DNA of 64,000 nucleotides. It comes from Rhodothalassiaceae bacterium. GTDB taxonomy: Bacteria > Pseudomonadota > Alphaproteobacteria > Sphingomonadales > Rhodothalassiaceae. Positions within the stretch are counted from its first letter, which is position 1. Every line of letters starts with the position of its first letter. This document shows, one piece after another, positions 1 to 64,000 of this stretch. The notes beneath the pieces were generated by a model. The model was not told the origin of the DNA and did not search any database. It saw only the letters and a list, made by a program, of their open reading frames with translations. Position numbers and translations under genes: made by a program. The stretch spans positions 1,589,491 through 1,653,490 of the forward strand of contig BPKC01000001.1 in the NCBI GenBank assembly GCA_026004935.1. Reading direction: 5' to 3'.

Positions 1-1060
1 GCCGGTGGACGGTCCGCCGCGCTGGGAATTGATGACGACGAGCGGCAGCTCGACGGCGATCGCAAGGCCCAGCGCCTCGGTCTTGAGGGCGATCCCGGGC
101 CCCGAGCTCGAGGTAACCCCGATGGCGCCCGCATACGACGCACCGATCGCGGCGCAGATGGCGGCGATCTCGTCCTCGGCCTGGAAGGTCTCCACCCCGA
201 AGGCCGGCATGCGCGCGAGTTCATGCAGGATCGGCGAGGCCGGCGTGATGGGATAGGAGCCGAAGAACACCGGCAGATCCGCCTTGAGCCCGGCCGCGAC
301 CAGCCCCCAGGCGATGGCCTGGGAGCCCGTGATCGTGCGGTACTCGCCGGGCTCCACCGGCGCCGGCGCGACGCGGTAGCGCGGAATGTGGAAGCCGAGC
401 TCCGCGGTCTCGCCGAAGGCGTGGCCGGCGTTCAGCGCCGCGATGTTGGCGTCGCGGATCTGCGGATCGTTCGCGAACTTGGCATGCGAGCCAGTCGATC
501 ACCGGCTTGCGCGGCCGCGTGAACATCCACAGGACGAGGCCCAGCGTCCACATGTTCTTGCAGCGCAGGGCCTCCTTGTTGGACAGCCCGAAGTCCTTCA
601 CCGCATCGAGGGTGAGCTTCGAGATGTCGATGGCGAGCACCTGGTACTTGCTCAGCGTCTCGTCGGTAAGGGGGTTCGTCTCGAAGCCCGCCTTCTGCAG
701 GTTGCGGGTGGTGAAGGCGCCGGTGTCCACGATCACCAGCGCCCCTTCGCGCAGGGCCGGAAGATTGACCTTGAGCGCGGCCGGATTGAGGGCCACCAGC
801 ACGTCCGGCTCGTCGCCGGCGGTGAGCACCGAGCCCGAGCCGAACTGGATCTGGTAGGCGGAGACGCCGAACGTCGTGCCCGCGGGCGCGCGGATCTCCG
901 CCGGATAGTCGGGGAAGGTGGCAAGATCGTTGCCGGCCAGCGCCGTCGCCGAGGCGAACTGGGTGCCGGTGAGCTGGATCCCGTCGCCCGAATCCCCCGC
1001 AAAGCGCACGACCACGCGGTCGAGCGCCGCCAGTTCCCGAGAGGGCAATCCGCTGTCCAT
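1..1060 (-). pseudogene. korA: 2-oxoacid:ferredoxin oxidoreductase alpha subunit, partial and frameshifted
   Basis: The protein resembles the gamma-alpha fused subunit of 2-oxoglutarate (KorA-type) ferredoxin oxidoreductases, which convert a 2-oxoacid and CoA to acyl-CoA with reduction of ferredoxin. The N-terminus has the family segment VVRFAGDSGDGIQLTG, followed by a continuous gamma-domain match to the VIDWLA region. At about base 484 the frame breaks. Removing one base there restores an expected continuation (AKFANDPQIRDANIAALNAG), and the same frame stays open through a pyrimidine/TPP-domain-like stretch (PVFFGSYPITPASPILHELA) to the window edge. The gene therefore carries a one-base insertion and runs off the left end. 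An in-frame ATG at 1087 is an alternative start. The beta subunit would lie beyond base 1. The break may be a sequence error, because the coding frame is preserved on both sides. Confidence 0.8.
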
Positions 1061-1234
1061 GATGGTTCGCCGGTCCTCGCCATTCATCGCCCCGGCGCCC
1101 GTGCCGCCCCGGAGCCGATTCACCCGTGGCGCGGCGCAGGGCCGCTGTCAAGGCCGCCGCATTTCAACAGGCCGCCGCCGCGCGCGCAAGAAAAAGCGCC
1201 TGCCGGCTCGCGAAAGCCCGGCTTAACCGCCCGC

Positions 1235-1588
1235 TCACGCGGCCGCGCCGCCGCCACCGCGCAGCCTTGAGAGCAGATGGCGCCGCCCGAGCCTTCCCGC
1301 AAGCCCGCCTTCCGGAGTCATGGACTTGTAGAGGCCGCGCTCTTCGGGCAGATAGCCGATGCGGCGCGTCTGGTTGAGCGGCTCGGGATCTCCGAAGACC
1401 GCGCGCGTGCCCGCGTCCGGGCGCAGGATCCCGAGCGCGATCCTGATCGCGGTGGTCTTGCCGGCGCCGTTGGGCCCCAGAAAGCCCAGGATCTCGCCGG
1501 CCCGTGCCTCAAGCGAGATGTCGGCCACCGCCTCGGTGCTTCCGAATCGCTTGGCGATGTGCGAGAGTCGCAGGACGGGATCGGTCAT
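1235..1588 (-). pseudogene. ABC transporter ATP-binding protein, 3'-truncated
   Basis: The first 90 or so residues match NatA-type ABC ATPases: beta-strand start PVLRLSHIAKRFG, Walker A GPNGAGKTT, and Q-loop region YLPEERGLYKSMTP. Homology stops abruptly near base 1316. The last 25 or so residues are a low-complexity Gly/Arg tail, and there is no ABC signature, Walker B or H-loop. Intact relatives are about 300 residues, whereas this reading frame gives 117, so the product cannot be a working ATPase. The partner permease is absent and the korA gene follows directly, which suggests a deletion or a mis-join. The start codon overlaps the divergent GST start within the palindrome CATG. Confidence 0.75.
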
Positions 1589-2375
1589 GACCGAAGAGCG
1601 CATCAGCCCCCCTTCCTCACCTTCGGCCGCGCCTGTTTCGGCGCCGACGCCTGCCACGGACGGTGCGGGCGCATCAAGGGCGGCGGACGCCGGGGCGCAG
1701 CAGGCGGTGGCCCTGACGCTGCATCATGCGCTGTTCGACGCCCCCTCGCTCTATGTCCGCATCCTGCTTGCCGAGAAGGGGATCGCCGCCGCGCTCCGGC
1801 GCGAGAAGCCGTGGGAGCGGCCGGACCACATTCTGCGGCACGCCCCGGACGGGCGTCTGCCCGTGCTCATGGATGGCCGGCGGGGGCTCGCCGATGCGGT
1901 GGCCATCGGCGAATACGTCGAGGAACGCTGGAGCGAACCGCCGCTCATGCCGACAGACCCGGCCGCGCGCGCGGAAGTGCGCCGGCTCGTGCAGTGGTTC
2001 CTCGGCAAATGCGTGGCCGAGGCGACGCGGATCATCGCCGGCGAGCGGTTTCTCAAGCGCTTCCTCAGACTCGGCGAGCCGGACAGCCGCGCGCTCAGGG
2101 CGGGCCAGCGGAACCTGCGCACCCATCTGGCCTACATCGGCCATCTCGCCGAGCACCGGCATTACCTGGCGGGCCGGCGGTTCACGCTCGCCGACGCCGC
2201 CGCGGCCGCCAATGTGCTCGTGCTCGACTATTTCGGCGACATCGACTGGGCGCGCCACGGGGCGGCAAAGGAATGGTATCTGCGCGTCAAGTCCCGGCGC
2301 TCGGTGCGCGGGCTGCTGGGCGAGCGGCTGCCGGGTCTGCCGCCCGCGCCCCATTATGCGAAGCTGGATTTCTAG
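1587..2375 (+). CDS. Glutathione S-transferase family protein
   Basis: This is a 262-residue protein with an Ala/Ser-rich N-terminal extension of about 35 residues. A thioredoxin-like GST domain follows (LTLHHALFDAPSLYVRILLA, then the cis-proline segment GRLPVLMD and the EYVEERW helix), then an all-helical C-terminal domain. It probably acts in the cytosol on glutathione-linked substrates, but the substrate cannot be inferred. The start ATG lies within CATG, shared with the start of the divergent ABC fragment, so the two genes have no promoter space between their coding regions. The real start could be further in, near the conserved VALTLHHALFD. The stop codon abuts the GTG of queG, an arrangement common in Alphaproteobacteria and consistent with co-transcription. 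Confidence 0.85.
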   Translation: MTEERISPPSSPSAAPVSAPTPATDGAGASRAADAGAQQAVALTLHHALFDAPSLYVRILLAEKGIAAALRREKPWERPDHILRHAPDGRLPVLMDGRRGLADAVAIGEYVEERWSEPPLMPTDPAARAEVRRLVQWFLGKCVAEATRIIAGERFLKRFLRLGEPDSRALRAGQRNLRTHLAYIGHLAEHRHYLAGRRFTLADAAAAANVLVLDYFGDIDWARHGAAKEWYLRVKSRRSVRGLLGERLPGLPPAPHYAKLDF

Positions 2376-3569
2376 GTGACGCCGGCGGTGGCCGATAGGG
2401 GAAGGGAGGCGAAGGCGGCGCTCGCGCCGGAAGCCATCCGCGCGCGCCTGCTGGCTGCGGCGCGCGAGCTGGGCTTCGCGGCGGCCGGCATCGTCGCCGC
2501 GGACGCGCTGGCGCGCGAGGGGGCGGGTGCGCGTCTTGAGGAGTGGCTGCGGCGCGGCTGCCACGGGGAGATGGCCTGGATGGCCGCGCGCGCCGAGGAA
2601 CGGGCCGATCCCCGCCGCTACTGGCCGCCCGTGAAGAGCATCCTGATGCTGGGCTTCAGCTACGCCCCGGCCGGGGACCCGCTCGCCGCCACCACCCGTG
2701 GGCGCGAGGCGGCGATCTCGGTCTACGCCCGGCGCAAGGACTACCACAAGGTCGTCGGCGGGCGGCTGAGGCGGCTCAAACGCGTGGCCGAGGAGCTCGG
2801 GCTCACCGCCCGGATCGCGGTGGACACCGCCCCGCTCATGGAAAAGCCTCTCGCGCGGCTGGCCGGGATCGGCTGGCAGGGCAAGCACAGCAATCTCGTC
2901 TCGCGCCGGCACGGGTCCTGGCTGTTTCTGGGCGCGCTGCTCCTCGACCGGCCGCTGCCGGCCGACGAACCGCATGCGGACCATTGCGGGCGCTGCCGGC
3001 GCTGTCTGGACGCATGTCCGACGGATGCCTTCCCCGCGCCCTACGTGCTCGATGCGCGGCGCTGCATCTCGTATCTGACGATCGAAAACCGCGGGCCCAT
3101 CCCGCGGGCGCTGCGCCCGCTCATCGGCAACCGCGTCTTCGGCTGCGACGACTGTCTGGCGGTCTGCCCGTGGAACAAGTTCGCGGCCGCCGCGCGGGAG
3201 ACGGCGCTCGCGCTGCGCCCGCAGCTTGCGGGACTGCCCCTTGCGGATCTGCTCGCTCTCGAGGCGTCCGACTTCGATGCGCTGTTCGCCGGCACGCCGG
3301 TGCGGCGCGCCGGCCATCACGGCTTCCTGCGCAACCTGCTGGTGGCGGCGGGAAACAGCGGCGACCCGGCGCTCGCGCAAGCGGTGCGGCCGCATCTTGC
3401 GCATCCGGAGCCGCTGGTGCGCCTCCACGCCGTGTGGGCCTACGGCCGGCTCGCGGATGCCGCCTCATGGCGGGTCGCCCGGCGCCGGGGCGAGGCGGCG
3501 GAGACGGATCCCGCCGTGCGCGCGGAATGGGCCGAGACGGCGGCCGAACGACGTATCGGTCATCAGTGA
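2376..3569 (+). CDS. queG: Epoxyqueuosine reductase
   Basis: QueG performs the last step of queuosine synthesis, reducing epoxyqueuosine to queuosine in the tRNA anticodon with a cobalamin cofactor and iron-sulfur clusters. The 397-residue protein shows the conserved VDTAPLMEKPLA segment with the proposed catalytic Asp. It has two ferredoxin-type cysteine sets (CGRCRRCLDACP and CDDCLAVCPWN) for two [4Fe-4S] clusters, and a HEAT-like C-terminal repeat (residues about 310-380) that contacts tRNA in characterised relatives. The GTG start directly follows the GST stop codon, and no better ATG precedes the conserved N-terminus (IRARLLAAARELGF). Length and motif order are normal for the family. Confidence 0.95.
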   Translation: MTPAVADRGREAKAALAPEAIRARLLAAARELGFAAAGIVAADALAREGAGARLEEWLRRGCHGEMAWMAARAEERADPRRYWPPVKSILMLGFSYAPAGDPLAATTRGREAAISVYARRKDYHKVVGGRLRRLKRVAEELGLTARIAVDTAPLMEKPLARLAGIGWQGKHSNLVSRRHGSWLFLGALLLDRPLPADEPHADHCGRCRRCLDACPTDAFPAPYVLDARRCISYLTIENRGPIPRALRPLIGNRVFGCDDCLAVCPWNKFAAAARETALALRPQLAGLPLADLLALEASDFDALFAGTPVRRAGHHGFLRNLLVAAGNSGDPALAQAVRPHLAHPEPLVRLHAVWAYGRLADAASWRVARRRGEAAETDPAVRAEWAETAAERRIGHQ

Positions 3570-3626
3570 TCAGTCATCAGTGATCAGTGATCAGTGATGA
3601 GTCAGCAGCGATCCGTCATCAGTGAT
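3553..3626. repeat. Short tandem repeat, ATCAGTG-type, 3' of queG
   Basis: The block repeats the words CAGTGATCAGT and CATCAGTGATC with a period of about 8-10 bases. The first copies overlap the last codons and stop of queG. It lies at the edge of the first REP block. Similar GATC-containing microrepeats are seen at 51655-51835 beside another REP block. No coding potential is supported. Confidence 0.75.
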
Positions 3627-3689
3627 CGGATCGGCCGGCGGCTCCCGGCACTCCCTCTCCGAGCGTCACCGGCCGGCTCGGTCGGCGGG

Positions 3690-4355
3690 TCCAGTCCCTC
3701 ACCTCGTCATCCGCCGACTTGATCGGCGGATCCAACAGGCAGCCGGGCCGCCCAGCAGCACCCGGATCGCCTGCATTGTCGGCTGGATTCGCCGCTTTCG
3801 CGGCGAATGACGAGAGAGGAGAGGGTCAGCCGCCAGCACCATCTCTTCGTCACCCGCCAGCACCATCTCTTCGTCACCCGCCAACATGATTTTTCGTCAC
3901 CCGCCGGCTTGACCGGCGGGTCCAGCCGGCGGCGGGCCGATCTCCCGAGCCGGGTGCCGTCACCACTGTGGGCTGGGTTCGCCGGTCAAGCCGGCGAACG
4001 ACGCGAAAGAGCCGTATCACCGCCGGCGCCCCCCATCGTTCCCTGCCGGCGCGCGCTCGCGATCATCACCTGTGTCGACGCATCTTTTTCTTCGTCACCC
4101 GCCGGCTTGACCGGCGGGTCCAGCCGGCGGCGGGCCGATCTCCCGAGCCGGGTGCCGTCACCACTGTGGGCTGGGTTCGCCGGTCAAGCCGGCGAACGAC
4201 GCAAAGGGGGGCGTTACCGCCGGTGTGCCCCCTACCTCGTCACCCGCCGGCTTGACCGGCGGGTCCAGCCGGTGGCGGGGCCGATCTCTTGAGCCGGGTG
4301 CCGTCACCACTGCGGGTTGGGTTCGCCGGTCAAGCCGGCGAACGACGCATATGGG
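3690..4355. repeat. REP/BIME-like hairpin cluster 1
   Basis: The 800-base gap between queG and the RND pump is filled with GC-rich hairpins of three kinds: type A around CCGCCGGCTTGACCGGCGG, type B around TCGCCGGTCAAGCCGGCGA, and type C around TTCGCCGCTTTCGCGGCGAA. A composite unit (type A, about 60 bases of spacer, type B) occurs near 3896, 4096 and 4240. These repeats give spurious open frames with LDRRVQP-like or SPAGLTGGSS-like words on both strands, which I do not count as genes. No RAYT-type transposase is in the window. The convergent position (between the ends of queG and the pump gene) fits REP elements. Confidence 0.85.
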
Positions 4356-4413
4356 AGATGTCGCCTGCCGAGGCGCACCGGCCGGCCGGGTCGGCGGTCA
4401 CATGGGCGCTGGT

Positions 4414-7400
4414 TCACTCGGCCGGGTGCGCGCCATGCGCCTTTGCGGCCAGCTCGCGTTCCTGCCGGGCGAGCCGCGCGGCCTCGTAGCCGGGCGAGCG
4501 CGTGAACGGCGCGAGCAGGTCGTAGATCACGGGGATGACCAGCAGCGTCAGGAAGGTCGACAGGAACACGCCGCCGAAGATCACGAGCCCGATGGTCAGC
4601 CGGCTGGCGGAACCCGGCCCCGTGGCGAGGATGAGCGGCACCGCCCCCATCACGGTCGAGAACGAGGTCATGAGGATCGGCCTCAGCCGGATGCCGGCGG
4701 CCTCGATCATGGCCGGGCGCACATCCCGGCCCTGATCGCGCAGCTGGTTGGCGAACTCGACGAGCAGGATGCCGTTCTTGGCGGCCAGCCCGATCAGCAT
4801 GATGAGACCCACCTGGCTGTAGATGTTGAGCGTGGACCCGCCGAGATACAGCGCGAGCAGGCCGCCGGCCGCCGCCATCGGCACCGTGAGCATGATCACG
4901 AAGGGGTGGATGAAGCTTTCGAACTGGGCCGCGAGCACGAGATAGACGACGAGGAAGGCCATCGCGAAGGTGAAGGCGACGGCCCCGCCCGCCTCCTTGA
5001 ACTCGCGGCTTTCGCCCTTGTAGTCGATGCTCACCGCATCGGGTATGCGCTCGCGCACCACCTTCTCGAGCGCGGCGAGCGCCTCGCCCAGCGTCGCACC
5101 CGGCGCAAGCTGGGCGGAAAGGGTCAGCGCGCGCACGCGGTTGTAGCGGTTCAGCGTCGCCGGGCCCGCCTCCTCGACCATCTTCACGACGCTGGAAAGC
5201 GGCACGAGCGCCCCGGTGCGCGCGGAGCGGACGTAGATGTTGGCGAGATCCGAGGGCACCTGCCGGTCGGCGTCCTCGGCTCTCAGCAGCACGTCGTACT
5301 CCTCGCCGCGGTCGATGAAGGTGGTGACCCGGCGCCCGCCCAGCAGGGTCTCCAGCGTGCGGCCGATGACGGCCACCGAGACGCCGAGATCCGCCGCCCG
5401 GTCGCGGTCGACCCGCACGCGCAGCTGCGGCTGGGTCTCGCGGTAGTCGAAATCGGGCTCGACGATCTGCGGGATCCTGCGGACCTCCTCGGCGAGGATC
5501 GCCTTGAAGCGGGCGAGATCCTCATAGGTGTCGCCGCCGATCACGAACTCCACGGGGGATCCGCGCCCGCGCGCGATCGCCTGCGGCATCACGACGAAGG
5601 CGTCCAGCCCCGTGACGTCCGCATAGCGCCGGCGCAGCTCATCGATGATCTCCTCGGCCGAGCGCTTGCGCTGGTGCCAGGGCTCCAGCACGACGATGCC
5701 GAAGGCGGTGTTGTCGCCGTCGGTGCGGGTGATGACGACCCGCGCCTCATGCGTCTCGTTGACGAGATACATCGTGCGCTTTTCGATCTCCTGCACCCAT
5801 TTGCGCATGTAGTCGAAACCGGCGCCCTCGGGCCCGCGCAGGCTGATGAAGAAGGAGCCGCGGTCCTCGCGCGGGGTCAGCTCCTGCGGCAGCACCCTGA
5901 TGAGCCCCGCGATCAGCGCAAAGAGCGCGAGGAACAGGCCGAAGACGAGCAGCCGGCGGTCCATGAGATCGACGAGGACGGCCTCGTAGCCGCGCTTGAG
6001 CCGCGCGAACTGCCGGTCGAGCCAGCGGTTGAAGCGGGGCTTGGGCCCCTCGCGCACCAGCATGCGCGCGCACATGACGGGGGTCAGCGTCAGCGCGACC
6101 AGCGAGGAGAAGCCGACCGCGGCCGCCATCGCGATCCCGAGCTCGGCGAACAGCCGGCCGACATTGCCCTGAAGGAAGGCGATGGGCACGAAGACCGCGA
6201 TCAGCACGAGCGTGGTCGCGATCACGGCGAAGCCCACCTGGCGCGTGCCGTGGAAGGCGGCGTGCAGCCGCGGCTCGCCTTCCTCCACGCGCCGGTAGAT
6301 GTTTTCCAGCACGACGATCGCGTCATCGACGACGAGCCCGATGGCCAGCACCAGTGCCAGCAGGGTGAGCAGATTGATGGACAGCCCGAAGGCCGCCATC
6401 ACGGTGAAGGCGGCGATGATCGAGACCGGCACGGTCACCGCCGGCACCAGGACGGTGCGCACGGAGCCGAGGAAGAGGTAGAGCACCAGCACCACCAGCC
6501 CCATGGCGATGAACAGCGTCTTGTAGACCTCGGCGATGGCCGCCGAGATGAAGATGGTGGAATCGAAGCTCTCCTCGAGCGTCACGCCCTCGGGCAGCGT
6601 CTCGCGGATGCGCTCCACGGCCTGGTGCACGGCTCTCGCCACCGCCAGGTCGTTGGCGTTGGATTGCCGGACGATGCCGATGCCCACCCTGGGCACGCCG
6701 TTGCCGCGAAAGGCCGTCTTGTCGTTGAAGGGGCCGATCTCCACCCGCGCGATCTCGCCGAGGCGCACCAGATGGCCGTCGGCGCCGCGGGCGATGACGA
6801 GCTGGGCGAAGTCCTCGGGGCGGTTGTAGCCGCGCTCGATGCGCACGATGAGATTCCGGGCGCGGGACTCGAGACTGCCGCCGGGCAGCTCGACGTTCTC
6901 GCTTCTCAGTGCCGCCTCCACGTCCGCCACCGTCAGAGCGCGCGCGGCCATCGCCTGGCGGTCGAGATAAATGCGCATGGCATAGCGCTGCTGGCCGCCG
7001 ATCTGGACACGGGCGACCCCCTCGACCACGCTCAGCCGGTCGACGATGTTGCGCTCCGCGAAATCGGTGAGCGCCGGCACGTCCATGGCCGGCGAGGACA
7101 GCGAGAACCACATGATCGGCCGCGTGTCGCTGTCCACCTTCGCGATCTCGGGCGGATCGGCCTCCTCGGGCAGCCGGTCGAGCACGCGGCTCACCCGGTC
7201 GCGCACGTCGTTGGCGGCGGCGTCGATGTCCCGGCTCAGGGTGAATTCGATGACGACATTGGACGAGCCGTCCTCGCTCGTCGACGAGATCGACTTGATG
7301 CCCTGGATGCCAGCCACCTGGTCCTCGATGACCTGGGTGATGCGGGTTTCGACCACGGCCGCCGACGCACCCGGATAGTCCGTGCGCACGGAGACGATGG

Positions 7401-7527
7401 GCGGGTCGATGTTGGGCAGCTCGCGCACGGGCAGGCGCGTGAAGCTCACGATGCCGAAGACGACGAGCAGCAGGCTCACGACGGTGGCGAACACCGGCCG
7501 CTTGACCGCGATGTCCGAGATCAGCAT
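4414..7527 (-). CDS. RND efflux transporter inner-membrane subunit (HAE1 family)
   Basis: This 1037-residue protein has the length and layout of AcrB/MexF-type hydrophobe-amphiphile efflux pumps, which use the proton gradient to expel compounds through a trimeric periplasmic channel. It begins with the typical cytoplasmic helix and TM1 (ISDIAVKRPVFATVVSLLLV). It has two large periplasmic loops and a TM4 proton-relay segment LVVDDAIVVLENIYRR near residue 405 with the paired Asp. The second half repeats the fold and ends with TM helices around VFGGVFLSTFLTLLVIPVIY. It is the second gene of a two-gene operon, 16 bases after the adaptor gene. No outer-membrane TolC-type gene is adjacent, so a distant one must be used. 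The substrate is unknown. Confidence 0.93.
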   Translation of the reverse strand: MLISDIAVKRPVFATVVSLLLVVFGIVSFTRLPVRELPNIDPPIVSVRTDYPGASAAVVETRITQVIEDQVAGIQGIKSISSTSEDGSSNVVIEFTLSRDIDAAANDVRDRVSRVLDRLPEEADPPEIAKVDSDTRPIMWFSLSSPAMDVPALTDFAERNIVDRLSVVEGVARVQIGGQQRYAMRIYLDRQAMAARALTVADVEAALRSENVELPGGSLESRARNLIVRIERGYNRPEDFAQLVIARGADGHLVRLGEIARVEIGPFNDKTAFRGNGVPRVGIGIVRQSNANDLAVARAVHQAVERIRETLPEGVTLEESFDSTIFISAAIAEVYKTLFIAMGLVVLVLYLFLGSVRTVLVPAVTVPVSIIAAFTVMAAFGLSINLLTLLALVLAIGLVVDDAIVVLENIYRRVEEGEPRLHAAFHGTRQVGFAVIATTLVLIAVFVPIAFLQGNVGRLFAELGIAMAAAVGFSSLVALTLTPVMCARMLVREGPKPRFNRWLDRQFARLKRGYEAVLVDLMDRRLLVFGLFLALFALIAGLIRVLPQELTPREDRGSFFISLRGPEGAGFDYMRKWVQEIEKRTMYLVNETHEARVVITRTDGDNTAFGIVVLEPWHQRKRSAEEIIDELRRRYADVTGLDAFVVMPQAIARGRGSPVEFVIGGDTYEDLARFKAILAEEVRRIPQIVEPDFDYRETQPQLRVRVDRDRAADLGVSVAVIGRTLETLLGGRRVTTFIDRGEEYDVLLRAEDADRQVPSDLANIYVRSARTGALVPLSSVVKMVEEAGPATLNRYNRVRALTLSAQLAPGATLGEALAALEKVVRERIPDAVSIDYKGESREFKEAGGAVAFTFAMAFLVVYLVLAAQFESFIHPFVIMLTVPMAAAGGLLALYLGGSTLNIYSQVGLIMLIGLAAKNGILLVEFANQLRDQGRDVRPAMIEAAGIRLRPILMTSFSTVMGAVPLILATGPGSASRLTIGLVIFGGVFLSTFLTLLVIPVIYDLLAPFTRSPGYEAARLARQERELAAKAHGAHPAE

Positions 7528-7543
7528 TGCCGCGCCTCCCTCC

Positions 7544-8638
7544 TCACGAGACCGCCGCCTGCGGCTCCTGCCCGACCGGCGGATGCTCCTTGAGGATCCG
7601 GACCTTCACCCCCGGCCTGAGGCGCAGGATGCCCGCGACCACCACCTTCTCGCCGGATTTCAGCCCCTGCGTGATCTCGACGATCCCCGGCAGGCGCTGG
7701 CCGATGGCGACCCGCCTCTGTTCCGCCGTCCCGTCCGGGCCGATCACATAGACGTAGTGCTGCCGGCCGATCAGCAGCAGCGCCTCCTCCGGCACGGCGA
7801 GAGACGTGCGCTCGCGGCCGATCACCTCGACGGTGAGCAGCATGCCCGGGCGCAGGGCGCCGTCGGCATTCGGCAGCTCGGCCCGCACGGTCACCGCGCG
7901 GGTGACGGGATCGACCCGCGAGGCGATCGCGACGATGCGCCCGGTGAAGAGGCGGTCCGGAAACGGCGCGGCGTGCGCCCGGATCGTCTGGCCGACGCGG
8001 AGCGCCGACAGAAACCGCTCCGGCACCGAGAAATCGAGCAGGATCGGGTCGATGTCGTCGATGGTGGTGATGACCGTGCCCGGGGTCACCAGCGCGCCGA
8101 GGCTGACCTGGCGCAGGCCCAGCACGCCGTCGAAGGGGGCGCGGATCACCCGGCTTGCGATGCGCGCCCGGGCCTGGGCGACGCGGGCGCGTGCCTGGGC
8201 GACGTCGCGCAGCTGCTGGTCGAGCGCCGCCTCGGTGGCGTTCCCGCGCGCGACCAGCTCCCGGATGCGCTTGAGCTGGCGCTCGGCCTCCTTGAGCTGG
8301 GCTTCGGCTTCGGCGAGCTGGGCGTCCTCTTCGGCATGGTCGAGCTCGACGATGATCTCGCCTTCATGCACCAGCTGCCCGTCCTCGAAATTGATGCGGG
8401 TCACCGTCTCCGTCACCTGGGCGGTGAGCGTCACCGACTGGTTGGCGATCGCCGTGCCGAGCGCCTCGATCCGGTCGACGAAGCGCATGGACGCGGCCGG
8501 GGCGACCTCGACCCCCGGCGTGTCCTCGCCCCAGCCGCCGCGGCCACCGTCGCGGCCGCCGGCCCACAGCAGCCAGCCGCCGAAGCCGAAGGCCCCGACG
8601 GCCATGACGATCAGAAGGATGGTAACGGCCTTCCTCAT
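7544..8638 (-). CDS. RND efflux periplasmic adaptor (membrane fusion protein)
   Basis: This 364-residue HlyD/AcrA-family adaptor bridges the RND pump and an outer-membrane channel. It has an N-terminal membrane anchor (KAVTILLIVMAVGAFGFGGWLL) and a split barrel-sandwich domain with GQLVHEGEIIVELDHA on one side and RVIRAPFDGVLGLRQVSLGA on the other. A coiled-coil hairpin rich in Ala/Glu/Gln lies between (residues about 110-165), and the C-terminus is a beta barrel. I chose the ATG before RKAVTILL because the anchor follows immediately; an upstream ATG at 8680 would add 14 residues. It is the promoter-proximal gene of the pump operon. Confidence 0.92.
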   Translation of the reverse strand: MRKAVTILLIVMAVGAFGFGGWLLWAGGRDGGRGGWGEDTPGVEVAPAASMRFVDRIEALGTAIANQSVTLTAQVTETVTRINFEDGQLVHEGEIIVELDHAEEDAQLAEAEAQLKEAERQLKRIRELVARGNATEAALDQQLRDVAQARARVAQARARIASRVIRAPFDGVLGLRQVSLGALVTPGTVITTIDDIDPILLDFSVPERFLSALRVGQTIRAHAAPFPDRLFTGRIVAIASRVDPVTRAVTVRAELPNADGALRPGMLLTVEVIGRERTSLAVPEEALLLIGRQHYVYVIGPDGTAEQRRVAIGQRLPGIVEITQGLKSGEKVVVAGILRLRPGVKVRILKEHPPVGQEPQAAVS

Positions 8639-8798
8639 GTACCGGTCCGTCCACATGCCTGCCGCCCGCAGCAGGCGCACACGGGCGCTGCTCCGACCCG
8701 TTGCCGGGCTCTAGGACCTGCGTGCGGGCCCCCGCAAGTCCGCTGCGGCCACCTGTCGCCTTCCTGCGACGGCGGGCCTGTCGGCCGGGGTGGCCGGC

Positions 8799-9848
8799 TC
8801 AGCCCCCCGTCACATGCATGTGGCGGGCGAGGGCGGGTTCGGCGCGGTCCATTTCGCTTTCGAAGGCGTGGCGCGCCGGTTTGACCCGGATCAGGCGGTC
8901 GAGCAGACGATCGAGTCCGCTCACCCCCTGCGCGCGCAGCGTGCCCTTGAGGTCGAAGCCGTCGCCCGAGCCCAGACACAGATACAGCCGGCCCGTCGCG
9001 CTCACCCGCACGCGGTTGCAGCCGGCGCAGAAGTTGTGGGAGAGCGGCGTGATGAAGCCGAGAAGACGCCCGGTTTCCTCCACCCGCACATAGCGCGCGG
9101 GACCGCCGGTGGAATGATGGGGCAGGGGAGTCAGCGTCCAGCGCCGCGCCAGCTCCTTCGCCAGCTCCACGAGCGGCACGAACTGCAGGCTGCGCGGGCC
9201 GTCCTCGCTGGCGCCCAGCGGCATCGGCTCGATCAGGGTGAGATCGCAGCCCTGCCGGCCGGCGAAGGCGATCAGCTCGTCGAGTCCGGCATCATTCACG
9301 CCGCGCATCACGACCGCATTGAGCTTGACGCCGAGTCCCGCCGCGCGTGCGGCCGCGATGCCGTCCAGTACCGGCGCGATGGCGCCGCCGCGGGTGATCC
9401 GCGCGTAGGTCACGGGATCGAGGGTATCGAGCGAGACGTTGATCCGCCGCATCCCCGCATCGCGCAGGATCGGGGCGAAGCGGACCAGCTGCTGGCCGTT
9501 GGTCGTGACCGACAGCTCCTCGAGCCCCCGGCCGAGCCGCGCGCCGAGGGCGGCGATCAGCCTCTCCACACCCTTGCGCACCAGCGGCTCGCCGCCGGTG
9601 AGCCGGATCTTGGTCACGCCCCGGGCGATGAAGGCGTCGGCGATGGCGACGAGCTCTTCCAGACTGAGCACCTCGGCCTTCGGCAGGAAGCGCGGGCGCG
9701 CCGGCATGCAGTAGCGGCAGCGCAGGTCGCAGCGGTCGGTCACCGACAGCCTGAGATAGGTGATGCGCCGGCCGAACGGATCGACGAGCGGGCGCGCCGC
9801 ATCAGCGGCTCCCGGCTCCGGCGGGGTGGGGAACAAGGCAGCGTCCAT
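8799..9848 (-). CDS. moaA: GTP 3',8-cyclase (molybdenum cofactor biosynthesis protein A)
   Basis: MoaA is the radical SAM enzyme that converts GTP to 3',8-cyclo-GTP, the first step of molybdenum cofactor synthesis. The N-terminal cluster motif CDLRCRYC fits CX3CX2C. The C-terminal second cluster is marked by NFCAGCNRVRVSATGRLYLC. The protein ends in the diagnostic Gly-Gly (VTGG), which is needed for activity in characterised MoaA. At 349 residues it has the normal length, with a short Pro-rich N-terminal extension. It is divergent from a molybdopterin-dependent hydroxylase gene, a context that fits cofactor supply. No other moa, mob or moe gene is in the window. Confidence 0.96.
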   Translation of the reverse strand: MDAALFPTPPEPGAADAARPLVDPFGRRITYLRLSVTDRCDLRCRYCMPARPRFLPKAEVLSLEELVAIADAFIARGVTKIRLTGGEPLVRKGVERLIAALGARLGRGLEELSVTTNGQQLVRFAPILRDAGMRRINVSLDTLDPVTYARITRGGAIAPVLDGIAAARAAGLGVKLNAVVMRGVNDAGLDELIAFAGRQGCDLTLIEPMPLGASEDGPRSLQFVPLVELAKELARRWTLTPLPHHSTGGPARYVRVEETGRLLGFITPLSHNFCAGCNRVRVSATGRLYLCLGSGDGFDLKGTLRAQGVSGLDRLLDRLIRVKPARHAFESEMDRAEPALARHMHVTGG

Positions 9849-9976
9849 CGCCCGTCCTCATCTGCGGCCCCGCCAAGATGGAGCCTTGCCAGCGTCCGCG
9901 CAAGGGGTGAAAAAGGCGGGCACAGGAAAGGAGCATCCGCCGGTGTCGCCGGCGGCGCGTGCGGGAGGTCGAGGCC

Positions 9977-12298
9977 ATGCGCAAGTTCGGCATCGGGCAG
10001 CCGTTGAGACGGCGGGAGGATCGGCGGTTCCTGACCGGCCGCGGCCGCTATACCGACGACATCCGTCTCGACGGCGAGCTCGTCGGCCTCGTGCTGCGCG
10101 CGCCCTTCGCCCACGGCCGGATCACCGAGCTCGACGTCTCGGAGGCGGCGGCGGCACCGGGGGTGACGGCGGTGCTGACCGCGGCCACGCTGAAGGAGAT
10201 GGGGGTTGCGAACGAGATCCCCTGCCTGGCCCCGCCGCAGGACGGCGTGGTCCACGGCCGGCCGGTGTTCGCGGACGGAATCGTGCGCCATGTCGGCGAG
10301 GCGCTCGCCTTCATCGTCGCCGAAACCCGCGCGGCGGCCGAAGCGGCGCGGGATCTCGTGATGCTCGACTACGAGCAGGAAGACGTGGTGGCCGATGCCG
10401 CGCGCGCGGTCGAAGACGGCGCCCCGCTCGTTCACCCGGATGCCGCGGGCAACCGCGCCTTCACCTGGCGCTTCGGCGATCGCGGGGAAGTCGAGGCGCT
10501 GTTCGCGAAGGCCGCCCATGTCACCGAGATCGCCATCCGCAATCAGCGGGTCGCCCCCTGCGCGATGGAGCCGCGGGCCATCGTCGCGCGCTTCAGCGCC
10601 GGGGAGGGATACACCGCCTGGCTCGGCAGCCAGGGGGTGGAGGGGCTCTTGCATCAGCTGGCGCGCATCCTCGGCGAAGACGAGGCGCGCATCCGCCTGA
10701 TCACGCCCGATGTCGGCGGCGGCTTCGGGATGAAGAGCTTTCTGTATCCCGAATACGTGATGGCGATGGCGGCCGCCCGGCTGCTCGAACGGCCCGTGCG
10801 CTGGACGGCGGACCGCAACGAATCCTTCCTGTCCGACACCCACGGCCGCGACCTCGTCACCCGCGCGGCGCTCGCCTTCGATGCCGACGGCCGCGCGATC
10901 GCCTACCGCATCGCCACGCTGGCGAACATGGGAGCCTATCTGTCGAACTACGCGCCGGCGATCGCGACCCTTGCGCCGCTGCAGGTGGTGCCCGGCCCCT
11001 ACCGCATCGAAAAGGTCTTCCAGGAGGTGACCGGCGTCTACACCCACACCCAGCCGGTGGACGCCTACCGCGGCGCCGGCCGGCCCGAGGCGGCCTATCT
11101 GCTGGAGCGGCTGATGAACCGGGCCGCGCGCGAGCTGGGGCTCACGCAGGACGAGATCCGGCGCCGCAATTTCGTGCCGGCGGACGCCATGCCCTACACC
11201 AATGCGACCGGCGCCACCTATGACAGCGGCGACTTCCTCGGCACCATGGAGGAGGCGATGCGCCGCGCGGACTGGGCGGGCTTTCCGGCCCGCCGCCGCG
11301 AATCCGGGGCGCGCGGGAAGCGCCGCGGCATCGGCATGGCCTATTACGTGGAATGCACGCTGGGCGCGCCGACGGAGGAGGTGGAGCTGCATTTCACGGA
11401 CGACGGCCGGATCGAGCTTTTGGTGGGCACCCAGTCCAACGGCCAGGGCCACGAAACCGCCTGGCCGCAGGTGCTGGCCGATCGCCTCGGCATCGATCCC
11501 GGGCGGATCACCGTGGTCCAGGGGGATACGGCAAGAAAGCCGACCGGCGGCGGGACCGGCGGCTCGCGCTCGCTGCAGATGATCGGCAACGCCTGCGTCG
11601 CCGCGGCCGAGGATCTCATCGCGCGCGGGCGCGCCGTCTGGGCGGCGCTGGAGGGTCTCGATCCCGGGGCCATCACTTATGCGGACGGCGAGTTCGCCAC
11701 CCGCGCCGCCAACCGCCGCATCGATCTCTTCGAGCTGGCCGAGGAGGCCCGCCGGCGCGCCGCGGAGCTGCCGGAGGAGCTGCGCGGCGGCCTCGACGTG
11801 CGCACCACCTATCGCCGCGCCGCCTCCACCTTCCCGAACGGCTGCCACATCGCGGAAGTGGAGGTGGACCCCGAGACCGGCGAGGTGGCGCTCCGGCGCT
11901 ATACGGTGGTGGATGATTTCGGCGTCGTCATCAATCCGATGCTGGTCGCCGGCCAGGTGCACGGCGGCGTCGTGCAGGGGATCGGCCAGGCGCTGGGCGA
12001 GGCGGTGCTCTACGACGAGGACGGCCAGCTGCTGACCGGCAGCTTCATGGACTATCCGCTGCCGCGCGCCGCCGATCTGTGCCGGATCGACTTCACCTGG
12101 CGCGAGATTCCCTGCCGCACCAATCCGCTGGGCATCAAGGGCTGCGGCGAGGCGGGCACAATCGGCGCGTGCCCGGCCGTCATCAATGCGGTGCTGGACG
12201 CGCTGTGGGAGGACGGCGTCACCCACATCGACATGCCGGCGACCCCCTGGCGCGTCTGGCGCGCGCTCCAGGCGGCGGGCGCGGCCCGGGCCGCCTGA
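9977..12298 (+). CDS. Molybdopterin-binding large subunit, xanthine dehydrogenase/CoxL family
   Basis: This 773-residue protein is the molybdenum-cofactor subunit of a xanthine-oxidase-family hydroxylase. Conserved features are LTGRGRYTDDI near the N-terminus, VGGGFGMK (about 246-253), AYRGAGRPEA (from residue 363), PTGGGTGGSRS, and the active-site glutamate in GCGEAGTIGACP (Glu725). The AYRGAGR signature is of the form II/aldehyde-oxidoreductase type. It lacks the AYXCSFR loop of true form I CO dehydrogenase, so CO oxidation is not supported. The FAD (CoxM) and 2Fe-2S (CoxS) subunits usually encoded beside it are missing. It is divergent from moaA, 128 bases apart. The ATG at 9977 was chosen over an upstream GTG because a GAGGTCGAGG sequence precedes it. 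The substrate is unknown. Confidence 0.9.
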   Translation: MRKFGIGQPLRRREDRRFLTGRGRYTDDIRLDGELVGLVLRAPFAHGRITELDVSEAAAAPGVTAVLTAATLKEMGVANEIPCLAPPQDGVVHGRPVFADGIVRHVGEALAFIVAETRAAAEAARDLVMLDYEQEDVVADAARAVEDGAPLVHPDAAGNRAFTWRFGDRGEVEALFAKAAHVTEIAIRNQRVAPCAMEPRAIVARFSAGEGYTAWLGSQGVEGLLHQLARILGEDEARIRLITPDVGGGFGMKSFLYPEYVMAMAAARLLERPVRWTADRNESFLSDTHGRDLVTRAALAFDADGRAIAYRIATLANMGAYLSNYAPAIATLAPLQVVPGPYRIEKVFQEVTGVYTHTQPVDAYRGAGRPEAAYLLERLMNRAARELGLTQDEIRRRNFVPADAMPYTNATGATYDSGDFLGTMEEAMRRADWAGFPARRRESGARGKRRGIGMAYYVECTLGAPTEEVELHFTDDGRIELLVGTQSNGQGHETAWPQVLADRLGIDPGRITVVQGDTARKPTGGGTGGSRSLQMIGNACVAAAEDLIARGRAVWAALEGLDPGAITYADGEFATRAANRRIDLFELAEEARRRAAELPEELRGGLDVRTTYRRAASTFPNGCHIAEVEVDPETGEVALRRYTVVDDFGVVINPMLVAGQVHGGVVQGIGQALGEAVLYDEDGQLLTGSFMDYPLPRAADLCRIDFTWREIPCRTNPLGIKGCGEAGTIGACPAVINAVLDALWEDGVTHIDMPATPWRVWRALQAAGAARAA

Positions 12299-12317
12299 GC
12301 GAGAAGGCGGGCGGCGC

Positions 12318-12506
12318 TCAGCTGCGCCGCAGCCGGTCGAGCAGCAGGCCGAGGGCGATCCCGAGCACGCCGCCGATGAGCGCCCCGGGCGCGGGGCTGG
12401 CGAAGCCGAAGCCGCCGATCGCGCCCCCCGCGACCAGGCCCACCGCCATCAGCACGCCGACCGCGCTCGTGGAAGGCGGGCGCGTATCCTTCGTCCGATC
12501 CGTCAT
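12318..12506 (-). CDS. Small hypothetical membrane protein
   Basis: This predicted 62-residue protein has a short hydrophilic N-terminus (MTDRTKDTRPPS) and two Gly/Ala-rich hydrophobic helices, about residues 15-36 and 39-57. It ends in a basic tail (DRLRRS), so it would be a two-pass inner-membrane protein. It is convergent with the molybdopterin hydroxylase gene, 19 bases from its stop, and divergent from the thiolase. I recognise no family, and no function is proposed. Coding is supported by the amphipathic composition and the gap it fills rather than by homology. Confidence 0.55.
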   Translation of the reverse strand: MTDRTKDTRPPSTSAVGVLMAVGLVAGGAIGGFGFASPAPGALIGGVLGIALGLLLDRLRRS

Positions 12507-12680
12507 GCGCGATTCCGTCCGCCTGTGCCTGAAGGGAACCCGTGCGGCCGCGATAGCGTCGGTTCCGCCGCATGGCAAGGCGTGATGCTTGCCAATGGTC
12601 GGGCAGGGGAGTAGGGAAGACCGGAATGCTGCGGCGCAGCAGATCGGGCGCCGGGACGGCACGCATGAGGGAGAGCGATC

Positions 12681-13871
12681 ATGGCTGACAAGGATCCGGT
12701 TGTCATCGTCGGTGCGGCGCGCACGCCGATGGGAGGGCTGCTCGGCGAGCTTGCGCCGCTGCAGGCCTGGGAGCTGGGTGCCGCGGCGATCCGCGCGGCG
12801 CTGGAGCGGGCCGGCGTGTCTGCGGAGGACGTGGACGAGACGATCATGGGCTGCGTGCTGCCGGCGGGCCAGGGCCAGGCGCCCGCACGCCAGGCGTCCA
12901 AGGCGGCCGGCATCCCCGACAAGGCCGGGGCGGTCACCGTCAACAAGATGTGCGGCTCGGGCATGAAGGCGGTGATGATCGGCCACGACTCGATCCTGGC
13001 CGGCACCAACCGCATCGTCGTGGCCGGCGGCATGGAGAGCATGACCAACGCGCCCTACCTGCTGCCCAAGGCGCGCGGCGGCTATCGCCTCGGCCACGGC
13101 GAGGTCAAGGACCACATGTTCCTCGACGGGCTCGAGGACGCCTATGACCGCGGCAAGCTGATGGGCGTGTTCGCCGAGAACACCGCCCGTCACTACCAGT
13201 TCACCCGCGAGCAGCAGGACGCCTATGCGCTGGAAAGCCTGAAGCGGGCGCTGAAGGCGGGCGAAGACGGCTCGTTTGCGGCCGAGATCGTGCCCGTGAA
13301 GGTGCCGACGCGCGGAGGCGAGGTGGAGATCGCGATCGACGAGCAGCCCCGCAAGGCGAAGCCCGAGAAGATCCCGCAGCTCAAACCCGCTTTCGCCAAG
13401 GACGGCACGGTGACGGCGGCGAATGCCTCCTCGATTTCCGACGGGGCGGCGGCGCTCATCATCATGCGCCGGTCGGAGGCGGAAAAGCGCGGTCTGCCGG
13501 TGCTCGCGGAGATCCGCGCGCATGCGACCCACTCCCAGGAGCCGGAGTGGTTCACGACGGCTCCCGTCGGCGCCATCCGCAAAGTGCTGGAGAAGGCGGG
13601 CTGGGGCAAGGACGAGGTGGATCTCTACGAAATCAACGAGGCCTTCGCGGTGGTGACGATGGCGGCGATGAAGGAGCTCGGCCTGCCGCACGAGAAGGTG
13701 AACGTCTATGGCGGCGCCTGCGCGCTCGGGCATCCGATCGGGGCCTCCGGCGCGCGGATCATCGTGACCTTGCTGAATGCCCTGAAGCGCACCGGCGGCA
13801 GGCGGGGTGTGGCCTCGCTGTGCATCGGCGGCGGCGAGGCGACGGCGGTGGCCGTCGAGCTCGCCGCCTGA
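12681..13871 (+). CDS. Acetyl-CoA acetyltransferase (thiolase)
   Basis: The 396-residue protein is a thiolase, which condenses two acetyl-CoA to acetoacetyl-CoA or cleaves 3-oxoacyl-CoA. All catalytic elements are visible: nucleophilic Cys91 in NKMCGSGMKAV, His351 in GGACALGHPIGASGAR, and Cys381 in SLCIGGGEA. The length and sequence fit the biosynthetic/acetoacetyl type more than the long degradative FadA type, but the direction cannot be settled from sequence. A phaA or atoB role is possible, since a 3-oxoacid CoA-transferase pair lies 33 kb downstream; no phaB neighbour is present. The start is the ATG after GAGGGAGAGCGATC. A hairpin that could terminate transcription follows. Confidence 0.95.
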   Translation: MADKDPVVIVGAARTPMGGLLGELAPLQAWELGAAAIRAALERAGVSAEDVDETIMGCVLPAGQGQAPARQASKAAGIPDKAGAVTVNKMCGSGMKAVMIGHDSILAGTNRIVVAGGMESMTNAPYLLPKARGGYRLGHGEVKDHMFLDGLEDAYDRGKLMGVFAENTARHYQFTREQQDAYALESLKRALKAGEDGSFAAEIVPVKVPTRGGEVEIAIDEQPRKAKPEKIPQLKPAFAKDGTVTAANASSISDGAAALIIMRRSEAEKRGLPVLAEIRAHATHSQEPEWFTTAPVGAIRKVLEKAGWGKDEVDLYEINEAFAVVTMAAMKELGLPHEKVNVYGGACALGHPIGASGARIIVTLLNALKRTGGRRGVASLCIGGGEATAVAVELAA

Positions 13872-13936
13872 GGGGCCGCGATCGCCCCGGTTTGAAACAG
13901 GGCGAAATACCACAACTGGAAGAATGCCGCATGCTG

Positions 13937-13967
13937 AGCGCCCGTCCCGGCTGCGGGGGCGGGCGCT
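13937..13967 (+). terminator. Hairpin downstream of the thiolase gene
   Basis: Bases AGCGCCCG pair with CGGGCGCT, with additional CCC/GGG pairing, to give a stem of 11-12 pairs closed by a 7-base loop. The position, 66 bases after the thiolase stop, suits a terminator. The trailing sequence (TCATTCG) is only weakly U-rich, so termination may be inefficient or Rho-assisted. Confidence 0.45.
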
Positions 13968-13984
13968 TCATTCGCATGCTCTTG

Positions 13985-14514
13985 TGATCATTATGGTTAA
14001 CGAGACCGCCGTTCACACTTTCGTAGGATTTTGCATGAATTTTCACGCAAACAACGACAAACGAATCGCGACGCCAAAGGGACAATGAGCGGAACGGCAG
14101 GGGGCGGTGCCATGCGGAAGGGAACCGTTCATGTCCAGGCTGCGCCGGCGATCCAGCTCGGGAACGGGGTGCCGGACCCCTCGAGTCTGCGAATTTCTCC
14201 GGCGGCCGCAAGCCGCAACGGTGTCGCGGCCATCGGCTCCTGACAATGCGCGGAACGTCGGCGGCAGGCGGTCCCGGGAGCCTTTTTACCACAAATCATT
14301 TGTCATTTTCCGCCAATCACAACTCGAATCTGTGAAATGGTCTGAACCTGGGATGTATACGTACCGGCGGCAGAGTATTCTCTTAACCTTAGAGGTTCAT
14401 GCCCAATAGATCTTTCGGAATTGGGGCTGTTGCCTGAGCGGCGGGCGAAATGGACCGGACTCCCGTCCCGCATGGAAACGGGTCGGGGATGAGGGCGTGA
14501 AAGGGAGAGTGTCG
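13985..14514. other. Long intergenic region upstream of the chemoreceptor gene
   Basis: This stretch of about 530 bases has no convincing gene and is less GC-rich than its surroundings. It contains GGTTAACGAG near 13994 (reverse complement GTTAACC, similar to the CtrA half-site TTAACCAT). A second TTAACC at 14383 forms part of a perfect 13-base palindrome AACCTTAGAGGTT at 14385-14397, about 120 bases before the chemoreceptor start. I infer a regulatory upstream region. CtrA control is only a possibility, because no full TTAA-N7-TTAA site is present. Confidence 0.4.
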
Positions 14515-16371
14515 ATGCGGCTGGCATCTGCGGTTGCAGGGAAAATCCGGAACATGAGCATTTCCGTAAAGCTGTTCGCGGCCTTCGGGGTGCTCAGCGC
14601 GGCGTTTCTCGTGCTCGCGGTCGAGACGGAGACGTCTTTGCTGAGAATGGAGAACAACCTCGAGGATGCACGGCGGCTCGGAACCGTCGTCAAGAATGGT
14701 GTCGTGCCGCTCGTCCGGCAGCTCGGCGAAATCCAGCGCGCCATCATTCAGGTCCAGCAGTTCTTGACGGACATCTCGGCCACGCGCGGGCGCGACGGAC
14801 TCGACAGCGGCTTCGACGAGGCCGCCGAGAACGCCGAGCGCTTTCATGCCGCGATGGCCGAGGCACGAAAGATCGCCGCGGATCTCGGGCTGGATTCGCT
14901 GCTTGAGCGTCTCGACGCGGTCGATGCGGCGTTTCCGCCCTTCTACGAGATGGGCCAGAAAATGGCGCGCGCCTACATTGCGGAAGGCCCGGCGGGCGGC
15001 AACAGGCTGATGGGCGAGTTCGACGCCACGGCGGCCAAGCTGGACGAGGCGGTGGGCGCCCTGATCGCCGAGGGCAACCGCTATTCGGATGCCCGCATCG
15101 CCGCTCTTTCCACCCGGCTCGACGAAGCGGTCGATCTTGGCCGTGCACGATCGCGCCTGACGCTGATCATCAGCGCGCTCGGGCTGCTGGTCGCGCTTCT
15201 GTGCGCCGGCTTCCTGCGTGCCAACATCGCAAAGCCCGTTGCCGACGTGACAGCTGCCCTCGAGTCCGTGATCGGGGGCGATCAGCAGGCGAGGATTCCC
15301 TATCAGGATCGTGGCGACGAGGTCGGCACGATGGCGCGGGCGATCCAGCGCTTCCGCGAGGTGCTGGCCGAGCAGGCGGAGCTCGAGGCGGCCCGCGCCC
15401 GCGAGGAGGCGGCCCGCCGGGAGCAGGAGGCGCGTCTCGAGCAGGAGCGGCGCGAGGCCGAGCTGAGGCGCCAGCAGGAGGAGGCCCGGGCCCGCGAGGA
15501 GGCCCGCCGCCGCCGGCGCGAGGAGCTGCTCGCCCTTGCGGCGCAGTTTGAAAGCTCGGTCAAGGCCGTCGCCGAGCAGGTGGCAAGCGCCTCGATGCAG
15601 GTGCGGGGTGCGGCGAAGAACATGGTCGACCGCACGGAGAAGATGAGCGCCGTTGCCGACACCACGCATCAGGCAACCGAGCAGGCGGCCAATAACGTGA
15701 CGGTGGTCGCCGCAGCCGCCGAGGAGCTCACCTACGCCATCAACAACATTCTGGAGCGCGTGAAGGATTCCGCACGCGTGGCGGATGAAAGCACCCGCAA
15801 GGCGGAGCAGGCGAACCTGCGCATCACCTGGCTGGCCGATGCCGCCCAGAAGATCGGCGAGGTGGTCGAGCTGATCAACGACATCGCCGCCCAGACGAAT
15901 CTTCTGGCGCTCAATGCGACCATCGAGGCGGCGCGCGCCGGCGAGGCGGGCAAGGGCTTCGCCGTGGTGGCGGGCGAGGTCAAGTCGCTCGCGGCCCAGA
16001 CGGCCAAGGCCACCGACGAGATCGCCGCCCAGATCTCCGCCATTCAGGAGGCGACGCGCGAGGCAGTGGTGGGCATTCAGGAGGTCACGCGGGCGATCAA
16101 GGAACTCAACGAGATCGCGGGCGCGATCTCGGCCTCCGTCGAGGAGCAGAGCGCGGCGACCCGTGACATCTCCCAGAACACGCAGCATGCCTCGCAGGGT
16201 ACGCAGGAGGTGATGCAGGGCATCTCCACCGTGAAGTCCGCCGCGGACGAAAGCGGCAGCCAGGCGCGCGAGGTTCTGGATGCCGCGGACTCGCTGACGC
16301 GCGAGGCCGAGCGGCTGCGCCACGAGGTCGACCAGTTCCTCCACCGCGTGCGTTCTGAGGAAGCGGCGTGA
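14515..16371 (+). CDS. Methyl-accepting chemotaxis protein
   Basis: This 618-residue transmembrane chemoreceptor relays periplasmic signals to CheA/CheW. TM1 is near residues 14-35, a periplasmic ligand domain of about 175 residues follows, and TM2 ([20 protein letters not shown]) lies near 214-233. A HAMP domain follows (about 234-282). The cytoplasmic hairpin has the highly conserved tip [20 protein letters not shown] and [15 protein letters not shown] (about 455-493). Between HAMP and the signalling domain lies an unusual Arg/Glu/Ala-rich coiled coil of about 60 residues (282-340). The C-terminus lacks a CheR-docking pentapeptide. The ATG at 14515 is preceded by AAGGGAGAG, better than the GTG at 14497. 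No other che genes are adjacent. Confidence 0.93.
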
Positions 16372-16518
16372 CACGAGGCGGGCAGGGGGCGACCCTGCCC
16401 GTCGCGCGCCGGCTCCCCTCACCGGCCCGAGCGGCTTGGCCCCAGAATTCCGATCTCACCTTGGCTCCTCGTCGGGCCGCCGGCGCGCCGAACGTGTCCT
16501 CAAAGAAAAGCGAAGCCC

Positions 16519-17901
16519 ATGTTCAAGGGACAAACTCGCCCTCGGGCGCGGAGAAAGGTTGCGTCACCTGCCGTGCGTTGCATCTTGCACGTCGGCGCGT
16601 TCATGCTGACTTTCCCCACCGCCATGGCTCAGAGCGGCGGAGAGGCGGCCCCGTTTGTGCCGCCCATCGCCGAACCGGCCGCGGTGGTCATGGCCGAAGC
16701 GGACATACCCGCGCCCGAACCCGAGCCGCAGCGCACGACCGAGGGCCGCGAGGCCGCGCACGACCGGGATGAGCGCGGCGCGCGCTGGTACGACCCGATC
16801 GAGTTCGAGGTCGTCTACACCGGCGAGATCTGGGGGAATCTCAGCGGCGGAATCCGGCGGGATGCGCGCCATCTCGACAATCTCGACCTGATGCTCACCG
16901 TGCCCTCTGAGACCTTCGGGGCGGACGGCGGCACATTCTTCTTCTACGTGCTCCACAACAACAAGAAGACGTTCTCCGATATCGTCGGAGACCTTCAGGT
17001 CGTCTCGAACATAGACAACGACCGCATCTGGCGGATCTTCGAGGCCTGGTACGAACAGAACCTGTTCGCGGACCGTGTGAGCGTGAAGCTCGGCTTCATG
17101 GATCTGAACGCCGAGTTCGACGCCATCGAGCCGGCCGGGCTCATGATCCTCAGCTCGCACGGCATCGGGCCCGACTTTTCGCAGACCGGCGAGAGCGGTC
17201 CCTCCATCTTTCCCATCACCATGGCGGGTGCGCGGATCCAGCTTGCGCCCGATGAGCGGTTCTCGCTGCGCTTCGCCGCCTTCGACGCGGTCGCCGGCAC
17301 CCGGAACCATCCCCGCCGCGCGGCGCTGAAGTTCACGGACGGGGAGGGCGAGCTGCTCGTCGGCGAGGCGGATCTTCATCTCGCATCGGGCTGGCGCTTC
17401 GTCGTAGGCGCCTGGGGCTATACCGCGCGCTTTGCCGGCATCGAGGAGGCGCTGGGCCTGCCGGCCGAGCGGCATCGCGGCAACAACGGCCTTTATGCCT
17501 TCGTTCATGGCCCGCTCTACCACGAGCATGGGGATGGCGATCAGGGGCTGCAGGGCTGGGTCCGCTTCGGGATCGCGGACGGGCGGATCAACCGGCTCGA
17601 CCAGTACATCGGCGCAGGCCTCGTCTACACCGGCGCCATCCCGGGACGCGATGCGGACCGGATCGGGCTGGCGGTTGCCGCCGCGCGCAATGGCGACAGT
17701 TTCCGGCGCTTCGCCGCTCTGACGGGCAATGCCGTCGAAAAACGCGAGATCAATGTCGAATTCACCTGGCGCATCGAGGCCGCCGACTGGCTGGCGCTGC
17801 AGCCGGACTTCCAGTTGATCATCAATCCCGGCACCGATCCGGCGCTCAAGAACGCCTTTGCGGCGGGTCTGCGCGTCGAGGTCGGCTTCCAGCTCTTCTA
17901 G
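16519..17901 (+). CDS. OprB-family carbohydrate porin
   Basis: This 460-residue outer-membrane beta-barrel has a signal peptide ending near Ala37 (FMLTFPTAMA). A short acidic/Pro-rich linker follows, and then alternating amphipathic strands to the C-terminus. Family-typical parts include FEVVYTGEIWGNLSGGIRR, the LGFMDLNAEFD segment, and the late TWRIEAADWLALQPDFQLIINPG motif of OprB porins. The terminal Phe (EVGFQLF) is the Bam recognition residue expected in outer-membrane proteins. OprB porins pass sugars in Pseudomonas, but the substrate here is not known. The gene stands alone, 147 bases after the chemoreceptor and 79 before an acyl-CoA dehydrogenase. Confidence 0.88.
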   Translation: MFKGQTRPRARRKVASPAVRCILHVGAFMLTFPTAMAQSGGEAAPFVPPIAEPAAVVMAEADIPAPEPEPQRTTEGREAAHDRDERGARWYDPIEFEVVYTGEIWGNLSGGIRRDARHLDNLDLMLTVPSETFGADGGTFFFYVLHNNKKTFSDIVGDLQVVSNIDNDRIWRIFEAWYEQNLFADRVSVKLGFMDLNAEFDAIEPAGLMILSSHGIGPDFSQTGESGPSIFPITMAGARIQLAPDERFSLRFAAFDAVAGTRNHPRRAALKFTDGEGELLVGEADLHLASGWRFVVGAWGYTARFAGIEEALGLPAERHRGNNGLYAFVHGPLYHEHGDGDQGLQGWVRFGIADGRINRLDQYIGAGLVYTGAIPGRDADRIGLAVAAARNGDSFRRFAALTGNAVEKREINVEFTWRIEAADWLALQPDFQLIINPGTDPALKNAFAAGLRVEVGFQLF

Positions 17902-17980
17902 ACCGCCTCGCCGTTTCTGGCGGCAGCGGGCGCTTTCTGCTAGAAGCGCCGGCCGGATGGCAGCGGCCGGGAGCCGAGCG

Positions 17981-19129
17981 ATGATCCTGACCGACGAACA
18001 GCGCATGGTGCGCGAGATGGCGCGGGCGTTCGCGCGCGAGCGGGTGCGCGCCGAGGCCGATTCCTGGGAGCGCGCGGGCCGCGTGCCGGCCGACTTTCTG
18101 CGCGAGATGGGCGCGCTCGGCCTGCTCGGGATGACGGTGCCCGAGGAATGGGGCGGGGCCGGCACGGACACCGTCTCCTACGCGCTCGCGCTGATCGAGA
18201 TCGCGGGCGGCGATGGCGGGCTGTCGACGATCATGAGCGTCAACAACTCGCCGGTGTGCGCCGCGATCCTGAAGGAGGGCACCGACGAGCAGAAGGAACG
18301 CTGGCTGAAGCCGCTCGCCAGCGGCGAGATCATCGGCGCCTTCTGCCTGACCGAACCGGAGGCCGGCTCGGATGCGGCGGCGCTGAAGACCCGCGCCCGG
18401 CGCGACGGCAACGGCTGGCGGATCACGGGCACGAAGCAGTTCATCACCTCGGGCGCGATCGCCTCGGTCGCGATCGTCTTCGCGGTGACCGATCCGGATG
18501 CCGGCAAGCGCGGCATTTCCGCCTTTCTCGTGCCCACCGACGCACCCGGCTTCAGGGTCGCGCGCATCGAGGAGAAGATGGGCCAGAAGTCGTCGGATAC
18601 GGCCCAGATCGTCCTCGACGACGTGAAGCTGCCGGCGGATGCCCTGCTGGGCGCGGAGGGCGCGGGCTACCGCATCGCGCTCGCCAATCTCGAGACGGGC
18701 CGCATCGGGATCGCCGCCCAGTCCGTCGGCATGGCCGCGGCCGCGCTGGAACACGCGCTCGCCTACGCCCGCGAGCGCCGGGCCTTCGGCAGGCCGATCG
18801 TGGAGCATCAGGCGGTGGGCCACCGTCTTGCGCAGATGGCGACCGAGGTGGAGGTGGCCCGCCAGATGGTGCTGTATGCCGCGGCCCTCAAGGATGCCGG
18901 CGCGCGCTGCCTCAAGGAGGCGTCAATGGCGAAGCTGTTCGCCTCGGAGATGGCCGAGCGGGTGGCGAGTGGCGCGATCCAGGTGCTCGGCGGCTACGGC
19001 TATCTGAAGGACCATCCGGTCGAGCGCATCTACCGCGACGTGCGGGTGACCCAGATCTACGAGGGCACCTCCGAGATCCAGCGTCTCATCATCCTGCGCG
19101 AGCTTCAGCGCGAGGCGGATGCCGGCTGA
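17981..19129 (+). CDS. Acyl-CoA dehydrogenase
   Basis: This 382-residue FAD flavoprotein oxidises acyl-CoA to trans-2-enoyl-CoA and passes electrons to ETF. Domains are in the standard order: alpha-helical N-terminus, beta-barrel middle with FCLTEPEAGSDAAALKT and WRITGTKQFITSG, and C-terminal helices. The catalytic base is Glu361 in YEGTSEIQRLIILR, the position seen in short- and medium-chain enzymes. Substrate chain length cannot be fixed, and a butyryl-CoA-type or branched-chain enzyme is possible. The ATG at 17981 has GGGAG upstream; an in-frame ATG at 17957 would add eight residues. It is not part of an obvious operon. Confidence 0.94.
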   Translation: MILTDEQRMVREMARAFARERVRAEADSWERAGRVPADFLREMGALGLLGMTVPEEWGGAGTDTVSYALALIEIAGGDGGLSTIMSVNNSPVCAAILKEGTDEQKERWLKPLASGEIIGAFCLTEPEAGSDAAALKTRARRDGNGWRITGTKQFITSGAIASVAIVFAVTDPDAGKRGISAFLVPTDAPGFRVARIEEKMGQKSSDTAQIVLDDVKLPADALLGAEGAGYRIALANLETGRIGIAAQSVGMAAAALEHALAYARERRAFGRPIVEHQAVGHRLAQMATEVEVARQMVLYAAALKDAGARCLKEASMAKLFASEMAERVASGAIQVLGGYGYLKDHPVERIYRDVRVTQIYEGTSEIQRLIILRELQREADAG

Positions 19130-19243
19130 GGCGTCGCTTGCGCGGGGCGCGCTGCCTTGAAACCGCCGCCGATTGCGCGCATCAATGGGTTGACGGGCCG
19201 GGCGCCTCGTGGCGCGGGGTGCGGTGTTCGCGAGGAAGGGAGC

Positions 19244-20362
19244 GTGGTGGTGCGCATCATCGGTGCGGTGGCGGTGGCCGCGGGCATGGCCCTTCTGGCG
19301 GGGACGGTGGCGGCCGCGGAGCCGCCGGAGTCCGGGCCGGGGATCGGGAGCGTGACCAATGACGATCCGCGGCGCGCCGACGAGACGCCTCCGCCGCCCG
19401 CATTCGGCCCCTGGCTCGAGGAGCTGAAGGCCGAGGCGCGCGCCGCCGGAATCTCGCAGGCCACGCTCGAACGCGCGCTCGCCGGGCTCGAGCCCGATCC
19501 CGAGGTCATCGCGCGCGACCGCCGGCAGCCGGAATTCACCCAGACGGCCGCCCAGTATCTGGCCGCGCGGGTCAGCGACACCCGCATCGCCAGGGGGCGC
19601 GAGATGATGCGCCGGCACCGCGATCTGCTGCGCGCGGTGGAGGAGGCCTACGGCGTCCAGGCGCGCTTCATCGTCGCCATCTGGGGGCTCGAGACGAACT
19701 ACGGCGGTTTTACCGGCGACTGGTCGGTGGTGCGCTCGCTCGCCACATTGGCCTGGGACCGGCGGCGGTCCTCCTTCTTCCGGAGCGAGCTCATCGCCGC
19801 GCTCAGGATTCTCGATGCCGGCCACATCACGCCCGAGGCGATGCGGGGCTCCTGGGCGGGCGCCATGGGCCAGAGCCAGTTCATGCCGTCCTCCTTCCTG
19901 CGCTATGCCGCCGACTTCTACGGCGACGGCCGGCGCGACATCTGGACGGACGAGGCCGACGTCTTCGCCTCGATCGCGAACTACCTGAAGGAAGCGGGCT
20001 GGCGTCCGGACCTGACCTGGGGCCGGCCCGTCAAGCTGCCGGCCGACGCCGCCGCGCTGTGGGAGAGGGTGCGACGGCGCGAGCCGCCCGCAAGCTGCGG
20101 CCGCGCGCTCAGGGACCATTCGCGCCTGCTGCCGCTCGGCGAATGGCAGGCGCTCGGCGTGCGCCGGCTCGACGGCCGGGATCTGCCGAAGCGCCCCGAT
20201 GTCGAAGCCTCGCTCGTGCAGCCGGACGGACCGGGCGGACAGGCCTATCTGACCTATGCCAATTTCCGGGCCATTCTGCGCTACAACTGCTCCAATCTCT
20301 ACGGGCTCGCCGTCGGGCTGCTCGCGGACGCATTGAAGACGGAGGAGCAGGCTCAGCGATGA
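19244..20362 (+). CDS. mltB: Lytic murein transglycosylase, MltB family
   Basis: The 372-residue protein cleaves peptidoglycan glycan strands with formation of 1,6-anhydroMurNAc ends. The GTG start after AGGAAGGGAGC yields a good Sec signal (RIIGAVAVAAGMALLAGTVAAA). The catalytic Glu sits in IWGLETNYGGFTG, and the family blocks GSWAGAMGQSQFMPSSFLRYA and DIWTDEADVFASIANYL are intact. There is no lipobox, so it is probably soluble and periplasmic. The stop overlaps the rlpA ATG (ATGA), which suggests translational coupling, and a D,D-carboxypeptidase gene follows. Together they form a cell-wall remodelling cluster. Confidence 0.92.
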   Translation: MVVRIIGAVAVAAGMALLAGTVAAAEPPESGPGIGSVTNDDPRRADETPPPPAFGPWLEELKAEARAAGISQATLERALAGLEPDPEVIARDRRQPEFTQTAAQYLAARVSDTRIARGREMMRRHRDLLRAVEEAYGVQARFIVAIWGLETNYGGFTGDWSVVRSLATLAWDRRRSSFFRSELIAALRILDAGHITPEAMRGSWAGAMGQSQFMPSSFLRYAADFYGDGRRDIWTDEADVFASIANYLKEAGWRPDLTWGRPVKLPADAAALWERVRRREPPASCGRALRDHSRLLPLGEWQALGVRRLDGRDLPKRPDVEASLVQPDGPGGQAYLTYANFRAILRYNCSNLYGLAVGLLADALKTEEQAQR

Positions 20363-21195
20363 CAGGGGCGGCACCGGCTGCTGACCGGATGCGGCCGCCG
20401 GGCGCGGGGACGGTGATGCGGCGGCGGGCGGGACATGCCGGCGCGCTGGTGCTGCTGCCGCTCCTGCTGCTGGCGGCCTGCGCGGGGCCGCATTTCCCGA
20501 CCCGCACCAGCCCGCCGCCCACGGTCGCGAACCCGAAGGTCGGCCAGCCCTACCAGGTGGCCGGCAGATGGTACGTCCCGCGCGAGGACTGGAACTACGA
20601 CGAGGTCGGCATCGCCTCCTGGTACGGCCCCGGCTTTCACGGCAAGCGCACGGCCAGCGGCGAGATCTTCGATCAGAACAAGCTCACCGCCGCGCATCCG
20701 ACCCTGCCGCTGCCCAGCTATGTGCGCGTCACCAATCTGGAGAACGGGCGGGCGATCAATCTCAGGGTCAACGACCGCGGCCCCTTCGCCAAGGGCCGGA
20801 TCATCGACGTCTCGCGCCGCGCCGCCCAGCTTCTCGGCTTTGCCGCGAAGGGCACGGCGCGGGTGCGCGTCCAGATCATCCGGCCGGACGGCACCCTCGG
20901 CGACCGCAGCAAGGCGCCGCCGCCGCAGATCGCATCGGCCGAAACATCCGTGCATCTGCCCGTCTATGTCCAGGTGGGGGCCTTCGCGAGCCGGGAGAAC
21001 GCCCGCGCCGTCAAGCGCCGGGTGGCGGAGCTCGGGCGCGTCGTCATCGTCCCGGTCTCCACTCCCGGCCGCACCCTTTACAGGGTCCGGATCGGCCCCT
21101 ATCAGGACCTCGAGAAGGCGCGCCGGGTGCTGGAGCGCGCGATCCGCATCGGCTTCTTCGAGGCGCGGCTGTTTTCGGCCGATGCGGAAGGCTAG
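20359..21195 (+). CDS. rlpA: Septal ring lytic transglycosylase RlpA family lipoprotein
   Basis: This 278-residue lipoprotein has a lipobox LLAAC (Cys41 with this start). Its double-psi beta barrel at about residues 85-150 contains ASWYGPGFHGKRTASGEIFD and the VNDRGPF loop with the proposed catalytic Asp139. A SPOR domain (about 199-271, YVQVGAFASRENARAVKRR) binds denuded septal glycan. In Pseudomonas RlpA cleaves glycan strands at division sites. The ATG overlapping the mltB stop has GGAGGAG upstream. An internal ATG at 20416 would give a more conventional signal peptide, so the start is uncertain. Confidence 0.93.
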   Translation: MTGAAPAADRMRPPGAGTVMRRRAGHAGALVLLPLLLLAACAGPHFPTRTSPPPTVANPKVGQPYQVAGRWYVPREDWNYDEVGIASWYGPGFHGKRTASGEIFDQNKLTAAHPTLPLPSYVRVTNLENGRAINLRVNDRGPFAKGRIIDVSRRAAQLLGFAAKGTARVRVQIIRPDGTLGDRSKAPPPQIASAETSVHLPVYVQVGAFASRENARAVKRRVAELGRVVIVPVSTPGRTLYRVRIGPYQDLEKARRVLERAIRIGFFEARLFSADAEG

Positions 21196-21251
21196 GGCGG
21201 GCAGGCCCGCGCCCCCGCGCTGACGGGCCTCGTGACAGGGGAGCTCGAGCT

Positions 21252-22448
21252 TTGCTTCGCAGAATCCTGAACAGATTGCTGTTCTGCGCGCTGGTCGTGA
21301 CGACAGGGGCGGTCGCCCGCGCCCATGCCCAGGGCATGACGACGGCGGCCGAGCACGCGATCCTGGTGGAATACGAGACGGGCGCGGTGCTCTTCGAGAA
21401 GGCCCCCGACGAGCGCTTTCCGCCCGCCTCCATGGCGAAGATGATGACGCTCTACATCGTCTTCGAGCAGCTCAAGTCCGGGGCGCTCACTCTCGACACC
21501 ACGACCCGCGTATCCGAGGCCGCCTGGCGGCGCTGGGCGGGCAGCGAGGGCTCGCTCATGTTCCTCGGTGTCGGCGAGGAGGTGACGGTCGAGCAGCTGA
21601 TCCGCGGCATCATCGTCTCGTCCGGCAACGACGCCTGCACGGTGGTGGCCGAGATGCTGGCCGGCAGCGAGGACGCCTTCGCCCAGTGGATGAACGCGAA
21701 GGCCGAGGAGCTGGGCATGACGAACAGCCGGTTCCAGAACGCCTCCGGCTGGCCGGCGCCCGACCAGTACACCACCGCCCGCGATCTCGCGACGCTGGCC
21801 GCCCGCACGATCCGGGACTTTCCCGAGTATTATCACTACTATGCGGAAAAGACCTTCACCCACGGCACCGATTTCCGCACCGGCAAGCCGATCACCCAGC
21901 GCAACCGCAATCTTCTGCTCTGGCGCATGGAGGGTGCGGACGGGCTCAAGACCGGCCACACGAGCGCCGCGGGCTACGGGCTTACCGCCTCGGCCAGGCG
22001 CGGGGACCGGCGGCTGATCGTCGTGGTCTCGGGGCTGCGGTCGGAATCCGAGCGCGCGCGCGAGGCCCAGGCGCTGCTCGAATACGGGTTTAGGGCCTTC
22101 GACACCTATCGGCTGTTCGCGGCGGGCGAGCCGGTGGCACGGGCCGACGTGTGGCTGGGCGAGAAGGCCTCGGTGCCGCTGGTGCCGGCCGAGCCGGTGG
22201 CGCTCACGCTCAGCCGGCGCGATCGTGCGGGGCTGAAGGTGACGGTCCGCTACCCGAACCCGGTGCCGGCCCCGATTGCGAAGGGCGAGCAGATCGGCGA
22301 GCTGGTGCTGAGCTGGCCGTCGCTCGACGAGCCGCGGCGGATTCCTTTGCTCGCGGGCGAGGATGTCGCGCCCGTGCGCGGCTTCGGCAAGATCGCGGCG
22401 GCGCTGGAGTATCTGGTCTTCGGGGCCTCCGGCGGCGAAGGATCCTGA
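21252..22448 (+). CDS. dacC: D-alanyl-D-alanine carboxypeptidase, PBP5/6 type
   Basis: This low-molecular-weight penicillin-binding protein trims the terminal D-Ala from peptidoglycan pentapeptides. With a TTG start after AGGGGAG it has 398 residues and a signal peptide ending near AHAQ. The serine-protease-like motifs are SMAK (Ser60, Lys63), SGN (124-126) and KTG (233-235). The C-terminal beta-rich PBP5-like domain (about 290-370) is present, followed by a short amphipathic tail (KIAAALEYLVFG) likely to bind the membrane. It lies 56 bases after rlpA and 4 bases before tmk, so it is probably in one transcription unit. The symbol could equally be dacA or dacF. Confidence 0.93.
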   Translation: MLRRILNRLLFCALVVTTGAVARAHAQGMTTAAEHAILVEYETGAVLFEKAPDERFPPASMAKMMTLYIVFEQLKSGALTLDTTTRVSEAAWRRWAGSEGSLMFLGVGEEVTVEQLIRGIIVSSGNDACTVVAEMLAGSEDAFAQWMNAKAEELGMTNSRFQNASGWPAPDQYTTARDLATLAARTIRDFPEYYHYYAEKTFTHGTDFRTGKPITQRNRNLLLWRMEGADGLKTGHTSAAGYGLTASARRGDRRLIVVVSGLRSESERAREAQALLEYGFRAFDTYRLFAAGEPVARADVWLGEKASVPLVPAEPVALTLSRRDRAGLKVTVRYPNPVPAPIAKGEQIGELVLSWPSLDEPRRIPLLAGEDVAPVRGFGKIAAALEYLVFGASGGEGS

Positions 22449-22452
22449 GCGC

Positions 22453-23094
22453 ATGGCGCGGCCCTGGTTCATCTCCATCGAGGGAGGCGAGGGCGTCGGC
22501 AAGTCCACACAGGCGCGCCGGCTCGTGCGCTGGCTCGAGGAACAGGGCGTGGCCTGCCTGCTCACCCGCGAGCCGGGCGGCGCACGCGGGGCCGAGGACA
22601 TCCGCCGCCTGCTCGTCGAAGGCCCGCCGGAGCGCTGGACGCCCATGGCCGAGGCGCTGCTGCACACGGCCGCCCGCGTCGAGCATGTGGAGGAGACCAT
22701 CGGCCCGGCGTTGCGGGCGGGACGCTGGGTGGTATCCGACCGCTTCGTCGATTCGACCATCGTCTATCAGGGCATCGTCAAGGGGCTCGGGATCGAGACG
22801 GTGGTGCGCCTGCACGAGCTCGCGCTCAACGGCGTCTATCCGGATCTCACCCTCATCCTCGACCTGCCGGCCGAGGAGGGCCTTGCGCGCGCCCGCGGGC
22901 GCGGGAGCGGCGAGGACCGCTACGAACGCCACGGCGACGCCTTTCACCGCCGCATCGAGGAGGGTTTTCGCGAGATCGCCCGCCGCTGGCCGAAGCGCTG
23001 CCGGCTGATCGACGCGAGCGGGGACGAGGACATGGTCGCGGCCCGAATCCGCTTCGCCGTCGCCCCGCTGATCGCGGGCGAACGCGGCGGGTGA
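22453..23094 (+). CDS. tmk: Thymidylate kinase
   Basis: The 213-residue enzyme phosphorylates dTMP to dTDP. Visible elements are the P-loop FISIEGGEGVGKSTQARRL, the DRX-type motif SDRFVDSTIVYQG, and the lid stretch RARGRGSGEDRYE. The ATG at 22453 lies 4 bases after the dacC stop. It is followed by holB, the usual alphaproteobacterial arrangement. Length and motifs are normal. Confidence 0.95.
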   Translation: MARPWFISIEGGEGVGKSTQARRLVRWLEEQGVACLLTREPGGARGAEDIRRLLVEGPPERWTPMAEALLHTAARVEHVEETIGPALRAGRWVVSDRFVDSTIVYQGIVKGLGIETVVRLHELALNGVYPDLTLILDLPAEEGLARARGRGSGEDRYERHGDAFHRRIEEGFREIARRWPKRCRLIDASGDEDMVAARIRFAVAPLIAGERGG

Positions 23095-23110
23095 GGGAAG
23101 GGGACGCGTG

Positions 23111-24295
23111 ATGGCGGGCGCGGCCTCCCGGCGCAGGGGCGAGCGGGCCGACGAGGCGGCGCTGGTCGCGGTCCGCCGCCCGCGCCTTGCCGACGACTTC
23201 ATCGGCCATGAGGACCAGGCGCGCCAGCTCCTCCAGGCTCTGCGCGCGGGCCGGGTGGGGCATGCCTGGCTGTTTGCGGGCGAGCGGGCGCTCGGCAAGG
23301 CGACGCTCGCCTTCGCCTTCGCCCGCGCGCTGCTCGCGCATGAGGGCACGGCTGTGCCGGAGGGCGGCTCCCTCTTCGGCCCGCAGGACCGCGCGGAAGA
23401 GGCGGAGGGCGGGGGCGCCGGCGCGGCGCTGTGGGCCCTCGGCGCCGACGAGGGGCTGATCCGGCGGCTGGCAGAGGGCACGGAGCCGCGGGCGGTCGTC
23501 ATCGACCCGGCCGAGATCGCGATCCGCGAGGGCGGCCGGGCGAGCCAGCAGATCCGCGTCGATGACGTCCGGCGGATCCAGCAGTTCCTCCAGATGCGGG
23601 CGGCACCCGGCGAACGCCGCGTGATCCTGGTCGACGATGCGGACCGGATGACGCCGGCGGCGGCCAACGCGATCCTCAAGATGCTGGAGGAGCCGCCTGC
23701 GGACGTCGTCTTCCTGCTCGTGGCGCATCGCTTGCACCGGCTGCCCGCCACCATCCGCTCGCGCTGCCGGCTGCTGCGCTTCGAGCCGCTCGCCGTCGAA
23801 AGGCTGGTGCCCTGGCTGGCCGCGCGGGTGCCGGACGGCGACGAGGAGGACCGCCTGGCCGCGGCCGCTCTCGCGGGCGGGGCGCCGGGACGGGCGCTGC
23901 GCCTGTTGGAGGGCGATCTCGTCGCCCGCTATCGCCGGCTGGTCGCCGCGCTGGCACAACCGCTCGAGGACGAGAAGGCCTTCCGCGAGCGGGCGTCGGC
24001 GATCGCCGCCGTCACGGAATGCGAGGAAGAGGACCGCGCGCTGCTGCTCGATCTGCTGCGCGGCCTGCCGCTGCGGCTTGCGCGCGCGCTGGCGGCGGGA
24101 GAAGGGGCGGGCGCGCGGCTCATCGACGAGGAGCGGGCGGCGGCCCGGCGGCTGGCGCCAAGGGGCGCGGAGGCGGTCTTCGCCTTCCGGGACCTGCTCG
24201 CGGCGCGCCTCGACGAGGCCGAGCGGCTTTATCTCGATCTCAAGGCGGTGCTATGGACGCTCGTTGCGCGATTCGACGCGCTGGCGGCCCGCTGA
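23111..24295 (+). CDS. holB: DNA polymerase III subunit delta'
   Basis: HolB is part of the clamp loader that places the beta clamp on DNA. The 394-residue protein has an AAA+ fold with a P-loop-like GERALGKATLAFAFA. The sequence ILVDDADRMTPAAANAILKMLEEP is followed by the SRC arginine-finger motif (IRSRCRLLRFEP). The stretch where E. coli delta' has zinc-binding cysteines is replaced by an acidic, Gly-rich insertion without them, which is common in Alphaproteobacteria. A GTG directly before the chosen ATG is an alternative start. It sits between tmk and metG. Confidence 0.9.
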   Translation: MAGAASRRRGERADEAALVAVRRPRLADDFIGHEDQARQLLQALRAGRVGHAWLFAGERALGKATLAFAFARALLAHEGTAVPEGGSLFGPQDRAEEAEGGGAGAALWALGADEGLIRRLAEGTEPRAVVIDPAEIAIREGGRASQQIRVDDVRRIQQFLQMRAAPGERRVILVDDADRMTPAAANAILKMLEEPPADVVFLLVAHRLHRLPATIRSRCRLLRFEPLAVERLVPWLAARVPDGDEEDRLAAAALAGGAPGRALRLLEGDLVARYRRLVAALAQPLEDEKAFRERASAIAAVTECEEEDRALLLDLLRGLPLRLARALAAGEGAGARLIDEERAAARRLAPRGAEAVFAFRDLLAARLDEAERLYLDLKAVLWTLVARFDALAAR

Positions 24296-24368
24296 GCGGG
24301 CGGCACGGGGTGCGCGGTGAGACCGCCCGCGCACGGATCCCCGCGAAAAGAGGGAGCAGCCCGGCGCC

Positions 24369-25925
24369 ATGACCGACGAAACGCCGCGATACTACGTGAC
24401 GACGCCCATCTACTATGTGAACGACGTGCCGCACATCGGCCACGCCTACACGACGCTCGCCTGCGACGTGCTGGCGCGCTTCCACCGCCTTGACGGGCGC
24501 GAGGTGCTGTTTCTGACCGGCACCGACGAGCACGGCCAGAAGGTGGAAAAGGCTGCGGCCGCCGCCGGGCTCGACCCGCAGAGCTTCTGCGACCGGGTAT
24601 CGGAGCGCTTCCGGGCGCTTGTCGATGTCATGGATTTTTCGCCCGACGACTTCATCCGCACCACCGAGCCGCGCCACATCGCCGCCGCCCAGGAGCTGTG
24701 GCGGCGCATGGAGGCGAACGGCTGGATCTACGAGGGCGTCTATGCCGGCTGGTATTCCGTGCGCGACGAGGCCTTCTACCAGGAATCCGAGCTCGTCGAG
24801 GGGCCGGACGGCCGCAGGCTCGCGCCCACCGGCGCGCCGGTGGAATGGGTCGAGGAGCCGAGCCTCTTCTTCCGCCTGTCGGCCTTCGAGGACCGGCTGC
24901 TCGCCTTCTATGACGCCCATCCCGACTTCGTGCTGCCCAGAAGCCGGATGAACGAGGTCAGAAGCTTCGTCGCCGGCGGGCTGAAGGATCTGTCGATCTC
25001 GCGCACGAGCTTCACCTGGGGCATTCCGGTGCCGGGCCATGACGGCCACATCATGTACGTGTGGGTGGATGCGCTCACCAACTATCTCTCGGCGCTGGGC
25101 TTTCCGGACGAGAGCGCGCCGCGCTTCCGGCGCTTCTGGCCGGCCGATCTGCACATGGTCGGCAAGGACATCCTGCGCTTTCACGCCGTCTACTGGCCGG
25201 CCTTTCTGATGGCGGCGGGCCTCGAGCCGCCGCGGCGCGTCTTCGCCCACGGCTGGTGGACGAACGAGGGGCAGAAGATCTCGAAGTCGCTGGGCAACGT
25301 CATCGATCCCTTCCGGCTCGTCGAGGAATTCGGCGTCGATGCCGTGCGCTACTTTCTGCTGCGCGCCGTGCCCTTCGGCCAGGACGGCGATTTCGCCCGC
25401 CAGGCCTTCGTCGAGCGGGTGAATGCGGATCTCGCCAACGACTTCGGCAATCTCGCGCAGCGGGTGCTCTCAATGATCTACAGGAACTGCGAGGCCCGGA
25501 TCCCGGAGCCCGCCGCTCTTCAGGATGAGGATTGCGCGCTGCTGGATTCGGCTGCGGCCGCGCTGGAGGAGATGCGGGCGGCGCTCGCCGTCCAGGCCTT
25601 CCACCAGGCCATCGAGGCGCTGTGGGCGCGGGTGGGGGCCGCGAACGGCCATGTCGCGAACACGCAGCCCTGGGCGCTGAAAAAGACGGATCCCGCGCGC
25701 ATGCGCACGGTGCTGTGGACGGCGGCCGAGACGATCCGGCGGCTGGCGATCCTCGCCCAGCCCTTCACCCCGCGGGCGATGGCGCGGCTTCTGGATCAGC
25801 TCGGCGTGCCGGCTGATCGCCGCCGCTTCGCGGATCTCGCCGATCCGGCCGCCCGGCTTGCGCCCGGCACCGAAATCGCGCGCCCCGAGGGCGTGTTTCC
25901 GCGGCTTGCGCTGGAAGAGGCATGA
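24369..25925 (+). CDS. metG: Methionyl-tRNA synthetase
   Basis: This 518-residue class I aminoacyl-tRNA synthetase charges tRNA-Met. The HIGH motif occurs literally in VNDVPHIGHAYTT, and the KMSKS loop appears as EGQKISKSLGN. The anticodon-binding helical domain follows (about 380-500). The protein ends without the C-terminal tRNA-binding/dimerisation domain found in E. coli MetG, which fits the shorter alphaproteobacterial form. Its stop overlaps the tatD start (ATGA), showing coupling. Confidence 0.96.
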   Translation: MTDETPRYYVTTPIYYVNDVPHIGHAYTTLACDVLARFHRLDGREVLFLTGTDEHGQKVEKAAAAAGLDPQSFCDRVSERFRALVDVMDFSPDDFIRTTEPRHIAAAQELWRRMEANGWIYEGVYAGWYSVRDEAFYQESELVEGPDGRRLAPTGAPVEWVEEPSLFFRLSAFEDRLLAFYDAHPDFVLPRSRMNEVRSFVAGGLKDLSISRTSFTWGIPVPGHDGHIMYVWVDALTNYLSALGFPDESAPRFRRFWPADLHMVGKDILRFHAVYWPAFLMAAGLEPPRRVFAHGWWTNEGQKISKSLGNVIDPFRLVEEFGVDAVRYFLLRAVPFGQDGDFARQAFVERVNADLANDFGNLAQRVLSMIYRNCEARIPEPAALQDEDCALLDSAAAALEEMRAALAVQAFHQAIEALWARVGAANGHVANTQPWALKKTDPARMRTVLWTAAETIRRLAILAQPFTPRAMARLLDQLGVPADRRRFADLADPAARLAPGTEIARPEGVFPRLALEEA

Positions 25926-26752
25926 TGAGCGAGGCTCCCCTGCTCGTCGACAGCCACTGCCACCTCAACTACGAGGGGCTGAGGGAGGATGTCGCCGGCG
26001 TGCTGGCCCGGGCCCGCAACGCCGGCGTCGGCTGGGTGCTCACCATCAACACGCGGCTGTGCGAGGCCGAGGAGGTGCGCGCCATCGCCGCCGCGCATCC
26101 GGGGGTGTTCGCCTCGGTCGGCGTCCATCCGCACGAGGCGGAATCGGGCGGTGTCACGGACCCGGCCGAGCTCGTCGCACGCACGGCGGACCCGTTGGTC
26201 GTCGGCATCGGCGAGACGGGGCTCGACTATTACTACGAGCATTCCCCGCGCGCCGCCCAGCGCGAAAGCTTCGCCGCCCACATCGCCGCGGCCCAGGAGA
26301 CGGGGCTGCCGCTCATCGTCCACACCCGCGAGGCCGAAGAGGACACGGCCGCGATGCTGAAGCGCGCCATGGCCGCGCGCCCCTTCCGCTTCCTGCTGCA
26401 CTGCTTCACCGGCTCGCGCCGCTTCATGGAGGAGATGGTGGAGATCGGCGCTTACGTGTCGCTTTCCGGCATCGTGACCTTCAAGAGCGCGCGGGAGCTG
26501 CAGGAGACGGCCCGCCACATCCCCGCCGCGCGGCTGCTGGTGGAGACGGATGCGCCCTATCTCGCCCCCGTGCCCCATCGCGGCAAGCGCTGCGAGCCGG
26601 CCTATGTGGCGGATACGGCGCGCTTCGTGGCCGAGCTGCGGGGCGAGACCCCGGCCGAGCTCGCCCGCCGCACGACCGAAAACTTCTTCCGCCTCTTCGA
26701 GAAGGCCGCCGCCCACCGCACCACCCGCGGCCCGATCCCCGCAGCGGCTTGA
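25922..26752 (+). CDS. tatD: TatD-family DNA exonuclease/deoxyribonuclease
   Basis: This metal-dependent hydrolase of the TatD/YcfH family has 276 residues. Metal ligands are visible in VDSHCHLNY (HxH), GETGLDYYY, LIVHTREA, LLHCFTG and VETDAPYLAP. Characterised members act as 3'-5' exonucleases on damaged single-stranded DNA. The first ATG overlaps the metG stop, and a second ATG at 25925 is also possible. Normally the MBL-fold hydrolase gene follows directly. Here a toxin-antitoxin-like pair intervenes. Confidence 0.93.
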   Translation: MMSEAPLLVDSHCHLNYEGLREDVAGVLARARNAGVGWVLTINTRLCEAEEVRAIAAAHPGVFASVGVHPHEAESGGVTDPAELVARTADPLVVGIGETGLDYYYEHSPRAAQRESFAAHIAAAQETGLPLIVHTREAEEDTAAMLKRAMAARPFRFLLHCFTGSRRFMEEMVEIGAYVSLSGIVTFKSARELQETARHIPAARLLVETDAPYLAPVPHRGKRCEPAYVADTARFVAELRGETPAELARRTTENFFRLFEKAAAHRTTRGPIPAAA

Positions 26753-26777
26753 CGGGGCTTTGCGGGATCCCATTTAA

Positions 26778-26794
26778 GTGATATCACATGTGAT
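26778..26794. promoter_or_regulatory. Overlapping palindromes, probable TA operator
   Basis: Two perfect palindromes overlap just before the PIN-domain start: GTGATATCAC (26778-26787) and ATCACATGTGAT (26783-26794). The second ends one base before the GTG start. This fits autoregulation by a ribbon-helix-helix antitoxin of the type encoded downstream. No clear ribosome-binding site separates the site from the start. Confidence 0.55.
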
Positions 26795-27226
26795 GTGAAG
26801 CTGGTGCTCGATCCCGATGTCGTCGTCGCGGCGATGCGCAGCCCGGCCGGTGCATCCGCGGAGCTGCTGAGGCTTGCGGTCGCGGGCCGGGTCAGGCTCG
26901 CGGCGAGCGTCGCCTTGGCGCTCGAGTACGAGGCGATCTGCTCCGACCCGAAACACTGGATGGCGGCGGGACTGACGCGTGATGAGGTCCAAATCTTTAT
27001 CGATGCGGTGATTGCGCTGATGGAGCCCGTCGCGATCCACTACCGGTGGCGGCCTCAGCTCAAGGATCCTGTTGACGAGATGGTCCTGGAAGCCGCGATC
27101 AATGGAGGCGCCGAGGCGATCGTGACCTTCAACCGTCGCGACTATGGTCGAGCGCCCGAGAGGTTCGGCATGGATGTCTGGTTGCCGGGTGAGGCGTTGG
27201 AAGAATGGCGAAAGCGCAGGAAGTGA
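26795..27226 (+). CDS. PIN-domain putative toxin
   Basis: The 143-residue protein belongs to the PIN-domain putative-toxin family often annotated as TA system toxin component, PIN family (COG1569-like). Such proteins are metal-dependent ribonucleases. Acidic positions are visible: the first in MKLVLDPDVVV (Asp6/Asp8), then EYEAI, a middle pair in DPVDEMVLEAA, and the late Asp in TFNRRDYGR. The proposed start is a GTG directly after a double palindrome. The last 22 bases overlap the next gene, so the toxin is upstream of its presumed antitoxin. It interrupts the conserved tatD-MBL neighbourhood, which suggests acquisition by transfer. Confidence 0.82.
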   Translation: MKLVLDPDVVVAAMRSPAGASAELLRLAVAGRVRLAASVALALEYEAICSDPKHWMAAGLTRDEVQIFIDAVIALMEPVAIHYRWRPQLKDPVDEMVLEAAINGGAEAIVTFNRRDYGRAPERFGMDVWLPGEALEEWRKRRK

Positions 27227-28074
27227 AGAATGTTGCGAGCTATCCGCTGCGTCTGCCGCGTTCCCTGAAGGCCGCGGCGGAACGGCTGGCGCGCGAGGAA
27301 GGCACGAGTCTCAATCAGTTCGTGGCGATGGCGGTGGCAGAGAAGGTCTCGGCCCTGGAGACGGCCGCGTTCTTCGAGAAACGGCGGGCCCGAGCGGACA
27401 TGCGGGCGTTCATGCGGATTCTGAACCGCGAAGGTGGCGTGCCACCGCGGCCGGGCGACGAGATCCCGCCCGCGTTCGGGACAGAGGGAAGGGATGCGAA
27501 GCCCGGCATGGCTGGCCGCTTTCCGTTCGGCGATCCAAAGGCGATCGAGAAATGGGCCGAACGCTACTGGGATGAGGAAACCGACAAGAACAATGAGTTG
27601 GAGCGCCAGATCCCGGACATCGTGAAGGGGGCGAAGAGCCGTGGGCACTTGACGCGCAAGGAGTTCCTGCACCTCGTGCGGTGGAAGAGCGCGCGGCGGC
27701 TGGATCGGGCGGAAATGAACAGCGAGGCGACCATCAAGTCGGTCACCCGCGAGGCGCTCGCCGAACCGGATCGGGAACGGGCATTGCGGATATTGGACCG
27801 GCTTTTTGGCGTCGGACTGCCCGTGGCGACGGCCATCCTGCACTGGTTCCGGGACGATACGCCCATCGTTGATGTGCGGGTCTGCAAGGCCTTGGGGCTT
27901 TCTGAACAGCAGGCCGAAACGAAGCGATACAGCTACCGCTTCTACCGGGAGCTGGCGGATACCCTCGTCGCCGAGGCGCGCCGGGCGGGTGTCGATCTGC
28001 GCACCCTTGATCGCGCGCTCTGGGCCTGGGACAGGGCCGGCAGCGGCAAGCGCAGGCGCCGGTTCTGCCGATGA
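27205..28074 (+). CDS. Fusion: RHH/HicB-like antitoxin plus helix-hairpin-helix DNA-glycosylase-like domain
   Basis: Residues 8-60 match the ribbon-helix-helix antitoxin that normally follows this PIN toxin (YPLRLPRSLKAAAERLAREE then GTSLNQFVAMAVAEKV). The RHH protein usually ends near GDEIP, residue about 91. Here the frame continues without a stop into a second domain of about 190 residues. That domain resembles a hypothetical HhH family with WKSARRLDRAEMNSE, a helix-hairpin-helix LFGVGLPVATAILHW, and PIVDVRVCKALGL, in which Asp occupies the catalytic place of HhH-GPD glycosylases (VDTHV). I infer a fused, perhaps bifunctional protein. An internal Met near residue 101 could restart the second domain. 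The stop overlaps the next gene's ATG. Confidence 0.75.
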   Translation: MAKAQEVKNVASYPLRLPRSLKAAAERLAREEGTSLNQFVAMAVAEKVSALETAAFFEKRRARADMRAFMRILNREGGVPPRPGDEIPPAFGTEGRDAKPGMAGRFPFGDPKAIEKWAERYWDEETDKNNELERQIPDIVKGAKSRGHLTRKEFLHLVRWKSARRLDRAEMNSEATIKSVTREALAEPDRERALRILDRLFGVGLPVATAILHWFRDDTPIVDVRVCKALGLSEQQAETKRYSYRFYRELADTLVAEARRAGVDLRTLDRALWAWDRAGSGKRRRRFCR

Positions 28075-28847
28075 TGAAGGTGACGGTGCTGGGCTGCGGG
28101 ACGTCGTCGGGGGTGCCGCGGCTGCCGGGGCTGTGGGGCGCCTGCGACCCGGCCAATCCGAAGAACCGGCGCCGGCGCGCCTCGCTGCTCGTCGAGGCCG
28201 CCGACACCCGCATCGTCATCGATTGCGGGCCGGACTTCCGCGCCCAGCTTCTGGACCACCCGATCCCGCGGCTCGATGCCGTGCTGCTCTCCCATGACCA
28301 CGCCGACCACGCCCACGGCCTCGACGACATCCGCGGTTTTGCGAAATACCAGAAGGAGCGGATTCCGATCTACGCCGCCGCGGAGACGCTCGCCGTCATC
28401 ACGCGGCGCTTCGACTACGCCTTTGTCGGCGGCAACGGCTATCCGCCAATCGTGGAGGCCCGCGAGATCCGCCCGTTTGCGCCCTTCAGGGTCGGCCATC
28501 TCGAGGTGCTGGCCTTCCGCCAGCTCCACGGGCCGGTGGAGTCGCTGGGATTCCGCATCGGCCCACTCGCCTACTCCACCGATGTGAAGGCGCTGCCGGA
28601 GGAATCCTTCGCGGCGCTCGAAGGGGTGAAGCTGTGGATCGTCGATGCCCTGCGCGAGCGTGAACACCCGACCCACGCCTCGCTGGCCGAGGCGCTCGCC
28701 TGGATCGCGCGGGTGAAGCCGGAGCGGGCGCTGCTGACCCATCTGTCCGAAGAGATGGACTACGACACCCTGCGGGCGAAGCTGCCCGCGGGCGTCGCGC
28801 CCGCCCATGACGGCCTCGTCGTCGAGCTCGCCTTCGGCGGCGGCTGA
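28071..28847 (+). CDS. MBL-fold metallohydrolase, PhnP-like
   Basis: The 258-residue protein has the metallo-beta-lactamase metal motif LSHDHADHAHGLDD (HxHxDH). Its N-terminus VTVLGCGTSSGVPRLPG is typical of the PhnP/RNase Z-like phosphodiesterase branch. A later HPTHASLAEAL and LLTHLSEEMDYDTL supply further metal ligands. PhnP hydrolyses cyclic ribose phosphates, but the alphaproteobacterial tatD-linked members have no proven substrate. The ATG at 28071 overlaps the previous stop; the second ATG at 28074 is an alternative. This is the last gene of the plus-strand housekeeping cluster. Confidence 0.9.
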   Translation: MMKVTVLGCGTSSGVPRLPGLWGACDPANPKNRRRRASLLVEAADTRIVIDCGPDFRAQLLDHPIPRLDAVLLSHDHADHAHGLDDIRGFAKYQKERIPIYAAAETLAVITRRFDYAFVGGNGYPPIVEAREIRPFAPFRVGHLEVLAFRQLHGPVESLGFRIGPLAYSTDVKALPEESFAALEGVKLWIVDALREREHPTHASLAEALAWIARVKPERALLTHLSEEMDYDTLRAKLPAGVAPAHDGLVVELAFGGG

Positions 28848-28859
28848 AGCGCGCCGCGG

Positions 28860-30803
28860 CTATCGGCCCGTTTTCGCCTGTTCGGTCCGGATCCAGGCGT
28901 CGACGCGCTGCTCCAGCACGCTCATGGGCACCGCACCCGCCTTCAGCACGACGTCGTGGAAGGCCTTGATGTCAAAGCGTTCGCCGAGCGCCTGCCGTGC
29001 CTTCTCGCGCAGCTCCAGGATCTTGAGCTGGCCGAGCTTGTAGCCCAGCGCCTGCCCCGGCCAGGCCATGTAGCGCTCGATCTCGGCCACCACCTCCGAG
29101 CGCGCCGAGCCGGTGGTGCGCAGCATGTAGTCGATCGCCTGCTCGCGGGTCCATTTCTTCCAGTGCAGCCCCGTGTCCACGACGAGCCGCACGGCGCGGA
29201 ACAGCTCGTCCTGCAGGCGACCGAGATCGCCGAGCGGATCGTTCTCATACATCCCCATCTCGGCGGCGAGCCGCTCGGCGTACAACGCCCAGCCCTCGGT
29301 ATAGGCGTTGAAGGGCGCAAGCCGGCGCATCAGCGGAAGCTCGCCCTGGCTCATCTGGATCGAGATCTGGAAGTGATGGCCCGGTACGGCCTCGTGATAG
29401 GTCAGCGTCTTGAGACTCCATTTCGGCCAGGCCGTCATGTCGCGCAGATTGATCCAGTAGATCCCGGGCCGCGTGCCGTCGAGGGAGGGATTGGTGTAGA
29501 AGCCGCCCGCCTCGCCGGCCTCCGAGAACACGGGGATGCGCCGGATCTCGAGCTTCTGCGTCGGAATGGTCGCAAACCAGTCCGGGATCTTCGCGTTCAC
29601 CTCGTCCACGAGATGACGCAGATAGGCAAGGATCGCCTCGCGCCCCTCCTCGCTGTCCGGAAAGAGCTGGGACGGGTCTTCGCCGAGCTTCGCCATGCGT
29701 TCGCCGACGCTGCCCTCGGTGTAGCCCAGCCGCTTCAGAGTCGCGTCCATCTCGCCGGTGATGCGCTCCACCTCCTCGAGCCCGATCTGGTGGATCCGGT
29801 CGGGGGTGAGATCGGTGTCGCCCAGCATCTTGACCGCGAAGAGATAGAACTCGCGCCCCTTCGGCTGCGCCCAGATCCCGTCCGCCCGCGGCGCGCGGGG
29901 CAGCAGCGAGGTGAGGGTGGCCAGAAGGTCGCCATAGGCCGGGTAGACGGCGTTGCGCAGGGCCTCTTGCGCGTCATCGAGAAGCGCGGCCCGCTCGGCC
30001 GGGCTCAGCTCCCCGATCGCGGCCAGCTTGCGGGCGAGGGCCAGATAGAGCGGGTTGCGCCGCGGCGGATCCGCGATGAAGTTGCGGATGGGGATCAGCG
30101 TGTGCTCGACCAGCACCCGCGGCGGGATCACGCCGGCATCCGCGTCGGCCTCGATCTTGCGGATGATCCCCGCGAAGGCGTCGCGGAATCCGGCAAGCCG
30201 CGCGATGTAGTCCTCCGCGTCCCGGCGCGAGGCGACCCGCTGCTGCGACTGCATCAGCTTCGGGATGTCGAGATGCGGGCCGGAGATCTGGCTGACGACA
30301 TAGGGCACATGGCCGAAGTAGCTGTCGATGAGCCCGTAGTCGATGCCGGGCGCGCCGGCGTAGTAGCGGAAGACGCGTTCGATCACGTCGAGATTGGTGC
30401 GCGTGCGCTCGTCCAGACCGTCGCGGGCGATGCGCGAGAGGCGGTCGGCCGCCGCCGCGGCGACCGCGCGCACATGCGCGAAGCCCTCGGGCGAATAGTC
30501 GGTGATCCGGGCGTTGTACGGGCCGCCGGCCTCGGTCTCCGGCAGATCGTTGAAGCTGGCGAGCAGCGGCTGGGTGGCGAGAAAGGCGCGCGTTTCCTCG
30601 CCCACCACGGCCATCGCGGCCTTGTCATCCAGCCGGAGCACCTGCGCACCGGCCGCCTGGCCGGGGGCGCCCGCCGCGGACCGGGTGGCGGGCGCGGCTT
30701 CTTCGCCGCCGCCCGCATCCCCGCCCCCGCGCTCGCAGCCCGCGACGAGGAGCGGCAGCCCCGCGGCCAGCGCCACGGCCAGCAGTCGATGGTGATGACG
30801 CAT
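28860..30803 (-). CDS. DUF885 family lipoprotein, putative zinc metallopeptidase-like
   Basis: This 647-residue exported protein has a short signal peptide and lipobox LVAGC at about residues 17-21, so it is likely lipid-anchored. A Gly/Ala-rich linker and the large alpha-helical DUF885 domain follow. Zinc-binding-like elements are TYHEAVPGHHFQIS and NAYTEGWALYAERLA, resembling gluzincin and M32-type metallopeptidases. The function of the family is not established. The ATG at 30803 is chosen because the signal peptide starts there. It follows the MacB-type permease by 85 bases on the same strand. Confidence 0.9.
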   Translation of the reverse strand: MRHHHRLLAVALAAGLPLLVAGCERGGGDAGGGEEAAPATRSAAGAPGQAAGAQVLRLDDKAAMAVVGEETRAFLATQPLLASFNDLPETEAGGPYNARITDYSPEGFAHVRAVAAAAADRLSRIARDGLDERTRTNLDVIERVFRYYAGAPGIDYGLIDSYFGHVPYVVSQISGPHLDIPKLMQSQQRVASRRDAEDYIARLAGFRDAFAGIIRKIEADADAGVIPPRVLVEHTLIPIRNFIADPPRRNPLYLALARKLAAIGELSPAERAALLDDAQEALRNAVYPAYGDLLATLTSLLPRAPRADGIWAQPKGREFYLFAVKMLGDTDLTPDRIHQIGLEEVERITGEMDATLKRLGYTEGSVGERMAKLGEDPSQLFPDSEEGREAILAYLRHLVDEVNAKIPDWFATIPTQKLEIRRIPVFSEAGEAGGFYTNPSLDGTRPGIYWINLRDMTAWPKWSLKTLTYHEAVPGHHFQISIQMSQGELPLMRRLAPFNAYTEGWALYAERLAAEMGMYENDPLGDLGRLQDELFRAVRLVVDTGLHWKKWTREQAIDYMLRTTGSARSEVVAEIERYMAWPGQALGYKLGQLKILELREKARQALGERFDIKAFHDVVLKAGAVPMSVLEQRVDAWIRTEQAKTGR

Positions 30804-30888
30804 GCGGATTCCTCCCTTTGCCTGCAACCCGGGCCCGCGCCCGTTCGAGCAGAATGCGCGCGGCCGCGCAAGCCCGTCCCGCGCCGGT

Positions 30889-32121
30889 CTATTCGTAGCG
30901 CAGCGCCTCGATCGGGTTCTGGCGCGCGGCGCGCCGCGCCGGGTAGAAGCCGAAGAAGATCCCGAACAGCGCGGAGAAGCCGACGGCGAGCAGAATCGTC
31001 GGCAGGTCCACGCTCGCCGGCCAGTCGGCGAAGCGGGCGATGCCGCGCGCGAGCGCGATCCCGAGCAGCACCCCGATCGCGCCGCCGATGACCGACAGCG
31101 TGATCGCCTCCACGAGGAACTGCGAGAGGATGTCCCGCCGGCGCGCGCCGAGCGCCATTCTCAGCCCGATCTCGCGCGTGCGCTCGGTCACCGAGACCAG
31201 CATGATGTTCATGATCCCGATGCCGCCGACGAGCAGCGAGATCGAGGCGATGGAACCCAGCAGCATGCTGAAGATGGTGGTCGCCTGATTGCCGAACTCC
31301 TGCATCTCGGCGGTGTTGGCGATGCGGAAGGGATCCTCCTCGCCCGCGCGCACCCTGAGGCGCTGGCGCAGGATCTCGCGGATCTTCTGCTCGACGACGG
31401 GCACCGCCTCGCGACTGCTCGCCTTGACATAGATGATGTTGACGGCGTCTCCGCGACCCTGGCGGCCGCCCAGCAGGCGCTTGATCGCCGTATGGATCGG
31501 GACCAGCACGATGTCGTCCTGATCGGAGCCCAGGCCGCTCTGGCCCTTCTCCTTGAGCACGCCGATGACGGTGACCGGCGTGCGGTTGAGGCGGATCACC
31601 TGACCGGTCGCGAGCGACTCGCCGAACAGCTCGCGCGCCACCCGCGCGCCGATGACGGCGACCTTGGCGGCCGCCCGGTCCTCTTCCTCGGTGAAGAAGC
31701 GCCCTTCCGCAAGCTCCAGATCCCGGGCGGTCCGGTAGGCCGGGGTGACACCGGCAAGCTGCGTCGCCCAGTTCAGATTGCCGGCCACCGCCTGGACGCC
31801 GCCGCGCACCATGGGGGCGACGGCCGCCGCCTCGGGGATGCCCGCGGCAAGGGCGGCCGCGTCCGACATCAGGAGCGGCCGGCCCTGGCCCGCGCCGCGC
31901 ACGGGCCCGCGGAAGCCGCCGCCGGGAAAGACCACCAGCAGATTGGCGCCGAGCGCGTTGATCTGGTCCTCGATCATGCGCTGCGCGCCCTTGCCCACGG
32001 ACACCGCGCCGATCACCGCGCCGACGCCGATGATGATGCCGAGCATGGTGAGCAGGCTGCGCATCAGATTCGTGCGCAGCGCCACGAGCGCGACCTTCAG
32101 ATTGGCGATCAGCCGCTGCAT
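30889..32121 (-). CDS. macB: MacB-type ABC transporter permease
   Basis: This 410-residue permease of the MacB/FtsX-like family has TM1 near residues 15-40 (SLLTMLGIIIGVGAVIGAV). A large periplasmic MacB core domain follows, then three C-terminal helices (SIASISLLVGGIGIMNIMLV, FLVEAITLSVIGGAIGVLLG, ILLAVGFSALFGIFFGFYPA). The conserved ending PARRAARQNPIEALRYE is typical. MacB uses mechanotransmission rather than conventional transport to drive export through a TolC channel. Here permease and ATPase are separate genes rather than fused. It is the third gene of adaptor-ATPase-permease. Confidence 0.93.
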   Translation of the reverse strand: MQRLIANLKVALVALRTNLMRSLLTMLGIIIGVGAVIGAVSVGKGAQRMIEDQINALGANLLVVFPGGGFRGPVRGAGQGRPLLMSDAAALAAGIPEAAAVAPMVRGGVQAVAGNLNWATQLAGVTPAYRTARDLELAEGRFFTEEEDRAAAKVAVIGARVARELFGESLATGQVIRLNRTPVTVIGVLKEKGQSGLGSDQDDIVLVPIHTAIKRLLGGRQGRGDAVNIIYVKASSREAVPVVEQKIREILRQRLRVRAGEEDPFRIANTAEMQEFGNQATTIFSMLLGSIASISLLVGGIGIMNIMLVSVTERTREIGLRMALGARRRDILSQFLVEAITLSVIGGAIGVLLGIALARGIARFADWPASVDLPTILLAVGFSALFGIFFGFYPARRAARQNPIEALRYE

Positions 32122-32152
32122 GCCGTTCAGGTCCCCTGATCCGCGACCGGCC

Positions 32153-32917
32153 TCACGCCAGAACCTCCTCGTGCGGGCCGGCCTCCTCGGCCGGCAGGGC
32201 GGCCAGCGCCGCGCGGGCATCGAGGGGATCGGGATTGGCCGCGTCCGAGACCAGCCGGCCGTCGCGGAAGGACAGGATCCGCCGGGCGCAGCGGGCGATG
32301 TCCGGCTCGTGGGTGACGAGCACGACCGTGCGCCCTTCGGCGTTGAGCTCCTGGAAGAGGGCGAGGATCTCGAGGCCCGTGCGGGTATCCAGCGCGCCCG
32401 TCGGTTCGTCGGCGAGCAGAATCTCGGGGTCGTTCACGAGCGCGCGGGCGATCGCCACCCGCTGCTGCTGGCCGCCGGAGAGCTGGCTCGGCATGTGCCC
32501 GGCACGGTCCGCCAGCCCCACGCGCTCCAGCACCGCGCGCGCCCGCCGCCGGCGCTCGGCGGCCGGGATCCCGGCGTAGATCAGCGGCACCTCGACATTG
32601 TCGCGCGCGCTGGTGCGGGCGAGCAGATTGAACTGCTGGAAGACGAAGCCGATCTTGCGGTTGCGCAGGCGGGCCAGCGCATCGCTGTCGAGGCTCGCCG
32701 TGTCCACGCCGTCGATGAGCAGCTTCCCGCGCGTCGGCACGTCGAGGCAGCCGACGAGATTCATGAAGGTCGACTTGCCCGAGCCGGACGGCCCCATCAC
32801 CGCCGCGAACTCCCCCGGCGCGATGTCCACCGTGATGTCGACGAGCGCGTGCACGACGGTGGCCCCGAGATGATAGTCCTTGGCCAGATGCCGCGCCGCG
32901 ATCACGGGCCCGCTCAT
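32153..32917 (-). CDS. MacB/LolD-type ABC transporter ATP-binding protein
   Basis: This 254-residue ATPase has Walker A GPSGSGKSTFMN, a Q-loop (FVFQQFNLLARTSA), signature LSGGQQQRVAIARAL, Walker B EILLADEPTGALD and an H-loop (VLVTHEPDIA). It energises the adjacent permease. It lies 31 bases upstream of the permease and 17 bases downstream of the restored adaptor frame. It is the nearest complete ATPase of this subfamily to the lone FtsX-like permease at 43.8-46.2 kb. Confidence 0.95.
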   Translation of the reverse strand: MSGPVIAARHLAKDYHLGATVVHALVDITVDIAPGEFAAVMGPSGSGKSTFMNLVGCLDVPTRGKLLIDGVDTASLDSDALARLRNRKIGFVFQQFNLLARTSARDNVEVPLIYAGIPAAERRRRARAVLERVGLADRAGHMPSQLSGGQQQRVAIARALVNDPEILLADEPTGALDTRTGLEILALFQELNAEGRTVVLVTHEPDIARCARRILSFRDGRLVSDAANPDPLDARAALAALPAEEAGPHEEVLA

Positions 32918-32934
32918 GCGCCGTCTCCTCGCGC

Positions 32935-34288
32935 TTATCGGCCGGGACGCACGCGGATCGCGCCGCCGCGCCGCTCGCCGCCGGCCGAATCCGCCGTCAT
33001 CCGCCGGGCGCCGATGACGATCTCGTCACCGGCCTTCAGTCTTGTCGGTCACCACCTCGACCCAGGCGTTGTCGGCGATCCCGAAGCGCACGGGCACCGG
33101 CTCGAGATGCGCGCCGTCGGCGGCCTTGAGCCACAGCAGATCACGCCCCGCCCGGGCCGGACCATCCGCCGGGCCGGCCGCGGCCGCGCGGCGCGGGCCC
33201 TGTGCGGAGAGCGCGTTCCCCGCAACGAATTCCGGCCGCGGCCGGAAACGCATGGCCGCCACCGGCGCGCGCAGCACGTCATGGCGCTCGGCGGTGATGA
33301 TGGAGACCGTCGCCGTCATGCCGGGCAGCAGCTTCTCCCCGGGATTGGCGGCGGAGATGATGACCGTGTAGGTGACGACGTTCTGCTCGGTCTTCGGCGA
33401 CTTGCGGATCTGCACGACCTCGCCGGTGAAGGTCTCGTCGGGGTAGGCGTCGACGGTGAACTCCGCCTTCTGGCCGAGCTTCACCTCGCCGATGTCCGCC
33501 TCGTCCACCGAGGCCTCCACCTGCATGCGCGTGAGATCCTCGGCGATCCGGAAGAGGGTGGGGGTCTGGAAGCTGGCCGCCACCGTCTGGCCCGGGTCCA
33601 CGGCCCGCTCGATGACGATGCCGTCGATGGGCGAGCGGATGATCGTGCGCGCGAGATCCACCTTCGCCTGTTCGAGAAAGGCCTCGCGCTGGCTCACCTG
33701 GGCCTTCGCGGTCGCGATCTGGGCCTCGGCCGTCTTCACCTGCGCGCGGGCGTTCTCCAGCGCCAGCGCCTGGGTGTCGAGATCGGACTGGGAAAGATGC
33801 CCCTCCTCGCGCAGACGCCGGCGGCGCTCCATCTCCCGCTCCTCGCGCCTGAGCGCGGCGCGGGCGCGCGCGAGCTCCGCCTCGGCCATCTGGACATTGG
33901 CGCGCGCGACCGCAAGCTCGGCCTCGGCCTGGCGCACGGCGGCCTCGAAGCGCGCCGGATCGATGCGCGCGATCGGCTGGCCGGCCGTGACGCGGGAGTT
34001 GAAATCCACCCAGATCTTGTCGATCTGGCCGGAGACCTGCGAGCCCACCTCCACCGTCCGCACGGCGGAAAGCTTGCCCGTCGCGGTCACCACCCGGCGG
34101 ATGTCGCCGCGCGTGAGCTTTGCCGTCTCGAAACGGATCGGCGCGCTTTCGCCGCCGCCGGGCAGGAACAGCCAGATCAGGCCCGCGGCGAGCAGGCCGA
34201 GGATGGCGCTGGCGACGGGATGGCGCCGCACCGCGCCGATGGCGCCGGCGATCGACCGGCCACCGGACTTCGTCGCGTCGGTTGTCAT
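32935..34288 (-). CDS. macA: MacA-type periplasmic adaptor, frameshift near the C-terminus
   Basis: This HlyD-family adaptor has an N-terminal TM (ASAILGLLAAGLIWLFL), lipoyl halves (TVEVGSQVSGQIDKIWVDFN and RTIIRSPIDGIVIERAVDPG), and a long coiled coil (about residues 95-200). Its beta barrel includes VEASVDEADIGEVKLGQKAE, as in MacA. In the given sequence the frame stops at 33026. Removing one base near 33046 restores a natural end (DKLKAGDEIVIGARRMTAD to a TAA at 32935), so a one-base insertion is likely. It is the first gene of the exporter operon. Confidence 0.88.
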
Positions 34289-34485
34289 CGTCAGGAACCG
34301 TATCTCGTGATTCCCCGCTGTCGTGGAAGGGCGCAACCCCGCACCGCCGGAGCCGTCGCCCGGGCATGCCCGCGCCCTTCTTGCGCATTCTGGTGACACA
34401 TGCGAGCAAAGTCCATGTAAACGATGGATTCGCGATGACAAGGGCGGCGGCGGGCGCCGGCCCGGTGGTGCGGAAGGCGGGCGCG

Positions 34486-35431
34486 ATGGTCGCGGTGGTC
34501 GAACGGATCCCGGAGCTGCGCGAGCGGATCGCGGACTGGCGCAGGAGCGGCGCGCGGGTCGCGCTGGTGCCGACGATGGGCGCCCTGCACGCGGGCCACC
34601 GGGCGCTCGTGCGGCTGGCGCGCGAGGCGGCGGAGCGCGTCGTCGTCTCGATCTTCGTCAATCCGCGGCAGTTCGGCCCGAACGAGGATTATGCCCGCTA
34701 TCCGAGGACCCTCGAAGCCGATCTCGAGGCATTGCGGGAAGAGGGGGCGGATGCGGCCTTCGTGCCGGCGGTGGCGGAGATGTATGCGCCCGGGTTCGCC
34801 ACGGAGGTCGACCGTGCGGGGGCTCGAGCGAGGAGCTCGAGGGGGCGCACCGGCCGGGGCATTTCGACGGGGGTTGCGACGGTGGTGACCAAGCTGCTGA
34901 TCCAGAGCCTGCCGGATGCGGCCGTCTTCGGCGAGAAGGACTGGCAGCAGCTCGTGCTCGTGCGCCGGCTGGTGGCGGATCTGGACCTGCCGGTGCAGCA
35001 TCCTGCGCGTGTCCCGATCGTGCGCGAGCCGGACGGGCTGGCGCTGTCGTCGCGCAACCTCTACCTGTCGCCGGCCGCGCGCCGGATCGCACCGCGCCTC
35101 TACGAAACGCTCCGGCACCTCAAGGCCGCGGCCGAGGCCGGCGAGGCGCCGCTCCGCGCGCTCGAGGACGAGGGGCGCCGGCGGCTGCTTGCAGGCCGGC
35201 TTCGAGGCCGTGGACTATCTGACCTTCCGCGATGCCGACACCCTCGAACCCGTCGCCGATCTCGCGCGGCCGGTGCGCCTGCTTGCGACCGCGCGGCTTG
35301 AAGGCGTGCGGCTGCTCGACAACCTCGCCGTCGGTCCCGCCCAGGCGCGCGCGGCGCGCGGCCGTGAGCGCCGCAACTGCACCATGGATGAGGGCGCGCC
35401 CCTCTGGGCATCCGGCGCGAATTTTCCGTAG
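34486..35431 (+). pseudogene. panC: Pantothenate synthetase, multiply frameshifted
   Basis: PanC joins pantoate and beta-alanine with ATP. The N-terminal half is intact: ALVPTMGALHAGH, VSIFVNPRQFGPNEDYARYP. Removing single bases near 34810, 34826 and 34872 recovers the family stretch TEVTVRGLSEELEGAHRPGH followed by FDGVATVVTKL. The next part (AVFGEKDWQQLVLVRRL, LSSRNLYLSP) is in the original frame. A further extra base near 35194 separates the C-terminus AAGFEAVDYLTFRDADTLEP, which ends at the TAG at 35429. The ATG at 34486 is preceded by GGAAGG; 34435 is an alternative start. Four single-base insertions in one gene of otherwise perfect similarity point to sequence error. Confidence 0.85.
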
Positions 35432-35513
35432 GAGCGGCCATGGAGCGGACGGATGGAGCAGGGCGGGGGCCGGCGCGGTTCCGGCTCGACGGAGACCTCG
35501 GGAGGAGCGGAAG

Positions 35514-37756
35514 ATGATCGCGAGCAGAGCGGACCCGCGTGCTCGCCACGTGATGCCGGCGGCGGCCGCGCTGATGGCCGCGGGCGCCGTCCTTGCGGCC
35601 TGCGATCGCGGCGGCGAGAAGGCGGGCGGGAAAGCGGAAGAGGCCAACGGCACGGTGTCGCAGCAGCAGACGGCCGAGCATGCCCCATCTCTGGCTCGAG
35701 GACATCCAGGGCGAAAAGGCGCTCGCCTGGGTGCGCGAGCAGAATGAAAAGAGCCTGAAGGTTCTGGCCGGCGACCCGCGCTACGAGCCGGCGTACGAGC
35801 GTATCCTCAAGATCCATCAGTCGCCGGACCGCATTCCCTACGGCGTTTTGAGGGCCGGCCACGTCGACAATTTCTGGCAGGACGAGACGCATGTCCGCGG
35901 GCTGTGGCGGCGCACGACGCTCGCCTCCTACAAGACGGATTCCCCGGCCTGGGAGGTGCTGCTGGATGTCGACCGGCTGGCGGAGCAGGAGGGCGAGAAC
36001 TGGGTGTGGAAGGGCGCGACCTGCCTGCCGCCCGCCTATACCCGCTGCATGGTCTCGCTTTCGCGCGGCGGCGGCGACGCGGTCGTGGTGCGGGAGTTCG
36101 ACACGACGACGAAGAGCTTCGTCGACGGCGGCTTCGTCGCTTCCCGAGGGCAAGCAGTGGCTCGCCTGGATCGACGCCGACCACCTGCTGGTCGCAACGC
36201 CCCATGCCGGCGGCATGGTGAACACCTCCGGCTATCCGCGCACGATCCGGATCTGGAAGCGCGGCGAGCCGCTGGAGAAGGCGCCGACCATCTTCACCGG
36301 CGCCGAGACGGACGCCTTCGCCTTTCCCGTCGTCGACCATGCGCCGGACGGCAGCCACGAGGCCTTCGTGATCCAGGCGCCGGACTTCTTCCACCAGACG
36401 GTCTACCATGTGGGTGCCGACGGCACGCTGCACCGGCTGCCGCTGCCCGATGACGTGGATTTCAAGGGCGTCTTTGCCGGCCAGGTCATCGTCCAGCTGC
36501 GCTCGGCCTGGGAGCTGGGCGAGGTCGCGGGCCGGCTGGCGGAAGGCGCCGTCGTGTCGGTGCCGCTGGCCGAGCTCGTCCAAGGGCCGCACCGACGGCG
36601 CGTCCGTCGTCGTCGCGCCCACGAACCGGATCACGGTGCGCGACGTCGCGATCGGGCGCGATGCGGTCTTCGTCGAGATCCTGGACAATGTGAAGGGCCG
36701 GCTGCTGCGCGTGACGCCGCGGGCCCGGCGGCTGGCGGAGCGCGCGCGTGGATCTGCCGGGCGACGGCACGGTCTCCGTCACCTCCACGGATGCCTTCAC
36801 CGACGCCGTCTTCGTGAACTACGAAAGTTTCCTCGAGCCCGACACGCTCTACGTGATCGAGGGCGCGGGCGCGCCGCAGGCGATCAAGGCCCTGCCGCCG
36901 CAGTTCGACGCGGGCCCCTATGTGGTGGAGCAGTTCTTCGCCGAGAGCGAGGACGGGACCCAGGTTCCCTATTTCCTGATCCACCGCCGGGACATGCCGC
37001 TACGACGGCACGACGCCGACGATCCTCTACGGCTACGGCGGCTTCGAGATCGCGCTCACCCCGCAGTATCTCTCGCCGCTCGCGATCGAGTGGCTGCGCG
37101 AGGGGGGCGCCTATGCGGTCGCCAACATCCGCGGCGGCGGCGAGTTCGGCCCGCGCTGGCACCGGGCGGCGCTGAAGGAGAACCGGCCGAAGGCCTATGC
37201 GGACTTCGCGGCGGTGGCCTATGACCTCGTGGCGCGCAAGGTCACCACGCCGAAGCGCCTCGGAATCTACGGCCGCTCGAACGGCGGGCTGCTGGTGACC
37301 GCCACCATGGTCCGCTACCCCGAGCTCTTCGGGGCCGTGGCGGCCGGCGTGCCGCTCACCGACATGCTGCGCTACCACAAGCTGCTCGCCGGCGCGTCCT
37401 GGATCGGCGAATACGGCAACCCGGACGATCCGGCCGAGCGCGCCTTCATCGCGACCTACTCGCCTTACCAGAACCTGAAGGAAGGGGTGGCCTATCCGCC
37501 GATCTTCTTCATCACCTCGACGCTCGACGACCGGGTGCACCCGGGCCATGCCCGCAAGATGGCGGCGAAAATGATGGCGATGGGCAAGGAGGTGCTCTAT
37601 TACGAGAACACCCAGGGCGGCCACGCCGGGGCGGCGAACCTGCCCGAGCGCGCCCGCTACGACGCCCTGATCCTCGTTTTCATGCTCCAGAAGCTGAAGG
37701 ACCCCTTCGCCGCCCCCGCCGACGGCGGCGGGCAGGGGGCTGACGCCGGCGGCTGA
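35514..37756 (+). pseudogene. Prolyl oligopeptidase (S9A) lipoprotein, multiply frameshifted
   Basis: Serine peptidases of family S9A cut short peptides after proline. The start has a lipoprotein signal (lipobox AVLAAC) after GGAGGAGCGG. Coding matches then continue in changing frames: PHLWLEDIQGEKALAWVREQ, LPEGKQWLAWIDADHLL, RTDGASVVVAPTNRITVRDV, VDLPGDGTVSVTSTDAFTDA, and TILYGYGGFEIALTPQYL. Frame breaks lie near 35680, 36139, 36582, 36746 and 37000, each consistent with one extra base. The C-terminal hydrolase domain is intact, with nucleophile GRSNGGLL, Asp in DDRVHPGH and His in GGHAG. The restored gene would have about 745 codons, normal for the family. Confidence 0.87.
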
Positions 37757-37825
37757 GCGGGAGGGCGCCCGGTCGCCGCCGGGAGACCGGTCGCCGCCGG
37801 GAGAACTGGCACGGGCCCGCAACGA

Positions 37826-37856
37826 GGGGGCCGGCGGCTCGCGCCGGCCCCCTTTT
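37826..37856 (+). terminator. Intrinsic terminator after the prolyl oligopeptidase gene
   Basis: A perfect 11-base stem (GGGGGCCGGCG with CGCCGGCCCCC) around a GCTCG loop is followed by TTTTCTTG. It lies 70 bases after the stop codon. This is the clearest Rho-independent terminator in the window. Confidence 0.85.
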
Positions 37857-37955
37857 CTTGCGTGCGTCCGATCCTAGATTCTGTCATCCGGTTCAAGATG
37901 CTGTGCCGCGATGGCAAGCTGGCGGACGGGTTGTTGGAGCAGGGAGGAACAGCAC

Positions 37956-39159
37956 ATGTCGTGGGCACTGCAGGGCGCTTTCCTTCGCCTTCTCGTGTGC
38001 ATGCTTGCTGCGCTTGCGCTGGCCGGGTGCCGGCCATGACGCCGCCGGTCGCCTGGTCGCAGGTGATCGAGGGCGCGAGCGAGCGCCAGCATTTCACACC
38101 GGGCGACAGGGTGATCTATGAAGCCGATCTCGTGCGTTGTCCGGTCGGCGAGTTCCTGCCGGAATGGCGGATCCTGCGCGGCAGCTATGAATGCGCGCGC
38201 TTTGCCGACCGCATGTGGATCCGCTCGCTCGCGCACGGCACGACGCTGGCGCTCGTCCTGTCCGAGCCGCTGCCGGCGGAATTTTCCATCGAATTCGTGA
38301 TCCACGGGTTTGCGCCGGGCAATCCGCGCCTCGAGCTCGCCCTGCATCCCGACAGCGTCCTGCCGGCGATGGAGGCGGGCGATGCAATATGCGGCCGGGC
38401 GCGACCAGCTCGTGTTCGCTTAACCTGCCGGCGGAGGGAGATGCGATCTTCGCCGCCAAGGACCAGCCGGCCGGGTGCTCTGGCCGGCCGGGCGGATTTC
38501 GAGGCGCGGCTTGCGCCCGGTCCGCGATCACGCGATCGCGCTGCAGCTGCGGCGCGGCCAGATCCGCTTCTTCGTCGACGGCGCACGGGTCGGCCACAGG
38601 CCGCTGCGGCCGGGCGCGCCGATCCGGGTGATGACGATGCGCTTTCTGGCGCAGCTTCGATGCGCCCCAGCCCTTCGCCGAGGCGCCGGTGCTGGTGGGC
38701 GGCATCCGCATCGCGGCCTACGGCGGCGCGGAGGCCGCGCCGGAGGCCTGAGGCCGATCTCATCCGCGCGCTCGGCGCCGAGCGGACGGCGGAGGGGCTC
38801 AAGGTGACGCTGGCCGAGGCGATCCTCTTCGATCTCGGCCGCTGGGAGCTCAAGCCCGAGGCCGGGCGGGTGCTGGACCGGCTGGCGCGGCTAGCGAGGC
38901 TGCGGCAGGGCGAGGTGCTCGTCGAAGGCCACACCGACGATCTGGGCTCCGAGAGCTTCAACCGCGTGCTCTCCGAGCTGCGGGCGCATGTGGTGGCGCT
39001 GGCGCTGGCGCGCCGCGGCGTGGATCCGGCCCGGATCATCGGCGCGCGGCTGGGGCGAGGAGCGGCCGCTCGTGCCGAACACATGCGTCGGACGAGAACC
39101 GCGCGCGCAACCGCCGCGTGGAGGTGCTCCTGCGCGAGCCGCAGGCGGATCGGCGCTAG
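37956..39159 (+). pseudogene. OmpA-family lipoprotein, multiply frameshifted
   Basis: The ATG after AGGGAGG starts a lipoprotein signal (LRLLVCMLAALALAGC), but the frame meets a TGA at once. The next conserved block, VAWSQVIEGASERQHFTPGD through FVIHGFAPGNPRLELALHPD, is in another frame, followed by a further shift to LNLPAEGDAIFAAKDQPAG. The last third is a clear OmpA C-terminal peptidoglycan-binding domain: FDLGRWELKPEAG, VEGHTDDLGSESFNRVLSEL, and a final NRRVEVLLREPQ in yet another frame ending at TAG 39157. At least five breaks are implied. The intact protein would be an outer-membrane lipoprotein anchored to the wall. The breaks are of the same small-indel type as in its neighbours. Confidence 0.75.
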
Positions 39160-39178
39160 CGGGCCGCGGGCGCCGGGA

Positions 39179-39810
39179 TCAGGGGTCGCGGCCGACCGCA
39201 TAGAGCGCCCAGGTCGCCGCCTCCACCGCAAAGAAGCAGGAGCATCGCGGGCACAAATCCCGCCTCGCCGAAGGCACAGCCAGATCGCGATGGCCCCCAG
39301 CGAGAAGCGCGGCGAGCACCAGCGCCAGCATCGAGGCGGGAAGGCGGCGAGCGGCCGGCCGGTGCGCGCCAAGATCCAGCGCCCGCGCCAGCGGGCTGCC
39401 GCAGGGCGTGGAGCAGCCCGAGCGGCGCCACATGGGCGACGAGCAGGCCGCCGGCGAACAGGCCGATGAGAAGCGCGTTCGCGTATTGGCCGGGGTGCCG
39501 GTCCGAAAGCGCCATGCCGAAGCCGAGGACGACCGCCAGGAACGGTCCGGCGGCCAGCAGCACGCCCCGCAGCATGACGATGCCGCCCGCAATCAGCGCG
39601 CAGGAGAGCGGCTCGGGGATCCTGTCCCGGCCGGCCGCATCCGCGAGCAGCCGCACGAAGAGGATGACGAAGGCGCAGAAGAGGGCAAGGCCGAGTCCCA
39701 CGCCCGGAAGCAAGAGGCGGCCGGTCGCGGCCAGCAGCGGCAGCAGCAGATCCCACCGCCGGCGGTTCCACGAGCAACCGCATGATCCGCAGCACAAGCA
39801 GTCTGCCCAT
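39179..39810 (-). pseudogene. Hypothetical multipass membrane protein, frameshifted
   Basis: Hydrophobic segments run through at least three reading frames: [13 protein letters not shown] at the start, then [57 protein letters not shown] and [18 protein letters not shown], and finally [15 protein letters not shown] and [15 protein letters not shown]. Five or six membrane helices are suggested, with breaks near 39770, 39410 and 39290. I do not recognise a family. It follows rlmN by about 50 bases on the same strand. The continuous hydrophobic pattern across frames argues that the gene is intact in the organism. Confidence 0.55.
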
Positions 39811-39862
39811 GACCGCGTCTCCGGCAGTTCCGCCTCTCCTCTTGCGGGCCGTGTCCCGCGCA

Positions 39863-41071
39863 TCAGCCGCTCGTTTCCGCGGCAGCGGCGGCCGACAGCC
39901 GCGCGACCGGCCCGGCGCCGGACGCGCTCGGTGGCCGACTTCAGTTGTCCACAGGCAGCCATGATGTCGCGCCCGCGGGGCGTGCGGATCGGCGCCGAGA
40001 TGCCGGAGGAGAAGATGATCTCGGAGAAGCGCGCGATCCGCGCCCGGTCCGAGCAGACATAGGGGCTGCCCGGCCAGGGATTGAAGGGGATCAGGTTGAC
40101 CTTGGCCGGAATGCGCCAGGCGCGCGCAGCAGCCGCACCAGCTCGCGGGCATCGGCGTCCGAATCGTTGACGCCCTTCAGCATCACGTATTCGAAGGTGA
40201 TGCGGCGCGCGTTGTTGGCGCCGGGATAGCGGGCGCAGGCGTCGAGCAGCTCGGCGATCTTCCATTTGCGGTTCAAGGGCACGATCTCGTCGCGGATCTC
40301 GTCGCGCACGGCGTGCAGCGAGACGGCGAGATTGACGCCGATCTCCTCGCCGCAGCGGGCCATCATCGGCACGACGCCGGCGGTGGACAGCGTGATGCGC
40401 CGGCGCGAGAGCTGGATGCCCGCCTCGTCCATGACGGTGAGCAGCGCCTTCTTCACATTGTCGAAGTTGTAGAGCGGCTCGCCCATGCCCATCATGACGA
40501 TGTTGGTGATCCGGCGCTCGGCCGTCGGCGCCGCCCAGTCGCCGAGCGCGTCGCGGGCCAGCATCACCTGGCCCAGGATCTCGGCGGATGTGAGATTGCG
40601 CACGAGCCGCATGGTGCCCGTGTGGCAGAAGCGGCAGTTCAGGGTGCAGCCGACCTGGCTCGAGACGCACAGCGTGCCGCGGTCCTCGTCGGGGATGAAG
40701 ACGGTCTCGATCTCCGACCCGTCGGCCAGTCTGAGCAGCCATTTGCGCGTGCCGTCGGTGGAGGTCAGCGCGGTCACCACCTCGGGCCGCGAGATGCGGA
40801 AATGTTCCGCCAGCCGCGCGCGCAGGTCCTTCGCGATGTTGGTCATGGCCGCGAAATCGGTCGCGCCGCGGTGATGCACCCAGTGCCAGAGCTGCTGCGT
40901 GCGCATCCGCACCTCGCGCTCCGGCACGCCGAGCCGCAGGAGCGCGGCCTTCAGCTCGTCGCGCGAAAGCGCGAGAAGGTCCACGCGCCCGTCACCCGCC
41001 GCCGGATCGGGGCGCGGGACGACCACGGGCTCCACCGGCCCCGGTGCCGCCATCGGTGCTGTCGCGGTCAT
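39863..41071 (-). pseudogene. rlmN: 23S rRNA/tRNA (adenine-C2) methyltransferase, frameshifted
   Basis: RlmN is a radical SAM enzyme that methylates A2503 of 23S rRNA and A37 of some tRNAs. The main frame includes [18 protein letters not shown], cluster motif [22 protein letters not shown] and [14 protein letters not shown]. At about 40118 the frame shifts, and the next frame continues with [20 protein letters not shown] and the second-cysteine region [11 protein letters not shown]. Another shift near 39915 reaches a natural TGA at 39863, giving about 402 codons, the expected size. The start [12 protein letters not shown] is inferred. Indels of one or two bases explain both breaks. Confidence 0.87.
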
Positions 41072-41161
41072 GACCTGCCGTCCGCTTCCGCAAGAACCGC
41101 CGCCGGCGGCCACTGCCGCCCGCCGGCGTGACATAGGGGCCGTCGGCCCCCGAATCAATCG

Positions 41162-41731
41162 CTAGGATACCCCGCAGGCCCGGGAGATGGCGTTGTAGGC
41201 GGCGGTGAAGCCCCTGAGCGAGTAGCGGTCCGTGGTAGTCGTCCCGCGCTCGGAGACGCCGACGACCGTCATCTCGAGGCCGCGCTTCATGGCGGCGACC
41301 AGCCGCCGGTCGTCCTTCTCCGAATAGGTCCAGGCGCCATCGCCCTCGGTGAAAAGCTTCACCCGCGTCCCGCCATCGACGGTGACCGTGACCTCCGAGC
41401 CCTTCTTCAAGGGATGGCCCATCACGAAGTTCACCTGGTCGCGGATCTTCGCCCGCGGGCGATGGGTGACGGTGACGTAGATCTTCCCGCGCCGGGCGTC
41501 CCTGCGGCTGGCGGACCAGGATTTCGGCACCGAGACCATGTAGCAGATCTTCTGGCCGTTGCGTTCATCAAGCGTGAAGGCGTCCCAGTCATGGTAGCCG
41601 CCGAGAAACTGCGGCTTCGTATCCTGGGCCGGGGCCGGGCCGGACGGCGCGGCCAGCAGCACGGCCGCCAGCAGCCCCGCCCGCAGCGCCGGACGCCGCC
41701 GGCCGATCCTTTCCGTCGCGGTCTGCGCCAT
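41162..41731 (-). CDS. Invasion-associated locus B (IalB) family protein
   Basis: This 189-residue secreted protein has a signal peptide ending near APAQD. The IalB fold is recognised from the order WDAFTLDERNGQKICYMVSVP, VTHRPRAKIRDQVNFVMGHP, and a C-terminal SLRGFTAAYNAISRACG. Two cysteines (in KICY and RACG) could form a disulfide. IalB proteins help Bartonella invade red cells, but most alphaproteobacterial homologues have no proven role. The start MAQTATERIGRR is chosen because the signal follows; an upstream in-frame ATG at 41773 is less likely. It ends the normal neighbourhood before the duplicated methyltransferase tail and island. Confidence 0.85.
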   Translation of the reverse strand: MAQTATERIGRRRPALRAGLLAAVLLAAPSGPAPAQDTKPQFLGGYHDWDAFTLDERNGQKICYMVSVPKSWSASRRDARRGKIYVTVTHRPRAKIRDQVNFVMGHPLKKGSEVTVTVDGGTRVKLFTEGDGAWTYSEKDDRRLVAAMKRGLEMTVVGVSERGTTTTDRYSLRGFTAAYNAISRACGVS

Positions 41732-41769
41732 CGCCTTGCGTCCGCCTTCCGATTCCGCCTGCCGGATCC

Positions 41770-42007
41770 TCACCCGCCCCCCGCAAGATGCCGGCGGAAG
41801 CGGACGTCGCCGTGGACGTGCGGTGGCAGCTTCTCGCTCGGTCCGCCGGCGCGCACGGGGCGCGGGGCGAAGCGACCGTAGGAGATCAGCCGGTCATACA
41901 TCAAGATCGCGCCGGCGGTGGCCACGTTCAGCGAAAAGCGCGTCGGGATCTTCACCACGAAATCGCAGCGCGCCAGCGTCTCGGCCGACAGCCCCAGCCG
42001 CTCGCCG
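41770..42007 (-). pseudogene. Displaced 3' end of the RNA methyltransferase gene (copy A)
   Basis: This segment encodes the last 78 or so residues of the TrmH/SpoU-family protein found intact at 46305-46868, including [20 protein letters not shown] and [16 protein letters not shown]. It has no 5' part and no start signal. It lies next to ialB, as the original gene end would be if an element had inserted. Four mismatches to the other copy cluster near 41821-41833. It is probably not expressed as a protein. Confidence 0.85.
41773..42007. repeat. 235-bp direct repeat, left copy
   Basis: The stretch matches 46314-46548 in the same orientation, offset by 4541 bases, with about four mismatches. 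Identity starts at CCCGCCCCCCGCAAG and ends at CTCGCCG; flanking bases differ on both sides. It contains the 3' end of the SpoU-type gene. It behaves like the left attachment-site-derived or recombination repeat of the island. Confidence 0.9.
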
Positions 42008-42133
42008 TTCGCTCATCCTGGGCCAAAGACCTGGTCCAAAGGCCGGTTCCGCCAAAAGCGGGCGCGAGGCCAGCCAGATTTAACAGGGAAATCCCGTAAA
42101 ACATGCGCAACGCATACGAATTGCACGTTTTTG

Positions 42134-42162
42134 TTGACAAAGCTTGTGCACGCAGGTATCCT
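42134..42162 (+). promoter_or_regulatory. Sigma70-type promoter of the island
   Basis: A perfect -35 box TTGACA (42134-42139) and a -10 box TATCCT (42157-42162) are separated by exactly 17 bases. It is the best promoter match noticed in the window. The start of transcription would be near 42169, giving a leader of about 170 bases before the peptide gene. Confidence 0.75.
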
Positions 42163-42231
42163 GCCAATGCATTTGGGGAGCGGGGGAACATCACATCGCT
42201 AGTCCGCCGGCACGTGGCGAGTCGCGCCTTT

Positions 42232-42246
42232 GCGCAACGGTTGCGC
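42232..42246. promoter_or_regulatory. 15-bp inverted repeat in the peptide gene leader
   Basis: GCGCAAC and GTTGCGC form perfect 7-base arms around one base. It lies about 65 bases downstream of the inferred transcription start. It could be an operator or a small RNA hairpin; neither can be proven here. Confidence 0.4.
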
Positions 42247-42340
42247 GGTCGACGCCGCATTCGGCGAAAAGCCTGGCGACTTGCAGGGAGTGGCTCACTT
42301 GGCGTCCGGTCGCAGGCACTGCATGAAAGGGAGCATCATG

Positions 42341-42658
42341 ATGGAAAAGGGCAAAACGAAACTTCTCATGTCAGCGACGGCAGCGGTGGTGAGCGGCGTG
42401 TTGTCGGCCCCTGCCTTCTATCAAGGGGCGGTAACTGCGCTGCAGTTTGATGAGCACGGCCGTGTGGAGGCTGTTGCTGAGCGTGTAACGAGCGAGTCTC
42501 AAGTGCAGGATGAAACCGTGCCGGGAACCTCGTCGGCTGTTGATTTCTTAAACTTGGATAAAGAAAATCGGCAGAGGTTCAAAGAGTTCTGGTTGGCAAA
42601 CAACGGAACCTGCAAAGGAAATGGTCAATGTTGCTGTAGCAACCCGAAGTTAGCCTAG
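42341..42658 (+). CDS. Putative radical-SAM RiPP precursor peptide, Cys-tailed
   Basis: This 105-residue peptide has no family that I recognise. The start ATG is 7 bases after AAAGGGAG; ATGs at 42338 and 42323 are alternatives. Residues 2-25 resemble a signal or membrane-directed leader (EKGKTK, then LLMSATAAVVSGVLSAPA). Residues 40-75 are acidic and Ser/Thr-rich. The C-terminus is a basic/aromatic helix-like stretch (ENRQRFKEFWLANNG) and a tail TCKGNGQCCCSNPKLA with Cys91, 97, 98 and 99. The size, hydrophilic leader, compact Cys-rich C-terminus and position before a radical SAM enzyme and an export-type permease fit a RiPP precursor (leader plus core). The exact core and modification are unknown. 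Confidence 0.7.
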   Translation: MEKGKTKLLMSATAAVVSGVLSAPAFYQGAVTALQFDEHGRVEAVAERVTSESQVQDETVPGTSSAVDFLNLDKENRQRFKEFWLANNGTCKGNGQCCCSNPKLA

Positions 42659-42677
42659 GACATGCGCAAATGAAGGC

Positions 42678-42698
42678 GGAAGGGGGCAATCCCCTTCC
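42678..42698 (+). terminator. Hairpin between peptide gene and radical SAM gene
   Basis: GGAAGGGG (42678-42685) pairs perfectly with CCCCTTCC (42691-42698) around a 5-base loop. The tail CCTTCTTCG is pyrimidine-rich rather than a run of T. It lies 20 bases after the peptide stop. It probably acts as a partial terminator or mRNA stabiliser that makes peptide mRNA exceed maturase mRNA, a usual arrangement in RiPP operons. Confidence 0.55.
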
Positions 42699-42740
42699 CC
42701 TTCTTCGATATCATCATCAACAAGAAGGATGGGCTCTTAA

Positions 42741-43796
42741 ATGTTTAACGATCGATTTATAGATCAAAGAAAGGAAGAAATATTATATTACTTGTTATCG
42801 CCGAGGTTTCTTGATCTTATTATCCTACCAACTGAAAAATGCAATTTTAGATGCAGGTATTGCTATGAGTCGTTTTCTATAGGGAAAATGGGTCAAGAAG
42901 TAGTTGATGGAATTATGAATCTTATCAAGGCCAGAGCACCGTCTTTAGATTTACTAACCATTCATTTTTTTGGTGGGGAACCTTTGTTGGCACATAGCCA
43001 CATCGTCCGAATTTGCCGGGCATCGATGGCTGCTATGGAAACGGGGAAATTTTTCTATTATGCGATGGCAACTACGAATGGGTATTTATTAACACAAGAA
43101 CGCGCGAATCTGTATTATTCGATTGGTCTAAAGAGATATCAAATTACGTTTGATGGAACCAAGAACGTGCACGATTTGTGGCGGGCGAAATATGGGGGTG
43201 GAGGTACCTTTGACACAATATGGTCTAATCTTAAAGGACTTAGATCGCTACCGCATGATTTAGAGGTGCTCGTGCGCTTGCATTTGATGCCAGGAAGGGA
43301 GGATGATGCGGAGAGATTTGTTGTAATGTTTGGTCAGGAATTCGGTGGAGACAAGAGGTTTAAGATTTTCTTCAAGGAGGTGGCTCATTTGGGTAGCAAC
43401 AATGATAAAGAAATAGAAGTGTTTAATCCTGCATCAAATGAGTATAACAGTCTTGTGTCATATCTAGCATCGTTGCTTCCGGTAGAAAACTTGGACAATC
43501 AAGAAAGCGATGCATCTATAATAGTGAATAATATTTGCTATGCATCTAGGGCAAATTCGTTTGTAATTCGTGCCAATGGTGATATCGGGAAATGCACAGT
43601 CGCCTTGGATAGCGATCGGAATCGCGTTGGCAGGATTCTTCCGGACGGTCGCATCATCCTCGATCCGGAAGCCGTGGGGCAATGGCTGGTCGGCTTGGAT
43701 ACTCTGCGCCCCGATGATTTGCGCTGCCCCTTGCATGCCGTGAGCAGCACGCCTACGCCGAAAGTCGGGCTCGCCGGGCGAGCGATGGAAGAGTGA
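42741..43796 (+). CDS. Radical SAM protein with partial SPASM/twitch domain, putative peptide maturase
   Basis: This 351-residue enzyme has a radical SAM cluster motif in CNFRCRYC (Cys34, 38, 41; CX3CX2C), the GGEPLL motif and an AdoMet TIM-barrel pattern. The C-terminal CX13GX4C element (Cys266 to Cys285) is the opening of a SPASM/twitch auxiliary-cluster domain. After it only one more Cys is found (Cys329 in LRCPLHAV), and the expected following cysteines are missing. The C-terminus may thus be truncated or diverged. The first 855 bases are AT-rich, and the rest switches to local GC-rich composition near 43595. Position after the Cys-tailed peptide suggests it modifies that peptide, perhaps with thioether or other cross-links. 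The chemistry is not predictable. Confidence 0.85.
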   Translation: MFNDRFIDQRKEEILYYLLSPRFLDLIILPTEKCNFRCRYCYESFSIGKMGQEVVDGIMNLIKARAPSLDLLTIHFFGGEPLLAHSHIVRICRASMAAMETGKFFYYAMATTNGYLLTQERANLYYSIGLKRYQITFDGTKNVHDLWRAKYGGGGTFDTIWSNLKGLRSLPHDLEVLVRLHLMPGREDDAERFVVMFGQEFGGDKRFKIFFKEVAHLGSNNDKEIEVFNPASNEYNSLVSYLASLLPVENLDNQESDASIIVNNICYASRANSFVIRANGDIGKCTVALDSDRNRVGRILPDGRIILDPEAVGQWLVGLDTLRPDDLRCPLHAVSSTPTPKVGLAGRAMEE

Positions 43797-43818
43797 GCAT
43801 TGGGCTGGGAGGGGTGCC

Positions 43819-46209
43819 GTGACGCGAGGGATGGCAACAGTCGGGCTCGCAATCGCTGGCGTTTTCGTTTTTCTTGCGGCATTTTTCGCATACTGGAATG
43901 CGAGCTACAACCGGTGGATGCCGCACCACGACCGGATCTTCCGGATCCATGGTACCCTTCTGCTTCCGGGCATGGAACCGCAGAGCTTTCCGTACGCGCC
44001 CGGGCCGTTGAAGGATGCGCTTGAAGCGCAGCTGGAAGGGCGGCGCCTTAAGGGGGTCGTGCGGATCTTCGCACAGGAGGTGCAGCTGCGTACGCCTGAG
44101 CGCACGCTGGATGCGCGCGTCCACTACGCCGATGAGAGCTTCTTTACCGTTTTCGACTGGCCTCTCGCTGCCGGTGATGCGGAGCGGTTCGCCTCCAATC
44201 CTTCAGCGGTATTCGTCACGGAACGCATGGCGCACAAGCTCTTCGGCGGGGCCCCGGCGATCGGTCGACGGATCACCGTAACCGATGGGAGCCGCAGGCG
44301 CGAGCTGGTCGTGGCGGGAGTCATGCGAGACTGGCCCGAGAACACGACTGAAGATCTGCGCATCGACCTTCTTGCACGTATCCGCGAATCCGATTTTCAA
44401 AACGAGCCGTGGGTGTTCCGATACTGGCTCGGCCTCAACGACACCGTCTTCATCAGGCTCCGCCAACCGGAGCCGGCCGCCGCTCTCGACGCCACGCTTG
44501 AGAGAGTGCTTGCTCGCCATCTGCCGGAGCGTTTTTCCGGCCGGCTCGCCCTCAGAGCCACGCCTCTCGGTCGAATTCATTTCTGGGGCCTGACCGCCAA
44601 ATCACGGGCGGAGAATGCGCGCCGTCTTGCACTCGTCACCGGTCTTGCAGCCCTGGTGTTCATCGTCGCCATGGCCAATTTCAGCCTGATCCACGCCGAG
44701 CGTGCGCTTGAGCGCGAGCGAGCCTTTGCGGTCCGGCTTCTGTTGGGGGCCGGGCGCGTCCGGATCGCCTCGGCTGTCGTGGCGACGATCGCGACGGATG
44801 CCGCCTGCGCGATGGCGCTCGCCGCGCTTCTCGTGAAGGCGAGCGGTGCCGTGGTCCCCGAGCTGGCGCAACTGCTGCCGGTCGACCGGGAAGTGCTCCT
44901 GCGGGCCGTGCTGACTGCATTGCTGGCCGCGGTCACGGCGGTCGTTGCGGCAACCTCCGTCTCCGTTGCGCGCATTGCGCGACTGCCGCTTGCCAAGACA
45001 CTGCGGGGGGTGCGCGGCCCGACCGGACTGGCACGCAGACCTCTTCGGACGGTGCTGGCCGCAAGCCAGTTCTTCGCCGCGGTCGCGACGGTCGCGCTCG
45101 CTCTTGTGGCAGCGCGACAGCTGGGCTTTGCCGGTACCGTGGATCGCGGCTTCAGTGCGGATGGGGTATTCATCATCGACCACCTTGACTGGCCGGCGGC
45201 CATGAGCCGGGCCGAACTTCTGCGTCGGCGGGTGGCGGAGCTCCCCGGTGTTGCAAGCGCCACCCTTTCGGGCACCGCGCCCCCGGATGTGGGCGGCGAC
45301 CTGGTAACCGTGCGGCTGGATGACCGTGACGTGCGGGAGGTCAATGTACGTCAGGCGACCATAGATCCGCATTATCTTGAGACATATGACATCAGGCTGA
45401 TTGCCGGGCGGAACCTTGATGAGAACCGGCCCGGCGATCGGGAGCCCGACGCCCACGAGACGATCCGCGATTTTTCCATCCTCATCAATCGGACTGCCGC
45501 GCGTCTGTTGGGCTTCTCGCAGCCGGAGTCGGCGGTGGGACGGATCTTCGTGATCCGGCCGGGAACGGACAGGGAGGCCCGCGTGCATGTCGCGGGGGTC
45601 GTGGACGACGTCCTGCTGGAAGGCGTCTACCGGCCGATCGAACCCACCATCTATTCCTGGCAGCGCAGCAGCATCGGCGTGTTGAGCGTGCGATACACCG
45701 GCCCCGATCGGACATCGTTCAGGACGGCCGTGGAGGCGATATGGCGGGAGCTCGTGCCGGAGGTGCCCTTCCGGATGGAGAGTGTGGCGCAACGGATCGT
45801 CGCTCTTGACGCCGAATCGCAACTGCGTGGCCGGGCGCTCGCCTTTTTTGCAGGGGTGACGCTGTTTCTGGCCGCGATGGGAATCTTCGCGCTGGCCTAT
45901 CATCAGCTGGAGGAAGAGCGCGTCATATTCGCTCTTCACAGGCTGCTCGGCGCGTCGGCCATGGCGCTGGCGGGCCTGTTCGCGAGTCGCTTGGGGCGAC
46001 CGTTTCTTGCCGCGGCACTGCTCGCTCTTCCGCTGGCCTGGGTGCTGGCGGAGCGCTGGCTGGAGGGGTTCGCCTATCGCATTGCGCTCACCCCGCTGCC
46101 GTTCATCGAGGCGCTGGGGCTGGTGCTGGCGGTGGCCGCGATCACCGTCTCGGGGCACATGATCCGGCTGCTCACCACCCGGCCGGTGATGGTCCTGCGC
46201 GCGGGCTGA
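43819..46209 (+). CDS. FtsX-like/MacB-type ABC transporter permease, no partner ATPase
   Basis: This 796-residue protein has TM1 near residues 6-28, a periplasmic MacB-like core domain containing NASYNRWMPHHDRIFRIHG, then three helices (about 275-390), and a fourth at about 410-430. A second periplasmic domain and three C-terminal helices follow (about 665-780). The layout is two FtsX modules in tandem, as in peptide/lipoprotein export permeases. The GTG start follows GGAGGGG, 23 bases after the radical SAM stop, so it is likely co-transcribed. No ATPase or adaptor gene lies in the island; the MacB-type ATPase 11 kb upstream could serve it. It is GC-rich, unlike the preceding gene. Export of the modified peptide is inferred from context. 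Confidence 0.8.
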   Translation: MTRGMATVGLAIAGVFVFLAAFFAYWNASYNRWMPHHDRIFRIHGTLLLPGMEPQSFPYAPGPLKDALEAQLEGRRLKGVVRIFAQEVQLRTPERTLDARVHYADESFFTVFDWPLAAGDAERFASNPSAVFVTERMAHKLFGGAPAIGRRITVTDGSRRRELVVAGVMRDWPENTTEDLRIDLLARIRESDFQNEPWVFRYWLGLNDTVFIRLRQPEPAAALDATLERVLARHLPERFSGRLALRATPLGRIHFWGLTAKSRAENARRLALVTGLAALVFIVAMANFSLIHAERALERERAFAVRLLLGAGRVRIASAVVATIATDAACAMALAALLVKASGAVVPELAQLLPVDREVLLRAVLTALLAAVTAVVAATSVSVARIARLPLAKTLRGVRGPTGLARRPLRTVLAASQFFAAVATVALALVAARQLGFAGTVDRGFSADGVFIIDHLDWPAAMSRAELLRRRVAELPGVASATLSGTAPPDVGGDLVTVRLDDRDVREVNVRQATIDPHYLETYDIRLIAGRNLDENRPGDREPDAHETIRDFSILINRTAARLLGFSQPESAVGRIFVIRPGTDREARVHVAGVVDDVLLEGVYRPIEPTIYSWQRSSIGVLSVRYTGPDRTSFRTAVEAIWRELVPEVPFRMESVAQRIVALDAESQLRGRALAFFAGVTLFLAAMGIFALAYHQLEEERVIFALHRLLGASAMALAGLFASRLGRPFLAAALLALPLAWVLAERWLEGFAYRIALTPLPFIEALGLVLAVAAITVSGHMIRLLTTRPVMVLRAG

Positions 46210-46304
46210 GCGGACGGGGGCGGATTCCGGAAGACGTGCGGCCGGGACCGGAAGGCCGGGTGCCGTGCGAGCTCCGGGCGTGCCGCGGCTTCCCCCGCCT
46301 CGGA

Positions 46305-46868
46305 TCAGCCGTTCCCGCCCCCCGCAAGATGCCGGCGGAAGCGGACGTCGCCGTGGACGTGCTCCGGCAGCTCCTCGCTCGGTCCGCCGGCGCGCACGGG
46401 GCGCGGGGCGAAGCGACCGTAGGAGATCAGCCGGTCATACATCAAGATCGCGCCGGCGGTGGCCACGTTCAGCGAAAAGCGCGTCGGGATCTTCACCACG
46501 AAATCGCAGCGCGCCAGCGTCTCGGCCGACAGCCCCAGCCGCTCGCCGCCCAGGATGTAGGCCGCGCGCACGGGATGGCGGAAGCTCGGCAGATCGATGG
46601 CGTCATCGGTGATCTCGACGCCGACCAGCCGGCAGCCCTTCGGCAGCACGAGCTCGTCGATGGACCCGTATTCGTAGTAGGGCAGGGAGTCGGCCGAACG
46701 CGCGGTGTCCGAGAAGGCCTTCGCGATCTCCGGGCCGGGGTCCGTCCTGTAGTTCGGGCGGATGGCGAAGACGAAGGCCGCCCCGAAGCCGTGGGCGGTG
46801 CGGATCAGGTTGCCGACGTTGCCGGGTTTGGAGACCCGCTCGATTCCGATCGCGAAATACCCGCGCAT
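46305..46868 (-). CDS. TrmH/SpoU-family RNA methyltransferase
   Basis: This intact 187-residue SPOUT methyltransferase transfers methyl from AdoMet to a ribose 2'-OH of tRNA or rRNA. Family motifs are visible: [16 protein letters not shown] (motif 1), [19 protein letters not shown] (motif 2) and [20 protein letters not shown] (motif 3). A C-terminal tail follows ([20 protein letters not shown]). Small size and motif spacing suggest TrmL/TrmH-like enzymes, but the target is unknown. Its last 235 bases are duplicated next to ialB, and the last two codons (Asn-Gly) differ from that copy. It is the probable integration target of the island. Confidence 0.87.
46314..46548. repeat. 235-bp direct repeat, right copy
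   Basis: This is the right copy of the repeat, inside the intact methyltransferase gene (3' end). It is about 98 percent identical to the left copy. If the island entered by integration, this copy was supplied by the element and restores the gene. Confidence 0.9.
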
Positions 46869-47158
46869 GATCTCAGGCCATGTCCGTCATTCCGGCGCGC
46901 CGGCCGGTCCCGGATGCCCGCCGCCGGCGCGCCCCGGTTCTAGGCCGATGGCGCGCGCGCCGCAACCGGCGGCCGCGGACCGGCGCCGCCGCCGCCGCCC
47001 GCATTGCGGATCCTGCGGCCTCGATCGTCCATGGGTGGGAGCACGCCCGAACACGCGCCCCGCGCCCCGCCTTGACCCCGCGGGCGCGCTGGGCCAAGAG
47101 CAGGCGGGGTGCGCGGGCGACACCCGCGGCAAGGCTGCGCAGGAAGGCGGGAAGGACC

Positions 47159-47866
47159 ATGGCGAACAAGGTCTACGAGAATGCGGCGGCCGCGCTCGAC
47201 GGCCTGCTGTTCGACGGCATGACGATCATGGCCGGCGGCTTCGGCCTGTGCGGCATCCCGGAGAACCTGATCCTCGCGATCCGCGATTCCGGGGTGAAGG
47301 ATCTGACCGTGATCTCCAACAACTGCGGCGTCGACGACTGGGGCCTCGGCCTGCTGCTGAAGACGCGCCAGATCCGCAAGATGGTCTCCTCCTACGTCGG
47401 CGAGAACAAGGAGTTCGAGCGCCAGTATCTGGCCGGCGAGCTGGAGCTGGAATTCAACCCCCAGGGCACGCTGGCCGAGCGCATCCGCGCGGGTGGCGCG
47501 GGCATTCCCGCCTTCTACACGCCGACGGGGGTCGGCACCGTCGTCGCCGAGGGCAAGGAGACGCGGGAATTCAACGGCCGGCTGTATGTGATGGAAACGG
47601 CGCTGACCGCCGATCTCGCCATCGTCAAGGCCTGGAAGGGCGACCGCCACGGCAATCTCGTCTACCGGAAGACCGCGCGCAACTTCAATCCGCTGATGGC
47701 GATGGCGGGGCGGGTGACGGTGGCCGAAGTGGAGGAGCTCGTCGAGCCCGGCGAGATCGACGGCGATGCGGTGCACACGCCCTCCATCTTCGTGCAGCGG
47801 ATCATCGCGGGCACCCACGAAAAACGCATCGAGCGGCGCACCGTGCGCCCGCGGCCTGCGGCCTGA
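47159..47866 (+). CDS. scoA: 3-oxoacid CoA-transferase subunit A
   Basis: The 235-residue protein is the A subunit of a succinyl-CoA:3-oxoacid CoA-transferase. The Gly-rich CoA-binding segment is [19 protein letters not shown]. Other family-typical parts are [37 protein letters not shown] and [17 protein letters not shown]. The enzyme moves CoA between succinyl-CoA and acetoacetate, allowing ketone bodies to be used. Subunit B follows after 41 bases. The ATG was chosen because GGAAGGACC precedes it. The 290 bases before it show no clear gene. Confidence 0.95.
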
Positions 47867-47907
47867 GCGCGGGCCGGTTCGGGACGGCAAGAGCGGAGGA
47901 GGCGGCA

Positions 47908-48537
47908 ATGGCCTGGACGCGCGAAGACATGGCCCGGCGGGCGGCCCGGGAGCTGCAGGACGGCTTCTACGTCAATCTCGGCATCGGCATGCCGACGCTG
48001 GTCGCGAACTACATCCCCGATGGCATGCAGATCACGCTGCATTCCGAAAACGGCATGCTCGGCATGGGGCCGTATCCCTACGAGGGCGAGGAGGACCCGG
48101 ATCTGATCAACGCCGGCAAGGAGACGGTGACCGAGCTGCCCGGCTGCAGCTACTTCGATTCGGCGACATCCTTCGCGATGATCCGCGGCGGCCACATCGA
48201 TCTCACCATCCTCGGCGCGCTGGAGGTGGCGGAAAACGGCGATCTCGCGAACTGGATGGTGCCCGGCAAGATGGTCAAGGGCATGGGCGGGGCGATGGAT
48301 CTCGTCGCGGGGGCCAAGCGGGTCGTGGTCATGATGGACCACACCGCCAAGGACGGCTCGCCCAAGCTGGTCAAACGCTGCAGCCTGCCGCTCACCGGGG
48401 TTGCCTGCGTGGACCGGGTGATCACGAATCTGGGCGTCTTCGACATCGCGGAAGGCGGCGTGAAGGTCGTCGAGCTCGCGCCCGAGGTCACCCTGGATGA
48501 GGTCCGCGCGAAGACGCAGGCGACGCTGCTCGCCTGA
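47908..48537 (+). CDS. scoB: 3-oxoacid CoA-transferase subunit B
   Basis: The 209-residue B subunit carries the catalytic Glu47 in [10 protein letters not shown], which forms the glutamyl-CoA thioester. The [34 protein letters not shown] and [16 protein letters not shown] segments are standard. It acts as a complex with the A subunit encoded just upstream. A GGAGGAGGCGGCA ribosome-binding region precedes the ATG. It could work with the thiolase and acyl-CoA dehydrogenase elsewhere in the window in acetoacetate and fatty-acid metabolism. Confidence 0.95.
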
Positions 48538-48579
48538 GGCTTTCCGCTTCGAACCGCCGAGATCGACGGGGCGTCCGCC

Positions 48580-49728
48580 TCAGCGCCGGAAGGCCGCAAG
48601 GCGCTCCCAGGCCTCCGTCGGGAGATTCCAGGGTTGTGCTGCGGGCGGCTCTCCTGCCGGCGGCGGCGGGGCTGCGGCATCGGCCGTGCCTGCGGGCGCA
48701 AACCGCGGCGCCGGTGCGGGCAGGGGGCCGAGCGCCGTCGTCTCGATCACGCGGCGCGCCGCCAGATGCGGGTCGCCGGCCATCTCGGCATAGTCCGTGA
48801 CCGGGGCCACGCAGGCGTCCGAGCCGGCGAACAGGGCCTCCCATTCATCGCGCGTCTTCTCGCGGATGCGTGCCGCGATCGCCGCGCGCATCTCGGGCCA
48901 GGTGGCCGGGTCGTACTGGCGCTGGCAGGCGGGATGGTCGGCAAGCTCCGCGATGCGCAGGAATTCCGCATAGAACTGGGGCTCGAGACAGCCGACGGCG
49001 AGCCAGCGGCCGTCCTTCGTCTCGTAGACGGCGTAGAACGGCGCGCCGCCGTCGATGAGGTTGGATTCGCGCGCGGACCGCCACAGGCCCATGTTGGCGA
49101 GCCCGAAGACGATGGTCATCAGATGCGCGACCCCGTCCACCATCGCCGCATCCACCACCGCGCCGCGGCCCGAGCGCTCGCGGGCATAGAGCGCGGCCAG
49201 AATCCCGGCGATGCAGTAGAGCGCGCCGCCCCCGAAGTCGCCGACGAGATTGAGGGGGATGGCGGGCGGTCCGTCGCGGCGGCCGATGGCGGCGAGCGCG
49301 CCGCTGAGCGCGATATAGGTGATGTCGTGCCCGGCCTCGCCCGCGCGCGGGCCCGTCTGGCCCCAGCCGGTCAGCCGCGCGTAGACGAGGCGGGGATTGA
49401 CGGCATGGACCGCATCGGGGCCGAGACCCATCTTTTCCATGACGCCGGGGCGGAAGCCCTCGATCAGGACGTCGGCGGCCGCAACAAGCGGGCGGATGGC
49501 GGCGCGCGCCGCCTCGTCCTTGAGGTCCATCTTCAGCACGGCCTCGCGTCCTCTGAGCAGCGGGTCGCGGGCGGGATCCAGCGCCAGCGCGCCGCCGCCC
49601 GGGCGCGCGATGCGGATCACGCGCGCGCCCATCTGCGCCAGCCACATCACCGCAAAGGGCGCCGGGCCGATGCCGGCGAATTCCAGAACCTTGAGGCCCT
49701 CGAGCGGCCGCAGCGCCGTCCCGCTCAC
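48580..49728 (-). CDS. Alpha-methylacyl-CoA racemase-like CoA-transferase family III protein
   Basis: The 382-residue protein belongs to the CaiB/BaiF superfamily. The N-terminus KVLEFAGIGPAPFAVMWLAQ and the catalytic motif GHDITYIALSGAL (Asp135, as in the GHDINY of AMACR/MCR) support a racemase that inverts (R)-2-methylacyl-CoA. It contains LNLVGDFGGGALYCIAGILA and the typical TKDGRWLAVGCLEPQFY. The GTG start is preceded by GGGAGGA. It is convergent with the CoA-transferase pair and may serve branched-chain acyl-CoA breakdown. Confidence 0.92.
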   Translation of the reverse strand: MSGTALRPLEGLKVLEFAGIGPAPFAVMWLAQMGARVIRIARPGGGALALDPARDPLLRGREAVLKMDLKDEAARAAIRPLVAAADVLIEGFRPGVMEKMGLGPDAVHAVNPRLVYARLTGWGQTGPRAGEAGHDITYIALSGALAAIGRRDGPPAIPLNLVGDFGGGALYCIAGILAALYARERSGRGAVVDAAMVDGVAHLMTIVFGLANMGLWRSARESNLIDGGAPFYAVYETKDGRWLAVGCLEPQFYAEFLRIAELADHPACQRQYDPATWPEMRAAIAARIREKTRDEWEALFAGSDACVAPVTDYAEMAGDPHLAARRVIETTALGPLPAPAPRFAPAGTADAAAPPPPAGEPPAAQPWNLPTEAWERLAAFRR

Positions 49729-49871
49729 GTCTCGTCCTCCCGTGCCTGCCGCATGCCGAGTTCCGTTCCTGCCACAGCCGGCGGCGCGGGAAAACGGCCG
49801 CCGGCTTACGGTATCGGCGGCGGACGGGCGCGGCTCGAGACTCCGGCGCGGGCGGGTCTGCATTTTCATGA

Positions 49872-49903
49872 TTGACATGGAGCACTTTGCCGTATAGAGT
49901 ACT
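49872..49903 (+). promoter_or_regulatory. Promoter with overlapping operator for the membrane protein/regulator pair
   Basis: TTGACA (49872-49877) and TAGAGT (49895-49900), 17 bases apart, can serve as a promoter. The imperfect inverted repeat AGCACTTT and AGAGTACT (49881-49903) lies across the spacer and -10 region, a position suited to a repressor. The downstream wHTH protein is the natural candidate. Confidence 0.5.
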
Positions 49904-49987
49904 TGGGCATGGTCACCGAAACGGTGTTCCGCCGACGGCATGAGACCGTGCGGCCCGAGATCCGACAGCGCAAAGGAGGATTCCGCC

Positions 49988-50590
49988 ATGACCGATCCGA
50001 AAGCGACCGCGATGACGCCGGGGCGGCCCGAGGGCGAGGCGGCGGGGGATCCGGCGGCGGTGCTCGCCGAGATCACCCGCATCGAGGAGCTGAGCCGGCG
50101 CCTGCACGGCTATGCGGAAGGCGCGCCCCACATGCTGCTGTGGGGCGCGATCTGGGTCGTCGCCAATCTGAGCGACCAGTTCCTGCCGGCGCTCGGCGGG
50201 CTCGCCTGGCCCGTGCTGGTGCTCGCCGGCACCCTCGGCTCGACGGTGCTCGGCGCGCGCCGCAGCGGCCGGGCGAAGGCGGCGGCCGCGGCACGCTGGC
50301 TCGCAAGCGCCGTGGCGGTGGCCGCTGGCCTTTCTCTCATCATGACCATTCTGCCGCCCGACGATCCCGCCCAGGTCAATGCCGCCATCTCGCTCGCCGT
50401 GGCGACGGCCTATGCGCTGCTCGGGATCTGGCGCGGACCGGTGTTCCTGCTGCTCGGCATCGTCATCGCTGCTGCCGTGATGGCGGGCTGGTTCCTCGCG
50501 CGGGAAGTCTTCCCGCTCGTCATGGCGCTCGTCGGAGGCGGCGCGCTCATCCTGGGGGGCTGGCTGCTGATGCGGGAGGACCGGGCATGA
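49988..50590 (+). CDS. Hypothetical membrane protein
   Basis: This 200-residue protein has a hydrophilic N-terminus with the segment EITRIEELSRRLHGYAEGAP. It has five or six membrane helices (MLLWGAIWVVANL, PVLVLAGTLGSTVLGA, WLASAVAVAAGLSLIMTIL, AISLAVATAYALLGIW, FLLLGIVIAAAVMAGWF, VMALVGGGALILGGWLLM). The start follows AAAGGAGG with good spacing. The stop overlaps the next ATG (ATGA), so the two are translationally coupled. Such a membrane protein paired with a small wHTH protein is common in bacteria, but its role is unknown. Confidence 0.75.
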   Translation: MTDPKATAMTPGRPEGEAAGDPAAVLAEITRIEELSRRLHGYAEGAPHMLLWGAIWVVANLSDQFLPALGGLAWPVLVLAGTLGSTVLGARRSGRAKAAAAARWLASAVAVAAGLSLIMTILPPDDPAQVNAAISLAVATAYALLGIWRGPVFLLLGIVIAAAVMAGWFLAREVFPLVMALVGGGALILGGWLLMREDRA

Positions 50591-50901
50591 CAACCGAGAT
50601 CGACGAGGTCATCCACCAGCCGCTGCGGCTGAAGGTCATGGCGGCGCTCGCGGCGCTGCCGGAGGGCGAGATGATCCCCTTCGTGCGGCTGAAGAACTTG
50701 ACCGGTGCGACCGACGGCAATCTCTCGCACCAGCTCAAGGTGCTCGCGGATGCCGGCCATGTCGCGATCGTGAAGGACTTTCACCGCAACCGGCCGCGCA
50801 CCCGCGTCCGCCTCACCTCCCGGGGGCGCCGAGCGTTCGCCGATTACGTGGACAACCTCAAGGCGCTTCTGGAGGGCGCCGACGGCGCGAACGGGAGCTG
50901 A
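50587..50901 (+). CDS. Winged helix-turn-helix transcriptional regulator
   Basis: The 104-residue protein has a wHTH fold of the HTH_34/ArsR-MarR-like type. Segments are EVIHQPLRLKVMAALAALP, then LKNLTGATDGNLSHQLKVL (recognition helix), then the wing around TRVRLTSRGRRAF. It probably represses its own two-gene operon through the inverted repeat at 49881-49903. The effector is unknown. It is the last gene before REP block 2. Confidence 0.85.
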   Translation: MTTEIDEVIHQPLRLKVMAALAALPEGEMIPFVRLKNLTGATDGNLSHQLKVLADAGHVAIVKDFHRNRPRTRVRLTSRGRRAFADYVDNLKALLEGADGANGS

Positions 50902-50969
50902 AGGATCACCCCCGCCCGGGCCGGGCCGGAGGAGGACGGGGGGACCGAGGCGCCGGCCCGGCCGGCGGG

Positions 50970-51640
50970 TAACGGGAAGGGGAACGCGGGCGAACGACGA
51001 GGATGGAGGGGCGGCGGGTGACGAAGAAAGAACATCGACGGGTGACGCCCTCGTTTTTCGTCATTCGCCGCGAAAGCGGCGAATCCGGCAGGCGGGGACG
51101 ACGATCTCGGTGCTTGCGGCTGTCCCCGCTTCCCGCTGGATCCGCCGATCAAGTCGGCGGATGACGAGGTGAGGGTCTGGACCCGCCGGTCAAGCCGGCG
51201 GGTGACGTTCCCGCCTTCGCGTCGTTCGCCGGCTTGACCGGCGAACCCATGAAACGGTGACGGCAGTCCCGGCGCCGGTGCTTGGGTCCCCTTTCGGCTG
51301 GACCCGCCGGTCAAGCCGGCGGGTGACGAACGAATGGAGAAGGACCCGCCGATCAGGCCGGCTGTTGACGCGGAAGAAGGAGCTCCCGGCGGGTGACCCT
51401 CTCCCAACACGCGTCGTTCGCCGGCTTGACCGGCGAACCCATGAAACGGTGACGGCAGTCCCGGCGCCGGTGCTTGGGTCCCCTTTCGGCTGGACCCGCC
51501 GGTCAAGCCGGCGGGTGACGAAAGAAGGGGGAAGGACCCGCCGGTCGAGCCGGCGGCTGGCGCGGGAGAAAGAGGGCCGGCGGGTGACGCGGGAAGGACG
51601 GGGGGCGGCAGTCGAGCCGGCGGGTGGCGCGCGCCATTCC
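50970..51640. repeat. REP/BIME-like hairpin cluster 2
   Basis: The same type A, B and C hairpins as in cluster 1 fill the gap between the wHTH and recG genes. A composite unit, type B followed by about 60 bases and type A, is repeated near 51221 and 51412, a period of about 191 bases. No gene is supported here; all open frames consist of repeat-derived words. Confidence 0.85.
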
Positions 51641-51654
51641 GGTCGCCGATACTC

Positions 51655-51835
51655 GTGGCCGATCACCGAAAGCCGACAACCGACAACCGATCAGCGACGA
51701 CCGATCACCGACGCGTTCGCAGGATACCGGCTCTTCAGCAGCGCCTCGAGACAACCGCCAACCGATCACCGACAATCCGCAGCCGACGACCGATCACCGA
51801 CGACCAATGACCGGTGACCGGTGACCGCGCGGCCG
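51655..51835. repeat. Short GATC-containing microrepeat block
   Basis: Words such as ACCGATCACCGACAACCG recur with 7-11-base spacing, with a central less regular part near 51715-51750. This is the counterpart of the queG-side block at 3553-3626. It abuts the recG stop codon. Nothing else is seen. Confidence 0.65.
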
Positions 51836-53926
51836 TCATCCGCCGGTGAGGTACCGGGCCGCCTCGTCCTTCTCGAAGAGGTGAAGGAGGATCCGCAGCG
51901 CCGGTCCGCGCGGGCCGACGAGGTCCGGGTCCTGCTCCATCACGAGACGCGCGTCGCGATGGGCCAGCGCCAGCAGATCGGCATGGGCGGCGAGATCCGC
52001 CAGCCGGTAGTCCGGCAGGCCGGTCTGACGCGTGCCGAGCAGCTCGCCGCCGCCGCGCAGCTTCAGATCCGCCTCCGCTATCGCGAACCCGTCGTCGGTG
52101 CGGCGCAGCACGTCAAGGCGTTCGCGCTGGGTGGCGCTCAGATCCTCGCCTCTGAGCAGCAGGCAGCGCGGCCGGCCGCCGCCGCGGCCGACCCGCCCGC
52201 GCAGCTGGTGAAGCTGGGCGAGCCCGAAGCGCTCGGCATGCTCGATGACGATGATGTTGGCCTCCGGCACGTCGACACCGACCTCGACCACCGTGGTCGC
52301 AACGAGCAGCCGGCAGCGGCCGTCGGCGAATGCGGCCATCGCGGCGTCCTTCTCGGCCCCCTTCATGCGCCCGTGGAGCAGGCCGACCGCGTCTCCGAGC
52401 CGGGCCCTCAGCATCGCAAACCGCGCCTCCGCGGCCGCCAGATCGCTCGCCTCCGATTCCGCAACCAGCGGGCAGATCCAGTAGGCTCGTGCGCCGGCGG
52501 CCAGCGCGCGCGCGAGGGCCGCAACCACCTCCTCCAGCCGGGCGAGCGAGACGACGCGGGTGTCCACCGGCTGCCGCCCGGGCGGTTTTTCGATGATGCG
52601 GCTTGCGTCCATGTCGCCGAAGGCGGCGAGCATCAGGGTGCGCGGGATGGGGGTGGCCGTCATCACCAGCATGTCGGGCCGGTGCCGGCCCTTCTGCGCG
52701 AGCTTCAGCCGCTGGGCGACGCCGAAGCGGTGCTGCTCGTCGATGATGACGAGCCCGAGATCGCGGAACCGCACCGGATCCTCGATCAGCGCATGGGTGC
52801 CGATGACGAGATCGATCCCGCCGGCCGCGAGCGCCGTCAGAATCCGCCGCCGCTCGGTCCCCTTCTGGCGGCCCGTGAGCAGGGCGGTGCGGATGCCGTG
52901 GGACCCGAGCAGGCGCTCGGCGGTGGCCATGTGCTGGCGCGCAAGAATCTCGGTCGGCGCCATCAGCGCGGCCTGGGCGCCGGCCTCGATGACGTCCGCG
53001 GCGGCGAGCAGCGCGACGATCGTCTTTCCGGAGCCGACATCGCCCTGCAGCAGCCGCAGCATCGCCGTCTCGCGGGCCAGATCCGCCTCGATCTCGCCCA
53101 GCGCCCGGCGCTGGTCGCCGGTGAGCGGGAAGGGCAGCGTCGCGACGATCCGCTCGCGCAGGCTGCCGGTGAAGCGGCGGGCGAGCCCCGCCTCGTGCCG
53201 GAACTGCCGGCGGGTGAGCGCCAGCGCGAGCTGGTCCGCCAGCAGCTCGTCATAGGCAAGCCGCCGGCGGGCCGGATGCGCCGGCAGCAGCGCATCGCGG
53301 CCGGCGGGGGCATGGACGGCGGTGAGCGCGGCCGCAAACGACGGCCAGCCCTCGCGGGCGAGAACCTCGGGGCGGATCCACTCGGGTAGCTGCGGCACGC
53401 GCGAAAGCGCCGCGCCGGCCGCCTCGCGCAGCACGAGCTGGCCGAGCCCTTCGGTCGCCCCGTAGACGGGCGCGAACGGGGCGAGCCCGTCGGCGCGTTC
53501 CGGCGCGAGCACCTGCTCGGGATGGACGATCTGCAACCGCCCGCCGAACTGCTCCAGCCGGCCGCAGACGATGCGGCGCGCGCCCTCGGGCAGGCGGCTC
53601 TGGACCTGCGCCTTCTCGGCATGGAAGAAGACGATGTCGACCCGCTCGCCCTCGGCGCTGCGCGCGACGACCCGCCAGGGCCGGCGGGTGCCGCGCGGGG
53701 CCGGCTCGTGCCGCAGCACCTCCAGCAGGAAGGCTCCCTCCTCGCCGAGATGCGCGGCGAGCGGCCCGGCGCGCAGGCGGCGGTCGACGACGTCCTTGGG
53801 CAGGTGGAACAGAATGTCCCTGACGCGGGCGATTCCGAGCCGCGCGAACAGGCGCGCGCGCTGCCGGCCAATGCCCGGCAGGCTGGCCAGCTCGGCGAAC
53901 AGCGGATAGAGGACCGGCGGTCTCAT
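51836..53926 (-). CDS. recG: ATP-dependent DNA helicase RecG
   Basis: RecG remodels stalled replication forks and Holliday junctions. The 696-residue protein has an N-terminal wedge (OB-fold) domain (residues about 60-160). Helicase motifs include LLQGDVGSGKTIVALLAAAD (Walker A), DEQHRFG (Walker B, DEQH), VMTATPIPRTLMLA, and late ATTVVEVGVDVPEANIIVIE. The C-terminal AERFGLAQLHQLRGRVGRG is typical. An in-frame ATG at 53935 is an alternative start. It is divergent from sdhE and mfd, a usual alphaproteobacterial arrangement. Confidence 0.96.
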   Translation of the reverse strand: MRPPVLYPLFAELASLPGIGRQRARLFARLGIARVRDILFHLPKDVVDRRLRAGPLAAHLGEEGAFLLEVLRHEPAPRGTRRPWRVVARSAEGERVDIVFFHAEKAQVQSRLPEGARRIVCGRLEQFGGRLQIVHPEQVLAPERADGLAPFAPVYGATEGLGQLVLREAAGAALSRVPQLPEWIRPEVLAREGWPSFAAALTAVHAPAGRDALLPAHPARRRLAYDELLADQLALALTRRQFRHEAGLARRFTGSLRERIVATLPFPLTGDQRRALGEIEADLARETAMLRLLQGDVGSGKTIVALLAAADVIEAGAQAALMAPTEILARQHMATAERLLGSHGIRTALLTGRQKGTERRRILTALAAGGIDLVIGTHALIEDPVRFRDLGLVIIDEQHRFGVAQRLKLAQKGRHRPDMLVMTATPIPRTLMLAAFGDMDASRIIEKPPGRQPVDTRVVSLARLEEVVAALARALAAGARAYWICPLVAESEASDLAAAEARFAMLRARLGDAVGLLHGRMKGAEKDAAMAAFADGRCRLLVATTVVEVGVDVPEANIIVIEHAERFGLAQLHQLRGRVGRGGGRPRCLLLRGEDLSATQRERLDVLRRTDDGFAIAEADLKLRGGGELLGTRQTGLPDYRLADLAAHADLLALAHRDARLVMEQDPDLVGPRGPALRILLHLFEKDEAARYLTGG

Positions 53927-54036
53927 CGGCCGCATTTGAGCCGATTGCCCGCGCGCCCGCAACCATCCGCCGCCTCTGGACAGCACGCGCGCGAGGGCCT
54001 AGGCAGGCGGCGGACGCGAAGGCCCCGGGCAAGGCG

Positions 54037-54342
54037 ATGAGCGTGGATACGGACGATCTCACCAGCCGGCGCAAGCGGCTGCTCTTCAGGGCGACGCATC
54101 GCGGGATCCTGGAGGCGGATCTCGTGCTCGGGCGCTATGTCGCCCGGCATGTGGACGGCTGGGGAGCCCGGGAGCTCGCCTGGTGGGAGCGGCTGATGGA
54201 GGAGCCGGACCGCGCGATTCTGGCCTGGATCACGGGCGCGGAGCCGACACCGGAGATCTTCGAGACCCCGATGATGGCGGACCTGCGCCGCTTCACCCGG
54301 GAGCATGCGACGCGGCTCAGGCTTCGCGACCGGCGGGCGTGA
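54037..54342 (+). CDS. sdhE: Succinate dehydrogenase flavinylation factor SdhE
   Basis: The 101-residue protein assists covalent attachment of FAD to SdhA. The diagnostic RGXXE motif is present as HRGILEADLVLGRY. The helical bundle pattern continues with ELAWWERLMEEPDRAILAWI. The N-terminus (SRRKRLLFRATHRG) is typical. It lies between recG (divergent) and mfd, 9 bases before the latter, as in many Alphaproteobacteria. Confidence 0.93.
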   Translation: MSVDTDDLTSRRKRLLFRATHRGILEADLVLGRYVARHVDGWGARELAWWERLMEEPDRAILAWITGAEPTPEIFETPMMADLRRFTREHATRLRLRDRRA

Positions 54343-54351
54343 AGGCGGACG

Positions 54352-57300
54352 ATGGCGCTCTTGAGCCTGCCAGCGGATGCGCTCGACCGGCTGCTCGAGG
54401 CGGACCGGCGGCCCGAGGCGGGTCGCGTGCCGCCGGGCTTCGAGGCGGTGCTGCTGCCCGCGCTCCTGCGGCGGGCGGCGGAGACCGGGACGCGGCCCGC
54501 GCGTCTGCTCCACATCGCCCGCGACGGCGGCGAGATGACGCGGCTTGCGGCCCTGCTGCGGTTCTTCGCCCCGTCCCTCGAGATCGTCACCCTGCCGGCC
54601 TGGGACAATCTGCCCTATGACCAGAACTCGCCCAGCGCCGACGTCATGGGCGCCCGGGTCAGGGCGCTCGCGCGGATCACGGAGCTGGGGCGCGAGGAGC
54701 GGCCGGCGCTGGTGCTGACGACGCTGGCGGCGGCGATGCAGCGGCTGCCGGATCCCGCCTTCGTCGCCGCCCATGCGCTCGCGCTCCGTCCCGGCGTCGC
54801 CATCGCGATGGACGACCTCGCCTCCCGCCTTGCGGCCGCGGGCTACCGCGCGGTGAGCGAGGTTCAGGCGCCCGGGGAGTTCGCGCGCCGCGGCGGCCTG
54901 CTCGACATCTTCCCGCCCGGCGAGGAGGAGCCGCGCCGGCTCGACTTCTTCGGCGACGAGCTCGAGCGCATCCGCCGCTTCGACCCTCTGGATCAGCGCT
55001 CCACCGGCGAGGTGGAGGAGCTGCGGCTGCTGCCCGCCGGCGAGCTGGTGCTGACGGCGGAAACGATCCGCCATTTCCGCCAGGCCTACACGGCCCGCTT
55101 TTCGGGGGCCGCGCGCGAGGACCCGCTGTATCAGGCGGTGAGCGAGGGCCGGCATCCGCCCGGGCTCGAACACTGGCTGCCGCTCTTTCACGAGCGCCTT
55201 GCCCCGGTCTTCGCGCATCTGCCGGCCGGGACGATCGTGACCGTGCCGGCGGGCCTCGACGAGCTGTTCGCCGAGCGGCGGCTTCAGATCGAACAGGCGT
55301 GGGAGGCGCGCCATGCCCTGTTCGAGAGGGACGGCAGGAGCGGCTTCGAGTCCCGCCCGCCCGGCCGGCCGCTGCCGCCGGAGGCGCTCTATCTGTCCCG
55401 GGACGAATGGACGGATCTGCTGGACGAGGCCGCCGCCATCACCCTTTCGCCCTTCGATGCCGGCACGCCCGGCGCATCCTTCGCCGCCCGGCCCGGTCGC
55501 GACTTCGCCCCCGAGCGCGCCGAGCGCGGGCGCAACGTCTATGAGGCGGCGGTCGCGCACATTGCGGAGCTTGCGGCGCACGGCCGCCGGGTGGTGCTGA
55601 CCGGCGCGGCCGCGGGCGCGCTGGAGCGGCTGGCTTCCGTGCTCGCGGACCACGGGCTTCGCGCATGCGTGCCGGTCGGGACGGCGGGCGAACTCGCCGC
55701 CCTGCCGGCCGGCGCGGTCGCGCGCGCGGTGCTCCCGCTCGAACACGGCTTTACCGTCGGCGATCTCGCCTTCGTCACCGAAGAGGACATCCTGGGCCCG
55801 CGGGAGATCCGGCCGCGTGCGGGCCGGCGGGCGAGGCGGGCCGCGATTCTCGAGGGGCTGACCCAGTTCCACCCGGGCGATCTCGTGGTGCACCGCGACC
55901 ACGGAGTGGGGCGCTTTCTGGGGCTGGAGACGATCACCGTCGCCGGAGCCCCCCATGACTGCCTGGTGATCGCCTATGCGGGCGACGACAAGCTCTATGT
56001 CCCCGTCGAGAACATCGAGCTGGTCTCGCGCTTCGGCGGCGGCGAGGAGACGGCGGTCGAGCTCGACCGGCTGGGCAGCAGCGCCTGGCAGGCGCGCAAG
56101 GCCCGGGTGAAGAAGCGCATCCGCGAGATCGCCGGCGAGCTGATCCGCATCGCCGCCGCCCGCAAGCTGCGCGAGGCGCCGGTCATGGAGGTGGAGCCCG
56201 CGCTTCTCGAGGAGTTCGCCGCCGGCTTCCCCTATGCCGAGACCGAGGACCAGGCGCGCAGCATCGCCGAGGTGCTCGAAGACCTCAAGCGCGGCGCACC
56301 CATGGACCGGCTGGTGTGCGGCGATGTCGGCTTCGGCAAGACGGAGGTGGCCATGCGCGCCGCCTTTGTCGCGGCGATGAGCGGCTGGCAGGTCGCGGTC
56401 GTCGTGCCGACGACCCTGCTGGCGCGCCAGCACATGGCAACCTTCTCCGAACGCTTCCGGGGGTTTCCCGTGCGCATCGGCCAGCTTTCGCGCCTCGTGT
56501 CGGCGAAGGAGGCGCGGCAGGTGAAGGAGGAGCTTGCCGCCGGCCGCCTCGACATCGTCATCGGCACCCACGCCCTCTTGGCAAAGGACGTGCGCTTCAA
56601 GCGTCTGGGGCTCGTGATCGTGGACGAGGAGCAGCATTTCGGCGTGCGCCACAAGGAGGCGCTGAAGCGCCTCAGGGCCGAGGTGCACGTGCTGACGCTG
56701 ACCGCCACCCCGATCCCGCGCACGCTCCAGCTCGCCCTTGCCGGCATTCGCGATCTCTCGCTCATCACGACGCCGCCCGTCGACCGGCTGGCCGTGCGCA
56801 CCTTCGTGCTGAAATTCGATCCGCTGATCCTGCGCGAGGCGCTGCTGCGCGAGCATTACCGGGGCGGCCAGTCCTTCGTTGTCGCGCCGCGCATCGAGGA
56901 TCTGCCGCAGCTTCAGCGCTTTCTCGAAGAGGAGGTCCCCGAGGTGCGCTTCGTCGTCGCCCACGGCCGGATGCGCCCGCGCGAGCTGGAGGAGCGCATG
57001 CAGGCCTTCTACGAGGGCCGGGCGGACGTGCTGCTGTCCACCTCCATCATCGAATCCGGGCTCGACATCCCGCGCGCGAACACCCTGATCGTCCACCGCG
57101 CAGACCGCTTCGGGCTGGCCCAGCTCTACCAGATCCGCGGCCGCATCGGCCGCTCGCGCCAGCGCGCCTACGCCTATCTGATGCTCCCCGCACGCGGCGG
57201 GGTCACCGAGCAGGCGAGAAAACGCCTCGAGGTGCTCTCCGCGCTCGATACGCTGGGTGCCGGCTTCACGCTCGCCAGCCACGATCTCGACATCCGCGGC

Positions 57301-57933
57301 GCCGGCAATCTGCTCGGCGAGGAGCAGTCCGGCCACATCCGCGAGGTCGGGGTCGAGCTCTACCAGGAGATGCTGGAGGCGGCGATCGCCGAGCTGAAGG
57401 CCGGCATCGGCGAAGCGGCACAGGAGGCACCGGAGGAGATTTCGCCGCAGATCCAGCTCGGCGCCAAGGTGATGATCCCCGAAAGCTATGTCGCGGATCT
57501 GGATCTCAGGCTGCAGCTCTATCGCCGGCTCGGCCAGATCCGGGACGAGCGCGAGATTCCCGCCTTCGCCGAGGAGCTGGAAGACCGCTTCGGGCCGCTG
57601 CCCGCCGAGGTCGGGCAGCTGCTCCGGATCGTGCAGATCAAGCTCGTGGCCGCGCGCGCGCATGTGGAGAAGCTCGAGGCGGGGCCGAAGGGCTTCGTCA
57701 TCCGCTTCGCGGGCGGCCGCTTCCCCGATCCGGGCGGGCTGGTGGCCTGGCTGTCCTCAGGCCGGGCCGAGGCGCGGCTGAGACCCGACCACAGCCTCGT
57801 CATCCATGCGCGCACGACGGGCCTCCAGGAACGGCTCGATCTGGTATTGCGCGTCTTGCGCATGCTTGCCAGGATCGCAGACCGGCGGTCGGACGGCGGC
57901 CGGCCGGCGGCGATGGCGGCGAAGGGCGGCTGA
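54352..57933 (+). CDS. mfd: Transcription-repair coupling factor
   Basis: Mfd displaces stalled RNA polymerase and recruits UvrA. The 1193-residue protein has an N-terminal UvrB-homology module (LPAWDNLPYDQNSPSADVMG). A CarD-like polymerase-interacting domain (LVVHRDHGVGRFLGLETITV) lies near residues 500-580. The translocase has Walker A CGDVGFGKTEVAMRAA, DEEQHFGV, TATPIPRTLQLALAG and the TRG region. A C-terminal TRCF domain follows (about 1020-1110). Length and domains are complete. Confidence 0.97.
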   Translation: MALLSLPADALDRLLEADRRPEAGRVPPGFEAVLLPALLRRAAETGTRPARLLHIARDGGEMTRLAALLRFFAPSLEIVTLPAWDNLPYDQNSPSADVMGARVRALARITELGREERPALVLTTLAAAMQRLPDPAFVAAHALALRPGVAIAMDDLASRLAAAGYRAVSEVQAPGEFARRGGLLDIFPPGEEEPRRLDFFGDELERIRRFDPLDQRSTGEVEELRLLPAGELVLTAETIRHFRQAYTARFSGAAREDPLYQAVSEGRHPPGLEHWLPLFHERLAPVFAHLPAGTIVTVPAGLDELFAERRLQIEQAWEARHALFERDGRSGFESRPPGRPLPPEALYLSRDEWTDLLDEAAAITLSPFDAGTPGASFAARPGRDFAPERAERGRNVYEAAVAHIAELAAHGRRVVLTGAAAGALERLASVLADHGLRACVPVGTAGELAALPAGAVARAVLPLEHGFTVGDLAFVTEEDILGPREIRPRAGRRARRAAILEGLTQFHPGDLVVHRDHGVGRFLGLETITVAGAPHDCLVIAYAGDDKLYVPVENIELVSRFGGGEETAVELDRLGSSAWQARKARVKKRIREIAGELIRIAAARKLREAPVMEVEPALLEEFAAGFPYAETEDQARSIAEVLEDLKRGAPMDRLVCGDVGFGKTEVAMRAAFVAAMSGWQVAVVVPTTLLARQHMATFSERFRGFPVRIGQLSRLVSAKEARQVKEELAAGRLDIVIGTHALLAKDVRFKRLGLVIVDEEQHFGVRHKEALKRLRAEVHVLTLTATPIPRTLQLALAGIRDLSLITTPPVDRLAVRTFVLKFDPLILREALLREHYRGGQSFVVAPRIEDLPQLQRFLEEEVPEVRFVVAHGRMRPRELEERMQAFYEGRADVLLSTSIIESGLDIPRANTLIVHRADRFGLAQLYQIRGRIGRSRQRAYAYLMLPARGGVTEQARKRLEVLSALDTLGAGFTLASHDLDIRGAGNLLGEEQSGHIREVGVELYQEMLEAAIAELKAGIGEAAQEAPEEISPQIQLGAKVMIPESYVADLDLRLQLYRRLGQIRDEREIPAFAEELEDRFGPLPAEVGQLLRIVQIKLVAARAHVEKLEAGPKGFVIRFAGGRFPDPGGLVAWLSSGRAEARLRPDHSLVIHARTTGLQERLDLVLRVLRMLARIADRRSDGGRPAAMAAKGG

Positions 57934-57948
57934 GCGGAAGCGGGCGCG

Positions 57949-58689
57949 ATGTTCCCCATCCAGACGTCGGTGATGCTGCGCTACGTGCCGGTCGTGACCT
58001 GGGCGCTGATCGGCGTCAACGTGCTGTTCTTCCTGTACGAGGTTTCGCTGCCGCCGCCGGTGCTGGAGGCCTTTCTGCACGAGCACGCGCTGGTGCCGGC
58101 GCGCTACTTCGTGCCGGGATACGCGCTGGAACGCGGTCTCGACCCCGGGGATCTCTCTCCCTTCTTCACCAACATGTTCCTGCACGGCGGCTGGTTTCAC
58201 CTGATCGCCAACATGTGGACGCTCTACATCTTCGGGCCGGCCGTGGAGGACCGCATCGGGCCGCTCAGATTCCTCGTCTTCTACATCGTCTGCGGCCTCG
58301 GTGCCTCCTGGGCCCATGCGGCGGTCAACTGGAACTCGACCATCCCGGCGCTCGGCGCCTCGGGAGCGATCGCGGGGGTGATCGGCGCCTTCATGCGGAT
58401 GTTTCCGCTGGCACGCGTCATCGTGCTCGTGCCCCTCGTGTTCATCCCCTGGTTCTTCGCGATGCCGGCGGCGATCTACGCGGGCTTCTGGTTTCTGCTC
58501 CAGCTCGTCCAGGGGCTGGGCAGCCTCGTCGCCGGACCGCTTCAGGGCGGGGTCGCCTGGTGGGCGCATGTCGGCGGCTTCGCCTTCGGCTGGCTGATCA
58601 TTCCCCTGCTCGTCAGCAGGCGCCATCATCCGCGCCGCCCCCAGCGCGACGAGGGGTGGCTGGGATTTCCGCCGCACGGGCGCTACTGA
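57949..58689 (+). CDS. Rhomboid family intramembrane serine protease
   Basis: The 246-residue membrane protein has about seven helices. The catalytic Ser lies in LGASGAIAG (GxSG) and the His in AHVGGFAFG of a later helix. NMFLHGGWFHLIANMWTLYI contains the conserved HxxxN-type region of TM2. Rhomboids cut membrane proteins within the bilayer; the substrate is unknown. It starts 15 bases after mfd and is followed by a Clp-fold protease gene, so a shared transcript is possible. Confidence 0.92.
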   Translation: MFPIQTSVMLRYVPVVTWALIGVNVLFFLYEVSLPPPVLEAFLHEHALVPARYFVPGYALERGLDPGDLSPFFTNMFLHGGWFHLIANMWTLYIFGPAVEDRIGPLRFLVFYIVCGLGASWAHAAVNWNSTIPALGASGAIAGVIGAFMRMFPLARVIVLVPLVFIPWFFAMPAAIYAGFWFLLQLVQGLGSLVAGPLQGGVAWWAHVGGFAFGWLIIPLLVSRRHHPRRPQRDEGWLGFPPHGRY

Positions 58690-58725
58690 CGAGGGACGGG
58701 CGGCGGCAGACAGGGAGTGCGCGCG

Positions 58726-59556
58726 ATGACGGTGATGGATCTGTTCTGGCTGTTCTTCATTCTCTCGGCGCTGCAGCCGGTTCTGCAGCAGCGGCTGCTG
58801 GAGGCGATGCGCCAGCGCAAGATCGCACAGATCGAGCGCGAGCGCGGCTCGCGCGTGATCCTGATGGTCCACCGTCAGGAGACCATGCGTCTGCTCGGTT
58901 TTCCGCTCATGCGCTTCATCGACATGAGCGATTCCGAGCAGATCATGCGCGCCATCGACATGACCGACAATGACGTCCCCATCGACCTCATCATCCACAC
59001 GCCGGGCGGGCTCGTGCTCGCGGCGTTGCAGATCGCGCGCGCGCTGAAGAAGCATCCGGCGAAGGTCACCGTCTTCGTGCCGCACATGGCGATGTCCGGC
59101 GGCACCCTGATCGCGTTGGCGGCCGATGAGATCGTCATGAGCGCTCACGCGGTCCTGGGGCCGATCGACCCCCAGCTCGGCCAGTGGCCCGCCGCCTCCA
59201 TCCTGCGCGCGGTCGAGACGAAGCCGGTGGAGCGGGTCGACGACCAGACCCTCATCATGGCCGATGTCAGCAGGAAGGCACTGGAGCAGATCCGCGAGGC
59301 CGCGGCCGAGCTCTTGGAGGGCCGCATGGAGCGGGCGAAGGCGCGCAAGGTCGCGCGCATGCTCTCCGAGGGGCGCTGGACCCATGATTACGCCATCACG
59401 GCGGATGCCGCGCGCGAGTTGGGACTCAATGTGAACACTTCCGTGCCGAAGAGCGTTCTCGAACTGATGGCGCTCTACCCGCAGCCGGTGCGGGCGCAGC
59501 AGGGGGTCGAATTCCTGCCGCAGCCGCGCCGGGCGCGGCCCGACGGCCGGGCCTGA
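58726..59556 (+). CDS. SDH-type Clp-fold serine protease, membrane-anchored
   Basis: This 276-residue protein has an N-terminal membrane helix (LFWLFFILSALQPVLQQRLL) and a ClpP/crotonase-like fold. The IHTPGGLVLAALQIARAL segment, catalytic Ser in PHMAMSGGTLIALAADEIV, and GPIDPQLG place it in the SDH family of Clp-fold serine proteinases (PF01972). Function is not well characterised. The ATG at 58726 follows AGGGAG; a GTG at 58717 is possible. The C-terminus is Pro/Arg-rich. Pairing with rhomboid suggests membrane-protein quality control, an inference. Confidence 0.88.
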   Translation: MTVMDLFWLFFILSALQPVLQQRLLEAMRQRKIAQIERERGSRVILMVHRQETMRLLGFPLMRFIDMSDSEQIMRAIDMTDNDVPIDLIIHTPGGLVLAALQIARALKKHPAKVTVFVPHMAMSGGTLIALAADEIVMSAHAVLGPIDPQLGQWPAASILRAVETKPVERVDDQTLIMADVSRKALEQIREAAAELLEGRMERAKARKVARMLSEGRWTHDYAITADAARELGLNVNTSVPKSVLELMALYPQPVRAQQGVEFLPQPRRARPDGRA

Positions 59557-59621
59557 GGCGGCCGTCGGACGCCGGCGGGCGGAGCGTCACAGGAAGGTCT
59601 TCGGCAAAGGGAGAACGGAAC

Positions 59622-59978
59622 ATGATCGAGCGCACGCGCGAGCTGCCGCGGGAGAGCTGGCACGCCTATTTTGATGCCCTCTCGAGGGTCGTCGCCGGCC
59701 ATCCGGCCGAGGTGGAGGTGGAGAGCCTGAAGCTCGGCGATCAGGTAGAGGCGCACTGGGTCCCGCTCATCGGCGTCACCTATGACCACAAGGACGACGT
59801 GCTGGAGGTGGCGCTGGAAGGGCTGGATCACCTGATCCACCGGCCGCGCCGGATCTGGGTCGAGGAATCGGGGCCGCATTTCGTCGCCGCCGAGATCGAG
59901 CGCGCCGACGGGGTCACCGAGATCATCCGCCTCAAGGAGCCGCTGGCGCTGCCCGCTCCTGAAAACGCACGCAGCTGA
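59622..59978 (+). CDS. DUF5335 family protein
   Basis: The 118-residue protein matches DUF5335 by LPRESWHAYFDALSRVV, the LGDQVEAHWVPLIGVTYDHK core and DDVLEVALEGLDHLIHRPRR. It ends in a short EIIRLKEPLALPAPE strand. It is small, acidic, lacks a signal peptide and probably is cytosolic. The function is unknown. AAGGGAG precedes the ATG. It precedes REP block 3. Confidence 0.82.
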   Translation: MIERTRELPRESWHAYFDALSRVVAGHPAEVEVESLKLGDQVEAHWVPLIGVTYDHKDDVLEVALEGLDHLIHRPRRIWVEESGPHFVAAEIERADGVTEIIRLKEPLALPAPENARS

Positions 59979-60019
59979 GCGGCGTCCGCCGTCGCTGCGC
60001 GCCGGCATCCTTCCCTCGC

Positions 60020-61080
60020 CACCCGCGGGCTCGACCGGCCGGTCCATCTCTTTCTCACGTCACCCGCGGGCTTGGCCGGCTGGTCCAGCGGATAGCGGAG
60101 CCAGTCACAAACGCCGGGCGACGGCCTCACCACCGGCTGGGTTCGCCGGTCAAGCCGGCGAACGACGCGACTGGGAATGCGTCATCCGCTGGTACGCACT
60201 TCCGATCGTCACCCGCCGGCCTGATCGGCGGGTCCTTTCCCCTTCTTTCGTCACCCGCCGGCTTGACCGGCGGGTCCAGCTCTTTCTCACGTCACCCGCC
60301 GGCCTGACCGGCGGGTCCAGCCGACGGCGGAGCCGCTCGTCAGCCCCGGTGCCGGCACCGCCGCCTGATGGGTTCGCCGGTCGAGCCGGCGAACGACGCA
60401 TCAGGGGAGGGCATCCATCGGTGCCTGCCCCCAGTCGTCACCCGCGGGCTTGGCCGGCTGGTCCAGCGGGCAGCGGGGCCGATTCCCAGTGGCGGATGCT
60501 GCCTCGCATGACGGCTGGATTCGCCGCTTTCGCGGCGAATGACGAGAAAGGGGACGTCGCCCGCCGGCACCCTCTCTCCGCGTCACCCGCCGGCCTGACC
60601 GGCGGGTCCATCTCCTTCTCACGTCACCCGCCGGCTTGACCGGCGGGTCCAGCGGGCAGCGGGGCCGATTCCCAGTGGCGGATGCTGCCTCGCATGACGG
60701 CTGGATTCGCCGCTTTCGCGGCGAATGACGAGAAAGGGGACGTCGCCCGCCGGCACCCTCTCTCTGCGTCACTCGCCGGCCTGACCGGCGGGCCCAGCTC
60801 TTTCTCACGTCACCCGCCGGCTTGACCGGCGGGTCCAGCGGGCAGCGGGGCCGATTCCCAGTGGCGGATGCTGCCTCGCATGACGGCCGGATTCGCCGCA
60901 TTCGCGGCGAATGACGAGAAAGGGGACGTCGCCCGCCGGCACCCTCTCTCCGCGTCACCCGCCGGCCTGACCGGCGGGTCCAGCGGGCGGCGGCCCCAAC
61001 GCCCGCCACCAGGGTGGCCGTCGCCGCCTGATGGGTTCGCCGGTCAAGCCGGCGAACGACGCGGGAGGGGCGCATCACCC
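60020..61080. repeat. REP/BIME-like hairpin cluster 3 with 186-bp tandem units
   Basis: The block holds many type A, B and C hairpins. A longer unit starting at GTCCAGCGGGCAGCGGGGCC begins at 60461, 60647 and 60833, a period of 186 bases, and a partial copy begins near 60979. The unit includes one type C and two type A hairpins. The repeats are nearly identical, so copy number may vary or be compressed in an assembly. No gene is supported in these bases. Confidence 0.88.
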
Positions 61081-61138
61081 GGCGCTGCGCGCCTTCAGAC
61101 GTTGGCCGTGCCACGTGCTCCCCGTCGTCGCCGGGCCC

Positions 61139-62878
61139 TCAGGCGGTGCGCCCGCGGCGCCGGTGCCAGAGCAGGATCCCGAGCAGCCCGGCGAGCAGCA
61201 GGATGAGCTGCTCCGGCTCGGGAATCGGCGCCTGGGCGACGACGCGGATGAGAAGGGTCGCGACGGATGTCAGGATCGGCGTCGTGCCGTCGCCGAAGAA
61301 GGTGACGAGCAGCGTGATCTCGTAGAGGCCGGGCACGTCGAAGGGCGTGCCGGGACCGGTGGCCATGTTGAAGAGAAAGCCGGTCCCGATGAGCTCGCCG
61401 TTGAAGAACCACTCCGCCGTAAATCCCGTCAGCGCCCCCGATTCACAGGCGCTGCCGAAGGCGGCCGCCAGGGCCTCGCCGTTGAAGAGGGTGTCGCAGC
61501 CGTTGAGCAGCGCCGTCTCACCGAGCAGGACTTCGGCCGGACCCGTCGCCACGGCCTGAAGGGTGTTCGCGGGCGCCGGCGGGGGCACGGTGGTCACGCC
61601 GGGCTGGGAGATCGGCGGCTGAGGCGGGCCCGGCTGCTGGCGCGGCGCCGGGCGCCCGGGCCGGTTCGGCCCCGTCGCACCGCCGTCTCCTGGCGGCGCC
61701 GCGCGCGTGCGCGGACTCGAGTCGAACCCCGGCCCGGCGCCGGGACGCTGTCCGGCCGCCGGGGCAAGGCGGGCCAGGATGTCCGCGATCCGCTCCGCCG
61801 TCTTCTCGTCGACGGTCTGCTCCTCTTCCGGATAGACCACGATCGCCGTCACATAGGTCGGCACGTCCGCCGGATTGAGGAGAATGGAGAGATTGCCGCC
61901 GGACACCTTGACCGGCACGGACAGCGCAACCGCCGAAACCTCCTCGGAATCATTCGGCATCTCGGGGATGAAGTCCTCGACGAAGAAGTCGCTCTCGCGC
62001 AAGGTCGCATAGAGCTTCCTGGGGGTGTTGAGCGCATCCTTGATGGGAACCGCGGTGCCGCTCGCCTGCACGCTCGTGCCGAAGGGGTAGGGGGTGATGT
62101 TCCGCCCCTCGGGCAGGGTGATCAGCGTCACGCGGTAGTTGCCGTCCTCGAAGGGATGGTCAAAGCTCGTGATGTTCATCAGCCCGTCGGAGACCACGGC
62201 CGGCCCGTCATCGGTGACGAGGGCGCTGGTGCCGCGGTTCACCCAGTCCGTGCCCGGATGGACGCGCGTGAAGCCGGGCTGCGCCGGACGCCCCTCGGGC
62301 CCGAGATCGAAGCCGAGGGCGGGCTCCTTGACCATGAGATCGACACGCATGCGCGTGCGGTAGAGGTAGGCGGACTCGTAGGACCGGTTGGCGAGCTCGA
62401 CGATGTCGGCGGCCCTGGTCGCGAACACCGCGGGATCCTGCATGCCGGGATCCTGCGACAAGGCATCGAGAAGCTGCACGACCCGTTCGCGCAGCTTCTG
62501 GATGTCGCCGCCCGAGGCATCGAAGAACCGGCCGAGCGTCTTGATGTCCTCCGGGCCGCCCGCTTTCGCCGCCGCAACCGCCTCTTCCAGCGTGACGGGT
62601 TCCACGGGATCGGCGATGGGGGTTGCGATCCCGGCGGGCGGGGCACTGGTCTGCGGGCTGCCGGCGGCCGGCGGCTGCTGGGGGGTGGGGCCGAGGCCGA
62701 GGAAGGCGAACAGCGACTCCACCGGTGTCGCCCCGGTTTCACCTTCATCCGCGGCGGCATCCTCCTTCGGGACCGTGAGCAGCGACAGCCAGGTCGCCAG
62801 CGCGGCCGCGGCGCCGAAGGCGAACACGACGCCGATGGCGCCGGCGACCACCAGAAAAAGGGTGCGATTGCCCCGCAT
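61139..62878 (-). CDS. Membrane-anchored PEP-CTERM-like protein
   Basis: The 579-residue protein starts with a TM anchor (NRTLFLVVAGAIGVVFAFGA) instead of a cleaved signal. A Pro/Ala-rich linker follows (about 45-95), then an extracytoplasmic alpha/beta region with LSVPVKVSGGNLSILLNPAD, and a second Pro/Gly-rich linker (about 400-450). The C-terminal domain is PKD/Ig-like (TAEWFFNGELIGTG). It ends in PIPEPEQLILLLAGLLG followed by ILLWHRRRGR, a good PEP-CTERM sorting signal: PEP motif, hydrophobic helix, basic tail. Exosortase recognises such tails in exopolysaccharide-producing bacteria; none is in this window. The function is unknown. The start is the ATG before RGNRTLF, preceded by GGAGCT. 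Confidence 0.75.
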   Translation of the reverse strand: MRGNRTLFLVVAGAIGVVFAFGAAAALATWLSLLTVPKEDAAADEGETGATPVESLFAFLGLGPTPQQPPAAGSPQTSAPPAGIATPIADPVEPVTLEEAVAAAKAGGPEDIKTLGRFFDASGGDIQKLRERVVQLLDALSQDPGMQDPAVFATRAADIVELANRSYESAYLYRTRMRVDLMVKEPALGFDLGPEGRPAQPGFTRVHPGTDWVNRGTSALVTDDGPAVVSDGLMNITSFDHPFEDGNYRVTLITLPEGRNITPYPFGTSVQASGTAVPIKDALNTPRKLYATLRESDFFVEDFIPEMPNDSEEVSAVALSVPVKVSGGNLSILLNPADVPTYVTAIVVYPEEEQTVDEKTAERIADILARLAPAAGQRPGAGPGFDSSPRTRAAPPGDGGATGPNRPGRPAPRQQPGPPQPPISQPGVTTVPPPAPANTLQAVATGPAEVLLGETALLNGCDTLFNGEALAAAFGSACESGALTGFTAEWFFNGELIGTGFLFNMATGPGTPFDVPGLYEITLLVTFFGDGTTPILTSVATLLIRVVAQAPIPEPEQLILLLAGLLGILLWHRRRGRTA

Positions 62879-63169
62879 GCGTAGAGCTCCGATTCCGCCC
62901 CGGCGCCCGGCACCCGCCCGATCGCCGGCGGCGCCGGCCGGGTTCATCAAGATGACATAGCACCGCAGCGAGAATTTTTCCAGCAGTCATGCATGACGGG
63001 AGCAAAGAATAACGGCGTGTTTGTTCCTGTCGATGTCCGGTCATGGTAAACGAGAACTTGATCATCACGCGGTCCCGCGATGGAACCGGCCCGATGTGCC
63101 TGCACGACTCCGCACGCCCCGCGCATCCGTGTCCGTACCACCTGCTCCCCGAGGCCGGATGCCGTCACG
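62879..63169. other. Upstream region of the PEP-CTERM-like gene
   Basis: These 290 bases show no gene. Bases 62955-63075 are less GC-rich than the rest, and the minus strand reads TCGTTTACCATGACC near 63045. This suggests the promoter of the minus-strand gene lies here, but no clear -35/-10 pair was identified. Confidence 0.35.
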
Positions 63170-64000
63170 CGCGGCGGCTGGATTCGCCGCTTTCGCGGCG
63201 AATGACGAGGGAAAAAGGGCGTCACCCGCCGGCGTTCTCTCTTCGTCACCCGCCGGCGTTCTCTCTTCGTCACCCGCCGGCTTGACCGGCGGGTCCAGCA
63301 GGCCGTGAAGACAACCTCCTGCGCCCGGGGTCGCGCGACCGTCCCATGGGTTCGCCGGTCAAGCCGGCGAACGACGCCAAGAGGCAAGCGGGACCGCCGA
63401 TGCCTACTTCCCCTCGTCATCCGCCGGCTTGATCGGCGAGTCCCCCCTTTGTCTCGTCACCCGCCGGCTTGACCGGCGGGTCCACCCTTTGCCACGTCAC
63501 CCGCCGGCTTGACCGGCGGGTCCAGCAGGCCGTGAAGACAACCTCCTGCGCCCGGGGTGGCGCGACCGTCCCATGGGTTCGCCGGTCAAGCCGGCGAACG
63601 ACGCCAAGAGGCAAGCGGGACCGCCGATGCCTACTTCCCCTCGTCATCCGCCGGCTTGACCGGCGGGTCCACCCTTTGTCTCGTCACCCGCCGGCTTGAC
63701 CGGCGGGTCCACCCTTTGCCACGTCACCCGCCGGCTTGACCGGCGGGTCCAGCAGGCCGTGAAGACAACCTCCTGCGCCCGGGGTGGCGCGACCGTCCCA
63801 TGGGTTCGCCGGTCAAGCCGGCGAACGACGCCAAGAGGCAAGCGGGACCGCCGATGCCTACTTCCCCTCGTCATCCGCCGGCTTGACCGGCGGGTCCACC
63901 CTTTGTCTCGTCACCCGCCGGCTTGACCGGCGGGTCCACCCTTTGCCACGTCACCCGCCGGCTTGACCGGCGGGTCCAGCAGGCCGTGAAGACAACCTCC
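63170..64000. repeat. REP/BIME-like cluster 4 with 227-bp tandem units
   Basis: The block begins with one type C hairpin and two truncated type A copies, followed by units starting at CGTGAAGACAACCTCC at 63304, 63531, 63758 and 63985, an exact period of 227 bases. Each unit holds one type B hairpin, about 55 bases of spacer, and three type A hairpins. The first unit has diverged slightly (for example GATCGGCGAG), and the later ones are identical to the eye. The array runs off the right edge. Confidence 0.9.

Follow-up and report, generated by a model that had tools for sequence, protein, structure and literature searches.

A chromosomal island in a Rhodothalassiaceae bacterium carries a compact radical SAM maturase and a precursor peptide with predicted Asn-Cys thioethers

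The 64,000-nucleotide stretch of DNA analysed here (the window) contains a 4.3-kb island with three plus-strand open reading frames (ORFs) for a peptide, a radical SAM enzyme and a permease. The genes and features at the locus are as follows.

41162–41773, minus strand: IalB-family gene flanking the island (Pfam PF06776)
41773–42007, no strand: left direct repeat, an orphan copy of the SpoU methyltransferase gene limited to its 3' part, 98% identical to 46314–46548
42134–42162, plus strand: candidate sigma-70 promoter TTGACA-N17-TATCCT, 5' of the peptide gene (consensus scan)
42341–42658, plus strand: RiPP precursor, an open reading frame of 105 aa, core NGTCKGNGQCCCSN
42678–42698, no strand assigned: 8-bp hairpin in the spacer that separates the precursor gene from the maturase gene (terminator scan, called on the minus strand)
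42741–43796, plus strand: compact radical SAM maturase, 351 aa, with a CxxxCxYC motif
43819–46209, plus strand: ADOP/MacB-type duplicated permease without ATPase, 796 aa, with MacB_PCD and FtsX domains
46305–46868, minus strand: SpoU-family RNA methyltransferase gene (PF00588), intact and bordering the island on the right
46314–46548, no strand: right direct repeat within the intact SpoU gene, 235 bp, 98% identical to the left copy

The three plus-strand genes proposed by a sequence-only reading of this DNA were confirmed as ORFs at these coordinates, and an ATG at 42338 is an equally possible start for the precursor. The GC content is about 50% at 42–44 kb versus roughly 70% for the window. 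The radical SAM gene, claimed to be AT-rich, is so in its part up to 43590 (GC3 of 0.38, and 0.68 beyond), while GC3 reaches 0.76 in the permease gene, 0.90 in the flanking IalB gene and 0.92 in the flanking SpoU gene. The proposal of one promoter for all three genes fared less well: a single sigma-70-like site precedes the peptide gene, but it is only suggestive because the consensus scan expects 0.7 such sites by chance. The region has three terminator-like sites where 1.5 would be expected, and the hairpin at 42678–42698 may possibly tune the relative expression of precursor and maturase. The island ORFs include neither an ATPase nor a protease gene, nor any known immunity gene.

The repeats described at both ends of the island are real (235 bp, 98% identity), and a genome search found exactly two copies in the bacterium's own genome. 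Four of six other genomes of the family contain a strong SpoU match, and in each of these SpoU lies directly beside IalB with the site uninterrupted, which identifies the island as an insertion. The cassette would have entered beside the SpoU gene and left the duplicated gene end behind. The island ORFs include neither an integrase nor a transposase gene, so insertion driven by such an enzyme was rejected; a circle may have integrated by homologous (Campbell-type) recombination. A viral origin was also rejected: nine relatives occur in a viral collection, but the island ORFs include no phage gene. Likewise, a link between the SpoU site and the trmJ gene beside the L103/L051 cluster was dropped, since no duplicated trmJ end is present there, and the parallel is taken as coincidence.

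The precursor combines a signal-like N-terminus with the leader motif FDEHGR and four clustered Cys residues, and its core holds two NxxC sites, NGTC and NGQC (N88/C91 and N94/C97). Among 62 precursor ORFs, the four most hydrophobic N-termini are those of the window and of the related loci L007, L081 and L051. The window leader matches that of the Acetobacter locus L007 with a score of 43 (0/1,000 shuffles as high), modestly that of L051 (26/1,000 shuffles as good) and not that of L081 (518/1,000). Against a leader HMM built without the window, the window peptide gave a weak E of 7.2 in 19,206 ORFs, yet was the best at its own locus; the value became 39 once three alphaproteobacterial seeds were also left out. 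No NCBIfam model reached its cut-off for any of ten precursors tried.

The pairing of peptide and enzyme is conserved in relatives. Leader-HMM matches (E of 1 or better) lie within 1.5 kb of the related enzyme in 50/88 loci, including 29 of the 66 non-seed loci. There are 56 matches in 6,732 near ORFs versus 2 in 12,474 far ORFs; every one of the near matches (56/56) contains Cys, and 52/56 are on the maturase strand. The shared leader motif beside these genes bears out the expectation, raised as a test in the sequence-only reading, that related radical SAM genes should have a Cys-tailed peptide next to them, and the conserved pair upholds the peptide as a RiPP precursor for the enzyme. The idea of a RiPP island is thus supported as to the pair, but the pair is not confined to the island, since the relatives carry it too. 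The remaining 38/88 loci have no near leader-HMM match; in about fifteen of them a candidate precursor was seen by eye, and none was visible in the others. The relatives occur in both bacteria and archaea, which points to a type of modified peptide that is widespread but little described. In the plasmid records examined, the pair is mostly annotated as 'radical SAM protein' plus 'hypothetical protein'.

The maturase is a reduced enzyme. Its AF2 model (mean pLDDT of 92) has only about 23 residues and one short helix before the core, without an N-terminal leader-binding domain, and its reduced SPASM domain at the C-terminus keeps three conserved Cys residues (266, 285 and 329). Across 85 scored rows, one Cys follows the KC motif in 74 (window included), two in 6, five in 4 and none in 1. 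The nearest folds to the model are those of the thioether synthase CteB (Z of 24.8 and 24.1), tied with anSME, and CteB is also the closest solved relative by sequence (E of 1.7e-26, the next being 2.8e-14). On CteB, the alignment with the family profile starts at residue 99, which pairs with profile position 24. None of the best 25 of 71 NCBIfam models reaches its cut-off for the maturase. The best-scoring named family is the radical SAM/SPASM RiPP maturase TIGR04463, at 126.3 bits versus a cut-off of 525; this 438-position SPASM model is matched over 82–363 only, and its family entry gives no paper. Identity with TIGR04463, PapB, Clo7bot, DynA or SCIFF enzymes was rejected, as all score far under their NCBIfam cut-offs, and membership in the lasso, lanthipeptide or darobactin classes was rejected because no supporting domain is present in the island proteins.

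The precursor cores show a preference for Asn at a set distance before Cys. Overall, Asn stands at -3 of 43% and at -4 of 28% of Cys residues, versus 15% and 14% after shuffling. With similar cores removed, the counts are 64/152 at -3 (shuffled mean 22.2) and 42/151 at -4 (shuffled mean 20.9), each with 0/2,000 shuffles as high. The signal persists in the non-seed loci only, with 39/94 at -3 (shuffled mean 13.6, 0/2,000 as high) and 24/94 at -4 (shuffled mean 13.0, 2/2,000 as high). Other short ORFs at the same loci, mostly non-coding frames, have Asn at -3 in 383 of 14,709 Cys. In the candidate precursors of L113, L114 and L116, which were fetched later and stand outside these counts, every Cys has Asn at -3 or -4. 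The rule has exceptions: NxxC and NxxxC are both missing from 4/57 cores, the L051 core contains an NxxxC but no NxxC, and one of three Cys in the L081 core lies within an NxxC. An Asn excess at +3 in the seed loci (17/52, 2/2,000 shuffles as high) was not used, as it is missing in the non-seed loci (8/85, below the shuffled mean). Gly is also enriched next to Cys (z of 5.5 at -1 and 5.2 at +1).

The reading that we prefer, and consider fairly probable, is a RiPP cassette in which the compact enzyme joins Cys to the Asn three residues upstream, with leader, secretion and pump acting as proposed below. The enzyme would recognise the FDEHGR motif and, in the cytoplasm, attach the Cys thiol to Asn at N88–C91 and N94–C97, most likely at the Asn beta carbon, forming small rings and losing 2 Da per ring. 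Next, the hydrophobic N-terminus may take the modified peptide into the envelope by the Sec route, where the permease and an ATPase encoded elsewhere would expel it or protect against it. The product probably serves antagonism or signalling. It is also conceivable, though rather unlikely, that the cassette makes another bond, such as a sactionine (C-alpha) linkage, a C-C or C-N cross-link or an epimerisation, with Asn as a turn or recognition mark. The Gly enrichment beside Cys fits a turn, and anSME lies within 1 Z of CteB and counts, like SuiB and the cyclophane synthase ChlB, among the nearest folds; the set spacing of Asn and the thioether synthase as closest solved sequence relative speak against this alternative.

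The predicted Asn-Cys thioethers have an analogue in streptococci, where Caruso et al. 2019 reportedly described the NxxC RaS-RiPP system NxxcA/NxxcB. According to PMC8326336 and PMC13361665, NxxcB forms an Asn20–Cys23 beta-thioether. As far as these accounts go, the streptococcal and window systems share an Asn three residues before Cys, here in NGTC and NGQC, and a radical SAM peptide maturase, but differ in leader, hosts and exporters. NxxcB is classed as a SPASM enzyme in PMC9012708 and belongs to the Rgg-linked RiPPs of streptococci, whereas the island SPASM domain is down to three Cys. In the ranthipeptides made by CteB and PapB, Cys is linked to side-chain carbons (PMC8326336 and PMC11002830). 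The sequence-only reading had set ranthipeptides aside; that dismissal does not stand, Asn-Cys thioether chemistry now being the best-supported prediction. The window maturase resembles CteB, the enzyme of the SCIFF peptide thermocellin, in fold and sequence, and matches the NCBIfam model of the freyrasin enzyme PapB at 97 bits, under its cut-off of 340. CteB combines an N-terminal leader-binding domain with a two-cluster SPASM domain, and this leader-binding domain sets it apart from the window maturase. The ranthipeptide acceptors are Asp or Thr, whereas Asn is predicted here, and SCIFF peptides have six Cys in forty-five residues as against four Cys in the window precursor. Clusters 59 and 115 of a radical SAM map are likewise small and combine a radical SAM enzyme with a repeated-Cys peptide, but as described in PMC9062424 they have Asp directly beside Cys, and cluster 59 includes a recombinase gene.

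For the permease, the MacB periplasmic core and FtsX domains both score over their Pfam cut-offs, and the two putative coupling-helix segments are present. Like DarB and the ADOP/MacB permeases, it stands beside a radical SAM RiPP pair, but it reaches 65 bits versus the DarB cut-off of 700 and 160.1 bits against the ADOP model, under the cut-off of 622. Unlike darobactin-type and ADOP/MacB export, the island encodes neither an ATPase nor a membrane-fusion protein, and no fused or adjacent ATPase for the permease was found among its ORFs. Homologous permeases at L007 and L051 favour the claim that the permease exports the peptide and extend the peptide, enzyme and permease triplet to two related loci; since the island lacks an ATPase and the permease N-terminus is 17–27 residues shorter than in relatives by alignment, export by the permease alone is only putative. 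These same features and the mixed base composition would suit a decaying remnant without a product, which we regard as improbable: none of the three frames is interrupted, the enzyme retains its conserved Cys residues, and two host ATPases, the second at about 32.2–32.9 kb of the window, are 48% and 45% identical to the partner ATPase of L051.

Among the relatives, a C39-type exporter occurs in 23/88 loci, as in bacteriocin clusters; of the 21 loci with a GG-leader score, 12 have it. This distribution argues against the peptide being a cross-linked periplasmic subunit or metal-binding protein, comparable to the gamma subunit of quinohemoprotein amine dehydrogenase, in which a maturase forms Cys-Asp/Glu thioethers before export. 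The signal-like N-terminus, the four clustered Cys and a match to the quinohemoprotein maturase model TIGR03906 (E of 1.1e-16, though 60.6 bits is far under the cut-off of 453) are in its favour; a partner subunit is absent from the island, and we give this explanation little chance. The window falls into an alphaproteobacterial variant that combines a signal-like N-terminus with a MacB-type permease, a link based on three loci. The four signal-type loci do not form one clade (3 changes; 24/500 shuffles as low), and the window enzyme is placed differently in two trees, the first of which included three wrong-frame rows (L015, L018 and L059) and the second of which is a quick tree.

In our literature search, covering titles and the openings of abstracts, no title among the matches listed describes this leader or compact maturase family. 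The radical SAM map notes 22 unreported clusters, none of them like this pair in its sections 4 and 9 (PMC9062424). We tentatively suggest, with somewhat more doubt than confidence, a RiPP class extending across archaea and bacteria, with the defining traits of a DxxG(R/K/E) leader, a minimal RRE-less maturase with one auxiliary cluster, and Asn (or Asp/Glu) at -3/-4 as thioether acceptor; in its alphaproteobacterial branch, Sec and then a MacB-type pump would replace the C39 exporter. PMC9012708 describes what the second auxiliary cluster does as unclear. If true, a one-cluster thioether maker would show how small a part of the SPASM machinery suffices and that a leader-binding domain is dispensable. 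If the predicted Asn-x(2,3)-Cys rule is true, repetitive precursors such as that of L057, with eleven Cys, would be polycyclic.

The island lies between 235-bp direct repeats and carries three genes:
42341-42658, plus strand, precursor peptide
42741-43796, plus strand, radical SAM maturase
43819-46209, plus strand, FtsX/MacB-type permease
ORF, composition and repeat checks agree with the sequence-only reading on the three ORFs, on the AT-richness of the radical SAM gene and on the repeats at both ends. Each repeat corresponds to the 3' part of a SpoU methyltransferase gene; on the right it lies within the intact gene, and on the left it is an orphan 3' end. A strong SpoU match is present in four of the six other family genomes searched, and the SpoU and IalB genes adjoin in all four of these sister loci (L095-L098); the island is therefore an insertion, which left a duplicated gene end. 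No third repeat copy was found in a search of the bacterium's own genome. Within the maturase gene, GC3 climbs from about 0.4 to about 0.7 near 43600, as though the gene's final 60 codons, together with the permease, had a different history from the rest of the gene. Elsewhere in the window, the minus-strand translation of 50844-51506 contains a stretch present twice (AGLTGGSSRKGTQAPAPGLPSPFHGFAGQAGERR), which is probably an intergenic DNA repeat. In genome G000, the 12.6-kb second contig C2 repeats the chromosome stretch C1:450000-458000 with the same ORFs in opposite orientation, and is perhaps an assembly duplicate.

Relatives of the maturase are sparse near the host and widespread beyond it. 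Of 246 genomes of the order, four, counting the window's own, gave a radical SAM hit at E 1e-20, and two of these four encode longer enzymes (449 and 503 residues). When 385 genomes were drawn from the class, the window alone gave a match at E 1e-40. In the family of genome G626, three of 397 genomes match, G626 counted in. Across a collection of 84,980 species, two short patterns picked out stretches of which 352 encode a relative. The top-scoring 80 were retained, and their hosts include Cyanobacteria, Proteobacteria, Actinobacteria, Acidobacteria, Planctomycetes, Bacteroidetes, Bacillota, archaea and others. Together with seven plasmid loci and the window, they form the working set of 88 loci. 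The compact maturase is encoded at four archaeal loci (L067, L070, L074 and L080), and a Cys-tailed small ORF adjoins it at L067, L070 and L080. Nine contigs of a viral collection (L112-L120) also encode relatives; at L113, L114, L115 (a copy of L114) and L116, every Cys of the candidate precursors has Asn at -3/-4, and no clear candidate was seen at L117 and L118.

At many of the 88 loci, a small Cys-tailed ORF with the pattern hydrophobic-x-hydrophobic-D-x-x-G-(R/K/E) adjoins the enzyme. With a cut-off of E 1, a leader model of 28 columns built from 22 seeds matches within 1.5 kb of the enzyme at 50 of 88 loci. Of these, 29 are not among the 22 seed loci, 21 of them at E 0.01, and two matches lie farther away. 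The Cys-tailed peptide expected beside related enzymes is thus borne out. About 15 further loci hold a candidate precursor by eye (for example L028, L041, L047, L057, L065, L070, L075 and L090), and inspection by eye of the remaining loci without a model match showed none. Judged by sequence, the window peptide itself is the weak point of the leader-family case. Held out of the model, it scores a weak E of 7.2 in 19,206 ORFs, yet is the top match at its own locus; with its alphaproteobacterial relatives also held out, E is 39. In pairwise comparisons, its leader scores 43 against the Acetobacter peptide (L007), with 0 of 1,000 shuffles as high, and the peptide exceeds the region's other 271 ORFs by a narrow margin, 45 versus 40. 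Against the Sphingomonadales locus L051, 26 of 1,000 shuffles are equally good and the full score is tied with another ORF; against the Sphingomonas locus L081, comparison with shuffles gave no signal. Because the pair recurs among related loci, we hold with high confidence, as had been proposed, that the window peptide and enzyme form a RiPP pair. In Deinococcota, L011, L087 and L088 carry the same leader type near the maturase on the opposite strand, and at L009, also of Deinococcota, the neighbouring annotations include lantibiotic dehydratase and LLM-oxidoreductase genes; this is possibly a RiPP with two chemistries.

The Cys-rich cores share an Asn signature. In 61 distinct cores, Asn occupies -3 of Cys in 43% of cases versus 15% in shuffles (z 10.8) and -4 in 28% versus 14% (z 5.1). 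After removal of similar cores, the counts are 64 of 152 and 42 of 151, each unequalled in 2,000 shuffles, and at least one NxxC or NxxxC occurs in 53 of 57 peptides. An Asn excess at +3 is confined to the seed loci. In the remaining short ORFs from these loci, which are largely non-coding frames, 2.6% of Cys have Asn at -3. In a per-Cys count of fifteen cores chosen by eye, Asn lies at -3/-4 of every Cys at L028, L040, L060, L113, L114 and L116, and of 10 of 11 at L057, 6 of 7 at L054, 4 of 5 at L065, 4 of 6 at L090, 3 of 4 in the window and 2 of 5 at L047. The window core contains two NxxC motifs, N88-C91 and N94-C97. Exceptions to a strict Asn rule are L051, whose sole motif is NxxxC, and L081, with NxxC at one of three Cys. 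By analogy with NxxcB, the streptococcal enzyme, the maturase likely makes Asn-Cys thioethers. The acceptor residues known for ranthipeptides are Asn, Asp and Thr (PMC8326336). At the acidobacterial locus L015, a 374-aa ORF upstream of the maturase (4835-5956) has 21 Cys towards its C-terminal end, most of them within DxxC/ExxC repeats; Asn is at -3/-4 for 3 of the 21, and Asn, Asp or Glu for 19.

The window maturase carries a CxxxCxYC motif and three conserved Cys in its C-terminal part, C266, C285 and C329, the last within a Cys-Pro that is invariant across 56 aligned rows (full-SPASM rows left out). In 85 scored rows, the window included, one Cys follows the KC motif in 74, two in six and none in one, and a full SPASM domain with five such Cys is found in four; Deinococcota L011, L087 and L088 keep the full domain. 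We infer that C266, C285 and C329 hold one auxiliary cluster. The AF2 model (mean pLDDT 92) lies closest to CteB (Z 24.8 and 24.1), anSME (23.4-23.9) and ChlB (23.3), where matches within 1 Z count as ties; ChlB is a cyclophane synthase according to the reference list of PMC12636437. CteB is also the top profile match (E 1.7e-26), with profile position 24 paired to CteB residue 99; the maturase is thus without an N-terminal leader-binding domain. The enzyme's place differs between trees: a first tree, with three other rows in the wrong frame, puts it in an eight-row group including L007, L051 and L081 (80/79), and a second, quick tree pairs it with L015 (87) and requires three changes for the four signal-type rows.

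A C39-type ABC exporter was detected by sequence pattern in 23 loci. It is present in 12 of 21 loci with GG-scored leaders, in 1 of 30 with others and in none of the four signal-type loci. Its association with GG-type leaders is soft, because the pattern behind the GG scoring is loose and contig ends truncate some loci. The window, L007, L081 and L051 rank as the top four of 62 precursor ORFs in N-terminal hydrophobicity, a hydropathy score and not a signal-peptide prediction. Homologues of the window permease are present at L007 and L051, each with an ATPase gene close by; in the L081 genome the homologue is on another contig, and its link to the locus may or may not hold. No ATPase gene lies near the permease at the window island. 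The host encodes ATPases 48% and 45% identical to that of L051, the second of them at about 32 kb of the window. Both putative coupling segments are retained in the window permease, and its N-terminus is 17-27 residues short against three aligned relatives. Another RiPP-like locus in a genome of the window's family (L104, G013:C5:84000-98000) has a longer radical SAM enzyme (502 aa) and small Cys-ended ORFs, with a membrane-fusion protein, an ATPase and two MacB-type permeases nearby by eye and tblastn. For the window peptide, a Sec-plus-MacB export route is a plausible proposal, and peptides of this kind usually serve in antagonism or signalling.
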